Assembly: GCF_021730305.1 (NCBI RefSeq)
Contig: NZ_CP032674.1
Location: 3,147,001 to 3,211,000 of the forward strand
DNA from: Xanthobacter sp. YC-JY1
GTDB lineage: Bacteria; Pseudomonadota; Alphaproteobacteria; Rhizobiales; Xanthobacteraceae
DNA: 64,000 bases
Direction: 5' to 3'
Position 1 is the stretch's first letter. Each line of letters begins with the position of its first letter. The notes beneath the pieces are model-generated. The model saw only the letters and a list, made by a program, of their open reading frames with translations, had not been told where the DNA came from and made no database searches. The position numbers and the translations under genes were made by a program. Below are positions 1-64,000 of the stretch, one piece after another.

Positions 1-203
1 ACGACCAGGACATCGGCCGCGCCGGATTCGTGCGCTGCCTGCCCAATGGCTGCGTCGCCGAGGTGGTGATGGACGAAACCCTCGTCGGCCGCCTCAAGAC
101 CGGCAAGCTCGCCACCTTCATCATCTTCCAGACGCCGGAAGAGGGCATCGGCGTTCCGCTGAGCCTCAACGGATTCGGCCCGGGATTTGATGCCCTTAAG
201 TAA
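1..203 (+). CDS. IalB family protein, C-terminal fragment
   Basis: Only the last 66 codons are inside the window; the frame runs from base 3 to a TAA at 201-203. The translation has the features of the end of the invasion associated locus B family, including FVRCLPNGC, a stretch ending TFIIFQTPEEGIGVPLSLNGF, and a close GFD near the C-terminus. Two cysteines in RCLPNGC are typical of the family, whose members are secreted periplasmic proteins of uncertain function in rhizobia, Bartonella and relatives. The start, signal peptide and upstream context are off the edge. The family call is by recognition; the role in this organism is unknown. Confidence 0.8.
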   Translation, partial: DQDIGRAGFVRCLPNGCVAEVVMDETLVGRLKTGKLATFIIFQTPEEGIGVPLSLNGFGPGFDALK

Positions 204-210
204 GGTCGCA

Positions 211-238
211 GGCCGTCGTCATGCTTCGGCGGACGGCC
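211..238 (+). terminator. Possible terminator hairpin after the IalB gene
   Basis: Inverted arms GGCCGTC and GACGGCC lie 7 bases after the IalB stop codon. There is no T-run after the stem, so this is a weak call; it could also be a simple mRNA-end hairpin. Confidence 0.35.
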
Positions 239-400
239 ACCACCACGCCGCGTCGACGGCATGGTTTCGACACGCTCGCCCGTCATGAGCGACGAGCAGG
301 GGCCACCGGGGATGCGTGGCTTCGAAGTTGCTTGAAGCAACCCTTGCGGAAGGCGTTCTGATCCGTCAGGGATCGGGACGGTCGGGGGAGGACGTCGCGC

Positions 401-2242
401 ATGCCAGTCGATGAACACGCCTTGTTCGCCGGGGCACTGGCCTTCATGTGCGCCGCCGTCATCGCGGTCCTCGTCGCCAAGCGCATCGGCTTCTCACCCA
501 TCGTCGGTTACCTGCTGGTCGGCATCGCCATCGGCCCCATCGGGTTCAATGTGGCCGACCCCTCCGTCGTGCATACCGTGGCCGAGCTGGGCGTGGTCAT
601 GCTCCTGTTCCTCGTCGGGCTGGAGCTGAAGCCGTCCCACCTCCTCTCCATGGGGCATTACATCTTCGGGCTGGGCACGGCGCAGCTGGTACTCACCTCC
701 CTCGCCTTCGCGCTCCTCGCTTATTTCGGCCTCGGCTTCGGCGTCGCCGCAGCGGTGGTCAGCGGCCTCGCGCTCTCGGTCTCGGGCACGGCCATCGCGC
801 TCCAGCTGGTGGGCGAGCGCGGCGACCTCGCCAGCCCCTACGGCCAGCGCACCTTCTCCATCCTGCTGTTCCAGGACATCGCGGTGGTGCCCCTGCTGGC
901 GCTGGTGCCGCTGCTCGCCCCCGGCGGCGAGAGCGAGATCCACGATCCCAAGGGCACGCTGATCCAGGCCGGCATGGCGGTGGGCGCCATCGCGGTCATC
1001 GTGGTCGCCGGCCGCTACCTGCTCAATCCCCTGTTCCGGGTGCTGGCCCGCTCCGGAGCCCGTGAGGCGATGACGGCGGCGGCGCTGATGGTGGTGCTGG
1101 GCGCTGCCGGCCTCATGGAAATCGCGGGCATGTCGGCCGCCATGGGCGCCTTCCTCGCCGGCCTGCTCCTGTCCGAGAGCACCTTCCGGCACGAACTCGA
1201 AGCCAATGTGGACGCCTTCCGCGGCCTGCTGCTCGCCATCTTCTTCATGAGCATCGGCATGACGCTGAACATCGACGTGATCCTCCACCACATCCCGCGC
1301 CTGGTGGTGGGCGCGCTGGCGGTGGCGGTCATCAAGTCGGTGGTGGTCTATCTGGTGTTCCGGGCCGACAACATCGCCCCTGGCGATTCCCTGCGGGCCT
1401 CCGTCGCGCTGATGGCGGCGGGCGAATTCGCCTTCGTGCTGTTCCCGCTCGGCCTCGCCAACGGCATCCTGCGCACCGAGCAGACCGACCTGCTCATCGC
1501 CCTCGCCGCGCTCACCATGGTGCTCGGCCCCCTCCTCTTCGCCGGCGTCTCGCGCTACCTGCCGCGCTTCACCCCGCCGGCCCCGGAGCCGCCCGCGGAC
1601 GATTTCACTGATGCCGACGGCTCGGTGCTGGTCATCGGCTTCGGCCGGTTCGGGCAGATCGTCTCCCAGTGCCTTCTGGCGCAGGACGTGAGCGTGACGA
1701 TCATCGACAAGGACGTGGAGATGATCCAGAGCGCCGGCCGGTTCGGCGTGCACATCTATTATGGCGACGGCACCAGACTCGACGTTCTTCGCGCCGCTGG
1801 CGCGGAGACGATGGAAGTGATCTGCATCTGCGTGGACAACAAGGAAGACGCCAACCGCATCGTGGAGATCGTGCGCGCCTCCATTCCCGGCCCGCGCCTG
1901 TTCGTGCGCAGCTTCGATCGCGTGCATTCCATGGAGCTGGTGCGGCTCGGGGTCGATTTCGAGCTGCGCGAGACCCTCGAATCGGCCCTCTCCTTCGGCG
2001 CCCGCACCCTCGAGGCGCTGGGCGTGAGCGAGAGCGCCGCCGAAGCCCGCATCGCCGACGTGCGCGAACGCGACCGCGCGCGGCTGGAGCGGCAGATGCA
2101 GGACGGCCTGTTCGCCGGCGGCGATGCCTTCTCCCGGCCGAAGGTGGAGCCTGAGCCCCTCACCGAACCCGAACGCCGCGCCCGCCCCCTCAATCCCGAG
2201 GCGCAGGACATCCTCACCCACGAGACAGAATTCTCGGGGTGA
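401..2242 (+). CDS. CPA2 family monovalent cation:proton antiporter with RCK domain (KefB/KefC-like)
   Basis: This 613-residue protein has an N-terminal sodium/proton exchanger domain of about a dozen membrane segments (roughly residues 8-385) with FQDIAVVP at 157-164, a signature of the Kef/CPA2 group. A soluble TrkA-N/RCK domain follows, starting at about 405, with the dinucleotide-binding motif GFGRFG at 413-418 and an acidic end to the second strand (IIDKD). Such proteins exchange potassium or sodium for protons across the inner membrane, gated by nucleotide or glutathione adduct binding at the RCK domain. No KefF/KefG-type ancillary flavoprotein is next to it, so glutathione gating cannot be inferred. 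The start is backed by a GGGGAGG run 10 bases upstream. It stands alone, and the charged C-terminal tail of about 80 residues is specific. Confidence 0.92.
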   Translation: MPVDEHALFAGALAFMCAAVIAVLVAKRIGFSPIVGYLLVGIAIGPIGFNVADPSVVHTVAELGVVMLLFLVGLELKPSHLLSMGHYIFGLGTAQLVLTSLAFALLAYFGLGFGVAAAVVSGLALSVSGTAIALQLVGERGDLASPYGQRTFSILLFQDIAVVPLLALVPLLAPGGESEIHDPKGTLIQAGMAVGAIAVIVVAGRYLLNPLFRVLARSGAREAMTAAALMVVLGAAGLMEIAGMSAAMGAFLAGLLLSESTFRHELEANVDAFRGLLLAIFFMSIGMTLNIDVILHHIPRLVVGALAVAVIKSVVVYLVFRADNIAPGDSLRASVALMAAGEFAFVLFPLGLANGILRTEQTDLLIALAALTMVLGPLLFAGVSRYLPRFTPPAPEPPADDFTDADGSVLVIGFGRFGQIVSQCLLAQDVSVTIIDKDVEMIQSAGRFGVHIYYGDGTRLDVLRAAGAETMEVICICVDNKEDANRIVEIVRASIPGPRLFVRSFDRVHSMELVRLGVDFELRETLESALSFGARTLEALGVSESAAEARIADVRERDRARLERQMQDGLFAGGDAFSRPKVEPEPLTEPERRARPLNPEAQDILTHETEFSG

Positions 2243-2350
2243 TGGGGCCGGAGGCCCGCCGCTTGTCCGGGGAAAGAGGCGTCGGGGCTCCAAGCTAGGC
2301 CGGCGACGATGTGAGTGGCGGCATGACCGGTGGGGGTCTCCCGCACCAAA

Positions 2351-2460
2351 CGTCATGGCCGGGCTTGTCCCGGCCATCCACGTGGTTCGGCCGGGAACAC
2401 CCCACCAGACATCGCACCTGCGGCCCGACGTGGATGCCCGGGACAAGCCCGGGCATGACG
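2351..2460. repeat. 110-bp dispersed element with inverted ends (family C, copy 1)
   Basis: The element begins CGTCATGGCCGGG and ends CCCGGGCATGACG, so its ends form an imperfect inverted repeat, and each end is itself a small hairpin (GGCCGGGC TTG TCCCGGCC; GCCCGGG ACAA GCCCGGGC). A second copy of the same 110-bp length lies at 56972-57081. It sits in the 683-base gap between the antiporter and the DUF937 gene; apart from this and the family D fragment I see no gene there. Such mobile palindromes are common in Hyphomicrobiales intergenic DNA. Confidence 0.8.
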
Positions 2461-2667
2461 ACCGCGAGCAGAGGGAACCGCTGTTCGAGCAAGGGGGACG
2501 CCCTTGGGCTCCAAGCGCAGGCGGCGGGTGCGGCTAGCCACCTCCCGCCCCGGATGCATGAAGCGCATGCGGAATGCGAGCCGGAGCCCAGCGCAAAAGA
2601 CCGCCGAAGGCACTTCCGAACCTCAGCGCTCCAAAGCATTGCCCCTCTGCGCGGGAGCCTTGCGCTG

Positions 2668-2718
2668 GCCCCCGGATCACCGCTCCGGCTAAAGCCGTCG
2701 CTTGTCCGGGGAACGCGC
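2668..2718. repeat. Dispersed palindromic fragment (family D, copy 1)
   Basis: The block CCCCGGATCACCGCTCC ... GCTTGTCCGGGGAACG closes on itself through CCCCGGA and TCCGGGG. A related block is at 53361-53410 and shares the ending GCTTGTCCGGGGAACG. A short piece, CGCTTGTCCGGGGAA, is also seen near 2261. No coding sequence is apparent in this stretch. Confidence 0.55.
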
Positions 2719-2925
2719 TTCTCCCACAGGTGAGAGCCGCCTGCCGCCGCGGCCCGGAGCGGTATCCGGCCCCTCCCCGCCCCTCTGTTCAATTCACCTG
2801 ACGCTACAGAACCATTTCGTGATTTCGGCAGGACGATGGCGTAAGCTTCCTGCCAAGATTTCGGGCAGAAGCCGGGGCGGGACGCCTCCGCCCGTTGCAC
2901 GCCCGCGGTCTGACGGAGTTCGTGT

Positions 2926-3963
2926 ATGGATCAGTTCGTGGAGATGCTGCGCGCGGCCCAGGGCGGGCACGCGATGGAGAATATCGGCCGCATGTACGGC
3001 CTTTCCGCGCAGCAGGCCCAGCAGGTAGCCGAGGCGGTGATGCCCGCCTTCGCCGAGGCGTTCAAGCAGGCCTCCCAGTCTCCAGAATCTCTCGCCGCCC
3101 TGATGGCGCTGATGACCAGCGGCCCCTACGGCGCCTTCTATTCCCAGCCGGCCGCCCCGGCCGAGCTGACCCGCGCCGGCTCCGAGGCGCTCGATACCGT
3201 TTTCGGATCGTCGGAAGTCAGCCGCGCCGTGGCCGCCCACGTCGCCTCCACCACCGGCCTCGGCATGGCCATGGTGAAGCAGGTGATGCCGAGCTATGCC
3301 ACCCTGGTGGTGGGCGGGCTCGCAAAGTCGCTCGCCGCCTCCGGCGCGCTGCAGCAGATGCTGGCCGCCATGCTGAGCCGCATGCCGGGCCAGACCGAGC
3401 ACAAGATCGCGCCCATCTCCTCGGGCAATCCCTGGATCGACGCGTTCCTCGCCTTCACCAGCACCGCCACCGAGCAGGGCGGCCGGTCCTACAGCACCGG
3501 CAATCCGTGGGCAGATGCCTATGCCCAGATGATGTTCCAGCGCGCCGCCCCGGCTCCCGCGCCCCAGCGCAATCCGGCCAACGCATGGCAGGACGTGGTG
3601 AACGCCATGTCCAAGACCATGATGCAGGCCGGCGTGCCGCCTACCCGCGAGAAGCCGCCGGAGCCTCCGCCGGCGCCGCTTGTGCCGTTCCAGAACTTCT
3701 TCGCGCAGATGTTCGCCCAGGGCTTTCCGCCGCCCTTCCCGCCGCCCGCCCAGCCCGGCGCGGCGGATACCAGCCGGCAGGGCTATACCGTGCCGGACTT
3801 CTGGCTCGACATCATGCGTACGGCCGCCGCCTCCATGGCCGCCGCCACCCAGGGCATGAATACCGCCACGCAGAATGTGCAGGAGGCCGAAACCCTGCCG
3901 CCGGACCGCCCCCGCCTCGGCCGCGCCGAGAGCGACAAGTCTTCGGGCGGCAACGGCAAGTAA
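2926..3963 (+). CDS. DUF937 domain-containing protein
   Basis: The 345-residue protein opens with a domain of about 150 residues that matches my recollection of DUF937: repeated alanine/glutamine-rich helices, a short MYGLSAQQAQQ segment near residues 24-34 (a helix-turn-like pattern repeated in this family), and a glycine-rich centre (VVGGLAKSLAASGALQQML). The second half is rich in proline, alanine and phenylalanine and looks disordered. No signal peptide or membrane segment is evident, so it is probably cytoplasmic. The start is the ATG that begins MDQFVEML; no strong ribosome site precedes it. Function is unknown for the family. It is not close to any neighbour on its strand. Confidence 0.75.
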   Translation: MDQFVEMLRAAQGGHAMENIGRMYGLSAQQAQQVAEAVMPAFAEAFKQASQSPESLAALMALMTSGPYGAFYSQPAAPAELTRAGSEALDTVFGSSEVSRAVAAHVASTTGLGMAMVKQVMPSYATLVVGGLAKSLAASGALQQMLAAMLSRMPGQTEHKIAPISSGNPWIDAFLAFTSTATEQGGRSYSTGNPWADAYAQMMFQRAAPAPAPQRNPANAWQDVVNAMSKTMMQAGVPPTREKPPEPPPAPLVPFQNFFAQMFAQGFPPPFPPPAQPGAADTSRQGYTVPDFWLDIMRTAAASMAAATQGMNTATQNVQEAETLPPDRPRLGRAESDKSSGGNGK

Positions 3964-3988
3964 GGGGCTCGGGTCAGCAGCTTTCGCC

Positions 3989-4027
3989 AAAAAAATCGAC
4001 CCGCGCCGGTTGCGGACGGCGCGGGTC
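3989..4027 (-). terminator. Rho-independent terminator of the DUF1127 gene
   Basis: Perfect 10-bp arms GACCCGCGCC and GGCGCGGGTC enclose a 10-base loop. On the minus strand the stem is followed within three bases by a run of seven T residues, so it terminates the leftward DUF1127 gene that stops at 4074. It may also halt rightward readthrough from the DUF937 gene. Confidence 0.85.
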
Positions 4028-4073
4028 GAGGCGCGGCGGAGTCGAGGGGCGCTTCCGCCGAATTCGTGTGGGA

Positions 4074-4403
4074 TCAGTCGGCCGGGTAGCCGCGCCAGGC
4101 GGCGAGCCGCGCCGCAGCCCGGCGCTCCTTGGCGCGGACCACCAGAAGCTGGGTCGGATCCTCGAACAGCGGCGCCGATACGGCATCGCGCACGTCCGCC
4201 CGCGTCACCCCGATGTCGCGGAGCATATGGTCATCGAGATGGGCGATCTCGGCCATCACCTGCCGTCGCTCCATGACGCGGCCGATGGTCTCCACCGCGC
4301 GCAGGCCCTTGGCGGCCACGCCGACGGCCGAGAGGCACAAAGCGGCGACCAGTTCGCCAGCGGGGGCGAAGGCGGTCCTGCGGGTTTCACCATGGTACGT
4401 CAT
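4074..4403 (-). CDS. DUF1127 domain-containing small protein
   Basis: A basic protein of 109 residues. Residues about 45-73 carry the DUF1127 (YjiS-like) motif: ERRQVMAEIAHLDDHMLRDIG. In alphaproteobacteria some small members of this family act in RNA maturation or in phosphate and carbon metabolism, but this one is longer than the usual 45-70 residues, with an N-terminal hydrophobic stretch and an arginine/alanine-rich tail. Three ATG codons are stacked at the start; the third is chosen because CGGAG ends directly before the first and is six bases from the third. It is divergent from the LysR gene and has a strong terminator. Confidence 0.82.
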   Translation of the reverse strand: MTYHGETRRTAFAPAGELVAALCLSAVGVAAKGLRAVETIGRVMERRQVMAEIAHLDDHMLRDIGVTRADVRDAVSAPLFEDPTQLLVVRAKERRAAARLAAWRGYPAD

Positions 4404-4686
4404 CATCATCTCCGTTGCCTGGATGCGCTCCGCCGACCCTCCTTTCCGGGGCCGTGATGGTCTGAACACACCCGGCATGTGCCGAACGGGCCCGATAAGC
4501 CCACTGACACCCCGGTGAAACCACCCGATTTCGCGCCGCATCCAATCGGCAGGACCTTTCTGGATGCTGCGCACAAATCACGCTAGCGAATGTTTTTCAT
4601 CTCTCGTATCGTTTTGCGTGATGAATGCGGCGACGGGGCGGCCGGCCCATGCGGCTGGCGCAGGGCTGCCCCACAGGAGCGCGACG

Positions 4687-5568
4687 ATGACGGCCATGCT
4701 CGACCCCGACCAGCTGAAAACCTTTGTGGCCATTGCCGAAACCGGCAGTTTCACCAAGGCGGCGGAGGTGGTCCACAAGACCCAGTCGGCGGTCTCCATG
4801 CAGATGAAGCGGCTGGAAGAGCGGGTCGGCCGCCCCGTCTTCGTCCGCGACGGCCGCGCCTCCCGCCTCACCGAAGACGGCGAACGCCTCCTGGACTACG
4901 CCCGGCGCATCGTGAAGCTGAACATGGAGGCCGTCTCCAGCTTCGCCGACGCCGAGCTTTCGGGGCGCGTATGCCTCGGCGTGCCGGACGATTACGCCGA
5001 CCGCTATCTACCTGATATCATGGCGCGATTTTCGCGCACGCATCCGTCCGTCGAGCTCACGGTGATCTGCGAGCCGACCGCCGAACTGGTGCAGTACATC
5101 GCCTCCGGCACCATCGATCTCGCCATCATCACCGCCACCGAAATCACCTCCCGCAACGCCCATGTGATCCGCCGGGAACGCCTGCTGTGGGTCTCCTCCG
5201 CCCGCCATGCGGCGCATCTGGAAACCCCGGTGCCGCTGGCTCTGGGGCGGCCCACCTGCCAGTGGCGGGAGATCGCCGTGTCGCGGCTGGCCGGCGCCGG
5301 GCGCGGACACCGCATCCTCTACACCAGCCCCAATTGCGGCGCGGTGGTCGCGGCTGTTCTCTCGGGCCTCGCGGTGTCGGTGCTGCCGGAATCGGCGCTG
5401 CGGACGGGGATGCGCGTGCTCGGCGCGGCGGAGGGGTACCCTCCCCTACCCCCTTGCGATATCGGGCTTTTGCGCAATCGCCACGAGCCGTCCCCGCTGG
5501 CCGATGCACTCGCCCAGCACATCGTGCAGGGCCTAGACAACCTCACCGAAGTGGACGCGGCGGAGTAG
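4687..5568 (+). CDS. LysR family transcriptional regulator
   Basis: A 293-residue protein with a LysR winged helix-turn-helix at about residues 6-65 (LKTFVAIAETGSFTKAAEVVHKTQSAVSMQMKRLEERVG) and a periplasmic-binding-protein-like effector domain from about 92. The start is the ATG with AGGAG seven bases upstream; an open frame extends further upstream but has no ribosome site. It is divergent from the DUF1127 gene, a common LysR arrangement, so that gene is a possible target. The effector is unknown. It converges with the GntR gene with only 13 bases between stops. Confidence 0.92.
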   Translation: MTAMLDPDQLKTFVAIAETGSFTKAAEVVHKTQSAVSMQMKRLEERVGRPVFVRDGRASRLTEDGERLLDYARRIVKLNMEAVSSFADAELSGRVCLGVPDDYADRYLPDIMARFSRTHPSVELTVICEPTAELVQYIASGTIDLAIITATEITSRNAHVIRRERLLWVSSARHAAHLETPVPLALGRPTCQWREIAVSRLAGAGRGHRILYTSPNCGAVVAAVLSGLAVSVLPESALRTGMRVLGAAEGYPPLPPCDIGLLRNRHEPSPLADALAQHIVQGLDNLTEVDAAE

Positions 5569-5580
5569 GCCGCGCGGCCT
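5567..5580. terminator. Palindrome between convergent regulators
   Basis: The 14-base perfect palindrome AGGCCGCGCGGCCT spans the whole gap between the stop codons of the LysR and GntR genes. It has no T-run. It may serve as a shared, weak terminator. Confidence 0.35.
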
Positions 5581-5581
5581 G

Positions 5582-6304
5582 TCACACCGTCTCGGCGTAG
5601 CGCTCGTAGGCGTCCTCGACCGTGAGGATGTGCGAGCGCATGGCCTGTGCCGCCTCCGCCTTGTCGCCGCGCAGGATGGCCGTCACCACCCGGTCGTGTT
5701 CCTCGTAGGAACGGGCAAGGCGGCCGAGGGTGCGAAACTGCGCGCGGCGGAACGGCTGCAGCCGGGCGCGGGTGGCGAGCGTCAGCTCGGTCAGGTAGTC
5801 GTTGTGGCTGCCGGCATAGAGCGTTGTATGGAAACGCTCGTTGAGCACCGTATAGCTGCTTTCGTCGCCCCGGCGGGTGAGGTCCGCAAGCTCGGCATGG
5901 ATGGTTTCCAGCCCCGCCCGCTCCGCCGGCGTCATGTTCACCGCGCACAGGCCGGCGCACAGGGCTTCCAGTTCCGCCATCACGTCGAACATGCCGCGCA
6001 GCCGCTCCAGGGACGGCTGGGCGACGAGCGCGCTGCGATGGGGCCGCGCCTCCACGAGGCCGGAGGCGGCGAGGTCGCGCAACGCTTCCCGCACCGGGGT
6101 GCGGGAAACGCCGTAACGCTTTGCGATATCGACCTCTTCCAGCGCCGTGCCGGGAGCGAGGCGCCCACGCACGATATCGTCGGCGATCTGCAGGCGCAGT
6201 TCCTCGGTGCGCGTCACCGGGCGCCCGACGGCGCGGCGCTTGCGGACCCGCGGGGTCGGGGCCGACGTCTTCAGGATGGGTGGCGCGAACAGGGTCATGT
6301 GCAA
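5582..6304 (-). CDS. GntR family transcriptional regulator, FCD subfamily
   Basis: The 240-residue protein has an N-terminal GntR winged helix (residues about 30-98: RLQIADDIVRGRLAPGT, YGVSRTPVREALRDLAASGLV) and a C-terminal FCD effector domain with the metal-site pattern of this group (an Asp/Glu and His-containing helix set: NERFHTTLY, SYEEHDRVV, MRSHI). A second ATG two codons on (MTLF) is an equally good start. It lies at the downstream end of the amidase/ABC genes on the same strand, separated from the amidase partner gene by 60 bases, so it is the obvious candidate regulator of that cluster. The ligand is not known. Confidence 0.9.
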   Translation of the reverse strand: MHMTLFAPPILKTSAPTPRVRKRRAVGRPVTRTEELRLQIADDIVRGRLAPGTALEEVDIAKRYGVSRTPVREALRDLAASGLVEARPHRSALVAQPSLERLRGMFDVMAELEALCAGLCAVNMTPAERAGLETIHAELADLTRRGDESSYTVLNERFHTTLYAGSHNDYLTELTLATRARLQPFRRAQFRTLGRLARSYEEHDRVVTAILRGDKAEAAQAMRSHILTVEDAYERYAETV

Positions 6305-6364
6305 GATTTTACCGGGATTCCCGCCTCAGGCGAAATCCGTGAAACGTCGTAAGCCGGTGGCGGT

Positions 6365-6754
6365 TCACGCCGTCGGCTCGTCGATCATGGAGACGTGGGC
6401 GGCCACCACACGCCAGCCGTCCGGCTGCCGCACCCAGGTCTGCTGCTGGCGCCCAACCTTGCCCGGCGCGTTGTCGCGGTAGAACAGCGTGGATGCCACG
6501 GCGAAATCGCGGCCGTAGGTGGTGATGACCGTCTGCGCCAGGTTGCGCGCGAGGCCCACCGGCGAGCGGGCGCGGCGGAAGGCGCGGATGGCGTCCATGC
6601 CGTAGAGGCTCTCGCCGCCGCCAAAGCGGATGGTGCGCGGATCGTCCCGAAAAAGGGCCTCCAGCGTCTCCACGTCGTTGCCCACAAGCGCGGCCTCATA
6701 GAGCGCGAACGCGGCTTCCACCTCGGCCTTCACCTCGGGAATGTCGATCTCCAA
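6365..6754 (-). CDS. AtzH/HpxZ-like protein (NTF2-fold, DUF3225)
   Basis: The 129-residue protein matches the AtzH/HpxZ family along its full length: EIDIPEVKAEVEAAFALYE, a central DDPRTIRFGGGESLYG, and a C-terminal TWVRQPDGWRVVAAHVS. AtzH of s-triazine degraders is described as a small decarboxylating amidohydrolase acting beside AtzE; HpxZ is its counterpart in oxalurate catabolism loci. The start is a TTG: GGAGG lies five bases upstream, and the resulting N-terminus lines up with AtzH. A GTG one codon earlier is only two bases from the ribosome site. It follows the amidase gene by 11 bases, so the two are surely co-transcribed. The substrate here is not known. Confidence 0.85.
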   Translation of the reverse strand: MEIDIPEVKAEVEAAFALYEAALVGNDVETLEALFRDDPRTIRFGGGESLYGMDAIRAFRRARSPVGLARNLAQTVITTYGRDFAVASTLFYRDNAPGKVGRQQQTWVRQPDGWRVVAAHVSMIDEPTA

Positions 6755-6765
6755 CACGTCCTCCT

Positions 6766-8199
6766 TCAAAGGGTCGCGGCAGGGGCTGCGGCGACGCCCA
6801 GCCGCTCCAGCTCCGCAGCCACGCGCAATGCCATGTCCTCCCGCCACGGCGGGGCAATCACCTGTACACCGATGGGCAGGTCCGGCGCATCGCCCACATC
6901 AACCCGCACCGGCACGGCCACCACGGGCAGGCCGATGAAGGAGATGGGCTGGGTGAACAGGCCGAGATTCGGCCGCACCAGCATCTCCTCGCCATCGAGC
7001 ACGAAGGTCTTCTGCCCCAGCTTCGGCGCCCGGGAGGGCGTAGCGGGGGCGAGCAGCACATCGTGTGTCTCGAACAGCTTCAGCATTTCGCCCCGGAAGT
7101 GCCGCCGGAAGCGCTGGGCGGCATCGACCCACGAGGCGGGAATGGCGAGGCCGGCCAGCAGCCGATCGCGTACGGCGGGGTCGAAATCCTCAGCCCGCAC
7201 GGCGAGGCGCCGGGCGTGGAGGCTCGCGCCCTCAGCGGCGGTGATGATGTAGGCGGAGGCGCGGGCGCGGGCGGCATCGGGAATGTCCACCAGATCGCGT
7301 GCGCCGAGCGCGGCGGCGACTGCATCCACGGCGGCGAACGCTTCCGGTTGCGCCTTGGCGCGGAACCAACCCCCGGCGATGGCGATGCGCAGCCCGTCGA
7401 TCCCCTCCCCGATCAGCCCGGCGACGGGCTCGACGGGGCGTGGCGTCTGGCCGGGATCGCGGGCGTCCTCGCCCTGCATGGCGTCATAGGAGAGCGCGAG
7501 GTCGGCGACGGAGCGGGCGAGCGGCCCGAGGTGGTCCAGCGCCGTCACAAAGGGAAAGCTGCCGCCCCGCCCCAGCCGGCCATAGGTGGGCTTCAGCCCG
7601 AACGTGCCGCACAGGGAGGACGGCACGCGGATGGAGCCGTTGGTGTCGGAGCCCAGCGCAAGGGGCACCATGGCCGCAGCCACCGCCGCTCCGGTGCCGC
7701 CGGAGGAGCCGCCGGACATGCGGGTCAGATCGTGCGGATTGCGCGAGGCGCCGTCATGGACGTTCTCGCCGGTGAAGTCATAGGCGTATTCGCCCATGTT
7801 CAGACCGCCGACGAGGATGGCGCCCGCCGTCTCCAGCCGCTCCACCAGAAAGGCGTCCTGCGCGGACGGTTGACGCTCCCGATTGATCTTCGAGCCGGCG
7901 CGGGTGGGCAGGCCCGCAATATCGAACAGGTTCTTCACCGCGAACGGCACGCCCGCGAGCGGCCCCAGCGGTTCGCCGGCGGCGCGGGCGGCGTCGATCC
8001 GATCCGCATGGGCGCGGGCACGCTCGGCGGTGAGGTCGGTGAAGGCGTTGATCGCCGGATCAAGGGCCGCGATGCGGGCCAGCGTCGCCTCAATGATCGC
8101 GCGGGCGGAGACGGTGCCGGACGCAACGGCGGCAGCGATCTCGGCGGCGGTCGCGCTGGCGAGGCGGGTGGCGTCGGGAACGGGGACAGGCGCGTTCAT
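6766..8199 (-). CDS. atzE: AtzE family amidohydrolase (amidase signature enzyme)
   Basis: The 477-residue protein is an amidase-signature hydrolase. The Ser-cisSer-Lys triad elements are visible: the lysine in PFAVKNLFD, and the glycine/serine loop RMSGGSSGGTGAAVAA followed by SDTNGSIRVPSSLCG. Sequence style (GLPTRAGSKIN, MGEYAYDFTGEN) fits AtzE, the 1-carboxybiuret hydrolase subunit, and its relative HpxY. AtzE needs the small subunit AtzG, whose homologue is the preceding gene, eight bases away. The ATG is preceded by a GAGG-containing site; a longer open frame upstream overlaps the small-subunit gene and is rejected. Because no cyanuric acid hydrolase or allophanate hydrolase gene is nearby, the natural substrate may be another carbamoyl or ureido compound. 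Confidence 0.88.
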   Translation of the reverse strand: MNAPVPVPDATRLASATAAEIAAAVASGTVSARAIIEATLARIAALDPAINAFTDLTAERARAHADRIDAARAAGEPLGPLAGVPFAVKNLFDIAGLPTRAGSKINRERQPSAQDAFLVERLETAGAILVGGLNMGEYAYDFTGENVHDGASRNPHDLTRMSGGSSGGTGAAVAAAMVPLALGSDTNGSIRVPSSLCGTFGLKPTYGRLGRGGSFPFVTALDHLGPLARSVADLALSYDAMQGEDARDPGQTPRPVEPVAGLIGEGIDGLRIAIAGGWFRAKAQPEAFAAVDAVAAALGARDLVDIPDAARARASAYIITAAEGASLHARRLAVRAEDFDPAVRDRLLAGLAIPASWVDAAQRFRRHFRGEMLKLFETHDVLLAPATPSRAPKLGQKTFVLDGEEMLVRPNLGLFTQPISFIGLPVVAVPVRVDVGDAPDLPIGVQVIAPPWREDMALRVAAELERLGVAAAPAATL

Positions 8200-8206
8200 G
8201 ACCACC

Positions 8207-8416
8207 TCACGGACGATACACGGGGGCCGGTTCCTCGGCATCGCCGAGGTCGAGGCTCCGGACCAGAGTCGCCGCATCGGCGATGCTGCGCAGATAGGAC
8301 AGCGCCTCCGTGCGCCATTCCGGACGCGCGGTGATGCCATGGGCGGAGAGCGCCCCATCGAGAAGCTGGGCGAGGGCGGCGTCCTCGACCCGCGGCAGGG
8401 TGGTTTCGTTGGCCAT
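8207..8416 (-). CDS. AtzG/HpxX-like small subunit (DUF4089)
   Basis: A 69-residue protein with the pattern of the GatC-derived small subunits: an N-terminal helix (LAQLLDGALSAHGI), then a second helix (LSYLRSIADAATLVRSLDL) and the conserved ending DAEEPAPVYRP. AtzG forms a complex with AtzE and stabilises it, as GatC does for GatA; HpxX is the equivalent in oxalurate loci. It starts eight bases after the ABC ATPase stop, with a GAGGCG ribosome site, and ends eight bases before the amidase start. Position and family together make it the partner of that amidase. Confidence 0.85.
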   Translation of the reverse strand: MANETTLPRVEDAALAQLLDGALSAHGITARPEWRTEALSYLRSIADAATLVRSLDLGDAEEPAPVYRP

Positions 8417-8424
8417 TGGGCGCC

Positions 8425-10176
8425 TCAGACCGGGGGATGGGGAATGGCGGCGATGAGTTCGCGGGTATAGGCGTCCTTGGGTGCTTCCAGCACCTCCCGC
8501 GCGGTCCCCTCCTCCACGATCCGCCCTTGCCGCATCACGATCACCCGGTCGCACAGCAGGCCGACCACATGGAGGTCGTGGGAGACGAACAGATAGCTCA
8601 TCCCGAGCCGCTGCTTCAGCTCTTCCAGCAGGTTCAGGACCACGGCCTGCACCGACACGTCCAGCGCCGCCGTCGGCTCGTCCAGGATGACGAGATCAGG
8701 ATCGAGCGCGATGGCGCGGGCGATGCCGATGCGGGCCTTCTGGCCGCCTGACAGCTGGTGGGGGAAACGCTCCAGCAGATTCTGCGGCAGGCCCACCATC
8801 TCGGCAAGCTCAGCCACGCGGGCATCGAGCTTCGCGCCGCCCGAATAGCCGCCCATGCGCAGCAGCGGATCGGCAATGGCGCGGGCGGCCGTGTAGCGGG
8901 GATTGAGGCTCTCGGTCGGATCCTGGAACACCATCTGGATGCGCTTGCGCATGGGATGGTGAGCGAAGTCCTTGGCCGGGATCGCGCCGATGTCCTCGCC
9001 GGCGAAGGTGATCTTCCCCGCCGTCGGATCGATGAGGCGCATCACCATGGTGGAGGTGGTGGACTTGCCGCAGCCGCTCTCGCCCACGAGGCCGACGCTT
9101 TCGCCGCGCTTCACCTCGAAGGAGATACCGTCCACGGCGCGGAAGATGGTCTCCTCCGGCGTCAGGGGCTTGCCCTTGAGCTTGGCGAGGAAGGCCGAGG
9201 GCGCGCCCTGGCGGGGATATTCGCGCACCAGGTTCTCGACGGTGAGAAGCGGCGCACCGGCGTCGGCTACGGGTGAGCGCGCCGCAGCCGCGGTGGGCGC
9301 GCCCTCGCCTTCCGGCAACAGGTCCTTCAGCGTGATGCCCGGCCGGGGCGTCGCGCGCATGAGCTTGCGGGTGTAGGGGTGCTGGGGATCGCGGAAGATG
9401 CGCTCGGCCGGCGCGGTCTCCACCACCTTGCCCTTCTCCATCACCATCACCGTGTCGCAATAGGTGGCGGCGAGACCGAGGTCGTGGGTGATGAGGATGG
9501 TGGACATGCCGCGCTCGCGCGTCAGCTCCGTCACGAGGTCCATCACCGCCTTCTGGGTGGTCACGTCGAGGCCGGTGGTGGGCTCATCCGCGATCATCAG
9601 TTGCGGCCGGCAAGCCAACGCTAGCGCGATGACGATGCGCTGGCACATGCCGCCGGACAGTTCGAACGGATAGGCGTGGTAGCGGTCCTCCGGCCGGGCG
9701 ATGCGCACCTGCTTGAGGATGTCGATGACCTTGTGCTTCACGTTGCGCGGATCGGCCTGCACATGCTGGAGCAGCACGTCGCCGATCTGCGCGCCCACCG
9801 TGCGGATGGGGTTCAGCGCGGCCCGCGGGTTCTGGAAGATCATCGACATCTCGCGACCGCGCAGGTCGCGCATCTCGCTCTCGGGCGCATGGGCGACGTC
9901 GATGCCGGAGAAGGTGATGGAGCCTTCCGCGATGCGGCCGGCCCGGTCGAGGATGCGCATCACCGTGTAGGAGGTGACGGACTTGCCGGAGCCCGATTCC
10001 CCCACGATGCCCAGCGTTTCGCCCTTGCCGAGGGTCAGGTCCACCTTGCTCACCGCCGTGACGATGCCGCGGCGGGTCGCGAACTCGACGGTGAGGTCGC
10101 GCACCTCCAGCAGCGGGCCGCTCGGCGCTTCGGAGGACTTGGCGGCGTGTTCCTTCACGTCCACAACTCCATGCAT
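8425..10176 (-). CDS. Dipeptide/oligopeptide-type ABC transporter, fused double ATP-binding protein
   Basis: About 583 residues with two complete ABC domains. The first has a Walker A GESGSGKS, a signature ELSGGMCQR and a Walker B LMIADEP; the second has GESGCGKS, QLSGGQKAR and LVILDEP. Both end in the peptide-importer tail. This corresponds to DppD and DppF joined in one chain, as in GsiA/YejF. The linker near residues 295-315 is alanine-rich. The start is chosen at MHGVV because GGAGG lies five bases upstream; an ATG four codons earlier overlaps the permease stop but has no site of its own. It energises uptake through the two permeases just upstream in the operon. Confidence 0.92.
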   Translation of the reverse strand: MHGVVDVKEHAAKSSEAPSGPLLEVRDLTVEFATRRGIVTAVSKVDLTLGKGETLGIVGESGSGKSVTSYTVMRILDRAGRIAEGSITFSGIDVAHAPESEMRDLRGREMSMIFQNPRAALNPIRTVGAQIGDVLLQHVQADPRNVKHKVIDILKQVRIARPEDRYHAYPFELSGGMCQRIVIALALACRPQLMIADEPTTGLDVTTQKAVMDLVTELTRERGMSTILITHDLGLAATYCDTVMVMEKGKVVETAPAERIFRDPQHPYTRKLMRATPRPGITLKDLLPEGEGAPTAAAARSPVADAGAPLLTVENLVREYPRQGAPSAFLAKLKGKPLTPEETIFRAVDGISFEVKRGESVGLVGESGCGKSTTSTMVMRLIDPTAGKITFAGEDIGAIPAKDFAHHPMRKRIQMVFQDPTESLNPRYTAARAIADPLLRMGGYSGGAKLDARVAELAEMVGLPQNLLERFPHQLSGGQKARIGIARAIALDPDLVILDEPTAALDVSVQAVVLNLLEELKQRLGMSYLFVSHDLHVVGLLCDRVIVMRQGRIVEEGTAREVLEAPKDAYTRELIAAIPHPPV

Positions 10177-10187
10177 GGCGGCCTCCA

Positions 10188-11075
10188 TCAGGTGCGGCGC
10201 TGGGGATCGACGATGTCGCGCAGACCGTCGCCCAGGAGGTTGAAGCAGAAGACCGCGAACATGAGCGCGAGACCGGGGAACAGCGCGATCCACCATTCGC
10301 CGGAGACGATGTAGGCCGAGCCCTCGGCCACCATGATGCCCCACTCCGGCGTCGGCGGACGCACGCCGAGGCCGATGAAGGAGAGGCCGGCGGCGTTGAG
10401 GATGGCGTAGCCCATGGTGAGCGACATCTGCACCATCATGATGGGCATGATGTTGGGCAGGATGGTCGTCAGCAGGATGCGCCACTCCGAATTGCCGGTG
10501 AGCCGGGCCGCCTGCACATAGCCGGCGTTGCGGCGGATGGCGGCTTCGGACTTCGCCACGCGCACATAGAGCGGGAAGTTGATGATGGCGGTGGCGATGA
10601 CGATGTTCGTCACTGTATTGCCCAGCGCCGCGACGATGCCCATGGCCAGCACGAACAGCGGGAAGGCCATGATGGTGTCGGAGATGCGGCCGATGATCCG
10701 GTCCGTCCACCCTCCGAAGAAGCCCGACGCGATGCCGGCGACGCCGCCCACGGCGAACACCAGCGCCACGGAGAAGATGGCGATTGCCATGTCCAGCCGG
10801 CTCGCCACCACGACGCGGGAGAAGATGTCCCGGCCGAGATTGTCGGTGCCGAACCAATGCGCGGCCGAGGGCGGCTGCAAGGCGGCGGCCGTGTCTGAGG
10901 CGAGCGGGTCATAGGGCACGATGAACGGCCCGAACGTGGCGCACACCACCAGCACCAGGAACATGCCGAAGGCGATGCCCGTGACCGGGTTATCCGAGAT
11001 CACGTAGCGGGCGTGGGCGAGCGTGGCGGCGAGGCCGCCCGGGGCCTTTTGGGTATCGGCCGTGGCGAGGGTCAT
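10188..11075 (-). CDS. Dipeptide-type ABC transporter permease (DppC-like)
   Basis: A 295-residue inner-membrane protein with a cytoplasmic N-terminal tail, the N-terminal OppC/DppC domain, and about six membrane segments. The HWFGTDNLGRDIFSR motif at about residues 73-87 is typical of DppC. The EAA loop (near AARLTGNSEWRILLTTILPNI) docks to the ATPase. Its ATG overlaps the TGA of the partner permease (ATGA), so translation is coupled. The transported compound is probably a small peptide-like or ureide molecule, judged only from the linked amidase genes. Confidence 0.92.
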   Translation of the reverse strand: MTLATADTQKAPGGLAATLAHARYVISDNPVTGIAFGMFLVLVVCATFGPFIVPYDPLASDTAAALQPPSAAHWFGTDNLGRDIFSRVVVASRLDMAIAIFSVALVFAVGGVAGIASGFFGGWTDRIIGRISDTIMAFPLFVLAMGIVAALGNTVTNIVIATAIINFPLYVRVAKSEAAIRRNAGYVQAARLTGNSEWRILLTTILPNIMPIMMVQMSLTMGYAILNAAGLSFIGLGVRPPTPEWGIMVAEGSAYIVSGEWWIALFPGLALMFAVFCFNLLGDGLRDIVDPQRRT

Positions 11076-12085
11076 GCTTCGCTCCGCGCGCGGGGATCGA
11101 TGATGCCGTAGGCAAGGTCGATCAGGAGGTTGAGGATCACGTAGAGGATCGCCATGGCGAGCACGAAGCCCTGCACCGGTGCGTAGTCCGAGGTGATGAG
11201 CGCCTCGACCGCATAGGAGCCGATGCCCGGCCAGGCGAACACCTTCTCCACCAGCACGTTGGCGCCGAGGAGGAAGGAGAACACCATGCCCAGCGTGGTC
11301 ACCACGGGGAGCATGGCATTGCGGAAAGCGTAGGTGATGATGACCGTGTAGTCCGTCAGGCCCGCCGCCTTCGCCGTGCGTACGAACTCGGAGGAGAGCA
11401 CCGCCAGCATGGAGGCGCGGGTCATGCGGGCGATGGGGGCGAGGGCGAAGATGGCGAGCGTGATGGCGGGCACCGCCAGTTGCGCCAGCGCGGCGCGGAA
11501 GGTCTCGAAGTCGCGCGCGATCAGGCTGTCAATGAGATAGAAGCCCGTCACCGTCTCCGGTGCCGAGAAGAACACGTCGAGCCGCCCCAGCGGCGCCGGC
11601 GCCCATCCCAGCTTGAAGTAGAAGACATAGACCAGCAGCAGCCCGGTGAAGAACACCGGCAGCGACACGCCGGCCGTGGTGATGATGCGGCAAGCATGGT
11701 CGATCCACGATCCCTGTCGCACCGCCGCAATGATGCCGAAGGGCACCGCGATCAGCAGCGCCAGCACCAACCCCGCCAACGTCAGTTCGGCCGAGGCCGG
11801 CAGGCGGGACGCGATCTCGGTCGCGACCGGCTGGCCGGTGGAGAGTGAAGAGCCCAGGTCGCCATGCGCCAGCGCCGAGACGTAGTCGGCGAACTGAGCC
11901 GGTAACGACTTGTCGAGACCGAGCTTGGTGCGGATCTCGGCGATGGCCTGCGGCGTCGCCGCCGGGCCCGCGAAATAGGCCGCCGTGTCGCCGGGCAGCA
12001 CGCGGGTGAGCAGGAAGGTCACGATCACCACGCCGATCAGGCTGGGCACGGCTGTGGCGAGACGACTGCCTAGGAGCTTCAGCAT
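11072..12085 (-). CDS. Dipeptide-type ABC transporter permease (DppB-like)
   Basis: The 337-residue protein opens with MLKLLGSRLATAVPSLIGVVIVTFLLTRVLPGD, the usual DppB/OppB N-terminus with the first membrane segment and a conserved L-P-G-D. It has about six membrane segments and an EAA loop (RTAKAAGLTDYTVIITYAFRNAMLP). The start follows an AGGGA ribosome site that closely resembles the one upstream of the binding-protein gene. It is 196 bases downstream of that gene; the gap holds a hairpin-rich repeat. It forms the channel with the DppC-like partner. Confidence 0.92.
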   Translation of the reverse strand: MLKLLGSRLATAVPSLIGVVIVTFLLTRVLPGDTAAYFAGPAATPQAIAEIRTKLGLDKSLPAQFADYVSALAHGDLGSSLSTGQPVATEIASRLPASAELTLAGLVLALLIAVPFGIIAAVRQGSWIDHACRIITTAGVSLPVFFTGLLLVYVFYFKLGWAPAPLGRLDVFFSAPETVTGFYLIDSLIARDFETFRAALAQLAVPAITLAIFALAPIARMTRASMLAVLSSEFVRTAKAAGLTDYTVIITYAFRNAMLPVVTTLGMVFSFLLGANVLVEKVFAWPGIGSYAVEALITSDYAPVQGFVLAMAILYVILNLLIDLAYGIIDPRARSEA

Positions 12086-12164
12086 GGCGATATCCCTGTG
12101 TGCGATCCGGACTGCGGGGCATCGGGCACCGCAGCCGCTTTGTCGTCTCCGGCGGACCGCCGGA

Positions 12165-12274
12165 TGTGGGGTGAGGGGCGGCACCGATGCCGGGCATTCC
12201 GGGCCGAAACCCGGGCGCCGGTTTCCGCCCCCGGCGCCACCCCTCACGCCGCTTCCTCCCTTGAGAGGAAGGGG
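12165..12274. repeat. Palindromic element between binding-protein and permease genes (family B variant)
   Basis: The gap holds GTGGGGTGAGGGG at one side and CACCCCTCACG ... CTTCCTCCCTTGAGAGGAAG at the other, with GATGCCGGGCATTCCGGG between. This layout matches the family B units at 50818-50936 and 51117-51240. On the transcribed (minus) strand it will form strong hairpins just after the binding-protein stop codon. Such structures often protect the binding-protein mRNA and limit permease expression; that effect here is inference. Confidence 0.6.
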
Positions 12275-12281
12275 AAAGACC

Positions 12282-13904
12282 TCAGCCCTTCTGGAAGGCG
12301 CGATAGTCGAGCCGGCGGTGGAACCAGTATTCGTAGCCGGTGATGTTCTTCTGCATCGCGACGTTGACGAACGGCTGGTAGAGCGGAATGCGCGGCACAT
12401 CGGCAAAGGCGAGATCCACCATGCCCTTCACGTCCGTATCATAGGCCGCCTTGTCGCCGCTCGCCGCCGCCGCACGGGCACCGTCGATGAAGGTGTCCAT
12501 GGCCGCCGACTGGTAGCTCATGGTGTTGAAGACCGAATTGGAGCCGTGGTAGCACCAGAAGAAGAAGTATTCTGGATAGTCGAGCCATCCCGAGAACACG
12601 TTGGTGTAGAGCGGCAGCACCTTTTTGTTCAGCTCCGTGCGCCAGTTGGCGCCGGGGATCTTGTTGATGGTGGTCTTGATGCCGATCTGCGCGAGGTTTT
12701 CCTGCAGCAGCACGCAGATGGGCTCGTTGACGCCGGCAAAGCCGAGATCGAAGGAGAGCGTGGTGTCGATGCCGCCGGCATAGCCCGCCTCCGCCATCAG
12801 CTGCTTGGCCTTTGCGAGGTCGGTCTTGAACTTGGTGGGCTGCGGCCAGGCCACCTTGGTGGCGGCATCGGCCGGCGCGCCGAACATGGGGCGGCCGAGG
12901 CCGTAGAGCACGGCCTCCATGATCTTCTCATAGGGAATGGCGTAGGCGACGGCCTCGCGCACCTTCGGATTGTCGAAGGGCGGGCTCTTCACGTTCATGC
13001 CGATGTACTGCACGCCGTTGGAGTACGGCACCGACGTGATGTTGAGCTTGCCGGCCTGCTTCAGCTCCACGAAATCCTTATTGGGCAGGTCATAGGAGAT
13101 GTCCGCGTCGCCGCGCTCCATCAGCGCCCGGCGATTGCCGGCGGAGGGCACCATGCGCCAGATCACACGCTTGATCTTGGGCAGCGGGCCGCCCTTCCAG
13201 TCGTCGAAGCGCTCGAAGATCACCTCGGTGCCGGGCGTCCACTTGGTGACGCGATAGGCGCCGGAGCCGGCGGTGTTCTGCTTGGTGTATTCGAGGCCCC
13301 AGGGATCCTTCTCGGTGGCGTTCTTCTTCACCAGCTCGGAATTGATGACGCACGGCACGATGACGGCGAGGTCGGGGATGGTGAGGCGATCCTTGCGCAG
13401 GAAGTCCACGCGCACCGTGTGGTCGTCCACCACCACGAACTGCTCCGGCTTCTCCAGCGAGCCGGCCTTCATCTGGAAGGTGGGGAAGCCGCCCACAGAG
13501 ACGGCGCGGTCCAGCGACCACTTCACGTCCTTGGCGGTGACAGGGGTGCCGTCCTGGAAGGTCGCGTTTTTCTTCAGCTTGAAGGTGACGGACATGTCAC
13601 CGATGTTCATGTCCTCGGCGAGCTCGCCCTTGAGCTTGTCACGGTCGTAGTAGCGGACGCCTTCCTTCTCGGTCATCTCGTGGGTGATGAGCCGGTCATA
13701 GGTGTTCCAGCTGGCTTCGTAGCCGGGCACGTTGGTGCCGACGCCGTGAATGTCGAGATTGTTCGGCCCGCTCTCCGAGACGATCAGCAGAGTCTCGTTC
13801 CGGGCCTGCGCCTTTGCCGGCGAGAACACCGCCGGGGCTGCGACGCCCGCGCCGCTCGCGACGGCGGTGGCGGAGGCGGACTTCATGAATTCGCGGCGGT
13901 TCAT
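12282..13904 (-). CDS. Dipeptide-type ABC transporter substrate-binding protein (DppA-like, Tat signal)
   Basis: A 540-residue periplasmic binding protein of the SBP family 5 type (extracellular solute-binding, Bac_5). The N-terminus MNRREFMKSASATAVASGAG carries a twin-arginine motif (NRREFMK) before a short hydrophobic stretch and an AQA cleavage region, so export is likely by Tat. The start at MNRREF follows AGGGA; an upstream ATG in the same frame would bury the signal and is rejected. It is first in the operon, as usual for importers. The gene lies downstream of an AT-rich region with a matched pair of palindromes. Confidence 0.92.
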   Translation of the reverse strand: MNRREFMKSASATAVASGAGVAAPAVFSPAKAQARNETLLIVSESGPNNLDIHGVGTNVPGYEASWNTYDRLITHEMTEKEGVRYYDRDKLKGELAEDMNIGDMSVTFKLKKNATFQDGTPVTAKDVKWSLDRAVSVGGFPTFQMKAGSLEKPEQFVVVDDHTVRVDFLRKDRLTIPDLAVIVPCVINSELVKKNATEKDPWGLEYTKQNTAGSGAYRVTKWTPGTEVIFERFDDWKGGPLPKIKRVIWRMVPSAGNRRALMERGDADISYDLPNKDFVELKQAGKLNITSVPYSNGVQYIGMNVKSPPFDNPKVREAVAYAIPYEKIMEAVLYGLGRPMFGAPADAATKVAWPQPTKFKTDLAKAKQLMAEAGYAGGIDTTLSFDLGFAGVNEPICVLLQENLAQIGIKTTINKIPGANWRTELNKKVLPLYTNVFSGWLDYPEYFFFWCYHGSNSVFNTMSYQSAAMDTFIDGARAAAASGDKAAYDTDVKGMVDLAFADVPRIPLYQPFVNVAMQKNITGYEYWFHRRLDYRAFQKG

Positions 13905-13956
13905 CGGCAACGTCCCTGTGGTGGCGGTCGCCAAGTGCCATTCAAGCCGCGTGCCA

Positions 13957-14083
13957 ATTGCATACAGTTTTTGAAATTTATCGTAAAATCAATTCACTAG
14001 AATACCCATCCAGTCGATCAACACAGCAACACAGAGCGGTATATGATCATTATTTGTGCAACACCGTGCGCATTGCATGCAAT
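13957..14083 (-). promoter_or_regulatory. Regulatory region of the dpp/amidase operon with paired ATTGCATNCANT sites
   Basis: The 240-base gap is much richer in A/T than the surroundings. It holds a perfect 12-base palindrome ATTGCATGCAAT at 14072-14083 and a close copy ATTGCATACAGT at 13957-13968, with ten of twelve bases in common. Their centres are 115 bases apart, with the nearer one 53 bases before the binding-protein start. Short palindromes of this size are typical GntR/FCD operators, and a GntR/FCD gene ends this cluster. The assignment is inference; I could not fix a convincing -35/-10 pair. Confidence 0.5.
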
Positions 14084-14144
14084 TTAATGCGCGTGACTGC
14101 GGCAGCGCTTGCACAGCAAGTCGCCAGCAGCCGCTTCACGAAGA

Positions 14145-14993
14145 TCAGGAGGGCAGCACGTCCGGGCCGGCGGACGCCGCGGCGGCGCGCTCGGCCTTCC
14201 AGGCCTTCATCTGGCGCCGATAGCGCACAGTCGATACCGGCAGCAGCGCCAGATAGAGGATGGTGCAGAAGGAAAGCACGATCCAGGGATAGCTCGCCAG
14301 CAGGGCGAAATAGATGGCCACGGCCACGAACAGCGGCAGCACCATATCCCGTCGCACCCGCCGCCCCAGCGTCTTGCCCGACCAGGCAGGCACCGTGGAG
14401 ATCATCAGGAAGGCGATGGCGAGGCAATAGACCAGCGCGATCAAAGCGCTCACCCGCCCGTGCGGCAGGCCGATCAGTTCCAGATAGACCGGCAGCAGCA
14501 CGGTAATGGCGCCCGCCGGGGCCGGAATGCCGGTGAAGTAGTCGCCCGCGAAGGGCGGCTTGTTCGGATCGTCCAGCATCACGTTGAAGCGCGCAAGCCG
14601 CAGCGCGGCGCAGATGGCGTAGGCGAGCGCGGCGATCCAGCCAAACGAGCCGGCTTCCTTAAGGCCCCAGAAATAGAGCATCAGGGCCGGCACGCAGCCG
14701 AAGTTCACGAAGTCGGCGAGGCTGTCCAGCTCCGCACCGAAGCGCGAGGTGCCCTTCAGCGCCCGCGCCAGCCGACCGTCCACCCCGTCGAGGATGGCGG
14801 CGAACACGATGGCCGCCAGCGCCAGTTCGATCCGCTCCTCGATGGCGAGCCGCACGGCGGTAAGGCCGGAGCACAGCGCGAGCAGCGTCACAAGATTGGG
14901 CAGGAGCACGCGGATCGGCACCTTGCCGATGCTGCCGCCGAGGCGCGGCCGGGGCCGGCCTTCAGGATCGAACGGGGGAAAGGGCGTTTCCAT
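14145..14993 (-). CDS. pssA: CDP-diacylglycerol--serine O-phosphatidyltransferase
   Basis: A 282-residue multi-span membrane enzyme of the CDP-alcohol phosphatidyltransferase family, which makes phosphatidylserine from CDP-diacylglycerol and serine. The family signature D-G-x2-A-R-x8-G-x3-D-x3-D is seen as DGVDGRLARALKGTSRFGAELDSLAD at about residues 68-93 (aspartates and arginines all present). About seven to eight membrane segments follow. Its ATG overlaps the TGA of psd (ATGA), so the two steps of phosphatidylethanolamine synthesis are translationally coupled. The length and N-terminal FDPEGRPRPR tail match the alphaproteobacterial type II enzyme. Confidence 0.95.
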   Translation of the reverse strand: METPFPPFDPEGRPRPRLGGSIGKVPIRVLLPNLVTLLALCSGLTAVRLAIEERIELALAAIVFAAILDGVDGRLARALKGTSRFGAELDSLADFVNFGCVPALMLYFWGLKEAGSFGWIAALAYAICAALRLARFNVMLDDPNKPPFAGDYFTGIPAPAGAITVLLPVYLELIGLPHGRVSALIALVYCLAIAFLMISTVPAWSGKTLGRRVRRDMVLPLFVAVAIYFALLASYPWIVLSFCTILYLALLPVSTVRYRRQMKAWKAERAAAASAGPDVLPS

Positions 14994-15694
14994 CAGCTCA
15001 CCCGATAGGCGGTCTCGCGCTGCTGCGGCTGGGAGAGATCGCACAGGACCGTCTCGCCCGCCACCGTCAACTGCCCTTCGCTGACCAGCACGCGCGACCC
15101 CACCGGCAGATAGACGTCAACACGGGAGCCGAAGCGGATCAGGCCGAAGCGCTCGCCGGAACCGATGGACTCACCCTCCCGCACGAATGAGACGATGCGG
15201 CGGGCCACGAGGCCGGCGATCTGCACGCAACCCACCCGGCAGTAGGGCGTGGAGATGATGAGGCCGTTGCGCTCATTGTCCTCGCTCGCCTTGTCGAGGT
15301 CGGCATTGAGGAAGAGGCCCGGCTTGTAGGCGATGCGCTCGATGCGTCCCGTCACCGGTGCTCGGTTCACGTGGACGTTGAACACATTCATGAAGATGGA
15401 CACCCGCAGCAGCGGCTCGTCGGAAAGATCCAGCTCCCGCGGCGGCCGCGCCAGACCCACCTGCGACACACGTCCATCCGCCGGCGCGATGACGAGCCCC
15501 TCGCGCACCGGCGTCACCCGCTCGGGATCGCGGAAGAACAGAGCCGTCCAGAGGGCGAGGCCGAAGCCGATCATGCCGAAGAAGGTGGAGAACACGAACA
15601 GCACGAGCGCGATCACCACCGCGATGGCGATGAACGGATAGCCCTCCCGATGAATCGGAACGAGGGTCTTGCGGATGCTGGCAATGATCGACAA
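14993..15694 (-). CDS. psd: Phosphatidylserine decarboxylase proenzyme
   Basis: The 233-residue proenzyme is of the short alphaproteobacterial class (psd type A). The self-cleavage site that yields the pyruvoyl group is in [11 protein letters not shown] near the C-terminus (between Gly and Ser). Other family marks are [23 protein letters not shown] and [11 protein letters not shown]. Two N-terminal membrane segments anchor it to the inner membrane. It converts phosphatidylserine to phosphatidylethanolamine. The start is taken as TTG ([21 protein letters not shown]) because GGAG lies seven bases upstream; a longer frame upstream lacks a ribosome site and would add a basic, non-conserved extension. 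Confidence 0.93.
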
Positions 15695-15808
15695 CAGGTG
15701 TCTCCAGGGTCGCCCGGCAGGCCGCCCCGGATGGCGCCGCGCGGGCATGGTCTGCGCACAGGTAGTCAGCCGCCGCCCCGCCGTCAAATGGCGGAACGCC
15801 GCTCTACC

Positions 15809-16795
15809 TCACGCCCCGGCACGGCGGAAGGCGCCCGGGCTCAGGTCCGTCCACTTGCGGAATGCCCGATGGAAGGCACTCGGCTCGGAAAAGCCAAGCT
15901 CCGCCGCGATCTCGCCCACGGGCCGGTCGGTGGCCCGCAGCAGGTCCTCGGCCCGCAGCCGGCGCAGGTCGTCCTTGATGTCGCGATAGGCGGCGCCCTC
16001 TTCGGCGAGCCGGCGACGCAGGGTCGAAGCCGGCAGGCGCAACTGCCGGGCAAGCTCCACGAACGAAGGCCACGCCGACGCCGGCAGCTCCCGGAGCCGG
16101 GCGCGGACCCGGGCGGCAAGCCCTTCATCGTGCCGGTATCGCACGAGGATGTTCGCCGGCGCGCCCCGCAGAAAATCCCGCAGCGCCCGCTCGCTGCGGT
16201 GGGCCGGCAGCTTCAGGAAGGTCGCATCGAAGGCGAGCCGGCTCTCCGGCGCGTCGAAACGGACGGGAGCACCAAAGAACAGCCGGTAGTCCGCCCCATG
16301 CTCCGGCGGACCGCAGCGGAAATCCACCTGTCGGATCGGAATGCGCCGGCCCACCAGCCAGCAGGTGATGCCATGGAGGATGATCCAGTAGGTGCGGTAG
16401 GCGAAGGCCGAGCGCGCGCCGCCTTTGTCCAAGAGCACGACGGACGCCAGGCCGTCGCCGACCACAAGCTCGCCGCTCGGGTCATCCAGCACCACCCGCA
16501 GGAATCGCAGCGCCCGCCGCAGGGCCTGCTCCAGCGTCTGCGCGCCCATGAGCGCATGGCAGAGCAGCGTGAAGCTGCCACAGCGCATGGGGCGGGCGGC
16601 GAGGCCGAAGAACTCGTCGTCCAGCGCCTCGGCGGCCGCCGTCCACAGCGCCCCATACTGCTCGGCCGAGACCGCCTCCGTCACCGGCAGCGCGAGCCCG
16701 GCCCGTGCGAGCACCGGACCGGCGTCGATGCCCTGCGCCGTCAGGCAGCCGAGGGCATCGTCCACGAAGGTGCCGGAGATCATCCGCCGTTCCAC
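15809..16795 (-). CDS. AraC family transcriptional regulator
   Basis: A 328-residue protein of the OruR/ArgR-type AraC branch: an N-terminal ligand domain (arabinose-binding-like, PF12625 type) of about 190 residues and a C-terminal double helix-turn-helix from about 230 (LARQLRLPASTLRRRLAEEG, then VGEIAAELGFSEPSAFHRAFRKWTDLSPGAFR). It is divergent from the acyl-CoA oxidation operon, with 130 bases between the starts, so it probably controls that operon. A direct repeat TGTCA-N5-TGTCA lies in the gap at 16843-16857. The inducer is unknown, perhaps the free acid or the acyl-CoA. Confidence 0.9.
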   Translation of the reverse strand: MERRMISGTFVDDALGCLTAQGIDAGPVLARAGLALPVTEAVSAEQYGALWTAAAEALDDEFFGLAARPMRCGSFTLLCHALMGAQTLEQALRRALRFLRVVLDDPSGELVVGDGLASVVLLDKGGARSAFAYRTYWIILHGITCWLVGRRIPIRQVDFRCGPPEHGADYRLFFGAPVRFDAPESRLAFDATFLKLPAHRSERALRDFLRGAPANILVRYRHDEGLAARVRARLRELPASAWPSFVELARQLRLPASTLRRRLAEEGAAYRDIKDDLRRLRAEDLLRATDRPVGEIAAELGFSEPSAFHRAFRKWTDLSPGAFRRAGA

Positions 16796-16925
16796 GCCGC
16801 GCTCCTAAATGGCAAAATCGCTCATCTGAATAGATCGCTAGTGTCATCGAATGTCACTCGGCTTTTCTGCTAGACGAGACGCAACGGCCGCCGAAGCGGC
16901 GGCATGTCTCCCTGGGAGGGGCACC

Positions 16926-17693
16926 ATGAAGATTGAAGGGCGCGTCTTTCTCGTCACCGGTGGCGGCTCTGGCCTGGGCGCGGCGGTGTCGCGGATGGTG
17001 GTGGACAATGGGGGCCGCGTGGTCCTCGTCGACATCAATGCCGACGCCGGTGCCGCCATGGCCGCCGAACTCGGCGATGCCGCCCGCTTCCAGCGCGCCG
17101 ACGTGAGCAACGAAGCCGATGGCAAGGCCGCCATCCAACTCGCCCTCGACAGCTTCGGCCATGTTCACGGTCTCGTGAACTGCGCGGGCGTCGCCCCCGG
17201 TGAGAAGGTGGTCGGCCGCGACGGCCCGCACCGGCTCGAAAGCTTCGTGCGCGGCATCACCGTCAATCTCATCGGCACCTTCAACATGCTTCGACTCGCC
17301 GCCGATGCCATGGTGAAGGAAGAGCCGGATGGGGAGGGCGAGCGCGGCGTCATCGTCAACACCGCCTCCGTCGCCGCCTTCGACGGGCAGATCGGCCAGG
17401 CCGCCTATGCCGCCTCGAAGGGCGGCGTCGCCGCCCTCACCCTTCCGGTGGCGCGCGAGCTGGCGCGGTTCGGCATCCGCGTCGTCACCATCGCCCCCGG
17501 CATCTTCGAGACGCCCATGATGGCCGGCCTGCCACAGGACGTGCAGGACAGCCTCGGCAAGAGCGTGCCCTTCCCCTCGCGCCTAGGACGGCCGTCCGAA
17601 TATGCCGCCCTCGTCAAGCACATCTGCGAGAACAACATGCTGAACGGCGAGGTCATCCGCCTCGACGGCGCGCTGCGGATGGCGCCGCGCTGA
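16926..17693 (+). CDS. SDR family 3-hydroxyacyl-CoA dehydrogenase (type II / HSD17B10-like)
   Basis: A 255-residue short-chain dehydrogenase. The cofactor motif TGGGSGLG lies at about residues 11-18, NCAGV at about 88-92, and the catalytic Ser and Y-x3-K are in [23 protein letters not shown]. The length and ending ([18 protein letters not shown]) are typical of the type II 3-hydroxyacyl-CoA dehydrogenases that act on short and 2-methyl-branched substrates, as in isoleucine breakdown. The start follows a GGGAGGGG ribosome site. It is first in an operon with thiolase, acyl-CoA dehydrogenase and CoA transferase genes. No enoyl-CoA hydratase is in the operon. Confidence 0.9.
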
Positions 17694-17738
17694 GCCCTTC
17701 CCGCTGACGACTTCCTCCCGCGACCGGAGACAAGACTC

Positions 17739-18929
17739 ATGACGGCTTCCGACCCCATCGTCATCGTCGGCACCGCCCGCACGCCCATGGGCGGCTTTCA
17801 GGGCGACCTGAAGGATGTGGCCGCGCCCGCGCTCGGCGCCGCGGCCATCGGTGCCGCCCTCGCACGCGCCGGCCTCGCGCCGGATCAGGTGGAGGAAGTG
17901 GTGTTCGGCTGCGTGCTGCCGGCAGGCCTCGGCCAGGCCCCGGCGCGGCAGGCTGCGCTGGGCGCCGGCCTTCCTCTGTCCACCGGCGCCACCACGGTCA
18001 ACAAGATGTGCGGCTCGGGCATGAAGGCGGCCATGTTCGCCCATGACCTCCTCGCCGCCGGCTCCGCCTCCGTCGCGGTTGCGGGCGGCATGGAAAGCAT
18101 GACCAACGCGCCCTACCTGCTCGACCGCGCCCGCGGCGGCTACCGCATGGGGCACGGCAAGGTCATCGACCACATGTTCTTCGACGGCCTCGAGGATGCC
18201 TACGACAAGGGCCGCCTCATGGGCACCTTCGCGGAGGAGTGCGCGGAGGCCTACCAGTTCACCCGCGAGGCGCAGGACGCCTTCGCCATCGCCTCCCTCA
18301 CCAAGGCACAGAAGGCCATGGCAGATGGCGCCTTCGACCAGGAGATCACGCCCGTCACCGTGAAGGCCGGCAAGACCGAGCGCGTGGTGGCGGCAGACGA
18401 GCAGCCGCCCAAGGCGAAGCTGGACAAGATCCCGACGCTGAAGCCCGCCTTCCGCGATGGCGGCACGGTGACCGCGGCGAACTCCTCTTCCATCTCCGAC
18501 GGCGCGGCCGCCCTCGTGCTCATGCGCCGCTCGGAGGCGGAGAAGCGCGGCCTCACGCCGCTCGCCGCCATCGTCGGCCATTCCACCCACGCCCAGGCGC
18601 CGAACCTCTTCACCACGGCTCCCATCGGCGCGGTGCAGAAGCTCGCCGGGAAGACCGGCTGGGATCTGAAGGACGTGGACCTGTTCGAGATCAACGAGGC
18701 GTTCGCCGTGGTGCCCATGGCCGCCATGCGCGACCTCGGCCTGCCCGAGGACAAGGTGAACGTCCACGGCGGCGCCTGCGCCCTCGGCCATCCCATCGGG
18801 GCTTCGGGGGCCCGGGTGATGGTGACGCTGCTGGCGGCACTGGAGCGCTACGGGCTCAAGCGTGGCATCGCCTCGCTGTGCATCGGCGGCGGCGAGGCGA
18901 CGGCGGTAGCCATCGAGCGCCTGAGCTGA
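17739..18929 (+). CDS. Acetyl-CoA C-acyltransferase (thiolase)
   Basis: A 396-residue thiolase. The acyl-accepting cysteine is C91 in NKMCGSGMKA; the other catalytic residues are H351 in ALGHPIGASGA and C381 in SLCIGGGEA, with the NEAF loop (EINEAFAVV) also present. It cleaves 3-ketoacyl-CoA (or 2-methylacetoacetyl-CoA) with CoA to acetyl-CoA and a shorter acyl-CoA. It could also work in the condensing direction toward polyhydroxyalkanoate, but the neighbours are degradative. It starts 45 bases after the dehydrogenase stop. Confidence 0.93.
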   Translation: MTASDPIVIVGTARTPMGGFQGDLKDVAAPALGAAAIGAALARAGLAPDQVEEVVFGCVLPAGLGQAPARQAALGAGLPLSTGATTVNKMCGSGMKAAMFAHDLLAAGSASVAVAGGMESMTNAPYLLDRARGGYRMGHGKVIDHMFFDGLEDAYDKGRLMGTFAEECAEAYQFTREAQDAFAIASLTKAQKAMADGAFDQEITPVTVKAGKTERVVAADEQPPKAKLDKIPTLKPAFRDGGTVTAANSSSISDGAAALVLMRRSEAEKRGLTPLAAIVGHSTHAQAPNLFTTAPIGAVQKLAGKTGWDLKDVDLFEINEAFAVVPMAAMRDLGLPEDKVNVHGGACALGHPIGASGARVMVTLLAALERYGLKRGIASLCIGGGEATAVAIERLS

Positions 18930-18972
18930 GGTCACCAAAGACATCTAACAACAAGAACCGGAGGAGCGTGCC

Positions 18973-20100
18973 ATGATCCTCACCGAAACCCAGGTGGCCA
19001 TCCGCGACGCGGTGCGTGCCTTCGCCTCCGAGCGCCTCGCGCCCGGAGCCGCGGCGCGGGACAGGGAGCATCGCTTTCCCGGCGAGGAGCTGAAGGAGCT
19101 GGGCGCCCTCGGCTTCCTTGGCATGCTGGTGCCCGAGGACCACGGCGGCTCTGCCACAGATCTCGTCTCCTATGCCCTCGCGCTAGAGGAGATCGCGGCG
19201 GCGGACGGTGCGTGCTCCACCATTGTCAGCGTGCACTCGTCTGTCGGCTGCATGCCCATCGTCAAGTTCGGCACGCCGGCGCAGAAGGAGCGTTTCCTGC
19301 CGAAGCTCGCCTCCGGCGAATGGATCGGCGGCTTTGCCCTCACCGAGCCGCAGGCCGGATCGGACGCCGCCGCCCTGCGCACCCGTGCCCGCCGGGACGG
19401 CGATCACTACGTGCTCTCCGGCGCCAAGCAGTTCATAACGTCGGGCAAGAACGGCGATGTCATCATCGTCTTCGCCGTCACCGACCCGGACGCGGGCAAG
19501 AAGGGCATTTCCGCCTTCATCGTGCCCACCGACACGCCCGGCTACGAGGTGGTGCGGGTGGAGGAGAAGCTCGGTCAGCACTCCTCCGATACCTGCCAGC
19601 TCGCCTTCAACGACATGCGCCTGCCCGCCGACCTGCGGCTTGGCTCCGAAGGCGAGGGCCTCAAGATCGCCCTCTCGAACCTGGAAGGCGGGCGCATCGG
19701 CATCGCCTCCCAGTGCGTCGGCATGGCACGGGCGGCATTCGAGGCAGCGCGGACCTATGCGAAGGAGCGCGTGACCTTCGGCAAGCCCATCATGGAGCAT
19801 CAGGCGGTCGCCTTCCGCCTCGCCGACATGGCGACCCGCATCGAGGCGGCGCGCCAGATGGTGCTACACGCCGCCTCCCTGCGCGAGGCCGGCCTGCCCT
19901 GCCTCACCGAGGCGTCCATGGCGAAGCTGTTCGCGTCCGAGATGGCGGAGCAGGTGTGCTCCTCCGCCATCCAGACCTTCGGCGGCTACGGCTACCTGGC
20001 GGACTTCCCGGTGGAGCGCATCTATCGCGACGTGCGGGTGTGCCAGATCTATGAGGGCACCAGCGACGTGCAGCGCATCGTGATTGCGCGGGGGCTGTGA
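18973..20100 (+). CDS. Acyl-CoA dehydrogenase
   Basis: A 375-residue flavoprotein with the three acyl-CoA dehydrogenase domains. It shows [18 protein letters not shown] in the FAD/substrate loop, and QTFGGYGY followed by [14 protein letters not shown], where the glutamate at about 361 is at the catalytic-base position of short-chain enzymes. It makes the 2,3-enoyl-CoA and passes electrons to ETF. The ATG follows GGAGG (CCGGAGGAGCG..). Its stop overlaps the start of the CoA transferase gene (GTGATG), so the operon is translationally coupled there. Chain-length or branch preference cannot be read directly. Confidence 0.93.
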
Positions 20101-21260
20101 TGGTGGAGACCCCCTCCCCCGCCCCCCGCGGCCCCCTCGCCGGCATCCGCGTCGTCGACCTCTCCCGGCTCGCCCCCGGCCCCTATTGCACCATGCTGCT
20201 CGCGGATTTCGGGGCGGAGGTGATCGTGGTGGGCGGCGGACGAGCCGGCGTTGCCATTCCGGAATTCTCCCGCGGCAAGCGGCATATCTCCCTCGACCTG
20301 AAAGCACCCGCCGGGCGGGCGGCGCTGCACGCGCTGGTGAAGACCGCCGACGTGCTGGTGGAAGGCTTCCGCCCCGGCGTCGCCGACCGGATCGGGGCGG
20401 GCTATGAGACGCTGGCGGCGCTCAATCCGCGCCTCGTCTACTGCTCGTTGACCGGCTTCGGGCAGGACGGCCCCCGCGCGCTGGAGGCGGGGCACGACAT
20501 CACCTATCTCGCGCTGGCCGGCGTGCTCGGTTCGATGGGGCCGAAGGACGGCCCGCCCCAGGCGCCGCTCAACCTCGTCGCGGACTTCGCCGGCGGCAGC
20601 CTGATCGCCGCGCTGGGCATCCTCGCCGCGGTGATCGAGGCGAAGAGCACCGGACAGGGCCAGAAGATCGACGCCGCCATGGTCGACGGCGCGCTCTCCA
20701 TGATGGCGATGCACTGGCCGCTCTGGAAGACACCCCACTGGCCCGCACGGGGCGACGGGCTGCTCGGCGGCGGGACACCCTTCTATCGTTCCTATCGCTG
20801 CGCTGACGGCGGGTTCATCGCTGTGGGCGCGCTAGAGCGGGGCTTCTTTGAAGCACTGTGGCGGCGTCTCGACCTAGGCGAGCCGCCGGACCACATGAGA
20901 CGCGACCTGTGGCCGGAGATTGAACGCACCCTGGAGGCCGCCTTCACGGCGCAACCACGCGACCATTGGACCGCCCTGTTCGCGGGGACGGACGCCTGCG
21001 TCGCGCCGGTTCTGGCGCCGGACGAGGTGTGGAGCGATCCCCACATCGCAGCCCGGCATCCGGAGAGCGGGCCGAACCGCGTGCCCGCCGTTCCCCGCCT
21101 CTCCCGCACGCCGGCGCAAGCCCGCCCGCTCGATCTCGGCGACTGCACCGCAGAGGTGCTGCGCGAGGCCGGCCTTAGCGACGAGGACATTGCCGCCGCG
21201 GCTGCATCCGCCGACTCGGGGGGCCGCTCCGGCCTCGACTGGCCGCCGGAGCTGCGCTGA
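20100..21260 (+). CDS. CaiB/BaiF CoA-transferase family protein (2-methylacyl-CoA racemase-like)
   Basis: A 386-residue family III CoA transferase-fold protein. Features include LAGIRVVDLSRLAPGPYCTMLLADFGAEVI at the N-terminus, the RGKR segment, ADVLVEGFRPG, and GHDITYLALAGVLG, where D133 (after H132) is at the position of the catalytic aspartate. The context of a 2-methylacyl-type dehydrogenase and thiolase fits the racemase branch (AMACR), which interconverts R and S 2-methylacyl-CoA, but a CoA transfer role is possible. A GTG one codon earlier could also serve as start. It ends two bases before the convergent ABM gene. Confidence 0.88.
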   Translation: MVETPSPAPRGPLAGIRVVDLSRLAPGPYCTMLLADFGAEVIVVGGGRAGVAIPEFSRGKRHISLDLKAPAGRAALHALVKTADVLVEGFRPGVADRIGAGYETLAALNPRLVYCSLTGFGQDGPRALEAGHDITYLALAGVLGSMGPKDGPPQAPLNLVADFAGGSLIAALGILAAVIEAKSTGQGQKIDAAMVDGALSMMAMHWPLWKTPHWPARGDGLLGGGTPFYRSYRCADGGFIAVGALERGFFEALWRRLDLGEPPDHMRRDLWPEIERTLEAAFTAQPRDHWTALFAGTDACVAPVLAPDEVWSDPHIAARHPESGPNRVPAVPRLSRTPAQARPLDLGDCTAEVLREAGLSDEDIAAAAASADSGGRSGLDWPPELR

Positions 21261-21262
21261 CT

Positions 21263-21637
21263 TCAGAAGGTGGGATGGGCCGCGGCTGCCTTTGACTTAT
21301 GCAAAGCGCGGCTGTCGTCCGGCGCCTCGTCGCGCTCGAACATGCCATAGTCGCGCACCACGGCGGCGACCCTCAGGCGATAGTCGCGGAACACGCCGGC
21401 CCGCCCGGCCGCCTGCGTCCTGCGATGGGAGGTGAGGTTGCGCCAAGCCTTCACCGATTCCTCATCGCGCCAGATGGAGAGCGAGAGCATCTTGCCCGGA
21501 TTGGTGAGGCTCTCGAACCGCTCGACCGAGATGAAGCCGTCCATCTTCTCAAGGTCCACGCGCAGGCGCGCGGCAAGATCGAGATAGGTGTCGCGCTGGC
21601 CCTCGGCCGGCCACACCTCGAAAATGATGGCGATCAT
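21263..21637 (-). CDS. Antibiotic biosynthesis monooxygenase (ABM) domain protein
   Basis: The 124-residue protein has the ABM ferredoxin-like fold pattern: MIAIIFEVWPAEGQRDTYLDLAARLR, DGFISVERFESLTNPGKMLSLSIWRDEESVKAWRN, and a C-terminal strand with FRDYRLRVAAVVRDYG. Members include quinol-type monooxygenases, heme-degrading enzymes and many small enzymes of unknown role. The start follows GAGGGGGGC. It is the last gene of a leftward group headed by a membrane hydroxylase. It could act on a product of that pathway, but nothing in the sequence fixes a substrate. Confidence 0.85.
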   Translation of the reverse strand: MIAIIFEVWPAEGQRDTYLDLAARLRVDLEKMDGFISVERFESLTNPGKMLSLSIWRDEESVKAWRNLTSHRRTQAAGRAGVFRDYRLRVAAVVRDYGMFERDEAPDDSRALHKSKAAAAHPTF

Positions 21638-21671
21638 GCCCCCCTCTTCCCCTTCTTGTTTTTGGCCCGGA

Positions 21672-21857
21672 CTAGACCTTGTCGCCCGGCCGACGCTGCA
21701 CCTCCGGGAACACCCACATGGCGACGACCATGAAGACGCCGAGGAAGGCAACCGCATATTTGGGTCCCTCCTGCCCGAGCGCCGCCTGGAAGGCATAGCC
21801 CGCCGCCGCAACGGCGAGGACGACGAGGGAGAGGATGAACTTGATGTGGGTTGGCAT
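21672..21857 (-). CDS. Small two-span membrane protein
   Basis: A 61-residue protein, MPTHIKFILSLVVLAVAA..., with two hydrophobic segments (about residues 5-24 and 34-51) joined by a short QEGPKYA turn and a charged tail (EVQRRPGDKV). The start has GAGGGG upstream. Base composition and codon use fit the neighbours. No family is recognised. Its place between a four-span membrane protein and the ABM gene, in the same direction, suggests part of one membrane-associated unit. Confidence 0.7.
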   Translation of the reverse strand: MPTHIKFILSLVVLAVAAAGYAFQAALGQEGPKYAVAFLGVFMVVAMWVFPEVQRRPGDKV

Positions 21858-21900
21858 GGGATTTCCCCTCTTGCTGGCCGGACGGTGCCGGCGCTGACCT

Positions 21901-22293
21901 TCAGATGAGGGCGCCGCCGCCGGGAATCGCGGCCCAGACGGCGAGCGCCATTGCCTGGAGCGCAATCAACGCGGCGAGGCCACGGCGTCCATCACGGAAC
22001 GATGTCGGCAGCAGATCGAACGGTGCCGGAGCGAACAGCAGCACGAGGCCGCCGACGACGATGAGGCTGGTGAGGCGCAGGTTGGCGTAGCCGTAGACCA
22101 GCGCCGCAGCCGCCAGCGCCAGCCACAGCAGGCTGTTTACCAGAACGAGGGCGCGCCCCCCCGCCTGCCGCGCCCCCACCGGACGGGTGCTCGCCGGGAA
22201 CATGCCTGAGAGCACGAGGAAACCGAGGCAGGCCGCCGTCCACAGCCCCGCGAAGATCGCGAGGCCGGCCACATTGGGTTCGATCGCGGCCAT
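21901..22293 (-). CDS. Four-span hypothetical membrane protein
   Basis: A 130-residue protein with four predicted membrane segments at about residues 8-28, 45-65, 70-88 and 105-124, and an APAPFDLLPTSFRDGRRG loop between the third and fourth. I do not recognise the family. Its ATG is just four bases after the stop of the hydroxylase gene, with GAGGGC overlapping that stop, so the two are translationally linked. It may be a partner, for example in quinone or substrate access, but this is inference only. Confidence 0.75.
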   Translation of the reverse strand: MAAIEPNVAGLAIFAGLWTAACLGFLVLSGMFPASTRPVGARQAGGRALVLVNSLLWLALAAAALVYGYANLRLTSLIVVGGLVLLFAPAPFDLLPTSFRDGRRGLAALIALQAMALAVWAAIPGGGALI

Positions 22294-22297
22294 GCCC

Positions 22298-23095
22298 TCA
22301 CTCCGCCGGAGCGACATGGGCGGAGCCGCCCGTCTTGCTCTTCGGGGTGCGCGCGGTGCGCCGCATGTCGGTCTTCAGATGGCGGGTGTCATAGCCATTG
22401 AAGAGATGGCCGAGGAGCCCGCGGTTGAGGTCCGACGTGCCGAACGCCCAGTCCATGATGGGGAAGGTGAGGTTCATGTTGCGCTCCATCATGAGCGACT
22501 GATTGTGGTGCGCGGCGTGGTGGCGGCGATTGGTGTTGATGAAGGGGACGTTCCGCACGAACCAGTTCTCATCGATGTGCGTGGTGAAGTGCATGAATTC
22601 GTAGAGCAGATAGACCGAGGTGGTCGTGGCGATGAACAGCCAGCCCACGTTCGGCGAGACCAGCCAGCCGAACACGATGGCGCCGGGAATGGACATGAGC
22701 GTGAAGGTCACCAGCGCATAGGGCGGGAAGAAGGTGACGCGCCAGTCATGATGCCCAGCAAAGCGCATCTCTTCCTCGGTGAAGAACTGGTGATGCATCA
22801 GCGTGTGGCGGTTATAGACCGCGCGGAACAGCGGAAAGCTCGACGGCCGGTGCATCACGTAGCGGTGGAGCCACCACTCGAAAAAATTGCAGAACAGGAA
22901 CACGACCGGAATGGTCAACCACTCCCACCAGCGGATCGCGTGCATGTTCGAGGTGTAGATGTAGAGGGCGGTGAAGCCGATCGTGTAGATGATGGCGATG
23001 TGCAGCCAGCCATTATACCAGCCGGTGACGCGCTCGCGGTAGGTCGCGCGGTATTTGCGCTGCCGATCCGTCATGGGGCTCGAGGTGAGTTCCAT
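22298..23095 (-). CDS. Fatty acid hydroxylase / sterol desaturase superfamily membrane protein
   Basis: The 265-residue membrane protein carries the histidine clusters of the membrane di-iron hydroxylases: HRYVMH (H77, H82), RHTLMHHQF (H97, H101, H102), FMHFTTH (H169, H173) and RRHHAAHH (H192-197). These bind two irons in enzymes that hydroxylate or desaturate lipid-like substrates with O2. About four membrane segments flank them. The start at MELTSS follows GGGAG. It is first in a leftward group and faces an ABC importer/alcohol dehydrogenase operon across a 418-base gap. The substrate is not known. Confidence 0.88.
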   Translation of the reverse strand: MELTSSPMTDRQRKYRATYRERVTGWYNGWLHIAIIYTIGFTALYIYTSNMHAIRWWEWLTIPVVFLFCNFFEWWLHRYVMHRPSSFPLFRAVYNRHTLMHHQFFTEEEMRFAGHHDWRVTFFPPYALVTFTLMSIPGAIVFGWLVSPNVGWLFIATTTSVYLLYEFMHFTTHIDENWFVRNVPFINTNRRHHAAHHNQSLMMERNMNLTFPIMDWAFGTSDLNRGLLGHLFNGYDTRHLKTDMRRTARTPKSKTGGSAHVAPAE

Positions 23096-23434
23096 CGCTC
23101 TCTCCCTTGCGCGCTGTCGGTGCGCGCCATTGTATTGATTCTCTCGGCGCCGCTTGGGGGCGCCGGCTCCTGAACACCCCGACTGCTGAACGCGCCGGTG
23201 CCTGGAGCCGTCGCCCGCCCCAGCTCCCTCGCGCCCGGACGGGGGAAGGATGCTCCGCGACGGCGGATGCACCAGTAATATGTCAGCCACACATCATATG
23301 CAAGGCATCGATCCAGCGCCACCGGAAGCCTGACAGCCCGTGAATGCGACCAAAGTTCAACAACTTAACAATTTGATTCAGTTCAATTTTTCCGACCAGC
23401 CTTCCTTAAAAATGATCCAGATCAAAAAAGCTGC

Positions 23435-23467
23435 TTGCAGGCATTCTTTTGGCATATCTATGATATG
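23435..23467 (+). promoter_or_regulatory. Promoter with palindromic operator for the importer/alcohol dehydrogenase operon
   Basis: TTGCAG (23435-23440) and TATGAT (23459-23464) are 18 bases apart and fit a housekeeping promoter, giving a leader of about 43 bases before the binding-protein ATG. The 15-base sequence CATATCTATGATATG (23453-23467) is an exact inverted repeat around TAT and covers the -10 box, as a repressor site would. The sequence ATATGTCAG just after it also occurs at 23277-23285, on the desaturase side. The rest of the 418-base gap is AT-rich with no gene. The GntR gene at the end of the operon is a likely repressor (inference). Confidence 0.6.
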
Positions 23468-23513
23468 TCAGTTCACGAAGGCGGGCACGAGACCTGCCTA
23501 GGGGAGGACGCCA

Positions 23514-24788
23514 ATGAACATTTCTCGCCGCACATTGATGCGGGGGATCGGTGCTGCCGGTCTCGCCGCTGCCGCTCCGGGGGTTTTCTCCCCGGCCATC
23601 GCCCAGTCCAAGCCGGTGCGCATCGGCATTCTTGCACCGCGCTCCGGAGCCATGGGCACGGTGGGCGAATGCGGAGTCCGCGCGGTGCAATGGGCGGCTG
23701 AGCGGATGAACAAGGATGGCGGCATAGCCGGCCGCCCGATCGAACTGGTGTTCGAGGAAGAGACCTCGCCGAAGGACACCATCGAGCGGTTCCGCCGCCT
23801 GGCGCTGCAGGAGAAGGTGGACTGCGTGCAGGGCCTCATCTCCACCGGCGTGTCGCTCGGCGTCGCGCCTGTGGCGGAGGAGGAGCAGGCGCTCCTCATC
23901 ATGTGGGACGGCACCACCCAGGACGGCGTCAAGGAAGCGATGCCGAAGTCGCGCTACGTCTTCCGCTCCACCGACAATGAATGCGAGGCGGTGATAGCCT
24001 CGCTGCTTGCGATCAAATACTTCAAGGGTAAGATCAAGCGCATCGCCGGCATCAATCCGGACTATTCCTATGGCCGCAACAACTGGGAGGCTTTCCAGCA
24101 GATCCTGAAACGCGCGGGCGTCGAAGTGGAGGTGGTGGCCGAGCAGTGGCCGAAGGTCGGCACCATGGACCTCACCTCCCACGTCGCAGCGCTGAAGGCG
24201 GCCAAACCCGACTTCATCTTCTCCTCCATGCTGTTCGCGGACCTACCCGTATTCATGAAGCAGGGATCCGCCGCCGGATTGTTCGAGGGCGTGAACCTCG
24301 CGCTGCCCGCCGCCGGCTGGCAGATCAACCAGCTGAAGAAGGAGTTCATGCCCGAGAATATCGTCTTCGGGCACAACACGCTCTACTTCGCCCTGCCCAA
24401 TGCCTCGCCGCTTCAGAAGGCGTTCGTGGAAGATTACATGGGCCGCTACAAGGAGGCGCCGCACTGGGAGGCGGATCGCGCCTATTTTGCGCTCGCCGCC
24501 TACAAGGCCGGCGTGGAGGCGGCGGCCAAGGCCACCGGGCGCTGGCCCAAGCTCAACGAGATCATCGAATCGATCCCCAAGCAGAAGGTGGAGAGCCTCG
24601 GCGGGCCGGGCCAGTTCCGCGCCGACAAGATCGCCGAGCAGACCTTCTACCAGGGCCTTTCCACCAACCAGAATTCCTACGACTTCCCGACGCTGAAGAC
24701 GGTGGACAGCTTCACCGCCGACCAGCTCCAGAAGCCGCCGGGCATGGACTTCTGGGAATGGCTCAAGACCTCCAAGCTTCCCGTCTGA
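23514..24788 (+). CDS. Branched-chain amino acid-type ABC transporter substrate-binding protein (Tat signal)
   Basis: A 424-residue periplasmic binding protein of the Leu/Ile/Val (Peripla_BP_6) type. The N-terminus MNISRRTLMRGIGAAGLAAAAPG is a twin-arginine signal with cleavage near AIAQ. The mature domain starts with PVRIGILAPRSGAMG and has the two-lobe pattern. The start follows GGGGAGGA. Members of this family bind many carboxylates and aromatics, not only amino acids. It is first in a six-gene operon that ends in an alcohol dehydrogenase, so the ligand may be an alcohol precursor rather than an amino acid (inference). Confidence 0.92.
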   Translation: MNISRRTLMRGIGAAGLAAAAPGVFSPAIAQSKPVRIGILAPRSGAMGTVGECGVRAVQWAAERMNKDGGIAGRPIELVFEEETSPKDTIERFRRLALQEKVDCVQGLISTGVSLGVAPVAEEEQALLIMWDGTTQDGVKEAMPKSRYVFRSTDNECEAVIASLLAIKYFKGKIKRIAGINPDYSYGRNNWEAFQQILKRAGVEVEVVAEQWPKVGTMDLTSHVAALKAAKPDFIFSSMLFADLPVFMKQGSAAGLFEGVNLALPAAGWQINQLKKEFMPENIVFGHNTLYFALPNASPLQKAFVEDYMGRYKEAPHWEADRAYFALAAYKAGVEAAAKATGRWPKLNEIIESIPKQKVESLGGPGQFRADKIAEQTFYQGLSTNQNSYDFPTLKTVDSFTADQLQKPPGMDFWEWLKTSKLPV

Positions 24789-24798
24789 GGAGCGCCGC

Positions 24799-25680
24799 GT
24801 GACCGTCTTCCTCGACGTCCTCCTCGGCGGCGTGTTTCACGCCGCCATTCTCTTCCTCGTCGCCGCCGGGCTCCAGCTGGTGTTCGGCGTGCAGAAGGTC
24901 ATCAACCTCGCCTGCGGTTCCTTCTATGCGCTGGGCGCCTATTTCGGCATCACAGCCGTGGGCCTCGCCTCGGCCGTGGGCTTTCCGGCCTGGACCGTTC
25001 TCCCGGTGCTCGTTCTCGCGGGGCTGGTGATCGGCCTCGTGGGCCTGCCGGTGGAGCGCATATTGCGGACCGTCTATCGGCGGGACGAGAGCTATCAATT
25101 GCTCCTGACCTTCGGGCTGCTCCTGATGTTCCAGGACGTGTTCCGCTTCTTCTGGGGCGCGACGCCGCGGACATTGGACAATGCCTATCTCGCATACGGC
25201 ACGGCCGAATTCCTCGGCCTTCGGGTGCCCACCTACAACCTCCTCGTGATCGCCGCTTCCATCGCCATCGCGGTCGCGCTCGGCGCGTTCCTGCAGAGGA
25301 CGCGCACGGGGCGCATCATCCGCGCCACGGCGGAAAACCGGGACATGAGCGAGGGTCTCGGCGTCAATTCCTCCCGCGTGTTCGCCGCCGTGTTCACGGT
25401 CGGCTGCATGCTCGGCACGGTGGGCGGCGCGCTGGTGGTGCCAGCCTCGGCCTCCTCCCTCGACATGGCGGTGGAGCTGGTGGTGGAAGCCTTCGCGGTG
25501 GTTGTCATCGGCGGGCTCGGCTCCATGCGCGGCGCGCTGGCCGGTGCACTCATCGTCGGCCTTATCCGTGCAGCGGCCATCATGGTGCTGCCCGAGGCCG
25601 AGATTCTCTCCATCTATCTGGTCGTCATCGCCGTGCTCATCCTGCGGCCGGCCGGACTTTTCGGAAAGGCAATGGCATGA
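24799..25680 (+). CDS. Branched-chain amino acid-type ABC transporter permease (LivH-like)
   Basis: A 293-residue inner-membrane protein with about eight membrane segments. The N-terminal AAGLQLVFGVQKVINLACGSFYALGAYFG and the C-terminal VVVIGGLGSMRGALAGALIVG are LivH signatures. The start is GTG, with GGAG six bases upstream, ten bases after the binding-protein stop. It forms the translocation pore with the LivM-like partner, whose ATG overlaps its stop. Confidence 0.92.
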   Translation: MTVFLDVLLGGVFHAAILFLVAAGLQLVFGVQKVINLACGSFYALGAYFGITAVGLASAVGFPAWTVLPVLVLAGLVIGLVGLPVERILRTVYRRDESYQLLLTFGLLLMFQDVFRFFWGATPRTLDNAYLAYGTAEFLGLRVPTYNLLVIAASIAIAVALGAFLQRTRTGRIIRATAENRDMSEGLGVNSSRVFAAVFTVGCMLGTVGGALVVPASASSLDMAVELVVEAFAVVVIGGLGSMRGALAGALIVGLIRAAAIMVLPEAEILSIYLVVIAVLILRPAGLFGKAMA

Positions 25681-26693
25681 GCACCCCGACCTCCGCCCCG
25701 GCCACGGTGGCGCCGGCCGTGTCCCCAAACATCTGGCGACCCTCGGGGCTCATATCCTTCCTGGTGATCATCGTCGCCATGGCGGGCCTGCCCCTCGTCG
25801 CCTCCACCTACACGCTCACTTTGATGGTGCCGTTCTTCGGCTTCGCCATCGCCCTGCTCGGCTTCAACCTGCTGTTGGGCTACACCGGCCTCCTCTCCTT
25901 CGGCCACGCCATGTTCCTCGGCATCGGCGCCTATGCGGCGGCATTGATGACCTCGAAGCTGGGCGTCCGGTCGCTGGAGCTGACCCTCCTCGTCGCGGTG
26001 GCGGCGGCAGTGGTCATCGCGGTGCCGGTGGGCTTCCTGTGCGTGCGCTACACGCGCATCTTCTTCGGCATGCTGACGCTGGCGTTCGGCATGCTGTTCC
26101 ACTCCATCCTGTTCAAGTTCTACGGCCTCACCGGCGGCGACCAGGGCATGAGGGTGATGCGCCCGCTGCTGTTCGGCATGGAGTTCGAGGGCGGCAAGAC
26201 CGCCTTCATCACCGGGCCGTTCTACTACTACGCTCTCGGCCTGCTCACCCTGCTCGGATACGCCATGTGGCGGATCGTGCGCTCGCCCTTCGGCCTCCAC
26301 CTCACGGCGATCAGGGAGAACGCGCAGAAGGCGGCCTATCTCGGTGTCACCGTCTCGCGGATGCGGCTGGCGGCCTACGTTATCTCCGGCGTCTACGGCG
26401 CCATCGGCGGGGTGATCCTCGCCGTCACCATCGGCCTTGCGGACCCGGAGATCGTCTACTGGACGCAGTCCGGCAACCTCGTCTTCATGGCGGTCCTTGG
26501 CGGCTCCGGCGCCTTTGCCGGCCCGGTGGTGGGCGGCCTCGCCTTCGTGCTGCTGCAGGACACGGTGATGTCCGCCACGCAGTACTGGCGGTTCGTGATG
26601 GGCGCGGTGCTGGTGCTCATCGTCATCTTCTTCCCGCGGGGGATCGCCGGCCTGTTCGGCGACGCCTTCGCCCGCCTCAAGCGCGGGAGCTGA
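25677..26693 (+). CDS. Branched-chain amino acid-type ABC transporter permease (LivM-like)
   Basis: The 338-residue inner-membrane protein shows the LivM landmarks GFNLLLGYTGLLSFGHAMFLGIGAYAAA and NAQKAAYLGVTVSRMRLAAYVISGVYGAIGG. The N-terminal extension before the first membrane segment (about 25 residues, proline and alanine-rich) is longer than usual. Start and stop overlap the neighbours: ATGA with the LivH gene, and three bases to the ATPase gene. Confidence 0.92.
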   Translation: MSTPTSAPATVAPAVSPNIWRPSGLISFLVIIVAMAGLPLVASTYTLTLMVPFFGFAIALLGFNLLLGYTGLLSFGHAMFLGIGAYAAALMTSKLGVRSLELTLLVAVAAAVVIAVPVGFLCVRYTRIFFGMLTLAFGMLFHSILFKFYGLTGGDQGMRVMRPLLFGMEFEGGKTAFITGPFYYYALGLLTLLGYAMWRIVRSPFGLHLTAIRENAQKAAYLGVTVSRMRLAAYVISGVYGAIGGVILAVTIGLADPEIVYWTQSGNLVFMAVLGGSGAFAGPVVGGLAFVLLQDTVMSATQYWRFVMGAVLVLIVIFFPRGIAGLFGDAFARLKRGS

Positions 26694-26696
26694 CCC

Positions 26697-27503
26697 ATGG
26701 CCTCAAGCGCCCTTCTCTCCGCCCATCAGGTCTCCAAGAGCTACGGCGACTTCCACGCGCTCCGGAACGTGTCGGTGCATGTGGACGATGGTGAATTCAT
26801 CTCCATCGTCGGCCCCAACGGAGCGGGTAAGTCCACCCTGGTCAACGTGCTCACGGGGCTGCTGAAGCCCACGACCGGGCACGTCCATTTCCGCGGGCAG
26901 GACATCGCCGGCATCGGGCCGGTGGAACTCTCCCGTCGCGGCATGGCGCGGGGGTTCCAGCTGGTGAACATCTTCCCCGCGCTCACCGTACGCGAGACGC
27001 TGGGCGTTGCCGCCGCCTCGCGCCTGAGGCGCATCGGCAATCCCTTCCGCAGCCTCAGCGCCGATCAGGAGGTCCGCGACGCCGTGGAGGAGGTGGCCGA
27101 CATCTTCAACCTGCGCCACCGTCTCGACCAGCAGGCGAGCGCCCTCTCCCAGGGCGAGAAGAAGCTGCTGGACGTGGCGAGCGCCTTCGCGCTCAAGCCG
27201 GAACTGATCCTCATCGACGAGCCCACTTCCGGCGTCTCCACCGGCGACAAGCACGCCATCATGGAGCTGCTGGTCGCGGCCTCCCGCAAGGCCGGTGTGC
27301 GCGGCATCATCCAGGTGGAGCACGACATGGATCTCGTGGCCCGCTACTCGGACCGCATCGTCGCGCTTCAGGCAGGCAGTGTGCTGGCGGACGAGAAGCC
27401 GGAAACCTTCTTCAAGGATCCCGCCCTCATCGCCGCCGTGGTGGGCACGCGACCGCCGAAGATGACCCCGAAAACAGCTGTTCAGGAGATCCGCCCATGC
27501 TGA
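26697..27503 (+). CDS. Branched-chain amino acid-type ABC transporter ATP-binding protein (LivG-like)
   Basis: A 268-residue ABC ATPase. Walker A is GPNGAGKS, the Q-loop region follows RGFQLVNIFPALTVRE, the signature is ALSQGEKKLLD, and Walker B is LILIDEPTSGVS. The signature LSQGE departs from the usual LSGGQ at the third position, a variation seen in some LivG/LptB relatives. The C-terminal tail is long (EIRPC). It partners the LivF-like ATPase, whose start overlaps its end by seven bases. Confidence 0.9.
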   Translation: MASSALLSAHQVSKSYGDFHALRNVSVHVDDGEFISIVGPNGAGKSTLVNVLTGLLKPTTGHVHFRGQDIAGIGPVELSRRGMARGFQLVNIFPALTVRETLGVAAASRLRRIGNPFRSLSADQEVRDAVEEVADIFNLRHRLDQQASALSQGEKKLLDVASAFALKPELILIDEPTSGVSTGDKHAIMELLVAASRKAGVRGIIQVEHDMDLVARYSDRIVALQAGSVLADEKPETFFKDPALIAAVVGTRPPKMTPKTAVQEIRPC

Positions 27504-28219
27504 GCATTTCGGGCCTCAAGGTCGACATCGCCGGCAGCCGCATCCTCTCCGGCATCGACCTCGCCGTGGAGCCGGGCGAACTCGTCTGCCTCATCGGCCG
27601 CAACGGCGCGGGCAAGACCACCACGTTCCGCTCCATCATGGGCTATCGCAAGCCCGCCGCAGGCTCCATCCGCTTCGCCGGCAAGGAGCTGATCGGCCGC
27701 GCCCCGCATGAGATCGCCCAGATGGGCGTGGGATTCTCGCCGGAGGAATCGGAAGTCTATGCCGACCTCACGGTCGCCGAGAACCTGGAGCTGCCGACCT
27801 GGACGCGCCGCTCCAAGTTGTCGGAGAAGGATCGCGTCGAACGCTCCCTAAACGTCTTCCCCAAGCTTCGGCAATATCTGCACCGGGGCGGCGCACAGCT
27901 CTCCGGCGGTGAGCGCAAGATGGTGTCGGTGGCCCGCGCCCTCGCGCTCGACCCGAGCCTGCTGCTGCTGGACGAGCCGTTCGAGGGTCTTTCCCCCGCC
28001 ATCATCCCGGTCATCTCGGAGGGCATCGCCTCCATCCGCGCCATGGGGCAGGCCGTGCTGATGGCCGAATCCAACGTCCACCACCTCCCGGATTATGTAG
28101 ATCGCCTCTACGTGCTGGAGCGCGGTGAGATGATCTTCTCCGGCACGCTGGCGGAGGCGTACCGCGACAAGGCGGTGATGCGCGTCATCGCCGGCGAGGT
28201 GGAGCTGGAGCACGCCTGA
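27497..28219 (+). CDS. Branched-chain amino acid-type ABC transporter ATP-binding protein (LivF-like)
   Basis: The 240-residue ABC ATPase has Walker A GRNGAGKT, signature QLSGGERKMVSVARAL, Walker B LLLLDEPFEGLSP, and the H-loop position replaced by asparagine in AESNVHH, a variation sometimes seen in LivF relatives (H-switch often in a similar Q-N context). It closes the importer part of the operon. The alcohol dehydrogenase gene starts three bases after its stop, a tight link that implies joint function. Confidence 0.9.
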   Translation: MLSISGLKVDIAGSRILSGIDLAVEPGELVCLIGRNGAGKTTTFRSIMGYRKPAAGSIRFAGKELIGRAPHEIAQMGVGFSPEESEVYADLTVAENLELPTWTRRSKLSEKDRVERSLNVFPKLRQYLHRGGAQLSGGERKMVSVARALALDPSLLLLDEPFEGLSPAIIPVISEGIASIRAMGQAVLMAESNVHHLPDYVDRLYVLERGEMIFSGTLAEAYRDKAVMRVIAGEVELEHA

Positions 28220-28222
28220 CCC

Positions 28223-29332
28223 ATGCCCCTCACCTATCGTGCCGCGGTGCTCCACGCGCCGCAGATGCCGCTCGCCATGGAGACGGTGGAAGCCGCCCCG
28301 CTCGGACCGTCGGACGTGCTGGTCCGCATCAAGGCCGCCGGCCTTTGCCACACCGATCTCGAGGTGATCGAAGGCGGCCTCGCCTACCCCATGCCCATCG
28401 TGCTCGGCCACGAGGCGGCGGGCATCGTGGAGGAGGTCGGGCGGGAGGCGAAGGGCGTCCGCAAGGGCGACCATGTGGTGCTCTCCTGGAACCCCCATTG
28501 CGGCCACTGCTTCTATTGCGACCGCTCTCTACCCATCCTTTGCGAGGGCTATCTCGCGGAAGGCCCGAAAGCCCGTACCTTTGATGGCGCCGCCAAGGCG
28601 CGGCTCAAGGACGGACGGGAGCTGGGGAACCTCATGTTTCTTGGAGCCTTCGGCGAATACTGCATCGTCACCGACCAGCAGGCCGTGCCGGTGCCGCGCG
28701 AGCTGCCGTTCGAGGAGGCCTGCCTCATCGGCTGCGGGATCATGACGGGCGTTGGAGCTGCCCTCAACGTGGCCCACATCGCGCCCGGCGATACGGCGCT
28801 CGTCATCGGCTGCGGCGCCGTGGGGCTAGCAGCGGTGCAGGGCGCGCGGCTGGCCGGCGCAGAGACCATCCTTGCCGCCGATCTCGACGACGCAAAGCTT
28901 GCCCTCGCCCGCGCCATGGGGGCGACCCATACGGTGAATGCCCGGACCGGTGACGTGGTGGAAGCGGCCCGCGCCCTCACCCAGGGCCGGGGTGCCGACG
29001 TGGTGCTCGAATCCGCCGGCAGCCCCATCGCCTTCCGCGCAACGGTCGAGGCGGTGCGGCCAGGCGGCGAGGTGATCTGGCTCGGCAAGATCGACGTGAC
29101 GAAGGACGTGTCCTTCCGCTGGGGATCGCTGATGGCGGAAAAGCGCATCCGCCGCGTCTCCTATGGCGGCGCCCGCCCCGCCCGCGACTTCCCCTTCCTC
29201 GCCCGAGCCGCGCTTGCCGAACGACTGGATCTCAAGGGCCTGATCTCCCGCCGCATCGCGCTGAGCGAGATCAACGACGGGTTCGCCGCGCTGAAGGCCG
29301 GGGAGACGATCCGAAGCGTCGTGGTTTTCTGA
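28223..29332 (+). CDS. Zinc-dependent alcohol dehydrogenase
   Basis: The 369-residue enzyme is a medium-chain dehydrogenase of the class III-like branch. Catalytic zinc ligands are C42, H63-E64 and C171; structural zinc ligands are C93, C96, C99 and C107 (CGHCFYC...C). The Rossmann motif is GCGAVG, and the cofactor is probably NAD (ADLDD at the acidic position). It oxidises a primary or secondary alcohol. Being the last gene of an importer operon and facing a membrane hydroxylase gene group, it could oxidise the alcohol that the hydroxylase makes or the one imported. The start is the ATG three bases after the ATPase stop. A hairpin terminator follows. Confidence 0.93.
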   Translation: MPLTYRAAVLHAPQMPLAMETVEAAPLGPSDVLVRIKAAGLCHTDLEVIEGGLAYPMPIVLGHEAAGIVEEVGREAKGVRKGDHVVLSWNPHCGHCFYCDRSLPILCEGYLAEGPKARTFDGAAKARLKDGRELGNLMFLGAFGEYCIVTDQQAVPVPRELPFEEACLIGCGIMTGVGAALNVAHIAPGDTALVIGCGAVGLAAVQGARLAGAETILAADLDDAKLALARAMGATHTVNARTGDVVEAARALTQGRGADVVLESAGSPIAFRATVEAVRPGGEVIWLGKIDVTKDVSFRWGSLMAEKRIRRVSYGGARPARDFPFLARAALAERLDLKGLISRRIALSEINDGFAALKAGETIRSVVVF

Positions 29333-29342
29333 AAGTTGAAGA

Positions 29343-29368
29343 CGCCCTCTCCCCTTGCGGAGAGGGCG
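29343..29368. terminator. Bidirectional hairpin terminator
   Basis: CGCCCTCTCC and GGAGAGGGCG form a 10-bp stem around CCTTGC between the convergent alcohol dehydrogenase and GntR genes. This stem also matches the ends of the family B repeats, so it may be a solo end of that element. No T-run follows. Confidence 0.6.
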
Positions 29369-29377
29369 GATTACCCC

Positions 29378-30202
29378 TCACGCATCCAGCGTCTTGCGCG
29401 CGAAATCCTCGATGTAATCCACGAGGTTGGAAGCTGCGGTCTCGGCCGCCTTGCGGTCGCGGCGGGCCACCGCCTCGGCCACCTCGGCGTGAAGCCGGGC
29501 AGCGAGCGGCAGGTCTGCCACTTCCTTGTAGTGCTGGTACCAGAAGCGGCGCGACAGGGCGTTCATGAGGCCCATGGAGCGCACCGCGAATTCGTTGCGC
29601 GAGGCCTGCGCCATCAAGAGATTGAAGCGCCGGTCGAGGCGCATGAAGGCGAGGTCGTCCTCCACCTCCGCCGCCTGCCGCATGGAGCCAGCGATCTCGG
29701 CGAAGGCCTCCCGCTCCTCGGCCGTGGCGCGCTCGGCGGCGAGGCCGGCCATCAGCACCTCAAGCACCCGCCGGACCTCAAGCAGCCGAAGCTGGGTGCG
29801 CAGGTTGATGTCCGACACCAGCACGCCCCGCCGGGGCAGCACCACCACAAGGCCGTCCCGCGCCAGCCGTTGCAGCGCCTCGCGGATGGGGGTGCGGCCG
29901 ATCTTCAGGCGATCCGAAAGCGTGAGTTCGGAAAGCACCGCGCCGGGCGGCAGTTGCAGCGTCGCGATCAGCTCCTCAAGGATGCGATAGGCGCGATCGG
30001 TGAGGCTCGCATCCTCCGCCGGCGCCTCCTCGCGACGTGGGCGGCGGGCCGGCGCACGGGGCTCCTTGCGGGTCTCGCGCAGCGGCTCGAGCAGGATATC
30101 GAGGCCGACATCCGCATCCTCCAACACCAAATGCCGCTTCTGACGTTTCACCGGCGTCTTGGAAAGCGCCCTGGAGACCACCTTGGACCCCGCCTTCGCC
30201 AT
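29378..30202 (-). CDS. GntR family transcriptional regulator, FCD subfamily, with long N-terminal extension
   Basis: A 274-residue regulator. Residues about 68-130 form the winged helix (RAYRILEELIATLQLPPGAVLSELTLSDRLKIGRTPIREALQRLARDGLVVVLPRRG), followed by an FCD ligand domain. The first 65 residues are an arginine, lysine and proline-rich tail not found in the typical 220-240-residue family member. It is tail-to-tail with the alcohol dehydrogenase gene and may repress the importer operon through the palindrome over its -10 box. That link is inference from position. Confidence 0.88.
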   Translation of the reverse strand: MAKAGSKVVSRALSKTPVKRQKRHLVLEDADVGLDILLEPLRETRKEPRAPARRPRREEAPAEDASLTDRAYRILEELIATLQLPPGAVLSELTLSDRLKIGRTPIREALQRLARDGLVVVLPRRGVLVSDINLRTQLRLLEVRRVLEVLMAGLAAERATAEEREAFAEIAGSMRQAAEVEDDLAFMRLDRRFNLLMAQASRNEFAVRSMGLMNALSRRFWYQHYKEVADLPLAARLHAEVAEAVARRDRKAAETAASNLVDYIEDFARKTLDA

Positions 30203-30281
30203 GTCGCCCGCTCCTGTTCCGTCGAGAAAAGTGTGACGACGGATTCGCGGCCCGCCGTCAAGCCTCGGAGCGTCTTGTGGC

Positions 30282-30578
30282 TCAGGCCGCGACGCGGGGG
30301 AGCGCGGCAGCGATGTCGTCGGAGGTCATCTCCCACTCATTGGCGAAGTTCGCCACCACCTCGCGCATGAACTGATCGTGCAGCGCATAGGCGCGGCGAT
30401 CATCGCCGAGGTGATCGGCAAGCAAGGCAAGGGCGAGTTGGGCGGGGGCCTGCCCCTCATAGCTCCACTCGAAGCCGTCGCTGCTCAGTTTGGCGATGTC
30501 GGTGCGCTGCGGCAGCGGCTTGCCGTCCACCGTCACCGCGATGCCGTCGATGGTGCGATCTCCCCGATAGGTCTTCAT
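30282..30578 (-). CDS. DUF6166 domain-containing protein
   Basis: The 98-residue protein has the pattern I associate with DUF6166: an N-terminal MKTYRGDRTIDGIAVTVDGKPLPQR, a central FEWSYEGQAPAQLALALLADHL and a C-terminal FMREVVANFANEWEMTSDDI. It is probably cytoplasmic. The role is unknown. It stands between a GntR regulator and a divergent ArsC-family gene, with no clear operon partner. Confidence 0.75.
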   Translation of the reverse strand: MKTYRGDRTIDGIAVTVDGKPLPQRTDIAKLSSDGFEWSYEGQAPAQLALALLADHLGDDRRAYALHDQFMREVVANFANEWEMTSDDIAAALPRVAA

Positions 30579-30732
30579 GCGTCCTGCCCTGCCTTTTATT
30601 GCCCGTCCAATTGGGATTGCACTGATATGTTACATGAGCAGCAGGAGCCGTTCAACGGCCCTGCGACGCGAAAGCCGCGCGCGCGGCGGCGCGCCCTCGG
30701 GTAAGGTCGGCACTTTCAGACGGGGGATTGCG

Positions 30733-31080
30733 ATGACGACGACGATCTATGGCATCAAGGCCTGCGACACCATGAAGAAGGCGCGCGGCTGGCTCGACGA
30801 GAAGAGCGTCGCCTATGCCTTCCACGACTACAAGTCGGCCGGCATCGATGCGAAGACGCTGGAAGGCTGGGCGAAGAAAGTCGGCTGGGACAAGCTGCTC
30901 AACAGGGCCGGCACGACCTTCCGGAAGCTTCCCGACGCCGACAAGGCGGACATCGACGAGGCCAAGGCCCTGGCGCTGATGCTCGCACACCCGTCCATGA
31001 TCAAGCGCCCGGTGCTGGAGCACGGGCGCGATCTGATCGTCGGGTTCAAGCCGGAGGACTATGCGGCGAAGGTGAAGTGA
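30733..31080 (+). CDS. ArsC/Spx family reductase (YffB-like)
   Basis: A 115-residue thioredoxin-fold protein with the motif GIKACDTMKKARGWLDEKSV, in which the single cysteine C10 precedes the lysine pair. This is the YffB branch of the ArsC family, which has the reductase fold but uses glutathione and is not a proven arsenate reductase. FHDYK, LLNRAGTTFRKL and IKRPVLE are further family marks. The start is the ATG after a GGGGGA run. No arsenic genes are near. It converges with the CoxG gene over a strong hairpin. Confidence 0.88.
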   Translation: MTTTIYGIKACDTMKKARGWLDEKSVAYAFHDYKSAGIDAKTLEGWAKKVGWDKLLNRAGTTFRKLPDADKADIDEAKALALMLAHPSMIKRPVLEHGRDLIVGFKPEDYAAKVK

Positions 31081-31100
31081 GGCCGGCCTGCGCCGGCCTC
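31079..31100. terminator. Bidirectional terminator hairpin between ArsC-family and CoxG genes
   Basis: GAGGCCGGC and GCCGGCCTC pair perfectly around CTGC. The stem overlaps the stop codon of the rightward gene and lies 16 bases past the stop of the leftward one, so it can serve both convergent transcripts. Confidence 0.65.
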
Positions 31101-31116
31101 GGGACCTTCTTGATGC

Positions 31117-31590
31117 TCAGGATGCCTCGGCCGCCGGAGGCACCTCGGCCGGCGCGTTCAGCGCTTCGGCGAAGCTGGTGAAGAACTGGTCGGAGAGCTT
31201 CTTGGCAGTCGCCTGCACGAGGCGCCCGCCAAGAGAGGCGAGCTTGCCGCCGATCTGGGCGTCCGCCACGTAGGTCAGGATGGTGTCGGCGCCATCCTCG
31301 GCCAGCGAGACCTTGGCCTCGCCCTTGGCGAAGCCGGCGATGCCTCCATTGCCCTGCCCGACGATGCGGCAACCGGCCGGCGCCTCCATGTCGGTGAGTT
31401 CCACCGAGCCGGAGAAGGTGGCCGAGACGGGCCCGACCTTCACCTGCACCTTTGCGGCATAGGCATTGTCGCCCGTCTGCTCCAACTCCTTGCATCCGGG
31501 AATGCAGCGCTTGAGCATTTCGGGGTCAAGGATCGCCTTCCACACGGTCTCGCGCGGGGCGCTGATGCGATATTCGCCGGTCAGTTCCAC
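31117..31590 (-). CDS. CoxG family SRPBCC protein
   Basis: A 157-residue protein with the CoxG (carbon monoxide dehydrogenase subunit G) pattern: MELTGEYRISAPRETVWKAILDPEMLKRCIPGCKELE at the N-terminus, central YAAKVQVKVGPVSATFSG, and LGGRLVQATAKKLSDQFFTSFAEAL near the end. In CO oxidisers CoxG helps recruit the molybdenum enzyme to the membrane by a C-terminal membrane segment; here the chain stops after a short proline/alanine-rich tail with no such segment. It is the last gene of the operon of the three-subunit molybdenum hydroxylase, supporting a function with that enzyme. The start follows a GAGG-containing site (GGGGAGGACC). Confidence 0.9.
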   Translation of the reverse strand: MELTGEYRISAPRETVWKAILDPEMLKRCIPGCKELEQTGDNAYAAKVQVKVGPVSATFSGSVELTDMEAPAGCRIVGQGNGGIAGFAKGEAKVSLAEDGADTILTYVADAQIGGKLASLGGRLVQATAKKLSDQFFTSFAEALNAPAEVPPAAEAS

Positions 31591-31644
31591 GGGATGGTCC
31601 TCCCCTTGTTCTCGTTCGCGCGTGCCGCTCTTCGGCGATGGCGC

Positions 31645-32352
31645 TCAGACCGCACAATAGCGATCCTGGATGTCCTTGTCGGCGAGCAGTGCAGCAGCGC
31701 TTGACTGATGCACCAGCTCCCCTTGATCGATGATGATGGCGCGGCTCGCGAGATTGAGCGCCCATTCCACATTCTGCTCCACCAGAAGCAGCGTCGTGCC
31801 CTGGTCTCTCAGGCGGCGGAAGAGGACGCCCATCTCCTCCACCAGCACGGGCATGATGCCCTCGGAGGGCTCGTCCAGCAGCACCATCTTCGGCTTGGAG
31901 ATGATGGCGCGGGCAATGGCGAGCATCTGCTGCTCGCCGCCGGACATGGTGGTCCCCTGCTGCTCCAGCCGCTCCTTCAGGCGCGGGAAGCTCTTGGCGA
32001 TTTCGTCGATGGCCGCCCGCTCGTCCGTTCGGCCGGCCGCGACCAGGCCGAGCTGCAGGTTTTCCCGAACTGTGAGGCCGGGGACGATGCGCCGATCCTC
32101 CGGCACGTAGCCGAGGCCGAGGCGAAACCGGGCGTGGGCGCCGAGCGGGAGCAGGTCCGTGCCGTCGAACGTCACCCGGCCTTCAGCCCGCGGCATCAGC
32201 CCCATGACGGCCCGCAGCGTCGAGGTCTTGCCGGCGCCGTTGCGGCCGACGAGGGCAACGATCTCGCCCTGTTCGATCTTGAACGTCAGATCATGGACGA
32301 CGTGGCTCGGCCCGTACCAGGCGTTGAGCTTTTCGACCTCAAGCATAGCCAT
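31645..32352 (-). CDS. Branched-chain amino acid-type ABC transporter ATP-binding protein (LivF-like, second system)
   Basis: The 235-residue ATPase shows Walker A GRNGAGKT, signature TMSGGEQQMLAIARAI, Walker B MVLLDEPSEG and VEQNVEWAL in the H-loop region, all of LivF type. Its start lies inside the end of the LivG-like gene (an overlap of 14 bases); a methionine two codons further in is the other possible start. It is about 50% different in appearance from the LivF-like protein of the first system, so the two are not recent copies. Confidence 0.9.
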   Translation of the reverse strand: MAMLEVEKLNAWYGPSHVVHDLTFKIEQGEIVALVGRNGAGKTSTLRAVMGLMPRAEGRVTFDGTDLLPLGAHARFRLGLGYVPEDRRIVPGLTVRENLQLGLVAAGRTDERAAIDEIAKSFPRLKERLEQQGTTMSGGEQQMLAIARAIISKPKMVLLDEPSEGIMPVLVEEMGVLFRRLRDQGTTLLLVEQNVEWALNLASRAIIIDQGELVHQSSAAALLADKDIQDRYCAV

Positions 32353-33091
32353 CGTTCTGCCCCAGATAGACGCGGCGGACTTCCGGATCGGCCTGTACCG
32401 CTGTCGGCGTGCCGTCGGCGATGAGCCGGCCGTGATGCAGCACAAGGATGCGGTCCGACAGGCCGAGGATCATCTTCATCTTGTGCTCGACCAGGAGAAT
32501 GGTGCGGTCCGCCGCGAGGCGCTCGATGAGCGCCACCATGTCCTTGGTCTCTTCCGGCCCCATGCCTGCGGTCGGCTCATCCAGCAAAAGCAGCTCCGGG
32601 TTCGCCACCAGCGCGATGGCGATCTCAAGCGCCCGTTGCTCGCCATGGGCGAGGTCACGGGCACGGCGGGCGCGGCGATGGGTGAGGCCCACTTCGCCGA
32701 GGGCCGCCTCAGCCTTCTGGCTGAGTTCAGGATAACGATCGCGATGGCTGAAGACATCGTAGCGGGTCTTCAGCGCCTGCGCCGCCACGCGCACATTCTC
32801 TTCCACCGACAGCTCGGGGAAGAGGTTGGTGATCTGATAGGAGCGCGCGATACCGAGATGGGCAAAGCGGTGCTGCTTCAGCCCCTTGAGCTCTTGCCCC
32901 TTGAACCGGATGGAGCCGGTGGAGGGCTGGAGCACGCCGGACAGCACATTGAAGAACGTGCTCTTGCCGGCGCCATTGGGGCCGATCACCGCCGTCACCT
33001 TGTTGCGCTCGAACTTCGCCGAGATACCGGCGAGGGCGACGAAGCCGCCGAAAGAGCGGCCCACGTCCGTCACTTCCATCAGCGCGGTCAT
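32339..33091 (-). CDS. Branched-chain amino acid-type ABC transporter ATP-binding protein (LivG-like, second system)
   Basis: A 250-residue ABC ATPase with Walker A GPNGAGKS, signature RDLAHGEQRALEIAIAL, Walker B LLLLDEPTAGM and the H-loop VEHKMKM. The LAHGE signature is typical of LivG. The start ATG overlaps the TGA of the LivM-like gene. A much longer frame upstream reads into the permease gene in another frame and is not used. Confidence 0.9.
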   Translation of the reverse strand: MTALMEVTDVGRSFGGFVALAGISAKFERNKVTAVIGPNGAGKSTFFNVLSGVLQPSTGSIRFKGQELKGLKQHRFAHLGIARSYQITNLFPELSVEENVRVAAQALKTRYDVFSHRDRYPELSQKAEAALGEVGLTHRRARRARDLAHGEQRALEIAIALVANPELLLLDEPTAGMGPEETKDMVALIERLAADRTILLVEHKMKMILGLSDRILVLHHGRLIADGTPTAVQADPEVRRVYLGQNDGYA

Positions 33092-34095
33092 GACGCCCTC
33101 CTGCGGCGCGTGAGCTGGATCAGGCTGCCCCAGATGCCCTTGGGCAGGAACAGCACGAACAGGATGAAGACGATGCCGACGATGAGCTGCCAGTGTGTGG
33201 TCCAGAGGGAGGCGACATCCTCGATGAGAAGGAACACCAGCGCCCCCACGAACGGCCCGAAGAAGGAGCCGGCGCCGCCCAGCATGGTCATCATCACCAC
33301 GATGGACGAGGTGTGAACGCTCAGCGCATCGAGGGGCACGATGGAGAGGTGCAGGGCGGAGAGGGTCCCGGCGAGCCCGCACAAGGCGCCGGACAGGATG
33401 AAGGACAGCAGCTTGGTGCGCTCCACGTCGAAGCCGCAGGCGCGGGCCCGGGTCTCGTTCTCACGCACCGCCTCGATGGCCGCGCCAAAGGGCGAGTTCA
33501 GAACCCGCGACACGAACCACAGGGCCAGCGCCGCGAAGAACATGATGAAATAGTATTTCGCCAGCGGGTTCAGCAGATTCACCGAAAAGCCGCCGATCAG
33601 GTCCGCCTTCGCCACGGTGAAGCCGCGCAGGCCGTTCTCGCCGCCGGTCCAGCCGGAGGCCTGGAGCGCGACGTAATAGACCAACTGCGCCAGGGCCAGC
33701 GTGACCATGCAGAAATAGATGCCGCGGGTGCGGATGGAGAGCGCGCCGATCACCGCTGAGAGCAGGCTCGCGCCGACAATGCCGGTAAGCATGGCGGGGA
33801 ACCAGCCGAAACCGAGATGGGCGATGGCCATGCCGGTCAGGTACGCCCCCGTTCCGAAGAAGGCGGCATGGCCGAAAGAGAGGAGGCCCGTGTAGCCGAA
33901 CAGCAGGTTGAAGCCCACGGTGAACAGGCCGTAGATCAGCACGTTCACCGCCAGCGCCTGCGACGGCAGCACGAAGGGCAGCACCGCCAGCACGGCGATG
34001 GTGAGCGGCACGCGCCAGCGGTCCAGCGCGGCGCCGGCCTTCGGCAAAGCGCGCGGCGCCACGCCCTGCCCGGCGGCGAGGTCGGTTGTGGTCAT
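33088..34095 (-). CDS. Branched-chain amino acid-type ABC transporter permease (LivM-like, second system)
   Basis: A 335-residue membrane protein with GFNLLFGYTGLLSFGHAAFFGTGAYLTG and ENETRARACGFDVERTKLLSFILSGALCGLAGTLSALH, both LivM landmarks, and about eight to ten membrane segments. The start at MTTTDL is selected because GGAG lies eight bases upstream; a GTG six codons earlier (MNGDD) is possible. Its stop overlaps the LivG-like start. Confidence 0.9.
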   Translation of the reverse strand: MTTTDLAAGQGVAPRALPKAGAALDRWRVPLTIAVLAVLPFVLPSQALAVNVLIYGLFTVGFNLLFGYTGLLSFGHAAFFGTGAYLTGMAIAHLGFGWFPAMLTGIVGASLLSAVIGALSIRTRGIYFCMVTLALAQLVYYVALQASGWTGGENGLRGFTVAKADLIGGFSVNLLNPLAKYYFIMFFAALALWFVSRVLNSPFGAAIEAVRENETRARACGFDVERTKLLSFILSGALCGLAGTLSALHLSIVPLDALSVHTSSIVVMMTMLGGAGSFFGPFVGALVFLLIEDVASLWTTHWQLIVGIVFILFVLFLPKGIWGSLIQLTRRRRAS

Positions 34096-34125
34096 GGTGT
34101 CGTCTCCGTTCACGCGCCGGTACCC

Positions 34126-34998
34126 TCAGGCGCCCGCCGGCCGGCCGAACAGGCCCTGCGGTCGGACGAGGAGGATGAGGGCCATCAGGCCGAACATGAC
34201 GATGGTCGCCATCTCCGGAGCGAACAGCGCGGTCATGCTCACCGCGACGCCCACGAGCAGTCCCGCCACCACGGCCCCAAGCAGCGAGCCCATGCCGCCG
34301 ATGACGGTGACGACGAAAGCCTCCGCCAGCACCAGGGTGCCCATCTCCGGGCTGACATTGCGCATGGGCGCCGCCAGCACGCCGCCGAGCGCGGTGAGGC
34401 CGACGCCGAGGCCGAACACAAGCAGCCACAGGCGGCTCACGTCCACGCCCAGCACCTTCATGATGAGCGGATCGCGCGCGCCAGCCCGCACGATGAGGCC
34501 GAAGCGCGTCTTCTCCAGCGCCACCCAGAGCAGCAGCAAGATGACAGCCACCACGCCCACCACGAACAGGCGGTAGATGGGGAAATAGCCCACCCCGAGG
34601 TCCACCACGCCCTGCAGCGCGTCCGGCGCCGAGAAGGGGATGCCGTCCGTGCCGAAGGTGATGCGCACCGTCTCCACCAGCACATAGCCGAGGCCGAAGG
34701 TGAGCAGCAGCGGGTCGTCCGGCGTGCGGCCATAGAGCGGCCGGATCAGGAAGCGCTCGATCGCCATGCCGAGCACACCGACGGCGATGGGGGCGACGAT
34801 GAGCGCCCACCAGAAGCTTCCCGTCTGCGCGGCGATCCACAGCCCCGCATAGGCGCCCACCATGAACAGGGCGCCATGGGCGAAGTTCACGATGCCGAGC
34901 ATGCCGAACACGATGGTGAGCCCGAGGGCGACCATCACCAGGATCGCCCCGAGCGCGAGCCCGGAGAACAGCTGCATGAGGATGAGTTCAAGGTCCAT
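34126..34998 (-). CDS. Branched-chain amino acid-type ABC transporter permease (LivH-like, second system)
   Basis: The 290-residue membrane protein begins MDLELILMQLFSGLALGAILVMVALGLTIVFGMLGIVNFAHGALFMVGAYAG, the standard LivH start, and carries VVTVIGGMGSLLGAVVAGLLVG later. About eight membrane segments. It is 81 bases downstream of the binding-protein gene, and the gap holds a hairpin, the same layout as in other importer operons. A 30-base gap separates it from the LivM-like gene. Confidence 0.9.
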   Translation of the reverse strand: MDLELILMQLFSGLALGAILVMVALGLTIVFGMLGIVNFAHGALFMVGAYAGLWIAAQTGSFWWALIVAPIAVGVLGMAIERFLIRPLYGRTPDDPLLLTFGLGYVLVETVRITFGTDGIPFSAPDALQGVVDLGVGYFPIYRLFVVGVVAVILLLLWVALEKTRFGLIVRAGARDPLIMKVLGVDVSRLWLLVFGLGVGLTALGGVLAAPMRNVSPEMGTLVLAEAFVVTVIGGMGSLLGAVVAGLLVGVAVSMTALFAPEMATIVMFGLMALILLVRPQGLFGRPAGA

Positions 34999-35032
34999 CG
35001 GGCGTCTCTCGGGGCGGTCCAGTCAGGTGCTT

Positions 35033-35055
35033 CCCTCTCCCGCACGGGGAGAGGG
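35033..35055 (-). terminator. Intercistronic hairpin after the binding-protein gene
   Basis: CCCTCTCCC and GGGAGAGGG pair around a five-base loop, 24 bases past the binding-protein stop and before the LivH-like start. It resembles the short stems of the family B repeats. It may stabilise the binding-protein mRNA or cause partial termination. Confidence 0.5.
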
Positions 35056-35079
35056 CGCTTGTCGCAGGAGCGACCGGTC

Positions 35080-36327
35080 TCAGGTCGGGAAGCCCAGCTC
35101 GCCGCAGGAACGCAGCATCTGCTCGGAGCCGGGGACGTTCTCCACGATGTCGAACAGGTCCTGCTCGCTCTTCATGTCGGCCTTCGCCTTGGACTTCAGG
35201 ACCAGCACCGACTGCACCGACTGGTGGTCGCACTTGCGGAAGTATTGCGGACCCTTGGCCACGTCGTACTTCAGGCCTTCCAACGCCTCGACCACCTTGT
35301 CCGTGTCGGTGCCGCCGGCCTTCGCCATGGCCAGGAGCAGCGCGGAAACACCAGTAAATCCGTAGGCGCCGTAATCGGTCGGAAGCGAGCCATAGGCCGC
35401 CTTGTAGGCATCGTTGAACGCCTTGGCGGAGGGAACGGTGCTCTCCAGCGCCCAATAATAGTTCGCCCCGCCGATGATGCCCTCGAACACATCGGGCGCC
35501 ACGGCGATGCGCTGGTTGTGCAGCAGCACCGGCACCACGATCTGCATCTGTTTCTTCATGCCGAAATCGTTGGCCTGCTTGATCGAGTTGGCCTGGTCGC
35601 GGCCGAAGTTGCAGATGGCGAGGATGTCCGGCTTCAGGGAGCGGATGCGCGGCATCAGCGTGGAATAATCCGCCGCGCCGAAGGGGTGGAGGATCTCGCC
35701 GACGATCTCGGCGCCCAGCTCGCCCGCTGCGCGCTTGAAGCCGCGCATCATCTCGTGGCCATAGGCGTAGTCGGCGCCGAGCAGCGCCACCTTCGAGCCC
35801 TTCTTAAAGGTCGCCCGCGCCACGGCGGCCGTGGTCATGTGCGGGTTCAGTGCCTCGTGGAAGGTATACTTCGAGAAGTCCTTCACCTCGTTGATGGTGT
35901 CGGATTGGCTGATGGAGACATAGATGACGCCGCGGGCGCGTGTCACTTCGTTCACCGCGAGCTGAACGGCGCTGGAGAGGGCCCCGACGACCGCGTGGAC
36001 CTTGTCCTTTTCGATCAGCTCGAGGGTGCGGGTGGCGGCCTCGCCGGCGTTCAGCTTGTCGTCGCGGACCAGCAGTTCGACCTTGCGGCCGGCGATACCG
36101 CCCTTGTCGTTGACGAGCTTCACGGCGAGTTCCGCGCTCTTCACCTGATCCTTCGCCTCGGCACCGAAGGGGCCGGTGAGCGGGGTGGGGAAGCCGATGC
36201 GGATGGTGTCCGCCTGCGCGCGGACGATGGCCGGCGAGGCGATGAGGCCGACGCCCGCGGCGCCGAGGCCGGCAAGCACGGTACGGCGGGATACGCTGGA
36301 GAGGGGATGGTCGGTCCGCTTGGTCAT
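35080..36327 (-). CDS. Branched-chain amino acid-type ABC transporter substrate-binding protein (second system, Tat signal)
   Basis: A 415-residue periplasmic binding protein with N-terminus MTKRTDHPLSSVSRRTVLAGLGAAGVGL, a twin-arginine signal with cleavage near VRAQ. The mature part (DTIRIGFPTPLTGPFGAEAKDQ) is of the Peripla_BP_6 type. The start follows GGGAGGA; a frame extends 18 codons upstream but has no site. The gene lies 43 bases after the molybdenum subunit gene in the same direction, so the importer is probably transcribed with the hydroxylase and supplies its substrate. The ligand is unknown. Confidence 0.92.
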   Translation of the reverse strand: MTKRTDHPLSSVSRRTVLAGLGAAGVGLIASPAIVRAQADTIRIGFPTPLTGPFGAEAKDQVKSAELAVKLVNDKGGIAGRKVELLVRDDKLNAGEAATRTLELIEKDKVHAVVGALSSAVQLAVNEVTRARGVIYVSISQSDTINEVKDFSKYTFHEALNPHMTTAAVARATFKKGSKVALLGADYAYGHEMMRGFKRAAGELGAEIVGEILHPFGAADYSTLMPRIRSLKPDILAICNFGRDQANSIKQANDFGMKKQMQIVVPVLLHNQRIAVAPDVFEGIIGGANYYWALESTVPSAKAFNDAYKAAYGSLPTDYGAYGFTGVSALLLAMAKAGGTDTDKVVEALEGLKYDVAKGPQYFRKCDHQSVQSVLVLKSKAKADMKSEQDLFDIVENVPGSEQMLRSCGELGFPT

Positions 36328-36370
36328 GAAATCCTCCCGGTGTGTCTTGTTTTTTGGCTGTGGGCGGTCG

Positions 36371-38764
36371 TCAGAAGGCACCGAGCGCTTTCAGGATGCG
36401 CGCGGGGGTCATGGGAATCTGGGTCAGCTCGGCGTTGAGCGGCGCGAGCGCGTCGTTGACGGCATTGAGCGCGGCGGCGGACGAAGCGGCGGTGCCCGCC
36501 TCCCCGCAGCCCTTGGCGCCGAGTTCCGTATCGTGGGTCGGCGTTTCCATGTGGGCGATGACGATGTCCGGCATCTCGCAGGACATCGGCACGAGATAAT
36601 CGGCCAGCGAGCCGTTCACGAGCTGGCCCGCATCGTCGTAGCGGCATTCCTCGAAGAAGGCGGCGCCAAGCCCTTGCACGACGCCGCCGCGCACCTGCTC
36701 CTCCACGAGAAGCGGATTGATGATGCGGCCGCAATCCTCCACCACGAAGTGCTTGAGGATTTTGACGAGTCCCGTCTCCGCATCCACCTCCACATGGCAG
36801 CCGTGGATGCCGTTGGTGAAGGCGAAGGGATATCCGGACGGTGCGAAATGATGCGCCACCGTGAGCTGCGCATCGGTGCCCGGCGGCAGCGTGTCTGAGC
36901 GGAAATAGGCGATGCGCGCGACCTCGGCGAGGCTGAGGCGCGCCGCGCCGCCCGCTTTGTCCACCACCTCGGCATCGACGAGATCGAGGTCGCCCGGCTG
37001 GGCTTGCAGGATGGCGGCGGCGACTTTGAGCACGTTCGCCTTGAGCTTCTTCGCGGCCTGCAGCGCCGTCTCGCCGCCAATGCCGGCGCCGCGGCAGGCC
37101 CAGGTGGCGCCGCCATGGGGCGTCACCTCGGTGTCGCCGGTGATGACACGCACGATGTCCCGCGACACACCGAGATAGTCGGCGACGATCTGGCCGATGA
37201 TAGCCTCGGTGCCCTGCCCCTGCTCCGTCACCGAAATCAGGCAACGCACCTCGCCGGACGGCGTGATCTTGATGACCGCCCCATCCTGCGCCGAGATGCG
37301 CGCCCCGCCGATGCCGTAGAATGCGGGCGTGGGATTGGTGATCTCGACGAAGGCCGCGATGCCGACGCCGCGATGGATGCCACGGGCACGCAGCTCCGCC
37401 TGCTCGGCGCGCAGGCGATCATAGTCCATCAGCGTCTTGAGCTTCGCAAGGCATGCTTCGTGGGAGAGCTGCTCGAACTTGTAGCCGGTGAGCGACTGGC
37501 AGGGATAGGCGTCGTCCGGAATGAGGTTGCGCGCACGCACCTCGAACGGGTCCAGCCCGGTCGCAGCGGCCGCCTTCTCCATCAGATGCTCGGTCACCGC
37601 GCAGGCGATGGGGTGACCCACCGCGCGATACTGGCTCGTCTGCGTCTTGTTCTGGAACACCACCTTCAGGTCGGCCCGATAGGCCTCCAGCCGATAGGGC
37701 GCGCCGATGAGGCGGATGACCTGGTTGCCTTCCACCGCGCTGGTGCGGGGATAGGTGGAGAAGGCGCCGATGGCGGTCTCGTCCTCCACCGCCATGGCGA
37801 GGATGCGGCCGTCCGCGCCCACCGCCGCCTTCGCCTTCACACGATGGTCCCTGGCATGGATGTCGGAGACGAAGGCTTCCAGCCGGTCCGCCACAAACTT
37901 CACCGGCCGGCCCGCCAGCATGGACAGGCCGATGACCGCCATGTCCTCGTGATAGACGTGCAGCTTCACCCCGAAGGAGCCGCCCACGTCCGGCGCCGCC
38001 ACCCGCACCCGGGCTTCCGGGATGCCATAGTGCCGCGAATAGAGATCCTGAAACTGGAAGGGCGTCTGGGTGCCATGGTGGACGGTCAGCGCATGCTCGC
38101 TGGCATCGTAATCGGCGATGAGCGCGCGCGGCTCCAGTGTCACGCCGGTATGACGGCCGAAGGCGAGGTCCGCTTCCACCACATGCGCGGCGGAGGCGAA
38201 GAGGTCGTCGACCGCGCCGCTTTCCAGCGCGCTGCGGAAGCAGAGATTGTCGGCGAAGCCCTCGACGAGGCGGGGCGCATCGGGCGCGAGGGCGGTGTCG
38301 AGGTCGGCGAGGACGGGCAGGTCCTCATACTCGATTTCCACCAGCTCGCAGGCATCCTCGGCAGCGGCGCGGCTTTCCGCCACCACGGCCACCACAGCCT
38401 GCCCGCTCCATGTCACGCGATCGATCGGCAGCGGCAGCTGCGGCTCCGATTTCATCCCCTTGAAATGGTCGAGCGTGCCCACCCACGGCGTGCACAGCTT
38501 GGCGAGATCTTCCCCCGTCGCCACCAGGGCAACGCCGGGCGCCGCGCGGGCGGCCTCCACATCGATGCGGACGATGCGGGCATGGGCGAAGGGCGAGCGC
38601 ACGAAGGCCGCATGGAGCATGCGCGGCAGCTTCATGTCGGTGACGTAGTTGCCCCGCCCCGCCACCAGCCGCTTCGCATTGGGGCGAGGCAGCGGACGGC
38701 CCACATGCACGCCGGGCTCAAGATGGGGCGCCGCGCCGAGCGGACGGTCGAACGGGGCGTTCAT
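36371..38764 (-). CDS. Xanthine dehydrogenase family molybdopterin-binding subunit (CoxL-like)
   Basis: The 797-residue large subunit has the aldehyde oxidase/xanthine dehydrogenase a/b hammerhead domain (about 20-140) and molybdopterin-binding domain. Motifs include RLVAGRGNYVTDM, DVGGSFGVKLHVYHEDM, TEQGQGTE and the catalytic glutamate in GAKGCGEAG near residue 755. At the position of the active-site loop it has QYRAVGHP, not the AYRCSFR of genuine CO dehydrogenase, so it is not CODH and the substrate is open: purines, N-heterocycles and aldehydes are all oxidised by relatives. The start overlaps the stop of the iron-sulfur gene. It is followed by the importer binding protein. Confidence 0.92.
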   Translation of the reverse strand: MNAPFDRPLGAAPHLEPGVHVGRPLPRPNAKRLVAGRGNYVTDMKLPRMLHAAFVRSPFAHARIVRIDVEAARAAPGVALVATGEDLAKLCTPWVGTLDHFKGMKSEPQLPLPIDRVTWSGQAVVAVVAESRAAAEDACELVEIEYEDLPVLADLDTALAPDAPRLVEGFADNLCFRSALESGAVDDLFASAAHVVEADLAFGRHTGVTLEPRALIADYDASEHALTVHHGTQTPFQFQDLYSRHYGIPEARVRVAAPDVGGSFGVKLHVYHEDMAVIGLSMLAGRPVKFVADRLEAFVSDIHARDHRVKAKAAVGADGRILAMAVEDETAIGAFSTYPRTSAVEGNQVIRLIGAPYRLEAYRADLKVVFQNKTQTSQYRAVGHPIACAVTEHLMEKAAAATGLDPFEVRARNLIPDDAYPCQSLTGYKFEQLSHEACLAKLKTLMDYDRLRAEQAELRARGIHRGVGIAAFVEITNPTPAFYGIGGARISAQDGAVIKITPSGEVRCLISVTEQGQGTEAIIGQIVADYLGVSRDIVRVITGDTEVTPHGGATWACRGAGIGGETALQAAKKLKANVLKVAAAILQAQPGDLDLVDAEVVDKAGGAARLSLAEVARIAYFRSDTLPPGTDAQLTVAHHFAPSGYPFAFTNGIHGCHVEVDAETGLVKILKHFVVEDCGRIINPLLVEEQVRGGVVQGLGAAFFEECRYDDAGQLVNGSLADYLVPMSCEMPDIVIAHMETPTHDTELGAKGCGEAGTAASSAAALNAVNDALAPLNAELTQIPMTPARILKALGAF

Positions 38765-39258
38765 TCTGCACCCTCCCCGTTCGCCTTGCGGGCAGCCACC
38801 TCGATGGCGTCGACGATGGCCTCATAACCGGTGCAGCGGCAATAATTGCCGGAGATGGCGTCGCGAATCTCCTCGCGATCCGGCACGCCACCGCGGGCGA
38901 TCAGGGCGTGGGCGTTCACCAGCATCCCCGGCGTACAGAAGCCGCATTGCAGCGCATTGCGCTCATGGAACGCCTGCTGGAGCGGCGCCAGCGCGCCGCT
39001 CGCGACCAGCCCCTCCACCGTCTCCACAGACTGCCCCTGCGCCTGCACGGCGAAGACGAGGCAGGAATGCACCGGCACGCCGTCCAGCAGCACGAGGCAA
39101 GCGCCGCACGCCCCCATCTCGCAGCCCACATGGGTGGCGGTGAGTTCGAGATCCGTGCGCAGAAAATCCGCCAGCGTGGTGCGCGGCGCGACCATGCGCG
39201 CGACCTCCTCGCCATTGACGGTGAGGGACAGGGGGACAGCGCCCGCCATCATGTTCAT
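38761..39258 (-). CDS. (2Fe-2S)-binding subunit of molybdenum hydroxylase (CoxS-like)
   Basis: A 165-residue protein with two [2Fe-2S] cluster sites: a plant ferredoxin-type site with C-x4-C-x2-C and a later C (GCEMGACGACLVLLDGVPVHSC), and the second, helical site with CGFCTPGM and CRCTGY. It passes electrons from the molybdenum site to FAD. The ATG overlaps the stop of the FAD subunit (ATGA), and its end overlaps the molybdenum subunit, so the three subunits are made in a coupled way. The N-terminus MNMMAGAVPLSLTVNG has three close alternative starts. Confidence 0.94.
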   Translation of the reverse strand: MNMMAGAVPLSLTVNGEEVARMVAPRTTLADFLRTDLELTATHVGCEMGACGACLVLLDGVPVHSCLVFAVQAQGQSVETVEGLVASGALAPLQQAFHERNALQCGFCTPGMLVNAHALIARGGVPDREEIRDAISGNYCRCTGYEAIVDAIEVAARKANGEGAE

Positions 39259-40115
39259 GAGCAGGTCTCCAGCTTGCGCAGCAGGCGCCCGAGCAGGACG
39301 CGCGCGAGGTGGCGGCGCATGGCGGCGGGAATCTCCGCATCGTCCAGCGGGTCGATGTCGGCATCGAGCGCGCGCTGGGCGGCGGCAATGGTGTCGGCGT
39401 CGAGCGCCTTGCCGGCAATCTCCGCCTCGGCATTGCGGGCGCGCACCGGCGTCGAGCCGACCGAAAACAGGGCGATGCGCGGATTTGCGATCACCCCGCC
39501 GTCGCGCTCGGCCAGAATGCCGCCGCCGACCATGGCGTAATCGCCGCGACGCCGCGCCATCTCATCGAAAGCGCAGACATGACGCGGCCCGGCGGCAGGT
39601 ACATGCAGCGCCACAAGGATTTCGCCGGGCTCGATGGCGGTCTGGTAGAGGTCCTGAAAGTAGTCGTCGGCGAGGACACGGCGCATGCCGTCGGCCCCGG
39701 AGATTTCCATCTCGGCGCCCATTGCCAGCATCATGGCCGGAAACTCGGACGCCGGATCGGCCAGCGCCACGCTGCCGCCGACCGTGCCGCGATTGCGGAT
39801 GGCGGGGTGCGCGACGAAGGGCGCGGCAGCCGCAAGCAGCGGCGCGTGGGCGCGGATCAGCGGCTCGATCAGCGTTTCGGCATGGCGGGTGAGCGCACCG
39901 ATGCGCAAGCTTTCCCCTTCCAGCCGCACGCCGCGCATTTCGGGAATCGCAGAGAGGTCAATCAGCACCTGCGGCGCCTGGAGCCGCATCGCCAGAGCCG
40001 GCACAAGGCTCTGCCCACCGGAAATATAGCTCGCATCCCCATCGGCCTCGGCAAAGGCGGCATGCGCCTCGGCAAGGCTCGACGGACGCGCATAGGCGAA
40101 AGCGCGGGCTTTCAA
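39255..40115 (-). CDS. FAD-binding subunit of molybdenum hydroxylase (CoxM-like)
   Basis: A 286-residue protein with the FAD_binding_5 and CO_deh_flav_C domains. ISGGQSLVPALAMR (about 31-44) and IRNRGTVGGSVALADPASEFPAMMLA (about 106-131) are the two conserved pyrophosphate-binding segments. The start is TTG, with GGGAGGA seven bases upstream. It is the first gene of the operon; about 20 bases upstream of the ribosome site there is a candidate -10 box next to a palindrome. The whole chain is usual length. Name is by family, not by CO oxidation. Confidence 0.92.
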   Translation of the reverse strand: MKARAFAYARPSSLAEAHAAFAEADGDASYISGGQSLVPALAMRLQAPQVLIDLSAIPEMRGVRLEGESLRIGALTRHAETLIEPLIRAHAPLLAAAAPFVAHPAIRNRGTVGGSVALADPASEFPAMMLAMGAEMEISGADGMRRVLADDYFQDLYQTAIEPGEILVALHVPAAGPRHVCAFDEMARRRGDYAMVGGGILAERDGGVIANPRIALFSVGSTPVRARNAEAEIAGKALDADTIAAAQRALDADIDPLDDAEIPAAMRRHLARVLLGRLLRKLETCS

Positions 40116-40141
40116 GGGCAGGTCCTCCCGGTCGTGGCTTC

Positions 40142-40163
40142 ATTTTAGTGACCACTTGGTCAC
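40142..40163 (-). promoter_or_regulatory. Operator palindrome and -10 box of the molybdenum hydroxylase operon
   Basis: GTGACCACTTGGTCAC (40148-40163) is an exact inverted repeat with seven-base arms. Directly beside it, on the minus strand, is TAAAAT (40147-40142), a good -10 box that leads to a transcript start near 40135 and a leader of about 20 bases before the TTG start of the FAD subunit. A repressor at this place would cover the promoter spacer. The TetR gene transcribed away on the other strand is the natural candidate. The 335-base gap otherwise contains no gene. Confidence 0.65.
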
Positions 40164-40450
40164 AACATGATCTGAGGCCGGTGCGCCTGTCAATAGTGCT
40201 GCGCGACCATTGCGGGAGAACTTGGGGCCAACGCCCAAAGGCCAATCATTGCATTGCAGCAATACGCTATTCCCGGATGGATATATGATTATTGCCTTGG
40301 CTGATCTTTTCTTCGACTTCGCTCCCGGCAAGACCTGTTATCGCGAGTGTGCGAGACGGCGCCGTTCCGAGCCGAGGCCCTTGGTGGTGCGGGAAGGTTG
40401 CGCTATCGCAGGAGGGTGGGCGCCCGGCCCATGCGCCGAACGGACTCGCC

Positions 40451-41134
40451 TTGAAGCCCACGCCCGACCAGAAGCCGACGCACCCCGCCCGCCCGCGCCG
40501 CCAGCACATGCGCGCAGCGGATCGCGAGCAGGCCATCATCGAGGAGGCGGTCCGCTTCTTCGCCGAGCAAGGATTCGAGGGGCAGACGCGGGAACTGGCA
40601 AAGCGGATGGGAATCACCCATTCCGCCATCTACCGCTACATCCCCTCCAAGGAAGCGCTCATCGAGCGGGTCTACGAGCACGTCTATCTCAGCCGCTGGA
40701 AAGCGGACTGGGCGACCCTCGTCACGGATCGATCGAGGCCGCTGGAGGCCCGGCTCACCCAATTCTATCTCGAATATGTCGAGCAGGTCTTCGACTACCA
40801 CTGGGTGCGGATCTTCGCGTTCTCGGGCCTTAAATCATTCGACATCACAAGCCGTTACCTGGCGATCGTGCGGGACGAAATCATCCTGCCGGCCTGCGCG
40901 GAGTTGAGGGTGGAGCTGAAGCTGCCCACAACGGGCGAGATCCCGGTCGGCGAACGCGAGGCCGAGCTGTTCTGGGGGCTGCACGGACGCATTTTCTACC
41001 TCGCCATCCGCCGCTACGTGTACGGAACCACGACGCCGGAGGACCTTGGTCCCATCGTGCGGGACGCGGTTCGCGCCTTCCGGGCCGGCGTTGCGCCCGT
41101 GCTGAAGGACATCCTCGCGCAAGGTGAATCGTGA
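40451..41134 (+). CDS. TetR/AcrR family transcriptional regulator
   Basis: About 227 residues with an N-terminal TetR helix-turn-helix (IIEEAVRFFAEQGFEGQTRELAKRMGITHSAIYRYIPSKEALIERVYE) and a C-terminal ligand domain with YLSRWKADWATL, typical of regulators of catabolic genes. The start is uncertain: TTG at 40451 gives a short basic tail before HMRAADRE that is usual in this group, while ATG at 40508 begins directly at that motif; neither has a strong ribosome site. It is divergent from the molybdenum hydroxylase/importer operon, whose promoter holds a 16-base palindrome, so it probably represses that operon. Confidence 0.85.
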   Translation: MKPTPDQKPTHPARPRRQHMRAADREQAIIEEAVRFFAEQGFEGQTRELAKRMGITHSAIYRYIPSKEALIERVYEHVYLSRWKADWATLVTDRSRPLEARLTQFYLEYVEQVFDYHWVRIFAFSGLKSFDITSRYLAIVRDEIILPACAELRVELKLPTTGEIPVGEREAELFWGLHGRIFYLAIRRYVYGTTTPEDLGPIVRDAVRAFRAGVAPVLKDILAQGES

Positions 41135-41424
41135 CAAATCCTGCGGCAGCGGGGCTTTGACTCTTCTGACGCTGCGTCATGCCCGCCTCTCGCCAAGACG
41201 GACTTCGCTTGGTAAAGTTTCCGTGCGAACGGCCTTGTTCTCGCCGTCGTGATCTGGTCTAGCGAAGGGCGTAAAGGGAAAAGAAACCGAATTTCGGCAG
41301 GTTTGCAGGGACTGGCGGGAATGTGCGGCGGGGCCGCGCGGGCGCAGCGTCCAAGGCCGGTGGTCGGTCGGAGATGATCCGAACGGGCAAGCCTTGTGCA
41401 GTGCGAAGACCGAAGGACCCTGCG

Positions 41425-42732
41425 ATGGACGAACGGAGCCGGTACCGACCGGCAGCGCTGATAGCGGGGACCATGAGGCACTCGAACCGGCAGGAATACG
41501 CGGCTTGGCAGGACCACGCGAGCGAGCACGACGCGCGCGCGGACCATGACGCAGGCTGGCGCGACCACGGTGAATGGGACCGCGACGACGCCGATCCCCA
41601 TGCCGACTGGCATGACAGGGCCGACTGGCACTGGACACCGCACGTCCATGAGGAGGAGATCGACGCCTCCGACTACGATCCCCACGCTTCGGACCCCCGG
41701 CCGGAAGGCATGTCCCGCCGCGGCACGCTCGTCGGCATCGGCACGGGCATCGTCGCCGGCCTGATGGTTGCCGCTGGGGCCGTCTGGTATTCGCAGGGCT
41801 CGTTCGCGTTCGGCGTCTCCGCACCGCCACCCCAGGTGTCCCAGCGCCCCCTCGTCCGAGAGCTCAGCATGGCGGCTGCGGGCACCACAGTGACCGAAAT
41901 TTCGCTCGTCGTCGGCTCCGGTTCTTTGGCCGTCGATGCGTCGAGCATCTACCTGACCAACGTGGCCATCGATGGCCGGTCCTTCGCGGCCTCGGCCGAG
42001 CCTTCCGACAATTCCGCGCGCCTCACCGGCCGCGTCGTACCCCTGCCGATGGCCAATCCGCTCAATCGGACTCAGATGACGGCGGCCGACGGAATCAAGG
42101 CGCTGGAACAGTTTGACCAGGGGGCCGTGCCCCTTCCGCTGCGCAAGCCGGCCATGCCGACCCAGCGCCTCGCCTACGCTTCCCTGCCCGACGCCTCCCT
42201 CACCGACACGCCCTCCGCCGTTCCCGGCAGCCAGGCCCCGGCCGTCGAAACCCCGCCGACGCTCTCCGAGGATGAGCCGGCGCTGCCCACGCCCGGCAGC
42301 GGCTATGCCATCTACGACATCAAGGCCAAGGTCGTTTACATGCCGAACGGGGATCGGCTGGAAGCCCATTCAGGCTACGGAGATACCTTCGACGACGTCC
42401 GCGCAGTCAACAAGCGGATGGTGGGTCCGACCCCGCCCAATACCTACCAGCTGACCATGCGCGAATCCCTGTTCCACGGCATCGAGGCGGTGCGCCTCAA
42501 CCCCATCGGAACCGGCAGGATGTATGGCCGCGCCGGCATCCTCGCTCACCCCTATCTCCTTGGCCCGCGTGGAGATTCCAACGGCTGCGTGTCGGTCAAG
42601 GACTACGACAAGTTCCTCGCCGCCTTCAAACGGGGCGAGGTGAAGAAGATGGTGGTGGTGGCCGAGCTGAAGCATGGCCCCAAGAAAGAAGAGAACTTCC
42701 TTCTGTCCTTCCTGAAGCCCAAGGACCAGTAA
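41425..42732 (+). CDS. DUF2778 domain protein, probable L,D-transpeptidase-like enzyme
   Basis: A 435-residue protein in three parts. Residues about 29-88 are strikingly rich in Asp, His and Trp. A single membrane segment lies at about 101-121 (TLVGIGTGIVAGLMVAAGAVW). The C-terminal domain from about 300 is DUF2778, with GYAIYDIKAKVVYMPNG and the motif AHPYLLGPRGDSNGCVS, giving histidine 375 and cysteine 388 as the likely catalytic pair. DUF2778 enzymes are L,D-transpeptidase-fold proteins that act on peptidoglycan; Salmonella Tlde1 is a relative. Topology puts the catalytic domain in the periplasm and the Asp/His tail in the cytoplasm. The start has AAGGA eight bases upstream; the frame extends upstream without a site. 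Confidence 0.85.
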   Translation: MDERSRYRPAALIAGTMRHSNRQEYAAWQDHASEHDARADHDAGWRDHGEWDRDDADPHADWHDRADWHWTPHVHEEEIDASDYDPHASDPRPEGMSRRGTLVGIGTGIVAGLMVAAGAVWYSQGSFAFGVSAPPPQVSQRPLVRELSMAAAGTTVTEISLVVGSGSLAVDASSIYLTNVAIDGRSFAASAEPSDNSARLTGRVVPLPMANPLNRTQMTAADGIKALEQFDQGAVPLPLRKPAMPTQRLAYASLPDASLTDTPSAVPGSQAPAVETPPTLSEDEPALPTPGSGYAIYDIKAKVVYMPNGDRLEAHSGYGDTFDDVRAVNKRMVGPTPPNTYQLTMRESLFHGIEAVRLNPIGTGRMYGRAGILAHPYLLGPRGDSNGCVSVKDYDKFLAAFKRGEVKKMVVVAELKHGPKKEENFLLSFLKPKDQ

Positions 42733-42738
42733 GGCCAC

Positions 42739-42773
42739 CCGCCCCGGCGGCAGCCTCCTGCGGGGCGGATTTT
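42739..42773 (+). terminator. Rho-independent terminator after the DUF2778 gene
   Basis: CCGCCCCG and CGGGGCGG pair around a 14-base loop, six bases past the stop codon, and are followed by ATTTT. The rest of the 322-base gap to the DUF3141 gene has an AT-rich patch at about 42880-42925 that may hold the next promoter; no gene is seen. Confidence 0.75.
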
Positions 42774-43054
42774 GCCCTGGGCGCCACGGCGACAATCCCG
42801 CCATGGCAAGGGCTTGGCCCGGGTTACGGTAGCAGCGAACCTCGCTTTCGCGTGCAGCGCGGCAGAAATGCGCGCCATTCTTGCGCCAGATCAAATTTCG
42901 TTGGCTTTTCGGATAGATACGGATGCTTCCGCACCCGTAGAGACCCGGAATTGACCCCCTCGGAGCGCGGACCTTAGCTGCGGCCATTCGCACCTGCGAA
43001 ATGCAGCGTCCGGCCTGCCGAAACCGTTGGGCCGGCTAAAGACGGGAGCCCGTC

Positions 43055-45370
43055 ATGGCCGCCGACACGCCCGCCCCCTCCCCCTTCCAGAACCTGCTGC
43101 CGTTCGACCCGAATGCCGCGATGTCGGCGTTCCAGAAGGGACTTTCACGGGCCTTCAACCCACCGTTCGGGGCCGGTTCGGTGACGATTCAGTCCGGACC
43201 GCTCGGCGCCTACCTGGTGGACGCCGCCCAGCGCCATGTCCTTTTCCTCGATCTCCTCCGCCGGAGGGGGAACGAGCAGCACGACATGACCTCCCACCCC
43301 ATGGCGACGGTGCTCACCTTCGACCATGAGGTGCTGGTCAGCGGGCGGGCGCTGCCGCGACCGATCAACTACTCCCTCTCCCGCATCGTCCCCCCGCCGG
43401 GTGTCGCGGTGGACCCGCGGAAGCGGCCGGTGGTGGTGGTGGACCCGCGCGCGGGACAGGGACCGGGCATCGGCGGGTTCAAGACCGAGAGCGAGATCGG
43501 CGAGGCGCTGGGCACCGGGCATCCGGTCTACTTCATCGGCTTCGCCTCCGAGCCGGAGCCGGGGCAGACCTTTCTCGACGTCGTGGAAGGGCAGGTCACC
43601 TTCTTCGAGCGCATCCGCCAGATGCACCCGGAGGCGCCGCCCGCCTTCGCCATCGGCAATTGCCAGGCCGGCTACCAGACCTTGATGGTGGCGATGCTGC
43701 GGCCGGAGCTGTTCGGCCCCTGCATGGTGGCGGGCTCGCCCATGTCCTACTGGCAGGGCGTGCACGGCAAGAATCCCATGCGCTATTCCGGCGGCCTGCT
43801 CGGCGGCTCGTGGCTGACCAACCTCGTCAGCGACCTCGGCGGCGGCAAGTTCGACGGCACCTGGCTGATCCTGAACTTCGACAATCTGAACCCGGCCAAC
43901 TGGCTGTGGGGCAAGCAGTATGACGTCTGGTCGAAGGTGGACACCGAAGGCCCGCGCTATCTCGAGTTCGAGAAGTGGTGGGGCGACTTCATCAAGCTGA
44001 ACGGTGACGAGATCCAGTTCCTGGTGGACGAGTTCTTCATCGGCGACAAGCTCACCCGCAACGAGGTGCGCTCCACCGATGGCAAGGTGTTCGACCTGCG
44101 CAACATCTCCTCGCCGGTCATCGTCTTCACCTCGCAGGGCGACAACATCTCCCCGCCGCCGCAGACGCTGGGCTGGATCCTCGACCTCTACAAGGACGTG
44201 GACGACATCCGCGCCGAGGGCCGCACCATCGTCTATTGCATGAACCAGAAGGTGGGCCACCTCGCCATCTTCGTCTCGGCCAAGGTCGGGGCGAAGGAGG
44301 ATGAGGAGCTGGTGCGCCTCATGGACCTCATCGACTGCCTGCCCCCCGGCCTCTACGAGCTGGTCATCGAGCCCGCCTCCGAAGAGCAGGTGAAGGCCGG
44401 CGGCCCGGCCTGGCATTCGCGCTTCGAGCTGCGCTCGCTGGACGACATCCGCGCCTATGGCCGCAACAGCGTCGAGGATGACCGCGCCTTCGCCGCCGCC
44501 CGGCGGGTGTCGGAGATCAACCACTCGCTCTACCGCACCTTCCTCCAGCCGGCGGTGAAGGCGATGGCGACGCCGCAGCTTGCGGATGCGCTGTTCCGCT
44601 TCAATCCGCTGCGGCTCTCCTACTCCCTGTTCGCCGATGCCAACCCGCTCATGAAGGGGGTGGAGAAGCTCGCCGCCGAGGTCACCACGGCCCGCAAGCC
44701 GGTGGACGCTTCCAATCCCTTCGTCACGGCACAGAACTTCTGGTCCGACCAGATCAACGCCGCTCTCGACGGCTGGCGCGATGTGCGCGACCGGGCGGTG
44801 GAGCAGACCTTCTTCGCGGTCTATGGCTCGCCGGTCCTTCAGGGGATGCTGGGCCTGAACATCCAGGAAAAGGTGCGCGAGCTGCCGGCCAACAGCCCGC
44901 AAAAGGAAGCCTTCCGCGATCGCAAGATCGCCGAGTTCCGCGCCCGCGTGGCCGAAGGTGGCTTCAACGAGGCGCTGGTGCGCGCCTCGCTCTACGTGCT
45001 CTCGGTGACGCGCGCCATGGACGAGTCCGCCGCGCGCTCGCTCAACGAGGCGCGCCAGAAGCTCACGCAGCTCTCCCTGCCCGAGTTCAAGACGCTGGTG
45101 CGCGACCAGTTCTACATCCTGCTCCTGGAACGGGAGACGGCGGTGGAAGCCATCGCTCATCTGGTCACGGGCCCGGGCCAGCGGCAGGAGTTGGTGAACA
45201 CGGTGGCGGGCGTCGCCACGGCGGATGGCGCCTATACGCCCGGCGAGCGGGTGCTGGTGGAGCGCCTTGCCGACCTTCTCGGCGTCTCGGCGCCGAAGAA
45301 CGTGGCGCTGGCGGCGGTGAACACCGCGCCGGCCCCCGTTTCCGGCCAGAGCCTCCCTGCAGCCGTCTGA
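43055..45370 (+). CDS. DUF3141 domain protein with alpha/beta hydrolase (PHA synthase-like) core
   Basis: A 771-residue protein. The central alpha/beta hydrolase domain (about 120-420) carries a lipase-box-like GNCQAG with C203, an aspartate D363 in FTSQGDNISPP and a histidine H402 in QKVGHLAI; these fit the Cys-Asp-His triad and spacing of PHA synthases, whose fold DUF3141 shares. The last 50 residues (VNTVAGVATADGAYTPGERVLVERLADLLGV) look like a TerB-type helical segment. No signal peptide. It is followed by a MaoC-phosphotransacetylase, acetate kinase and P-type ATPase, a set that recurs beside DUF3141 in other proteobacteria as far as I recall. Its reaction is not known. Confidence 0.88.
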   Translation: MAADTPAPSPFQNLLPFDPNAAMSAFQKGLSRAFNPPFGAGSVTIQSGPLGAYLVDAAQRHVLFLDLLRRRGNEQHDMTSHPMATVLTFDHEVLVSGRALPRPINYSLSRIVPPPGVAVDPRKRPVVVVDPRAGQGPGIGGFKTESEIGEALGTGHPVYFIGFASEPEPGQTFLDVVEGQVTFFERIRQMHPEAPPAFAIGNCQAGYQTLMVAMLRPELFGPCMVAGSPMSYWQGVHGKNPMRYSGGLLGGSWLTNLVSDLGGGKFDGTWLILNFDNLNPANWLWGKQYDVWSKVDTEGPRYLEFEKWWGDFIKLNGDEIQFLVDEFFIGDKLTRNEVRSTDGKVFDLRNISSPVIVFTSQGDNISPPPQTLGWILDLYKDVDDIRAEGRTIVYCMNQKVGHLAIFVSAKVGAKEDEELVRLMDLIDCLPPGLYELVIEPASEEQVKAGGPAWHSRFELRSLDDIRAYGRNSVEDDRAFAAARRVSEINHSLYRTFLQPAVKAMATPQLADALFRFNPLRLSYSLFADANPLMKGVEKLAAEVTTARKPVDASNPFVTAQNFWSDQINAALDGWRDVRDRAVEQTFFAVYGSPVLQGMLGLNIQEKVRELPANSPQKEAFRDRKIAEFRARVAEGGFNEALVRASLYVLSVTRAMDESAARSLNEARQKLTQLSLPEFKTLVRDQFYILLLERETAVEAIAHLVTGPGQRQELVNTVAGVATADGAYTPGERVLVERLADLLGVSAPKNVALAAVNTAPAPVSGQSLPAAV

Positions 45371-45465
45371 GCCGGGAAGACGGGCGCGGCGCATCCCCCG
45401 CGCCGCGCCCGCCACGTCCTTTGCCTCGCCATCCCTGCCTGCGACGCGCCCGAGGAGGCCTGTTC

Positions 45466-46827
45466 GTGCCCACCATCGCCAATCGGCTGTTCGCGGACAT
45501 CAAGACGGGCGACCGCGCGTCCGCCATCCGCACCATACGCACGCCGGACCTGCGCGCCTGGGGCGCGGCCTTCGGCGATGCCGGAATCATCGCCGGCGTC
45601 GGGGCGGGTCAGGCGGATGCCGGCCTTGCCGCCTCCCTGTTCGCCGCTCTGGTGGGCACCGCCCTGCCCGGCCCCGGCGCGACCATCCGCGCCTCCAGCG
45701 TGAGCATCGCCGCGCCGCTGCCGGCCGACGTGCCGCTCACCGTCTCCCTTGCCGTCCGCGAGACGAACGCGGCGGACCGCACGCTCGGCCTCGACGGCGA
45801 GATCGCCGCCCCCTCCGGCACCATCGTCGCCACCGCCGCCATCACCGTGACAGCGCCCGACACGGCCATCAGCGTCAGCGTGCCCGAGCACCGGCTGGAG
45901 GCGCTGCTGGAGCGCTGCAAGGGGCTCGATCCCCTGCCCACCGGCGTGGTCCATCCCTTGAGCCTCGATGCCCTCTCCGGCGCCCTCGATGCGGCGGCGG
46001 CGGGGCTCATCCAGCCGGTGCTGTTCGGGCCGGAGGCGGACATCCGCCGCATCGCCGCGTCCGGCGGCCTCGATCTTTCCGGCGCGCGCATCGTCTCCAC
46101 CACGAGCGAGGAGGAGTCCGCCGCCAAGGCCGCCGCCGCGGCTGGCGCGGGCGAGGTGGGGGCGCTCATGAAGGGCAGCCTTCACACCGACGTGCTGCTC
46201 CATGCGGTGATGGCGAAGGAGGCGGGGCTGCGCACCGGCCGACTGCTGAGCCATTGCGCCATCATGTCCGTGCCCACCTATGCCCGACGCGTGCTGGTGA
46301 CGGATGTGGCGCTCAACATCGCGCCCGACACCGACCAGAAGCGCGACATCTGCCAGAACGCCATCGGCCTGGCGAAGGCGCTGGGCATCGAGACGCCCAG
46401 GGTCGCGGTGCTGGCGGCGGTGGAGATGGTGCACACCAAGATGCCCGCCACCCTCGACGGCGCCATCCTCTCCAAGATGGCTGACCGGGGCCAGATCGTC
46501 GGCGGCATCGTGGACGGACCGCTCGACCTCGACGCGGCGGTGGATGCCGCGGCGGCGAACGTGAAGCACATCGTCTCGCCCGTCGCCGGCACGGCGGACG
46601 TGCTGCTGGTGCCCAACATCGAGGCCGGCAACATGGTCTACAAGAATCTCGGCTTCATGGCCGATGCCCAGTCCGCCGGCCTCGTGGTCGGCGCCCGCGT
46701 GCCGGTGATGCTGACGAGCCGCGCCGACAGCGCGGAAGCCCGGCGCTTCTCCGCCGCCGCGGCGGTGATCTACGCCGACGCGCTCAAGCGCGCCCCCGAC
46801 GCCATCCTTCCCCACGCCGCCGACTGA
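45466..46827 (+). CDS. Bifunctional MaoC-like / phosphate acetyltransferase (PTA/PTB) protein
   Basis: A 453-residue fusion. The N-terminal 130 residues resemble a MaoC hotdog hydratase (NRLFADIKTGDRAS ... LVGTALPGPGATI), but the usual catalytic SGDxNPxH stretch is shortened to FGDAGIIAGVGAG, so hydratase activity is doubtful. The C-terminal part is a phosphate acetyl/butyryltransferase (DPLPTGVVHPLS, SLHTDVLLHAV, ILSKMADRGQIVGGIVDGP, VLLVPNIEAGNMVYKNL). It would make acyl phosphate from acyl-CoA and feed the kinase 11 bases downstream. The start is GTG because GAGGAGG lies seven bases upstream. The kinase pairing suggests ATP formation from acetyl-CoA or propionyl-CoA. Confidence 0.9.
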   Translation: MPTIANRLFADIKTGDRASAIRTIRTPDLRAWGAAFGDAGIIAGVGAGQADAGLAASLFAALVGTALPGPGATIRASSVSIAAPLPADVPLTVSLAVRETNAADRTLGLDGEIAAPSGTIVATAAITVTAPDTAISVSVPEHRLEALLERCKGLDPLPTGVVHPLSLDALSGALDAAAAGLIQPVLFGPEADIRRIAASGGLDLSGARIVSTTSEEESAAKAAAAAGAGEVGALMKGSLHTDVLLHAVMAKEAGLRTGRLLSHCAIMSVPTYARRVLVTDVALNIAPDTDQKRDICQNAIGLAKALGIETPRVAVLAAVEMVHTKMPATLDGAILSKMADRGQIVGGIVDGPLDLDAAVDAAAANVKHIVSPVAGTADVLLVPNIEAGNMVYKNLGFMADAQSAGLVVGARVPVMLTSRADSAEARRFSAAAAVIYADALKRAPDAILPHAAD

Positions 46828-46838
46828 GCGAGGCTGCC

Positions 46839-48020
46839 ATGACCGACGCCGTTCTGGTCGTCAATTCCGGCTCCACCAGCCTCAAGTTCGGCGCCTATGG
46901 GACGTCGAACGTTAAGGACCCGCCGCTGCTTTGCCGAGGCGGCATCGACAGCATGGCGGGGGATCCGCACTTCATCGCCAAGGAGCCCGACGGCAAGCCC
47001 ATCGACGCCCACGAATGGGGCTCCGGCCACGCCCTGAGCCACAAGGAGGCGCTGGGCTACATCGTCCAGTGGCTTGAGCAGCACGAGGCCAACATCAAGG
47101 TGGTGGCGGCCGGCCACCGCGTCGTGCTCGGCGGCACGCGCTTTGAGGGGCCGGCGAAGATCACGCCCGAGGTGCTGGACTATCTCGATGGCCTGTCCGC
47201 CATGGAGCCCTCCCACCAGCCGTTCAACGTGCGCGGCGCGCGGGCCATCGCCGAGGCCTTCCCCGGTTTGCCGCAGGTGGCGGTGTTCGACACCTCCTTC
47301 CACCGCACCATGCCGGAGGTGGCGCAGATCTACGCCTTGCCCAAGGCCGTGCGCGACACCGGCGTGCGGCACTGGGGCTATCACGGCATCTCCTACGACT
47401 ATATCAGCCGGCAGGTGCCCAAGGTCGCGCCCGGCGCGCGGCGGGTCATCGTCGCCCATCTCGGCGGCGGCGCCTCGGTCTGCGCCATGCTGGATGGCAG
47501 GAGCGTCGAGACATCCATGGCGTTCGCCGGCCTCACCGGCCTGCCCATGGCAACCCGCTCCGGCGACGTGCCGGCCGACGTGATCTTCTATCTGCTGCGC
47601 TCCGCCGGCTACACCGCCGAGGCGCTGGAAAAGCTGCTCTACGGCCAGTCCGGCCTGCTCGGCCTTTCCGCCGACAGCGCCGACATGCGGGTGCTGCAGG
47701 ACAGCGCGGCGGCCGACGACAGGCTGGCGGTGGACTATTTCGTCACCAGCCTCGTGAAGTTCATCGGCGCCTATGCGGCGGTGCTGGGCGGGCTCGATGC
47801 GCTCGTCTTCACCGCCGGCATCGGCGAGAACTCAGCCAAGGTGCGCGCCGCCGTGCTGGAGCGCCTCGCCACCTTCGGCCTCACCCTCGATCCGGCGGCC
47901 AATGCCGCCAACGGGCCGCGCATCACCACGGCGGACAGCGCCGTCGCGGCCTTCGTGATCCCCACCAATGAAGAACTGATGATCGCCCAGCACACGCTGG
48001 CGCTCACCCGTTCCGCCTGA
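46839..48020 (+). CDS. ackA: Acetate/propionate family kinase
   Basis: A 393-residue acetokinase of the ASKHA fold. It shows LVVNSGSTSLKF at the N-terminus, DTSFHRTMP with the catalytic aspartate and arginine region, RHWGYHGISYDYIS, VAHLGGGASVCAM and FTAGIGENSAKVR. It reversibly converts acyl phosphate and ADP to the free acid and ATP. It follows the phosphotransacetylase gene after 11 bases, so the pair forms a complete acetyl-CoA/acetate module. Substrate could be acetate, propionate or butyrate; the sequence alone does not decide. The gap to the P-type ATPase gene is 14 bases. Confidence 0.94.
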   Translation: MTDAVLVVNSGSTSLKFGAYGTSNVKDPPLLCRGGIDSMAGDPHFIAKEPDGKPIDAHEWGSGHALSHKEALGYIVQWLEQHEANIKVVAAGHRVVLGGTRFEGPAKITPEVLDYLDGLSAMEPSHQPFNVRGARAIAEAFPGLPQVAVFDTSFHRTMPEVAQIYALPKAVRDTGVRHWGYHGISYDYISRQVPKVAPGARRVIVAHLGGGASVCAMLDGRSVETSMAFAGLTGLPMATRSGDVPADVIFYLLRSAGYTAEALEKLLYGQSGLLGLSADSADMRVLQDSAAADDRLAVDYFVTSLVKFIGAYAAVLGGLDALVFTAGIGENSAKVRAAVLERLATFGLTLDPAANAANGPRITTADSAVAAFVIPTNEELMIAQHTLALTRSA

Positions 48021-48034
48021 CCGGGAGAAGTCCA

Positions 48035-50638
48035 ATGGCACAGAGCGCAGCCCGCATTGCCGCCCCCGCGCCGGCCGAGGCCCCGGCCGCGAAGCCGGCG
48101 GCGTCCTCCGGCGGGCCCGTCCGGCTCGACGCGGCGGCCATCTCCGCCAAGTTCACCGAGCTCGGCTCCTCGCCCAAGGGCCTCACCGCCACGGAGGCGG
48201 CCGAACGGCAGGCGAAATACGGCCCCAACGCCATCGTCGCCCATGAGGACAGCCGCTGGGAGAAGCTGGTCGGCTATTTCTGGGGGCCGATCCCCTGGAT
48301 GATCGAGGCGGCGGCGCTGCTCTCCCTCATCCGCCAGGACTGGCCCGATTTCATCGTGGTGATGGGCCTGCTCATCTACAACGCCATCGTCGGCTTCTGG
48401 CAGGACAGCAAGGCCGCGAGCGCGCTGGCGGCGCTTAAGAAGGGCCTCGCGCTCAAGGCCCGCGTGCTGCGCGACAACAAGTGGATGACGGTGGACACCG
48501 CCGCCCTCGTGCCCGGCGATGTGGTGAGCGTCGCCGGCGGCGAGACCCTGCCCGCCGACATCCTGCTCGTCGAGGGCAAGTATCTCTCCGTCGACCAGGC
48601 GGCGCTGACGGGTGAATCGCTCCCCGTCTCCAAGGGCGTGGGCGACAGCGGCTATTCCGGCTCCATCGTGCGTCAGGGCACCATGACGGGTCTCGTCACC
48701 GCCACCGGCAATGCCACCTTCTTCGGCCGCACGGCGAAGCTCGTCGCCTCGGCGGGCGCCAAGTCGCACGCGGAAAAGGCGGTCATCCAGATGGGTGACT
48801 TCCTCATCATCCTCTCCGCCGCACTGGCGCTGGTGCTGGTGGTGGCGCAGGTCCACCGCGACATCATCGCCGACGGGCATTGGGAGTGGCAGCACGCCGG
48901 CGCCATCGTGCAAATCGTGCTGGTGCTGCTGGTGGCCTCCGTGCCGGTGGCGACGCCGGCGGTCATGTCCGTGACCATGGCCCTGGGCGCGCTGGCGCTT
49001 TCCAAGCAGCAGGCCATCGTCTCCCGCCTCTCGGCCATCGAGGAACTGGCGGGCGTGGACGTGCTGTGCTCCGACAAGACCGGCACGCTGACGCTGAACC
49101 AGCTCACCCTCCAGACGCCCATCCCGTGGGGCAAGGCGGAGCCTGAAGATCTCATCCTCGGCGCCGCGCTCGCTTCCCAGCGCCAGAGCGACGACGCCAT
49201 CGACAAGGCGGTGATCGCCGCGGTGACCGACCCCAAGGTGCTCGACGGCTACAAGAGCGTGGACTTCACGCCCTTCGATCCCGTCAGCAAGAAGACCGTG
49301 GCGAGCGTCGCCGGCCCGGACGGCAAGACCGTGCATTTCGCCAAGGGCGCGCCGCAGGCCATCGCCGCCCAGTGCGGCCTCTCGGAGGCCGATGCGAAGG
49401 GCTATTTCGACGCGGTGGAAAAGCTCGCCCGCAGCGGCACCCGCGCGCTCGGCGTCGCCCGCTCGGACGACGGCAAGACCTGGACGCTGCTCGGCCTCCT
49501 GCCCATGCTCGACCCGCCCCGGCCCGATGCGGCGGAGACCATCGCCAAGGCCAAGGCGCTCGGCGTCTCCGTGAAGATGGTGACGGGCGACGACGTGGCC
49601 ATCGGCGGGGAGATTTCCCGCCAGCTCGGCCTCGGCGACCATCTGCTGGTCGCGAGCGACGTGTTCGGCCAGGATTCCGGCCCCGAGCACATCGCCATCG
49701 ACGCCGCCCGCGCGGTCGAGGTGGCCGACGGCTTCGGCCGCGTCTTCCCCGAGCACAAGTTCCAGATCGTGAAGGCCTTGCAGGAGCGCGGCCACATCGT
49801 CGCCATGACCGGCGACGGCGTGAACGACGCGCCCGCCTTGAAGCAGGCCGATTGCGGCGTCGCCGTCTCCGGCGCCACGGACGCGGCCCGCAGCGCCGCG
49901 GCGCTCATCCTCACCGCGCCGGGGCTCTCCACCATCATCAACGCCATCATGGAGGCGCGGGCGATCTTCGAGCGGATCACCAGCTACATCTACTACCGCA
50001 TCGCCATGACGCTGAACATCATGCTGGTGGTGGTTCTGGTTTATCTGGTCTACGACTTCATGCCGCTCACCGCGATCATGATCGTCGTCATGGCGTTGCT
50101 TGACGACATCCCGATCATGACCATCGCCTATGACAATGTGAAGGTTCAGGACAGTCCGGTGCGCTGGAACATGCAGCGCATCCTCTCCTTCTCGACCATC
50201 ATGGGCATCATGGCGCTGGTGCAGAGCTTCGGCATCGTCATGCTCGGCATGTTCTGGATGAAGAGCCCGGAGCTGATGGCGCGCCTGCCCATGGACCTGT
50301 CGCACATCCAGACCATGCTGTTCCTGCAATTGTGCGCCGGTGGACACCTCCTGTTCTTCGTCTCGCGGGTGCAGGGCACGCTGTTCCGCCCGCCCTATCC
50401 CAGCCTGCCCGTGCTCGCGGCGGTGATGGGCACGCAGGTGTTCGCGATCTTCATGTGCGCCTTCGGCTGGTTCATGCCGGCTCTGCCGTGGCTGCTCATC
50501 GGCGTGGTCTGGGCCTACTGCCTCGTGTGGACGCTGGTGATGGATCTCGTGAAGGTCATCTACTTCCGCTTCGTGAATGCGCGGGAGCGGCGCCAGAGCC
50601 GCATCGATGCGCCCATAGGGCAGGCCATGCCGGGGTAA
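48035..50638 (+). CDS. Plasma-membrane proton-efflux P-type ATPase (P3A type)
   Basis: An 867-residue cation-transport ATPase. The phosphorylated aspartate D347 is in SDKTGTLT; TGES lies at 192-195, the ion site region VPVATPAV at 303-310, and the hinge MTGDGVNDAP later. Ten membrane segments are likely. Length, lack of N-terminal metal domains and general pattern place it with plant/fungal-type proton pumps (TIGR01647) and not with calcium or heavy-metal pumps. The N-terminal 30 residues are alanine/proline-rich. It uses ATP to extrude protons across the inner membrane, and it is 14 bases after acetate kinase, so the two are likely co-expressed. The long C-terminal regulatory domain of plant pumps is absent. 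Confidence 0.92.
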   Translation: MAQSAARIAAPAPAEAPAAKPAASSGGPVRLDAAAISAKFTELGSSPKGLTATEAAERQAKYGPNAIVAHEDSRWEKLVGYFWGPIPWMIEAAALLSLIRQDWPDFIVVMGLLIYNAIVGFWQDSKAASALAALKKGLALKARVLRDNKWMTVDTAALVPGDVVSVAGGETLPADILLVEGKYLSVDQAALTGESLPVSKGVGDSGYSGSIVRQGTMTGLVTATGNATFFGRTAKLVASAGAKSHAEKAVIQMGDFLIILSAALALVLVVAQVHRDIIADGHWEWQHAGAIVQIVLVLLVASVPVATPAVMSVTMALGALALSKQQAIVSRLSAIEELAGVDVLCSDKTGTLTLNQLTLQTPIPWGKAEPEDLILGAALASQRQSDDAIDKAVIAAVTDPKVLDGYKSVDFTPFDPVSKKTVASVAGPDGKTVHFAKGAPQAIAAQCGLSEADAKGYFDAVEKLARSGTRALGVARSDDGKTWTLLGLLPMLDPPRPDAAETIAKAKALGVSVKMVTGDDVAIGGEISRQLGLGDHLLVASDVFGQDSGPEHIAIDAARAVEVADGFGRVFPEHKFQIVKALQERGHIVAMTGDGVNDAPALKQADCGVAVSGATDAARSAAALILTAPGLSTIINAIMEARAIFERITSYIYYRIAMTLNIMLVVVLVYLVYDFMPLTAIMIVVMALLDDIPIMTIAYDNVKVQDSPVRWNMQRILSFSTIMGIMALVQSFGIVMLGMFWMKSPELMARLPMDLSHIQTMLFLQLCAGGHLLFFVSRVQGTLFRPPYPSLPVLAAVMGTQVFAIFMCAFGWFMPALPWLLIGVVWAYCLVWTLVMDLVKVIYFRFVNARERRQSRIDAPIGQAMPG

Positions 50639-50666
50639 GGAGAGAGCCCCTCTTTGCCTTTGCACC

Positions 50667-50936
50667 ACCGTCATCGCCCGGCTCGTCCGGGCGATCCACG
50701 GTCAGGCCGGGGCGGGTCTTCCGGCATCGCGCGAGCGGATGGGTGGATCGCCCGGACAAGCCGGGCGATGACATCCGGGGAACGAGAGGCAGATGGCCCG
50801 GACCCCACCTGACGTGCCCCCTCTCCCCTTGCGGGAGAGGGTTGGGGTGAGGGGTGTGCCTCCGGCAGGACCGGCATCTGGGACTAACGGGCGGGCGCCC
50901 CCTCACCCCCGGCCCCTCTCCCGCGAGGGGAGAGGG
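50667..50936. repeat. Composite palindromic repeat, first unit of a 300-bp tandem pair (families A and B)
   Basis: The unit consists of a 103-bp element A (50670-50772, ends GTCATCGCCCGG and CCGGGCGATGAC) and a family B block (about 50818-50936), which begins CCTCTCCCCTTGCGGGAGAGG and ends with CCTCTCCCGCGAGGGGAGAGG, with GGGGTGAGGGG facing CCCCTCACCCC. All parts fold into strong hairpins. It lies in the 744-base gap between the P-type ATPase and xoxF genes; no gene is seen in the gap. Confidence 0.88.
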
Positions 50937-50965
50937 AAGGCATGTGTAAGCGGCTAGCCCCCTTC

Positions 50966-51240
50966 ACCGTCATCGCCCGGCTCGTCCGGGCGATCCACGG
51001 TCAGGCCGGGGCGGGTCTTCCGGCATCGCGCGAGCGGATGGGTGGATCGCCCGGACGAGCCGGGCGATGACACACAAAGGGGCGAATGCGCGGTTGGTTC
51101 GGAATGCGCCGGCACGCCCCCTCTCCCCTTGCGGGAGAGGGCTGGGGTGAGGGGTGTGCCTCCGGCAGAACCAGCATCTGAGACAAACGGACAGGCTTGC
51201 CCCCTCACCCCCGGCCCCTCTCCCGCAAGGGGAGAGGGGA
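50966..51240. repeat. Composite palindromic repeat, second unit of the tandem pair
   Basis: The same A + B arrangement as the unit before, displaced by 299-300 bases. The two A elements differ at only one base by eye; the B blocks differ at about ten to fifteen positions. It ends 142 bases before the xoxF start, so any xoxF promoter must lie in that short interval, within or upstream of these repeats. Confidence 0.88.
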
Positions 51241-51382
51241 GGCACAGCATCGCTTTGGTACTGGCCCCTCAGGCCTGACCCTGCGGCGCGGTTGCGTCGT
51301 CGGCGTGTGGCGAGGATGCTGCGGGCGCGTGGGGAGACCTTCGCGCCTGTTCTGCGTCACGATACCCGGACCGTTTCTGCCG

Positions 51383-53185
51383 ATGACACGCCTTCTGCCC
51401 GCTCTCCTCCTCGCTTTTCTCCCGGTCGCGGCCCACGCCAATGACGACGTGCTGAAGCGCACCGCCACCGGCGCGGAGCAGGTGCTGCAGACGGTGGACT
51501 ACGCCAACACGCGCTTCTCCCCGCTCAGGCAGATCGACGCCGGAAATGTCGGCCGCCTCCAGGTGGCGTGGACCTTCTCCACCGGCGTGCTGCGCGGCCA
51601 CGAGGGCGCGCCGCTGGTGGTGGGGGACGTGATGTATGTCCACACCCCCTTCCCCAATGTGGTCTACGCCCTCGACCTGAAGAACGAGGGCCGCATCCTC
51701 TGGAAATACGAGCCCAGGCAGAAGAAGGACGTGGCCGCGGTGATGTGCTGCGATCTCGTCAATCGCGGCCTCGCTTATGCTGATGGCCTCGTCTTCCTGC
51801 ATCAGGCCGACACCACCATCGTGGCGCTCGATGCGAAGACCGGGGCGAAGCGCTGGTCGGTGGCGAACGGTGACCCGGCGCTCGGCGCTTCCAACACCGC
51901 CACCGCAATGCCGGTGAAGGACAAGCTCATCGTCGGCATTTCCGGCGCCGAGGCCGGCGTGCGCGGGCACCTCTCCGCCTACGACCTGAAGGACGGCCAC
52001 CTCGTCTGGCGCGCCTACAGCACCGGGCCAGACGCGGAGATGCTGTTCGACCCGGAAAGGACCACCGAGCTGGGCAAGCCGGTGGGCCGCGACTCGTCGC
52101 TGAAGAGCTGGTCGGGCGACCAGTGGAAGATCGGCGGCGGCGCCACCTGGGGCTGGTTCGCCTACGACCCGAAGCTCAACCTCGTCTATTACGGCACCGC
52201 CAACCCGGCCACCTGGAACCCCACCCAGCGGCCGGGAGATAATCGCTGGTCCGACACCATCATCGCCCGCGACGCGGACACGGGCGTCGCCCGCTGGGTC
52301 TACCAGATGACCCCCCACGACGAGTGGGACTATGACGGCGTCAACGAGATGATCCTCACCGAGCAGGAGGTGGACGGGAAACCCACGCCGCTCCTCACCC
52401 ATTTCGACCGCAACGGCTTCGCCTACACGCTCAACCGCGAGACTGGCGCCCTGCTGCGCGCGGGGAAATACGAGACCACCGCGAACTGGGCGACCAGCAT
52501 CGATCTCGACCCCAAAAGCCCCACCTATGGCCGCCCGAAGCGCGACCCGGCCTTCTCCACCGAGCGGGAGGGCGAGGATGTCACCTATACCGGCATCTGC
52601 CCCTCCTCCCTCGGCGCCAAAAACCAGCAGCCGGCGGCCTTCTCGCCGCAGACGCGGCTGTTCTATGTGCCCGTGACCCGCATGTGCATGGATTACGAGC
52701 CGTTCCACGTCGACTACGTTCCCGGCCAGCCCTATGTGGGCGCGACCCTCTCCATGCATCCCGCCCCGGGCAACGAGGGCAGCACGGGCGGCTTCCTCGC
52801 CTGGGACGCGCTGAAGGGCGAGGCGGTCTGGTCGAAGCCGGAGCTGTTCTCCATCTGGTCGGGCGCGCTGGCGACGGCGGGCGGCATCGTCTTCTACGGC
52901 ACGCTGGAAGGCTGGCTGAAGGCGGTGGACGCCAAGACCGGCCAGGAGCTGTACCGCTTCAAGACGCCCTCCGGCATCGTCGGCAACGTCACCACCTTCA
53001 TGCAGGGCGGCCGGCAATATGTGGCCGTGCTCTCCGGCGTCGGCGGCTGGGCCGGCATCGGCCTCGCCGCCGGCCTCAGCGACCCCGGCGACGGCTCCGG
53101 CGCCAACGAGGCCTATGCGGCGCTGAACCAGTATACGGCGCTGGGCGGGCAGCTCACGGTGTTCGCGCTGCCGAAGGGGGAGTGA
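51383..53185 (+). CDS. xoxF: Lanthanide-dependent methanol dehydrogenase, XoxF type (PQQ)
   Basis: The 600-residue protein has a signal peptide ([19 protein letters not shown]) and an eight-bladed PQQ propeller. Adjacent cysteines C122-C123 ([10 protein letters not shown]) form the ring over PQQ; E190 (GAEAG) and N274 ([10 protein letters not shown]) are metal ligands; D316 is the catalytic base and D318 (WDYDG) is the extra aspartate that marks lanthanide-dependent XoxF instead of calcium-dependent MxaF. It oxidises methanol (and often ethanol or formaldehyde) in the periplasm. No xoxG cytochrome, xoxJ or mxa gene is in the window, so its electron acceptor is encoded elsewhere. The ATG has no strong ribosome site. 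Confidence 0.92.
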
Positions 53186-53360
53186 GAGGGCGCCAGTGGG
53201 TCCGTTGTGTATGAGCGCGCTCTCGCGCCTCGGCCGACTGCAACGGAGCGCAGCGCAGTGGAAGGAGAGCCGTGGCCCAGCGCAAGAGGTCGCCGCCGAA
53301 GGCGGCTCTTCCCCAGGGCTCTGCGAAGCGATTTCCGGCTCCGCCGACCTTTCCCCTGGA

Positions 53361-53410
53361 CCCCTGATCGGCGCTCCACCTCCGGTGGAGCTTGTCCGGG
53401 GAACGAGCGC
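53361..53410. repeat. Dispersed palindromic fragment (family D, copy 2)
   Basis: CCCCTGATCGGCGCTCC ... GCTTGTCCGGGGAACG has the same outline and the same ending as the block at 2668-2718, with an inner stem CTCCACC/GGTGGAG. It fills the gap between the convergent xoxF and GNAT genes. A neighbouring GCCGCCGAAGGCGGC hairpin lies at about 53294-53308. Confidence 0.55.
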
Positions 53411-53412
53411 CC

Positions 53413-54066
53413 CTACTGCGCGGCCGGCGGCACGCGGCTGAGGCGCGTGGCGAGGGTTTCCTCGCGGGACATGAGCCGGGCGATGGGGTCGCTCTTCAGG
53501 CGGGCGAATAGAATGTGGTCCTCCCACGTCCCGTTGATGCACAGATATTCCCGCGAATAGCCCTCGCGGGTGAAGCCGCAGCTTTCCAGCAGGCGGATCG
53601 AGGCCTGGTTGTTGGGCATGCAGGCCGCTTCCACCCGGCGCAAATGGAGCACGTCGTGGGCCACCGGCAGGAGGGCCGTCACCGCCGCCCGCATGTAGCC
53701 CTGCCCGGCATAGGGCGCGCCCATCCAGTAGCCGAGGCTGGCCGCCTGGCACACGCCGCGCCGCACATTTGAGAGGGTGAGGCCGCCGACCAGCTCGTCG
53801 TCCACCCGGCGGAAGATGAAGAGCGGATAGGCCTCGTCCGTCACCATGTCGCGGGCGTAGCGCCGCAGCCGGCGGCGGAAGGCGCCGCGGGTGAGATCAT
53901 CGGACGGCCACAGGGGCTCCCAGGGCGTGAGGAAGCCGCGGCTGATGTCGCGCAGGGTCCGCCACGCCACGAAGTCCTTCATCTGCGGCACGCGCAGATA
54001 GACGCCCTTCCCCTCGATCGCAGGGAGGGGCTCGGCCGGGAAGGGAAAGAGTGCGGACAGCCACAT
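53413..54066 (-). CDS. GNAT family N-acetyltransferase (RimJ/RimL-like)
   Basis: The 217-residue protein has the GNAT fold: LRVPQMKDFVAWRTLR, LSNVRRGVCQAASLGYWMGAPYAGQGYMRAAV (acetyl-CoA loop GQGYM) and VEAACMPNNQASIRLLESCGFTREGYSREYLCINGTWEDHILFAR. These last motifs are those of the RimJ/RimL branch that acetylates protein N-termini or amino groups. The start at MWLSAL follows the peptidase gene by 40 bases; it is the third gene of a leftward group with thrC and the M16 peptidase. The target is unknown. Confidence 0.9.
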   Translation of the reverse strand: MWLSALFPFPAEPLPAIEGKGVYLRVPQMKDFVAWRTLRDISRGFLTPWEPLWPSDDLTRGAFRRRLRRYARDMVTDEAYPLFIFRRVDDELVGGLTLSNVRRGVCQAASLGYWMGAPYAGQGYMRAAVTALLPVAHDVLHLRRVEAACMPNNQASIRLLESCGFTREGYSREYLCINGTWEDHILFARLKSDPIARLMSREETLATRLSRVPPAAQ

Positions 54067-54106
54067 CGGTTGCGCCCGAGCCAGTCTCCGTTGCCGGCGC
54101 AGCCGG

Positions 54107-55372
54107 CTAATGCCCTGAGAGACGCTGCACCACCCGCGCAGCCGGTTCAAGCCCGCCCTTCGGCCCGATGACGCTCAGCGTCGGCCGGCCGCGGCCGATG
54201 AGACGCGACGCCGCGGCACGCACCGCCGCCACATCCACCGCCTCCACCTTGGCGACGATCTCCTCCACCGGAATCACCCGGCCGAAGCCGAGGATCTGCC
54301 GGGCGAGCTGGTCGGCGCGGGCGCCGGAGCTTTCCAGCGCGGCGAGCAGCCCCACCTTCATCTGCGCCTTGGCGCGGGCCACTTCCAGCTCGGTCACGGT
54401 CTCGGCCGTGTCGAAGATCTGGTCCACCACCGCGTGGGAGAGTTCCTCCACGTCGCCGGTATCGGTGCCGGCATAGATGCCGAACAGGCCGGTGTCCTGA
54501 TAGCTCCAGTGGAAGGCGTAGATGGAGTAGCAGAGCCCCCGCTCCTCCCGCACGTCCTGGAACAGCCGGGAGGACATGCCTCCGCCCAGCACGTTCGAGA
54601 GCACCTGAAGGGCGTGGTAGTCCGCATCCTTGTAGGAGCAACCCTCCAGCCCCATCAGGATGTGCACCTGCTCGAGGTCGCGCGCCGTCAACCGCGTGCC
54701 GCCGGCATAGGTGGCGGGCGACAGGTCCGGCGCGACGCCGTTGCCGACGCCGGAGAGGCGGGCGGAGGCCTCGTCCACGAGCCGCTCATGCTCCACCGCG
54801 CCGGCGGCGGAGACCACCATGCGCGGGCCGCGATAGGTACGCCCGAGATAGGCGCCGAGCTGGTCGCGGCTGAAGCCGCGCACCGTCTCCGGCGTGCCGA
54901 GGATGGAGCGGCCGACGCTCTGGCCGGGGAAGGCCTGCTCCTGGAACAGGTCGAACACCAGGTCGTCGGGCGTGTCCATGACCGCGCCGATCTCCTGCAC
55001 GATCACGTTCTTCTCCCGCTCCAGCTCGTCGGGGGCGAAGGCCGGCTCGGTGAGGATGTCGGCGAGGATGTCGATGCCGAGGCCCACGTCCTCGCCCAGC
55101 ACGCGGACATTGTAGGTGGTCTGCTCCACGGAGGTGGCGGCATTGATGTCGCCGCCCACCTGCTCGATCTCCTCGGCGATGCGCCGGGCGGAGCGGCGGC
55201 GGGTGCCCTTGAAGGCCATGTGCTCCAGAAGGTGCGAGATGCCGTGCTCGTCGCCCTTCTCGTCCCGCGCGCCGGCGCCCACCCAGATGCCGAGAGAGGC
55301 GGTGCCGAGATGGCTCATCTCGTCGGTGATGACGGTGATGCCGTTGTCGAGGGTGCTGATCTTCACGCTCAT
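54107..55372 (-). CDS. M16 family metallopeptidase (mitochondrial processing peptidase-like)
   Basis: The 421-residue protein has the inverted zinc motif H47-L-L-E50-H51 (GISHLLEHMAFKGT) with the later glutamate in the EIEQVGGDINAATSVEQTTYNV segment, and the second, inactive M16 half that ends GLEPAARVVQRLSG. This is the alphaproteobacterial relative of the beta subunit of mitochondrial processing peptidase. Its ATG overlaps the TGA of thrC (ATGA). The thrC-M16-GNAT order is common in Hyphomicrobiales, to my knowledge. No signal peptide, so cytoplasmic. Confidence 0.95.
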   Translation of the reverse strand: MSVKISTLDNGITVITDEMSHLGTASLGIWVGAGARDEKGDEHGISHLLEHMAFKGTRRRSARRIAEEIEQVGGDINAATSVEQTTYNVRVLGEDVGLGIDILADILTEPAFAPDELEREKNVIVQEIGAVMDTPDDLVFDLFQEQAFPGQSVGRSILGTPETVRGFSRDQLGAYLGRTYRGPRMVVSAAGAVEHERLVDEASARLSGVGNGVAPDLSPATYAGGTRLTARDLEQVHILMGLEGCSYKDADYHALQVLSNVLGGGMSSRLFQDVREERGLCYSIYAFHWSYQDTGLFGIYAGTDTGDVEELSHAVVDQIFDTAETVTELEVARAKAQMKVGLLAALESSGARADQLARQILGFGRVIPVEEIVAKVEAVDVAAVRAAASRLIGRGRPTLSVIGPKGGLEPAARVVQRLSGH

Positions 55373-56781
55373 GCCGCGGCGCCCGCGCCGACCCGCGCCT
55401 TGGCGCGGATGAAGGCCTCGATGGCGACGAGGTCGTTGGGCAGCACGCTCACGGTTTCCTTGCGGGTCAGCAGGTCCGCCATGTGCGGCGGCAGGCCGGG
55501 CCGGTGGCCGGTGGCGGCTTCCACCGCATCGGGGAACTTGGCGGGATGGGCGGTGGAGAGGATCACCTGCGGCACCTTGGCGGCGTGCTCCACCTTGTCC
55601 GCCACCGCGAGGGCAACGGCGGTGTGCGGGTCGGCCAGATAGCCGGCGGACTGGTAGAGCCTGGCGATGGTGTTCGCCGTCTCCGGCTCGTCGGCGCGGC
55701 CGGCGGAGAAGTCGCCGCAGATGGTGGCGAGCGCGTCGTGCGGCACGGTGAAGGCGCCGGACTGGCTCAGCGAGGCCATGAGCTGGCGCACCTGAGCGCT
55801 GTCGCGGTCCAGCGCCTCGAACAGCAGGCGCTCGAAGTTGGACGACACCTGGATGTCCATGGACGGCGAGGAGGAGGGATGCACCCCCTTCACCTCATAG
55901 CGGCCGGTTTCCAGCGTGCGCACCAGGATGTCGTTGACGTTGGTGGCGATGGAGAGGTCGCGGATGGGCAGGCCCATGCGCTTGGCCACATAGCCGGCGA
56001 AGATGTCGCCGAAATTGCCGGTGGGCACCACGAACGACACCTCGCGGTGCGGCGCGCCCAGCGCGGTGGCGGCATAGAAATAATAGACCACCTGGGCGAC
56101 GATGCGCGCCCAGTTGATGGAGTTCACCCCGGCCAGCGCGAGGGAATCGCGGAAGGCGTGGTGATTGAACATGGCCTTCACATGGGCCTGGCAATCGTCG
56201 AACGTGCCTTCCACGGCGATGGCGTGGACGTTGTGCGCGTTCACCGTGGTCATCTGCCGGCGCTGCACCTCGGACACCCGCTTGTGCGGGTAGAGGATGA
56301 ACACGTCCACCGCATCCGAATGGCGGAACGCCTCGATGGCCGCGCTGCCGGTGTCGCCGGAGGTGGCGCCGACGATGGTGGCGCGGCTGCCGCGGGCGGC
56401 GAGCACATGGTCCATCAGGCGGGCGAGCAACTGCATCGCCACGTCCTTGAAGGCCAGCGTCGGGCCGTGGAACAGCTCCAGCAGGAAGCGGTTGGGACCG
56501 ATCTGCGTCAGCGGCGTCACCGCCGGATGGCGGAAGGAGGCGTAGGCGTCGGCGATCATCAGATCGAGCACGCGCTCGGGCAGCGCATCGCCGACAAAGG
56601 GGGAAATCACCGCCTTGGCCACCGCCGGATAGGGTTTTCCCGCCAGCGCGGCGATCTGCTCCGCGCTCAGGGTGGGGAACGCCTCCGGCACATAGAGGCC
56701 GCCGTCGCGCGCCAGACCAGCCAGCAGCGCATCGGAAAACGACAGGACAGGAGCTTCGCCCCGGGTGGAAACGTAACGCAC
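55369..56781 (-). CDS. thrC: Threonine synthase
   Basis: The 470-residue enzyme makes threonine from O-phosphohomoserine with pyridoxal phosphate. The PLP lysine is K112 in HGPTLAFKDVAMQ, and the phosphate loop is GATSGDTGSAAIEA. Further marks are ILYPHKRVSEVQRRQMTT and VPTGNFGDIFAGY. The start is GTG (MRYVSTRGEAPVLSF), with GAGGG upstream; a long in-frame extension before it is not conserved and overlaps repeat-rich DNA. It leads a leftward group. The gene for the step before it, homoserine dehydrogenase, lies 4 kb away on the other strand. Confidence 0.95.
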   Translation of the reverse strand: MRYVSTRGEAPVLSFSDALLAGLARDGGLYVPEAFPTLSAEQIAALAGKPYPAVAKAVISPFVGDALPERVLDLMIADAYASFRHPAVTPLTQIGPNRFLLELFHGPTLAFKDVAMQLLARLMDHVLAARGSRATIVGATSGDTGSAAIEAFRHSDAVDVFILYPHKRVSEVQRRQMTTVNAHNVHAIAVEGTFDDCQAHVKAMFNHHAFRDSLALAGVNSINWARIVAQVVYYFYAATALGAPHREVSFVVPTGNFGDIFAGYVAKRMGLPIRDLSIATNVNDILVRTLETGRYEVKGVHPSSSPSMDIQVSSNFERLLFEALDRDSAQVRQLMASLSQSGAFTVPHDALATICGDFSAGRADEPETANTIARLYQSAGYLADPHTAVALAVADKVEHAAKVPQVILSTAHPAKFPDAVEAATGHRPGLPPHMADLLTRKETVSVLPNDLVAIEAFIRAKARVGAGAAA

Positions 56782-56971
56782 GGGCCCTCGACAGGTATTG
56801 AAAGGCCCAAAGCGGGCCTGCCGCCAAACTACCCGCAAGCGGCCTCGCGGGAAAGGCGGCGTGACGCGGGGTGTGCGGAGGTGGGGTGATGGCGTGGTGA
56901 AGGCGGTCGGGAGCCCGTCGCTATTGGGACCGTCGCGCCCGGGCTGGAACTCGTGGGCCGCACTCACAGGA

Positions 56972-57081
56972 CGTCATGGCCGGGCTTGTCCCGGCCATCC
57001 ACGTGGACCGGCCGGGAACACATCTACGGCCATCGGCCCGTCGGCCCGACGTGGATGCCCGCGACGAGCCCGGGCATGACG
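56972..57081. repeat. 110-bp dispersed element with inverted ends (family C, copy 2)
   Basis: It has the same length, ends and orientation as the copy at 2351-2460: CGTCATGGCCGGGCTTGTCC at one end and GAGCCCGGGCATGACG at the other, with CGGCCGGGAACAC inside both. The middle differs. It lies in the 375-base gap between the divergent end of thrC and the end of phaC; no gene is seen in that gap. Confidence 0.8.
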
Positions 57082-57156
57082 GTGGTGAAGGATGGGTCCT
57101 CCGGTCGAGCCGGAAGGGCGACGGGAGCGAGACCGCAGAGGGCGCCCCCCCTCCCC

Positions 57157-59160
57157 TCAGCTCTTTTCGCGCACGTAGCGGCCGGGGGCGTCTTCGATGG
57201 GGGTGAAGTGGCCGCCGCCGATGGGGCGGGCGGGCACGTCCTCGGGATAATAGCTGGAGAACCAGGTCAGCCAGTCCGGCCACCAGGAACCCTTGTGCTC
57301 CTGCGCGCCCTGGAGCCACAGGTCGTAGCTCGGCCCGGTGGGGCCGTCGGCCCAGTACTGGTACTTCATCTTGGCCGGCGGATTGACCACGCCGGCGATA
57401 TGGCCCGAGCCCGCGAGCACGTAGCGCACCGGGCCGGAGAGCATGTTGGCGCCGATGAACACCGAGTTGGGCGGGGCGATGTGGTCTTCCCGCGTCGCCA
57501 GCGAATAGACCGGCACGTTCACCTTGGTCATGTCGATGCGCACGCCGGACAGCTCGGCGAGGCCGCGGGCGATGTTGTTGGTGAGGTAGCAGTTGCGCAG
57601 GTAATAGGAGTGGTTCGCCGCCGGCATCCGCGTGGAATCGGCGTTCCAGAACAGAAGGTCGAACGGGAACGGCGCCTTGCCCTTCATGTAGTTGTTCACC
57701 ACATAGGGCCAGATCAGATCGTTCGAGCGCAGCATGTTGAAGGCCGAGGCCATCTTGCTGCCTTCCAGATATCCCGTCTGCTTCATCTTCCGCTCGATGG
57801 CGGCGAGCTGGTCCTCGTCCACGAACACCTTGAGATCGCCCGCATGGGTGAAATCGATCTGGGTGGTGAGGAAGGTCGCGGAGGCGATGCGGTCATCCCC
57901 CGTCGCGGCCATGTAGGCGAGCGTGGTGGCGAGCAGCGTGCCGCCGACGCAATAGCCCATGGCGTGGGCCTGCCGCTCGCCGGTGGCCACCGCCACCTTG
58001 TCGAGGGCGGCCATGATGCCCTCGCGCATGTAGTCGTCGAAGCCCTTCTCGGCGAGGCGGGCATCGGGATTGACCCAGGAGATGACGAAGACGCTGATGC
58101 CCTGGTCCACCAGCCAGCGGATGAAGGACTTCTCTGCCGTCAAATCGAGAATGTAGAACTTGTTGATCCACGGCGGCACGATGAGCAGCGGCATCTTTTT
58201 CACGCTGCCGGTCGTGGCCTCGTACTGGATGAGCTGCATCAGATCGTTTTCGTAGATCACCTTGCCCGGCGTGGTGGCGAGGTTCCGGCCCACCTCGAAG
58301 GCGCTCATGTCCGTCTGGCGAATCTTGAGCGAGCCGTTGCCGGCGACGAGGTCCCGCGTGAGGTTCTTCATGCCGTTGACGAGATTCTCGCCGGACGACG
58401 AGAAGGTCTCGCGGATCAGCTCCGGATTGGTCATCACGAAGTTGGAGGGCGAGATGGCGTTCGTCACCTGCTTCACCAGGAAGCCGGCCTTGTGCTTGGT
58501 GTGGGCGTCGAGGCCCTCGGCCTGCTCCACCATCTCCTCGGCCCAGCGGGTGGTGACGAGATAGGCCTGCTTGAGCGCGTCGAAGATCGGGCTTTCGCGC
58601 CAGCCCTCGTCCTTGAAGCGGGCGTCCTTGGCGTCCGGCGCGGTCACCGGCTCGACCTTCTCGCCGCCGAGGCGCTTCAAGGTGTTGGTCCAGACCGAGA
58701 GATAGCCGGTCATGAGGCGCGTTTGCGCCTCCAGCGAGCGCTGGGGATCGGTCATCCAGTATTCGGCGACCTGGCCCACGGTCTTGAGGGCGTCGGCGAT
58801 CTCGTCGGCGAGGTCGTCGGTCTTGGCCTGGGTGCGCGGGCCGAGATAGGCGGCGAGCGCCTTGCTGCCCTCATCCACCATCTGCGCCAGATTCTGGGAG
58901 AAGGCCTCGATGTCGAGGCCGGAGCGGGCGCCTTCGCCCTTGCCGTCGCCGCCCTTGCCGTCAGCCTTGGACCCGGCGCCGGCCTTCGGCGCTTCCACCC
59001 TGGCCGCAGGGGGCGCTGATTCGGGCGCGGGATTCGGGGAGGTCTGGGCCGCGGGGGGGACGACGCTGAGATGCGCGGGGCCGCCCGCCGCAACCGGCGA
59101 TTCCACCGACATCATGGGGGCGGCGGCGGATACGTTCGGCGTTTCCTCAACACGGGACAT
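57157..59160 (-). CDS. phaC: Class I poly(R)-hydroxyalkanoate synthase
   Basis: The 667-residue polymerase has the PhaC N-terminal domain (about 140-310) and an alpha/beta hydrolase domain with lipase-like box GYCVGGT giving nucleophile C404, D559 (REDHIAP) and H587 (GSGHIAG). [12 protein letters not shown] and FVISWVNPD are class I signatures. It polymerises (R)-3-hydroxyacyl-CoA at granule surfaces. An N-terminal tail of about 80 residues is proline/alanine-rich and longer than in many members. No phaA, phaB or phasin gene is adjacent. The start is the only plausible ATG, and a family C repeat lies 75 bases after its stop. Confidence 0.95.
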
Positions 59161-59410
59161 GCGCGTTTCCTTCTCGCGGGTCTTGCTCGCGGGCCGTTAC
59201 GAAACGTAGCCCATCTTTATCGCTGCCTGCGCTTCCTTCATACTCTAGAGTGTGAAAGTGACAGGATCGAGCCTCACGGCCACGCCGGAGGCACCCTTTG
59301 ACCCCCCTCCTTGGTCGAGCATGCGGTATGCCCGCACGGCACCGGCCCCTCAGGAGGTATCTCGCCCCGGTATCGTCACCGCCGGGTCCGGGAGCCATCC
59401 GGAACGGACA

Positions 59411-59701
59411 ATGGACCTTTTCTCTCCGACGGCCCGCGGCCGTGCCGTCCCGACGCTGCGCGCCGCGCTTCTTCTCGCCTTGGCCGCGAGCCTGTCCGCC
59501 TGCGCCGGCTCGGGCATTCCGGGCCTTGCGCCGCCGCAGACCTCGGTGCCGGAGGTGGATGCCACCCATTTCCCCACCCTCGGCGGCCCCCAGCCCGACC
59601 GGCGCGAGCCCCTCACCACCGAGCAACAGCAGAAGCTGCAGCGGGACCTCGAACGCCTCGCCCGCCAGCAGCAGGCCAAGCAGGTGCCACAGGCGCAGTG
59701 A
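59411..59701 (+). CDS. Small lipoprotein
   Basis: A 96-residue protein with a signal sequence (LRAALLLALAASLSAC) ending in a lipobox with LSAC, so cysteine about 31 would be lipidated. The mature part is small, has a FPTLGGPQPDRREPLTTEQQQKLQRDLERLARQQQ segment with a short predicted coiled coil, and resembles small envelope lipoproteins of Hyphomicrobiales whose function is unknown. An in-frame extension upstream lacks the features of a signal and is left out. It sits 163 bases before the aminotransferase gene and 250 bases from the phaC start on the other strand. Confidence 0.75.
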   Translation: MDLFSPTARGRAVPTLRAALLLALAASLSACAGSGIPGLAPPQTSVPEVDATHFPTLGGPQPDRREPLTTEQQQKLQRDLERLARQQQAKQVPQAQ

Positions 59702-59838
59702 GCCGCCGGCCTGGACACCGGGCGATTTGAGTCATTGTGCAGTGCGATATGCGGGCCATCGCCCCATCGCGACCGCAATCAAGGCTTTTTCATTCACCGA
59801 ACAGTGCTACAAAGCCCGACTGCCGCGCCGGGAGAGAC

Positions 59839-59862
59839 ATGCGCGGCCTCTGGAGCCATTGA
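59839..59862 (+). CDS. Possible seven-codon upstream reading frame (leader) for alaC
   Basis: A GGGAGAG ribosome site seven bases before an ATG starts a frame MRGLWSH that stops at TGA, one base before the alaC ATG (TGAGATG). The alaC ATG itself has only a more distant GGAG, so translation of this short frame may feed the start. It might be chance; no attenuator hairpins are obvious. Confidence 0.35.
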   Translation: MRGLWSH

Positions 59863-59863
59863 G

Positions 59864-61084
59864 ATGACGACCGATTTCCACCGCATTCGCCGGCTGCCGC
59901 CCTACGTGTTCGAGCAAGTGAACCGTGTGAAGGCCGCCGCCCGCAATGCCGGGGTGGACATCGTCGACCTCGGCATGGGCAACCCGGACCTCGACGCGCC
60001 GGCGCATGTCTATGAGAAGCTGAAAGAGACCATCGGCAAGCCGCGCACCGACCGCTATTCCGCCTCCAAGGGCATCCCCGGTCTGCGCAAGGCGCAGGCG
60101 GCCTATTACGAGCGGCGATTCGGCGTGAAGCTGGACCCCGACCGGCAGGTCGTGGCGACGCTGGGCTCCAAGGAAGGCTTCGCCAACATGGCGCAGGCCA
60201 TCACCGCCCCCGGCGACGTGATCCTGACCCCCAATCCGTCCTACCCGATCCACGCCTTCGGCTTCCTCATGGCCGGCGGCGTCATCCGCTCGGTGCCGGC
60301 CGAGCCGGGGCCGGAATTCTTCCACGCCATGGAGCGGGCGGTTCAGCACTCCATCCCCAAGCCCATCGCGGTGGTGCTGTGCTATCCGTCGAACCCCACG
60401 GCCTGCGTGGCGGACCTCGAGTTCTACAAGGACGTGGTGGCCTTCGCGAAGAAGAACGACCTCATCGTTCTCTCCGACCTCGCTTATGCCGAGCTCTATT
60501 TCGACGGCAACCCGCCCCCCTCGGTGCTGCAGGTGCCGGGCGCCATGGACGTGGCGGTGGAATTCACCTCCATGTCCAAGACCTATTCCATGGCCGGCTG
60601 GCGCATGGGCTTCGCCGTGGGCAACGAGCGCCTCATCGCCGCGCTGTCGCGGGTGAAGTCCTATCTGGATTACGGCGCCTACACCCCCATCCAGGTGGCG
60701 GCCACCGCGGCGCTGAACGGCCCGCAGGAGTGCATCGCCGAGATGCGCGAGACCTACAAGAAGCGCCGCGACGCGCTGGTGGAGAGCTTCGGCCGCGCCG
60801 GCTGGAACATCCCCGTGCCGCGCGCCACCATGTTCGCGTGGTCGCCCATTCCGGAACCCTTCCGGGCCATGGGCTCCGTGGAATTCTCCAAGCTCCTCAT
60901 CGAGAAGGCCGAGGTGGCGGTGTCGCCGGGCGTCGGCTTCGGCGAGCACGGCGACGAGTATGTCCGCATCGCCGTGGTGGAGAACGAGCAGCGCATCCGC
61001 CAGGCGGCGCGCAACATCCGCCGCTTCTTCGAGCAGGCCGGCACCACGCTGCACAACGTGGTTCCGCTCAGCGCCGCGCGCTGA
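59864..61084 (+). CDS. alaC: Alanine transaminase (AlaC-like class I/II aminotransferase)
   Basis: The 406-residue PLP enzyme closely follows E. coli AlaC: FHRIRRLPPYVFEQVN at the N-terminus, LGMGNPD, LTPNPSYPIHAFG, CYPSNPTA, DLAYAELYFDG, and the PLP lysine K239 in SMSKTYSMAGWRMGF. It makes alanine from pyruvate and glutamate; some annotation systems call it LL-diaminopimelate aminotransferase. It is followed by hom and glpX in the same direction; this order is conserved in related bacteria. The start ATG is one base after the stop of a seven-codon frame. Confidence 0.9.
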   Translation: MTTDFHRIRRLPPYVFEQVNRVKAAARNAGVDIVDLGMGNPDLDAPAHVYEKLKETIGKPRTDRYSASKGIPGLRKAQAAYYERRFGVKLDPDRQVVATLGSKEGFANMAQAITAPGDVILTPNPSYPIHAFGFLMAGGVIRSVPAEPGPEFFHAMERAVQHSIPKPIAVVLCYPSNPTACVADLEFYKDVVAFAKKNDLIVLSDLAYAELYFDGNPPPSVLQVPGAMDVAVEFTSMSKTYSMAGWRMGFAVGNERLIAALSRVKSYLDYGAYTPIQVAATAALNGPQECIAEMRETYKKRRDALVESFGRAGWNIPVPRATMFAWSPIPEPFRAMGSVEFSKLLIEKAEVAVSPGVGFGEHGDEYVRIAVVENEQRIRQAARNIRRFFEQAGTTLHNVVPLSAAR

Positions 61085-61120
61085 AACAGGGCCAGCCGAG
61101 GACAGGAACCGGACTGACAG

Positions 61121-62416
61121 ATGAGCGAACTGAAAGTGGGCCTCGCCGGCCTCGGCACCGTCGGGGCCGCGGTCTTCCGCATGCTCGAGCGCCGCGCCGG
61201 CGAGCTTGAGGCGCGCACCGGCCGCACCGTGAAGGTGACGGCCGTGGCCGCCCGCGACCGCAGCCGCGACCGTGGCGTCGATCTCTCGTCCGTGGCCTGG
61301 TTCGAGGACCCGGTGGCGCTTGCCCGCGAGGGCGACATCGACGTGTTCGTGGAGCTGATGGGCGGCGACGGCGACCCCGCCAAGGCGGCGGTCGCCGCCG
61401 CGCTCGACCGGGGCATTCCCGTCGTCACCGCCAACAAGGCACTGCTCGCCAAGTGCGGCGTGGAGCTTGCCCGCCGGGCCGAGGCCTCCGGCGCGGGCCT
61501 GCACTTCGAGGCGGCGGTGGCGGGCGGCATCCCCATCGTGAAGACGCTGCGCGAGGCGCTGGCCGGCAACGCCATCGAGCGCGTGTCGGGCATCCTCAAC
61601 GGCACCTGCAACTACATCCTCACCCGCATGGCGGACGAGAAGCTCTCCTTCCACGTCTGCCTGACGGAAGCCCAGCGCCTCGGCTATGCGGAGGCGGACC
61701 CGACCTTCGACATCGACGGCTTCGACACCGCCCACAAGCTCGCCATCCTCACCTCGCTGGCCTTCGGCACGCAGGTGGATGCGGATGCGATCTATGTGGA
61801 GGGCATCCGCCAGCTCACCCTCGCCGACCTCGAGGCGGCGGACGATCTCGGCTACCGGGTGAAGCTGCTCGGCGTGGCGGTGAAGACCGACACCGGCATC
61901 GAGCAGCGCGTGCATCCCACCATGGTGCCGAAGCACTGGCCCATCGCGCAGGTTTCCGGCGTCACCAATGCGGTGGCGGTGGACGGCGATGCCGTGGCGC
62001 TGACGCTGGTCGGCCCCGGGGCCGGGGGCGATGCGACCGCCTCGGCGGTGGTGGGCGACATCTTCGACGTGGCGCGTGGCGCGAAGGGCTATGCCTTCGG
62101 CCTGCCGGTGGAGCGCCTCGCACGGGCCGAGCGCGCCGCCATGCAGCGCCACGAGGGCGGCTACTACATTCGCCTCGCCGTGGTGAACAAGCCGGGCACG
62201 GCGGCCACCATCACCCGCCGCATGGCGGACGAGCAGATCTCGCTGGAATCCATCGTCCAGCGCCAGCCGGGCGGCGGCGTGCCGTCCGACACCGCGCATG
62301 TGATCCTCATCACCTATGCCACGACCGAGGCCGCGGTGCGTCGCGCCATCGCCGCCATCGAGGCGGACGGCGTGGTTGCCTCCCTGCCCCAGGTCATCCG
62401 GATCGAGAAGGACTGA
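61121..62416 (+). CDS. hom: Homoserine dehydrogenase
   Basis: The 431-residue enzyme has a Rossmann motif GLAGLGTVG (about 7-15), the catalytic-domain segments VTANKALLA, FEAAVAGGIPIVKTLREAL, GILNGTCNYIL and DVD/DIDGFDTAHKLAIL, and a C-terminal ACT domain (YYIRLAVVNKPGTAATITRRMADEQISLESIVQ) for feedback by threonine. It reduces aspartate semialdehyde to homoserine. It starts 36 bases after alaC with a weak site, and glpX begins 37 bases after its stop. Confidence 0.95.
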   Translation: MSELKVGLAGLGTVGAAVFRMLERRAGELEARTGRTVKVTAVAARDRSRDRGVDLSSVAWFEDPVALAREGDIDVFVELMGGDGDPAKAAVAAALDRGIPVVTANKALLAKCGVELARRAEASGAGLHFEAAVAGGIPIVKTLREALAGNAIERVSGILNGTCNYILTRMADEKLSFHVCLTEAQRLGYAEADPTFDIDGFDTAHKLAILTSLAFGTQVDADAIYVEGIRQLTLADLEAADDLGYRVKLLGVAVKTDTGIEQRVHPTMVPKHWPIAQVSGVTNAVAVDGDAVALTLVGPGAGGDATASAVVGDIFDVARGAKGYAFGLPVERLARAERAAMQRHEGGYYIRLAVVNKPGTAATITRRMADEQISLESIVQRQPGGGVPSDTAHVILITYATTEAAVRRAIAAIEADGVVASLPQVIRIEKD

Positions 62417-62453
62417 TCCGGAGCGCGGCGACAAAACCAGAAGGACCGACGTC

Positions 62454-63485
62454 ATGAGCGGTGCCCGGACGACCCAGAGGACGCCAGAGAAGGCCACGGA
62501 ACACGGGCAGAGAGCCCCGCAGGTGCTCGACCGGCGCCTTGCCCTCGATATGGCCCAGGCCATGGAGCGCTGCGCCGTCGCCGCCGCCCGTTTGCGCGGC
62601 CACGGCGACGAGCAGGCCGCCGACATCGCCGCCATGACCGTCTGCCACCGCGAGGTGAACGAGATTCCGGTCTCCGGCACGCTGGTCATCGGCGAGGGCA
62701 TCGAGGGCGAGTGCGACCAGCTCTTCGTCGGCGAGAAGCTGGGGCGCGGCGGGGCGGAAGTCGACCTCGCCGTGGACGCGCTCGAAGGCACCACGCTCTG
62801 CGCCAAGAACATGGAGGGCTCGCTCTGCGTGCTCGTGCTCGCCGAGCATGACACGCTGCTGAAGATGCCGCCCTGCTACATGGAGAAGATCGCCATCGGG
62901 CCGGGCTATCCGGAAGGCATCGTCTCCCTTTCCCAGAGCCCGCAGGACAACATCCGCGCGCTGGCCGAGGCCAAGGGCGTGCCGCCGTCCGACGTCACCG
63001 CCCTCATCCTCGACCGGCCGCGCCACGGCCCGCTGATCGACGCCGTGCGCAAGACCGGCGCGGCCATCAAGCTCATCACCGATGGCGACGTGGCGGGCGT
63101 GGTGCACACCGCCAACCCGCACGAGAGCGGCATCGACATCTATCTCGGCCTTGGTGGCGCCGCCGAGGGCGTGCTGGCCGCCGCCGCGCTGCGCTGCATC
63201 GGCGGGCAGATGGAAGGCCGCCTCGTGCTCGACACCGAGAAGAAGCGCGCCCAGGCCAAGGCCCTCGGCATTACCGACTTCTCCAAGGTCTACAAGCTGG
63301 ACGAGATGGTGCGCGGCGACTGCCTGTTCGCCGCGACCGGGGTGACGGACGGCGCGCTGCTGAAGGGCGTTCGCTTCGGCCGGGACGTGATCTCCACCGA
63401 CACCATCGTGATGCGCGCCGCCACCGGCACCGTGCGCCGCATCGCCACCGAGCACCGCGACTTCTCCAAGTTCCGCCTCGCGTGA
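62454..63485 (+). CDS. glpX: Class II fructose-1,6-bisphosphatase (GlpX)
   Basis: A 343-residue phosphatase with the GlpX motifs GEGIEGECDQLFVGEKLGRGG (metal and substrate site), VDALEGTTLCAKNMEGSLCVL, CYMEKIAIGP, ITDGDVAGVVHT and GGAAEGVLAAAALRCIGGQMEGRL. It hydrolyses fructose-1,6-bisphosphate in gluconeogenesis, and in autotrophs may also hydrolyse sedoheptulose bisphosphate in the Calvin cycle. An N-terminal extension of about 25 residues precedes the conserved domain; the ATG at MSGARTT has AAGGA ten bases upstream. A palindromic repeat lies 16 bases past its stop. Confidence 0.95.
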   Translation: MSGARTTQRTPEKATEHGQRAPQVLDRRLALDMAQAMERCAVAAARLRGHGDEQAADIAAMTVCHREVNEIPVSGTLVIGEGIEGECDQLFVGEKLGRGGAEVDLAVDALEGTTLCAKNMEGSLCVLVLAEHDTLLKMPPCYMEKIAIGPGYPEGIVSLSQSPQDNIRALAEAKGVPPSDVTALILDRPRHGPLIDAVRKTGAAIKLITDGDVAGVVHTANPHESGIDIYLGLGGAAEGVLAAAALRCIGGQMEGRLVLDTEKKRAQAKALGITDFSKVYKLDEMVRGDCLFAATGVTDGALLKGVRFGRDVISTDTIVMRAATGTVRRIATEHRDFSKFRLA

Positions 63486-63501
63486 GCACACCCCTTTAGG
63501 T

Positions 63502-63604
63502 GTCATCGCCCGGCTTGTCCGGGCGATCCACCCGTCCGCAGGCTGGATGTACGAAGACCTGCCCCGGTCCAGCCGTGGATTGCCCGGACAAGCCGGGCAA
63601 TGAC
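63502..63604. repeat. 103-bp palindromic element (family A), reverse orientation
   Basis: The ends GTCATCGCCCGGCTTGTCC and AAGCCGGGCAATGAC are inverted repeats. The complement matches the family A elements at 50670-50772 and 50969-51071, with the same length of 103 bp, e.g. the inner GGGGCAGGTCTTC versus GGGGCGGGTCTTCC. It sits between glpX and argC and can act as a transcript end. The rest of the 294-base gap holds no gene. Confidence 0.8.
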
Positions 63605-63779
63605 GGTCCCGGTTCTCCCCTCTCCCGTGCGGCGGCGGGGAGGCATCGCCAGTTCTTCCGCAAAACGTGGAACGGCCATGCGCACCCCTGTCTTTTCCCT
63701 GACGTGTGATTGGGTGTAAGCACCTTCGCCCCGTTCGCCGGCTGCGGCCGCGCGACGGGAGACCCCTCGGGAGAGCAAG

Positions 63780-64000
63780 ATGTCTGACGCAAAGGCTAGG
63801 ATCGCGGTATTGGGCGCCTCGGGCTACACCGGCTCCGAGCTGGTGCGCCTGCTGCTGCGCCATCCGCGCGTCGAGATCGTCGCGCTCACCGCGGACCGGA
63901 AGGCCGGCCAGTCCATGGCCGACGTGTTCCCCCAGTTCGCGCCCTTCCCGCTGCCCAAGCTCGTGACCATCGACGAGGTGGATTTCACCGCCGTCGACGT
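63780..64000 (+). CDS. argC: N-acetyl-gamma-glutamyl-phosphate reductase, N-terminal part
   Basis: The first 73 codons are in the window; the rest runs off the edge. MSDAKARIAVLGASGYTGSELVRLLLRHPRVEIVALTADRKAGQ contains the NADP-binding motif GASGYTG of ArgC, and the next residues (MADVFPQFAPFPLPKL) fit the alphaproteobacterial enzyme. It reduces N-acetylglutamyl phosphate in arginine synthesis. The ATG follows GGGAG with a seven-base spacing. Catalytic cysteine and C-terminal domain cannot be checked here. Confidence 0.92.
   Translation, partial: MSDAKARIAVLGASGYTGSELVRLLLRHPRVEIVALTADRKAGQSMADVFPQFAPFPLPKLVTIDEVDFTAVD

Follow-up and report, generated by a model that had tools for sequence, protein, structure and literature searches.

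A four-gene run joining DUF3141, a phosphotransacylase and a kinase to a P3A H+-ATPase in Xanthobacter: a candidate respiration-independent energising module

The genes and their products

The stretch of DNA analysed here (64,000 nt of contig NZ_CP032674.1 of Xanthobacter sp. YC-JY1; hereafter the window) carries four genes, all on the plus strand, which encode in turn a DUF3141 protein, a phosphotransacylase, an acetate/propionate-family kinase and a P3A H+-ATPase. The intergenic gaps are 95, 11 and 14 nt. Profile matches bear out, gene by gene, a sequence-only reading of the window that had described four genes running in one direction with these spacings. A profile scan of the window genes also places a real PhaC gene 6.5 kb from the operon and finds no FabI among the genes called between 40508 and 56691. 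Scans for sigma-70 promoters and terminators gave nothing above chance, and Tandem Repeats Finder reported no repeats downstream; a separate repeat search did detect downstream repeats. For the loci of relatives, genes were taken from either of two gene callers, which are weak at lower and at some high GC contents. Four loci, L033, L034, L035 and L039, duplicate the contigs of L008, L016, L007 and L009, respectively, and are referred to below as the duplicate contigs.

The first gene (43055..45370, plus strand) encodes a 771-residue protein matching PF11339 with 842.5 bits. It consists of a PhaC-like alpha/beta hydrolase with Cys203-Asp363-His402, followed by a long helical C-terminus of which residues 697-746 weakly match TerB (28.6 bits). 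The triad is invariant in 39/39 aligned rows, which represent 35 distinct loci, the four duplicate contigs being kept in this count. Using a structure model of middling confidence (mean pLDDT only 66.6), Foldseek ranks 1-13 are all PHA synthases, the best with E 5e-5 and TM 0.52 over the target. Together with a weak match to profile TIGR01836, these results support the PHA-synthase-like fold and triad proposed from sequence. The protein resembles PhaC and PhaZ in being an alpha/beta hydrolase with Cys-Asp-His, but differs in its extra helical C-terminus and in scores far under the PhaC cut-offs (two PhaC models score it at 27.6 and 19.2 bits, and the first of them has a cut-off of 365.3); no PhaZ model was listed for it at E 0.001. 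DUF3141 could possibly load or break down PHA, although we know of no PHA activity in the family. It is present on 143 plasmid records. In the part consulted, a review places DUF3141 together with PHA synthase 5hz2 (PMC11878206).

The second gene (45466..46827, plus strand) encodes a 453-residue phosphotransacylase (PF01515) with a hotdog N-terminus. It starts with a GTG at 45466, and orthologues begin at the equivalent residue. The match to NF006045, scored on the frame from a TTG at 45421, upstream of the GTG, reaches 503.7 bits and exceeds the cut-off of 282. The phosphotransbutyrylase profile TIGR02706 gives 299.8 bits, below its own cut-off of 410.5, and the Pta profile TIGR00651 60.4 bits against a cut-off of 311.2. 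PDB entry 7vg9 is matched by sequence at 225 bits and, using the enzyme's model (mean pLDDT 62.2), by Foldseek at E 2.9e-20. The enzyme is nearest to phosphotransbutyrylases, which its C-terminal domain resembles.

The hotdog fold of the N-terminus is backed by two matches to the (R)-hydratase PhaJ1 (5cpg), a weak one at sequence level (E 8.6e-5) and one from Foldseek (E 6.7e-11), while no match to Pfam MaoC was listed for this region at E 0.001. The motif D-x-N-P-x-H, which we take to be the catalytic motif of (R)-specific enoyl-CoA hydratases (MaoC/PhaJ), is absent from the window's enzyme, from 8 readable orthologues and from the enzymes of Caballeronia, L067 and L075; that of L017, whose N-terminus is out of frame as extracted, was left out of the count. 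The earlier assignment to MaoC therefore holds for the fold but not for hydratase activity, which this part of the enzyme very probably lacks. Fermentation of PHB to butyrate by way of hydratase, FabI, phosphotransbutyrylase and kinase was considered and rejected for the window because the motif has been lost and the run has no fabI. The same route is possible for L027 and L029, where the transacylase retains an intact motif and is accompanied by FabI, kinase, pump and PPK2.

The kinase (46839..48020, plus strand; 393 residues; PF00871, 338.9 bits) passes TIGR00016 with 324.6 bits against a cut-off of 293.4. In an alignment to Methanosarcina thermophila acetate kinase 1tuu, the Asn, Arg, Asp, His, Arg and Glu that we take to form the active site are all retained. 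The fourth product, the P3A H+-ATPase (48035..50638, plus strand; 867 residues), scores 901.1 bits against TIGR01647 (cut-off 615.5), a model that ends at residue 810, and has AHA2 (5ksd) as its best PDB match. In an alignment of 45 rows, with the window counted twice and the duplicate contigs dropped, Asp347, presumably the phosphorylation site, and the membrane residue Asp691 (AHA2 D684) are found in 45/45 rows and Asn116 (AHA2 N106) in 44/45; the latter two are likewise assumed to be functional. The protein is predicted to transport H+. Kinase, pump and DUF3141 all retain their catalytic residues.

Distribution and gene order

Both DUF3141 and the pump belong to rare families. DUF3141 was found in 14/249 Pseudomonadota genomes, and the pump family (E 1e-180 or better) in 9/249 of the same phylum sample, 6/385 genomes of the class and 26/248 of the family, the window's own genome being included each time; 22 of the 26 family-level pump genomes exceed the curated cut-off. 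A DUF3141-pta-ackA core is present at 9/14 DUF3141 loci of the phylum sample, in most cases with fabI, which follows ackA in L065, L066, L068, L069 and L070; FabI has no match in L007, L008 and L016. A pump match of at least 80 bits beside DUF3141 was seen at 0/14 of these loci, and only the window's own genome, among the 249, has both families. The core can be taken to function without the pump, since the pump adjoins it at none of the 14 loci. DUF3141-pta-ackA is thus a recurrent core and the pump a rare addition. Rarity as neighbours elsewhere, which the sequence-only reading had named as counting against it, applies to the pump but not to the three-gene core, and the four-gene set given in that reading is not widespread.

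Among 19 named relatives, a P3A-like pump lies at the DUF3141 locus in 8 (L013 is cut by a contig end). The orders seen are DUF-pta-ack-pump, DUF-pump, DUF-pump-pta-ack and a pump divergent from DUF-pta-ack, and a Caballeronia run comprises six genes, DUF-fabI-pta-ack-pump-PPK2. Besides the window, the exact four-gene set occurs at 4/39 fetched pump loci (L033, L034, L035 and L037). Neighbours were counted in 34 of the 39 pump genomes, G652, G684, G748, G808 and G818 being left out. Within 5 kb of the pump there is an acetate kinase in 8/34 genomes against 0.13 expected, and a PPK2 polyphosphate kinase in 12/34 against 0.24, with relatedness ignored in both comparisons, as it is in the P-values for gene linkage and promoter boxes. 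One or other enzyme is within that distance in 16/34, and 16/34 have no acetate kinase, PPK2 or DUF3141 nearby. The association of the four-gene set exceeds chance, and the linkages support a joining of the pump to the core or to some other ATP maker in several lineages and with varying gene order. The recurrent core and the repeated pairing of pump with ATP maker agree with the original suggestion that the genes belong together.

In a tree of the pumps, the window's clade comprises 20 rows, 15 of them with an ATP maker nearby. The tree omits the duplicate contigs and L005, L006, L013, L014, L017, L021 and L074. A second P-ATPase of L037 (28% identity) sits at the end of a very long branch and probably belongs to another family.

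Upstream sequences

A FixK/FNR-type box, TTGCGCCAGATCAA (42881..42894, plus strand; consensus assumed by us), lies 174 nt upstream of the DUF3141 gene and is a candidate site of low-oxygen control. By themselves such boxes are not significant in the window (3 found, 1.81 expected). In comparisons from which the duplicate contigs were dropped, a FixK-type box precedes 8/32 operon-leading DUF3141 genes and 46/736 other genes (p 6e-4, with relatedness ignored and slightly different definitions of upstream); the enrichment is confined to these leading genes. The remaining 24/32, including those of the Xanthobacteraceae L008, L009, L016 and L040, have no such box. Module upstream regions exceed whole-locus sequence in FNR boxes, but the excess did not persist when the remaining promoters at these loci served as the control: allowing up to one mismatch, 8 boxes were seen and 8.9 expected. 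TTG-N8-CAA occurs 18 times in module upstream regions against 10.6 expected (p 0.023). Window-wide counts and the same-locus control weaken the boxes as proof of an oxygen response, and control of the operon by oxygen through a FixK-type box is suggestive only. According to part of a study on microaerobic metabolism, mutation of phaR in Bradyrhizobium diazoefficiens strongly induces pta and ackA (PMC10888616).

A possible role for the operon

We consider that, when oxygen or energy is limiting, the operon may supply a proton pump with ATP made independently of respiration, a reading to which we give a probability of about one half. Gene linkage argues for such a module because two rare families (9/249 and 14/249 genomes) nonetheless share a locus in 8/19 relatives. 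What we observe is the gene content, its recurrent linkage, the reshuffled neighbours and the intact catalytic residues; the direction of flux, control by oxygen, what DUF3141 does and the coupling of ATP maker to pump are what we infer here. When oxygen or respiration fails, acyl-CoA would be drawn on, perhaps freed in part from PHB by DUF3141, as a Cys-type PHA thiolase/depolymerase or a granule-bound acyltransferase. The transacylase would convert acyl-CoA to acyl phosphate and the kinase acyl phosphate to ATP, with which the P3A pump would export protons, so keeping up the membrane potential and relieving the cell of the acid that comes with acetate formation. P3A pumps move one proton per ATP. 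Such a low gear could sustain a large gradient even when the ATP/ADP ratio is low, beyond the reach of a reversed F-type ATPase. Reversal of the F-type ATPase is inhibited in alphaproteobacteria, and the F1 inhibitor zeta is encoded in the same Xanthobacter genome. Polyphosphate may be a second store feeding the pump, given that PPK2 adjoins the same kind of pump in relatives; PPK2 may also run towards polyphosphate. The balancing of energy and pH envisaged from sequence persists as energy and proton control, the best reading of the recurrent linkage.

L027 and L028 combine pta-ack-pump with a PhaC/PhaZ-like Cys hydrolase, and L028 additionally carries a 3-hydroxyacyl-CoA dehydrogenase. We counted these hydrolases and the dehydrogenase as support, along with the varied gene orders, the pairing of pump with ATP maker, also within the window's pump clade, the nearby PhaC, zeta and the B. 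diazoefficiens phaR data; against the module we counted the 0/14 loci with a pump, the single genome of 249 with both families, the 16/34 bare pumps, the FNR null result, the missing FixK boxes, the phosphate response ascribed to the S. meliloti operon, the possible opposite direction of PPK2 and the lack of a PHA activity known to us for DUF3141.

A bolder version, which we hold only tentatively and think rather doubtful, is that stores of PHB and polyphosphate are coupled directly to the eukaryote-type P3A H+-ATPase, charging the membrane without respiration or F1Fo reversal, and that horizontally mobile cassettes of pump and ATP maker are a general bacterial survival device. The route from PHB would then begin with DUF3141 or a PhaZ-like hydrolase and continue with transacylase and kinase, whereas polyphosphate would be used by PPK2.

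Of the other explanations, an unlikely one, though the best of them, is defence against acid or acetate: the pump would serve cytoplasmic pH, overflow acetate from AckA-Pta would acidify the cell and the pump would clear the protons, the trigger would be pH or acetate, not oxygen, and energy would be secondary. Among the 12 papers listed as naming the pump family, three deal with Acidithiobacillus, and a Na+/H+ exchanger adjoins the kinase in L025. However, in a six-row clade of pumps from family f24 no pump has an ATP maker close by, which sets it apart from the window's clade, while a seventh f24 pump (L057) falls in another clade with PPK2 2.1 kb away; f24 is, we guess, a family of acidophiles. 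Nor does PPK2 beside a pump yield acetate.

Somewhat less probable again is a phosphate-stress operon of the Sinorhizobium meliloti kind, which PhoB would control and which would recycle phosphate and acyl phosphate, with the pump driving H+-coupled phosphate uptake. The S. meliloti DUF3141-pta-ackA-fabI genes, taken by us to be PhoB-controlled, would fit, as would the PPK2 and Ppx genes among the neighbours of pump and DUF3141 loci and a PsiE-family protein adjoining the L060 pump. Yet the best PHO-box-like site within 500 nt before the window operon has 6/14 mismatches, in a crude scan of little power which found nothing below 5 for the S. meliloti operon itself.

Flow in the opposite direction, with kinase and transacylase activating acetate or propionate to acyl-CoA for PHA, DUF3141 as an auxiliary synthase and the pump providing just a gradient for import, is improbable. 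DUF3141 is like PhaC in sequence and fold, there is a PhaC gene nearby and CitMHS-type carriers lie beside pump and PPK2 in L008, L016, L036 and L054, but an ATP-consuming route next to an ATP-consuming pump would be uneconomical and the dehydrogenase of the L028 run is as expected for oxidation. A loose stress island of four genes with shared regulation and no common flux would fit the wide variation of gene content among loci but is very hard to credit in view of gaps of 11 and 14 nt, the repeated ATP-maker pairing and the six-gene Caballeronia run.

To our knowledge, no role has been established for P3A pumps in non-acidophilic bacteria. A connection to substrate-level ATP makers, if real, would explain what they do there: the position of the pump next to ATP-making enzymes suggests a way of keeping the membrane charged once respiration stops. 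The energising module, if true, would also offer an account, open to test, of the way in which respiring bacteria hold membrane potential in anoxia and a concrete hypothesis for DUF3141, the companion of pta-ackA in several proteobacterial lineages.

Comparison with known systems

The three-gene core appears to have been described already, although the initial reading knew of no described function for the whole set. S. meliloti RCAM1115 has DUF3141-pta-ackA-fabI, which we take to be the orfA-pta-ackA-fabI operon reportedly described by Summers, Denton and McDermott in 1999 as a PhoB-controlled phosphate-stress operon; it reportedly responds to phosphate rather than to oxygen. DUF3141, transacylase and kinase have the same order and strand there as in the window, but fabI follows the kinase where the window has the H+-ATPase, and the 318-residue transacylase is without the hotdog domain that, lacking the hydratase motif, is fused to the window's enzyme. 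Textbooks treat P3A proton pumps as enzymes of plants and fungi, and the window pump shares family and key residues with the plasma-membrane pumps AHA2 and Pma1. It differs in having Asn at the position of AHA2 Arg655 and in being without the long C-terminal regulatory tail that we take plant pumps such as AHA2 to have. The plasmid run of Caballeronia sp. SBC2 contains the same four families on one strand, with a MaoC part likewise devoid of the hydratase motif; it adds fabI and PPK2, and terminal-oxidase genes are nearby. The low-oxygen-activated (lxa) locus of Burkholderia cenocepacia compares with the window operon through a phosphate acetyl/butyryl transferase, BCAM0298, which, in the part of the source consulted, is among the rising proteins together with phbB (BCAM0296) (PMC6127331).

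Gene run and surroundings

The four genes are present on the forward strand as first described, separated by gaps of 95, 11 and 14 nt: DUF3141 (43055–45370), transacylase (45466–46827), kinase (46839–48020) and P3A H+-ATPase, hereafter the pump (48035–50638), in a Xanthobacter genome of 5.39 Mb. Family scans give 842.5 bits for DUF3141 and 901.1 bits for the P3A H+-ATPase, assign the transacylase to the NF006045 type and place the kinase above the cut-off of the acetate/propionate family. The DUF3141 gene of X. aminoxidans is 93% identical to that of the window. Directly upstream of DUF3141 lies a gene for a Tlde1-domain protein (PF10908; 41473–42732, forward strand), found in this position elsewhere, among 21 loci searched, only in X. 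aminoxidans. The pump gene is separated from a downstream PQQ-dependent dehydrogenase gene by a duplicated block (50666–51234) whose copies are spaced about 300 nt apart; a repeat search gave copies of 108 nt that are 99% alike and of 119 nt that are 80% alike, and many palindromes can be seen by eye. A PhaC of the class I type (PhaC_N) is encoded 6.5 kb downstream (57157–58998, reverse strand), so that DUF3141 is not needed as the genome's only PHA synthase.

A recurrent core with an unusual partner

DUF3141 is carried by 14 of the 249 genomes in our sample of Pseudomonadota, and transacylase and kinase genes lie alongside it in nine of 14 loci (taken from 13 genomes besides the window's own). 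In six of those nine fabI is within the run and in a seventh it directly precedes DUF3141. The order in Sinorhizobium meliloti RCAM1115 is DUF3141-pta-ackA-fabI, which we equate with orfA-pta-ackA-fabI, the phosphate-stress operon of Summers et al. 1999. The DUF3141-pta-ackA core is thus known and recurrent. Rare neighbourhood in other genomes, named in the sequence-only reading as grounds for refutation, applies to the pump but not to the core: the pump is beside DUF3141 in none of the same 14 loci and is the unusual member of the set.

The window's genome has two further DUF3141 genes. One follows pta and ackA in a paralogous run, after which genes for an HlyD-type adaptor and an AcrB-type efflux pump lie on that strand (locus L005, 3161–12185); the other lacks pta-ackA and is convergent to a CoA-transferase pair (L006, 8223–11870). 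A YflT-domain protein of about 190 residues is encoded upstream of DUF3141 in four loci (L013, L017, L022 and L024), and a relative near the pumps of locus L026.

DUF3141, transacylase and kinase

No PDB relative of DUF3141 was found by sequence at E 0.1, and PhaC profiles match it weakly. With a structural model of mean pLDDT 66.6, PHA synthases occupy Foldseek ranks 1–13 (best match E 5e-5, TM 0.52 over the target), and Cys203, Asp363 and His402 are invariant in 39 of 39 aligned rows, representing 35 distinct loci. Together these support the PHA-synthase-like fold and triad originally suggested. A review groups DUF3141 with Cys-Asp-His PHA synthases (PMC11878206), and genome papers report DUF3141 genes near phaCAB or named phaZ (PMC8601165, PMC8050969).

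The transacylase scores 299.8 bits with the phosphotransbutyrylase profile against 60.4 bits with Pta, and is closer to phosphotransbutyrylase by sequence and fold too. Its N-terminus, read earlier as MaoC, is indeed a PhaJ-like hotdog domain but lacks the hydratase motif D-x-N-P-x-H. The motif is absent from the window's protein and eight readable aligned orthologues, as well as from the transacylases of a Caballeronia sp. SBC2 plasmid and loci L067 and L075; it is present in L027 and L029. From its loss, the window's hotdog domain is most likely a non-catalytic remnant. The active-site residues of the kinase align to those of Methanosarcina thermophila acetate kinase.

The pump and its neighbours

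The best PDB match of the pump is AHA2, in which D684, N106 and R655 are tied to proton transport; equivalents of the first two are kept and R655 is not. At E 1e-180, TIGR01647 has matches in 9 of 249 genomes of the phylum sample, 6 of 385 of the class and 26 of 248 of the family, each count including the window's own, and in 4 of the 14 same-genus genomes listed. Pump and DUF3141 are found together, among the 249 phylum-sample genomes, only in that of the window.

Of the DUF3141 relatives with a name, 19 in all and several of them from short contigs, eight have a P3A-like pump at the locus, in four arrangements: L007 (X. aminoxidans), L008, L009, L011, L013 (cut short), L016, L018 and L025. 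The Caballeronia plasmid combines DUF3141, fabI, transacylase, kinase, pump and PPK2 in one run. Conversely, of 39 loci centred on the pump and spanning at most 20 kb, 6 contain DUF3141, 7 transacylase and kinase and 13 PPK2. Counted by genome, 8 of 34 have acetate kinase no more than 5 kb from the pump and 12 have PPK2 there, where 0.13 and 0.24 would be expected if genomes average 4.3 Mb and relatedness is ignored; 16 have at least one of the two. In a tree of 47 pumps, the window's clade (20 rows, support 91/90) has one or other within 5 kb in 15 rows, nine of the 20 having entered through DUF3141 loci; six of these nine (from L007, L008, L009, L016) turned up in the pump search too. The frequency is 5/8 in a neighbouring clade, 2/12 in a divergent clade and 0/6 in a clade of pumps from genome family f24.

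Several loci show other arrangements. In two Xanthobacter loci (L008, 15321–22126; L016, 15170–22128) two P3A pumps of different subclades flank PPK2 and a CitMHS carrier, and in L026 (8854–15557) two P-ATPases of different clades face each other around a PPK2 gene. An exopolyphosphatase (Ppx) gene adjoins the pump convergently in L032 (11193–12701, reverse strand), where there is no PPK2. Away from pumps, PPK2 lies about 1.5 kb from acetate kinase in two genomes (G664:C1, 1144773–1148156; G624:C34, 77522–80894), so that two candidate ATP makers are paired there as well.

A similar design is seen in three loci where transacylase, kinase and pump are joined by different genes. L027 and L029 add FabI and PPK2, and L028 adds a 3-hydroxyacyl-CoA dehydrogenase; L027 and L028 also encode a PhaC/PhaZ-like hydrolase whose nucleophile motif reads G-L-C-Q-G. 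Since the highest score of this hydrolase is with a PhaC model (120 bits, below that model's cut-off), and since it also exceeds the cut-off of DUF3141 while covering only part of that profile (67–76 bits), its sequence marks it as a separate branch of the PhaC/PhaZ/DUF3141 group, not an unrelated family. That two branches of PHA-type Cys hydrolases adjoin transacylase, kinase and pump favours an acyl-CoA or PHA feed.

Regulation

A candidate FixK-type box lies 174 nt before the window's DUF3141. Such boxes, 134–174 nt ahead of the first aligned DUF3141 residue, also occur in L007, L025, L037, L065, L066, L068 and L069, giving 8 of 32 DUF3141 genes against 46 of 736 others; 24 of the 32 have none, and a broader test of all module promoters allowing one mismatch found no enrichment. 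The genome encodes CRP/FNR-type regulators, one adjoining what by eye appears to be a hemN-like gene. A study of microaerobic metabolism reports strong induction of pta (blr3457) and ackA (blr3458) when phaR is mutated in Bradyrhizobium diazoefficiens (PMC10888616). In Burkholderia cenocepacia, the lxa-locus proteins whose levels go up in infection include a phosphate acetyl/butyryl transferase (PMC6127331).

Proposed function and relation to known systems

We propose as the most likely reading, with a probability of roughly one half, that the module makes ATP from acyl-CoA independently of respiration and that the pump would spend this ATP on proton export. Moving one proton per ATP permits a high gradient at low ATP/ADP, and the zeta subunit, whose gene is present here, keeps the alphaproteobacterial F1Fo from hydrolysis. 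PPK2 may likewise act as an ATP maker; the enzyme can also run the opposite way.

The sequence-only reading knew of no described function for the set. Its core is a known operon; for the combination no description appeared among the best matches listed in a literature search with most subscription journals outside its scope. Twelve papers carry the name of the pump's family and, judged by their listed entries, concern fungi, acidophiles, archaea and others. The operon and the families are known; the combination is new, as is the rule on where many bacterial P3A pumps are located.
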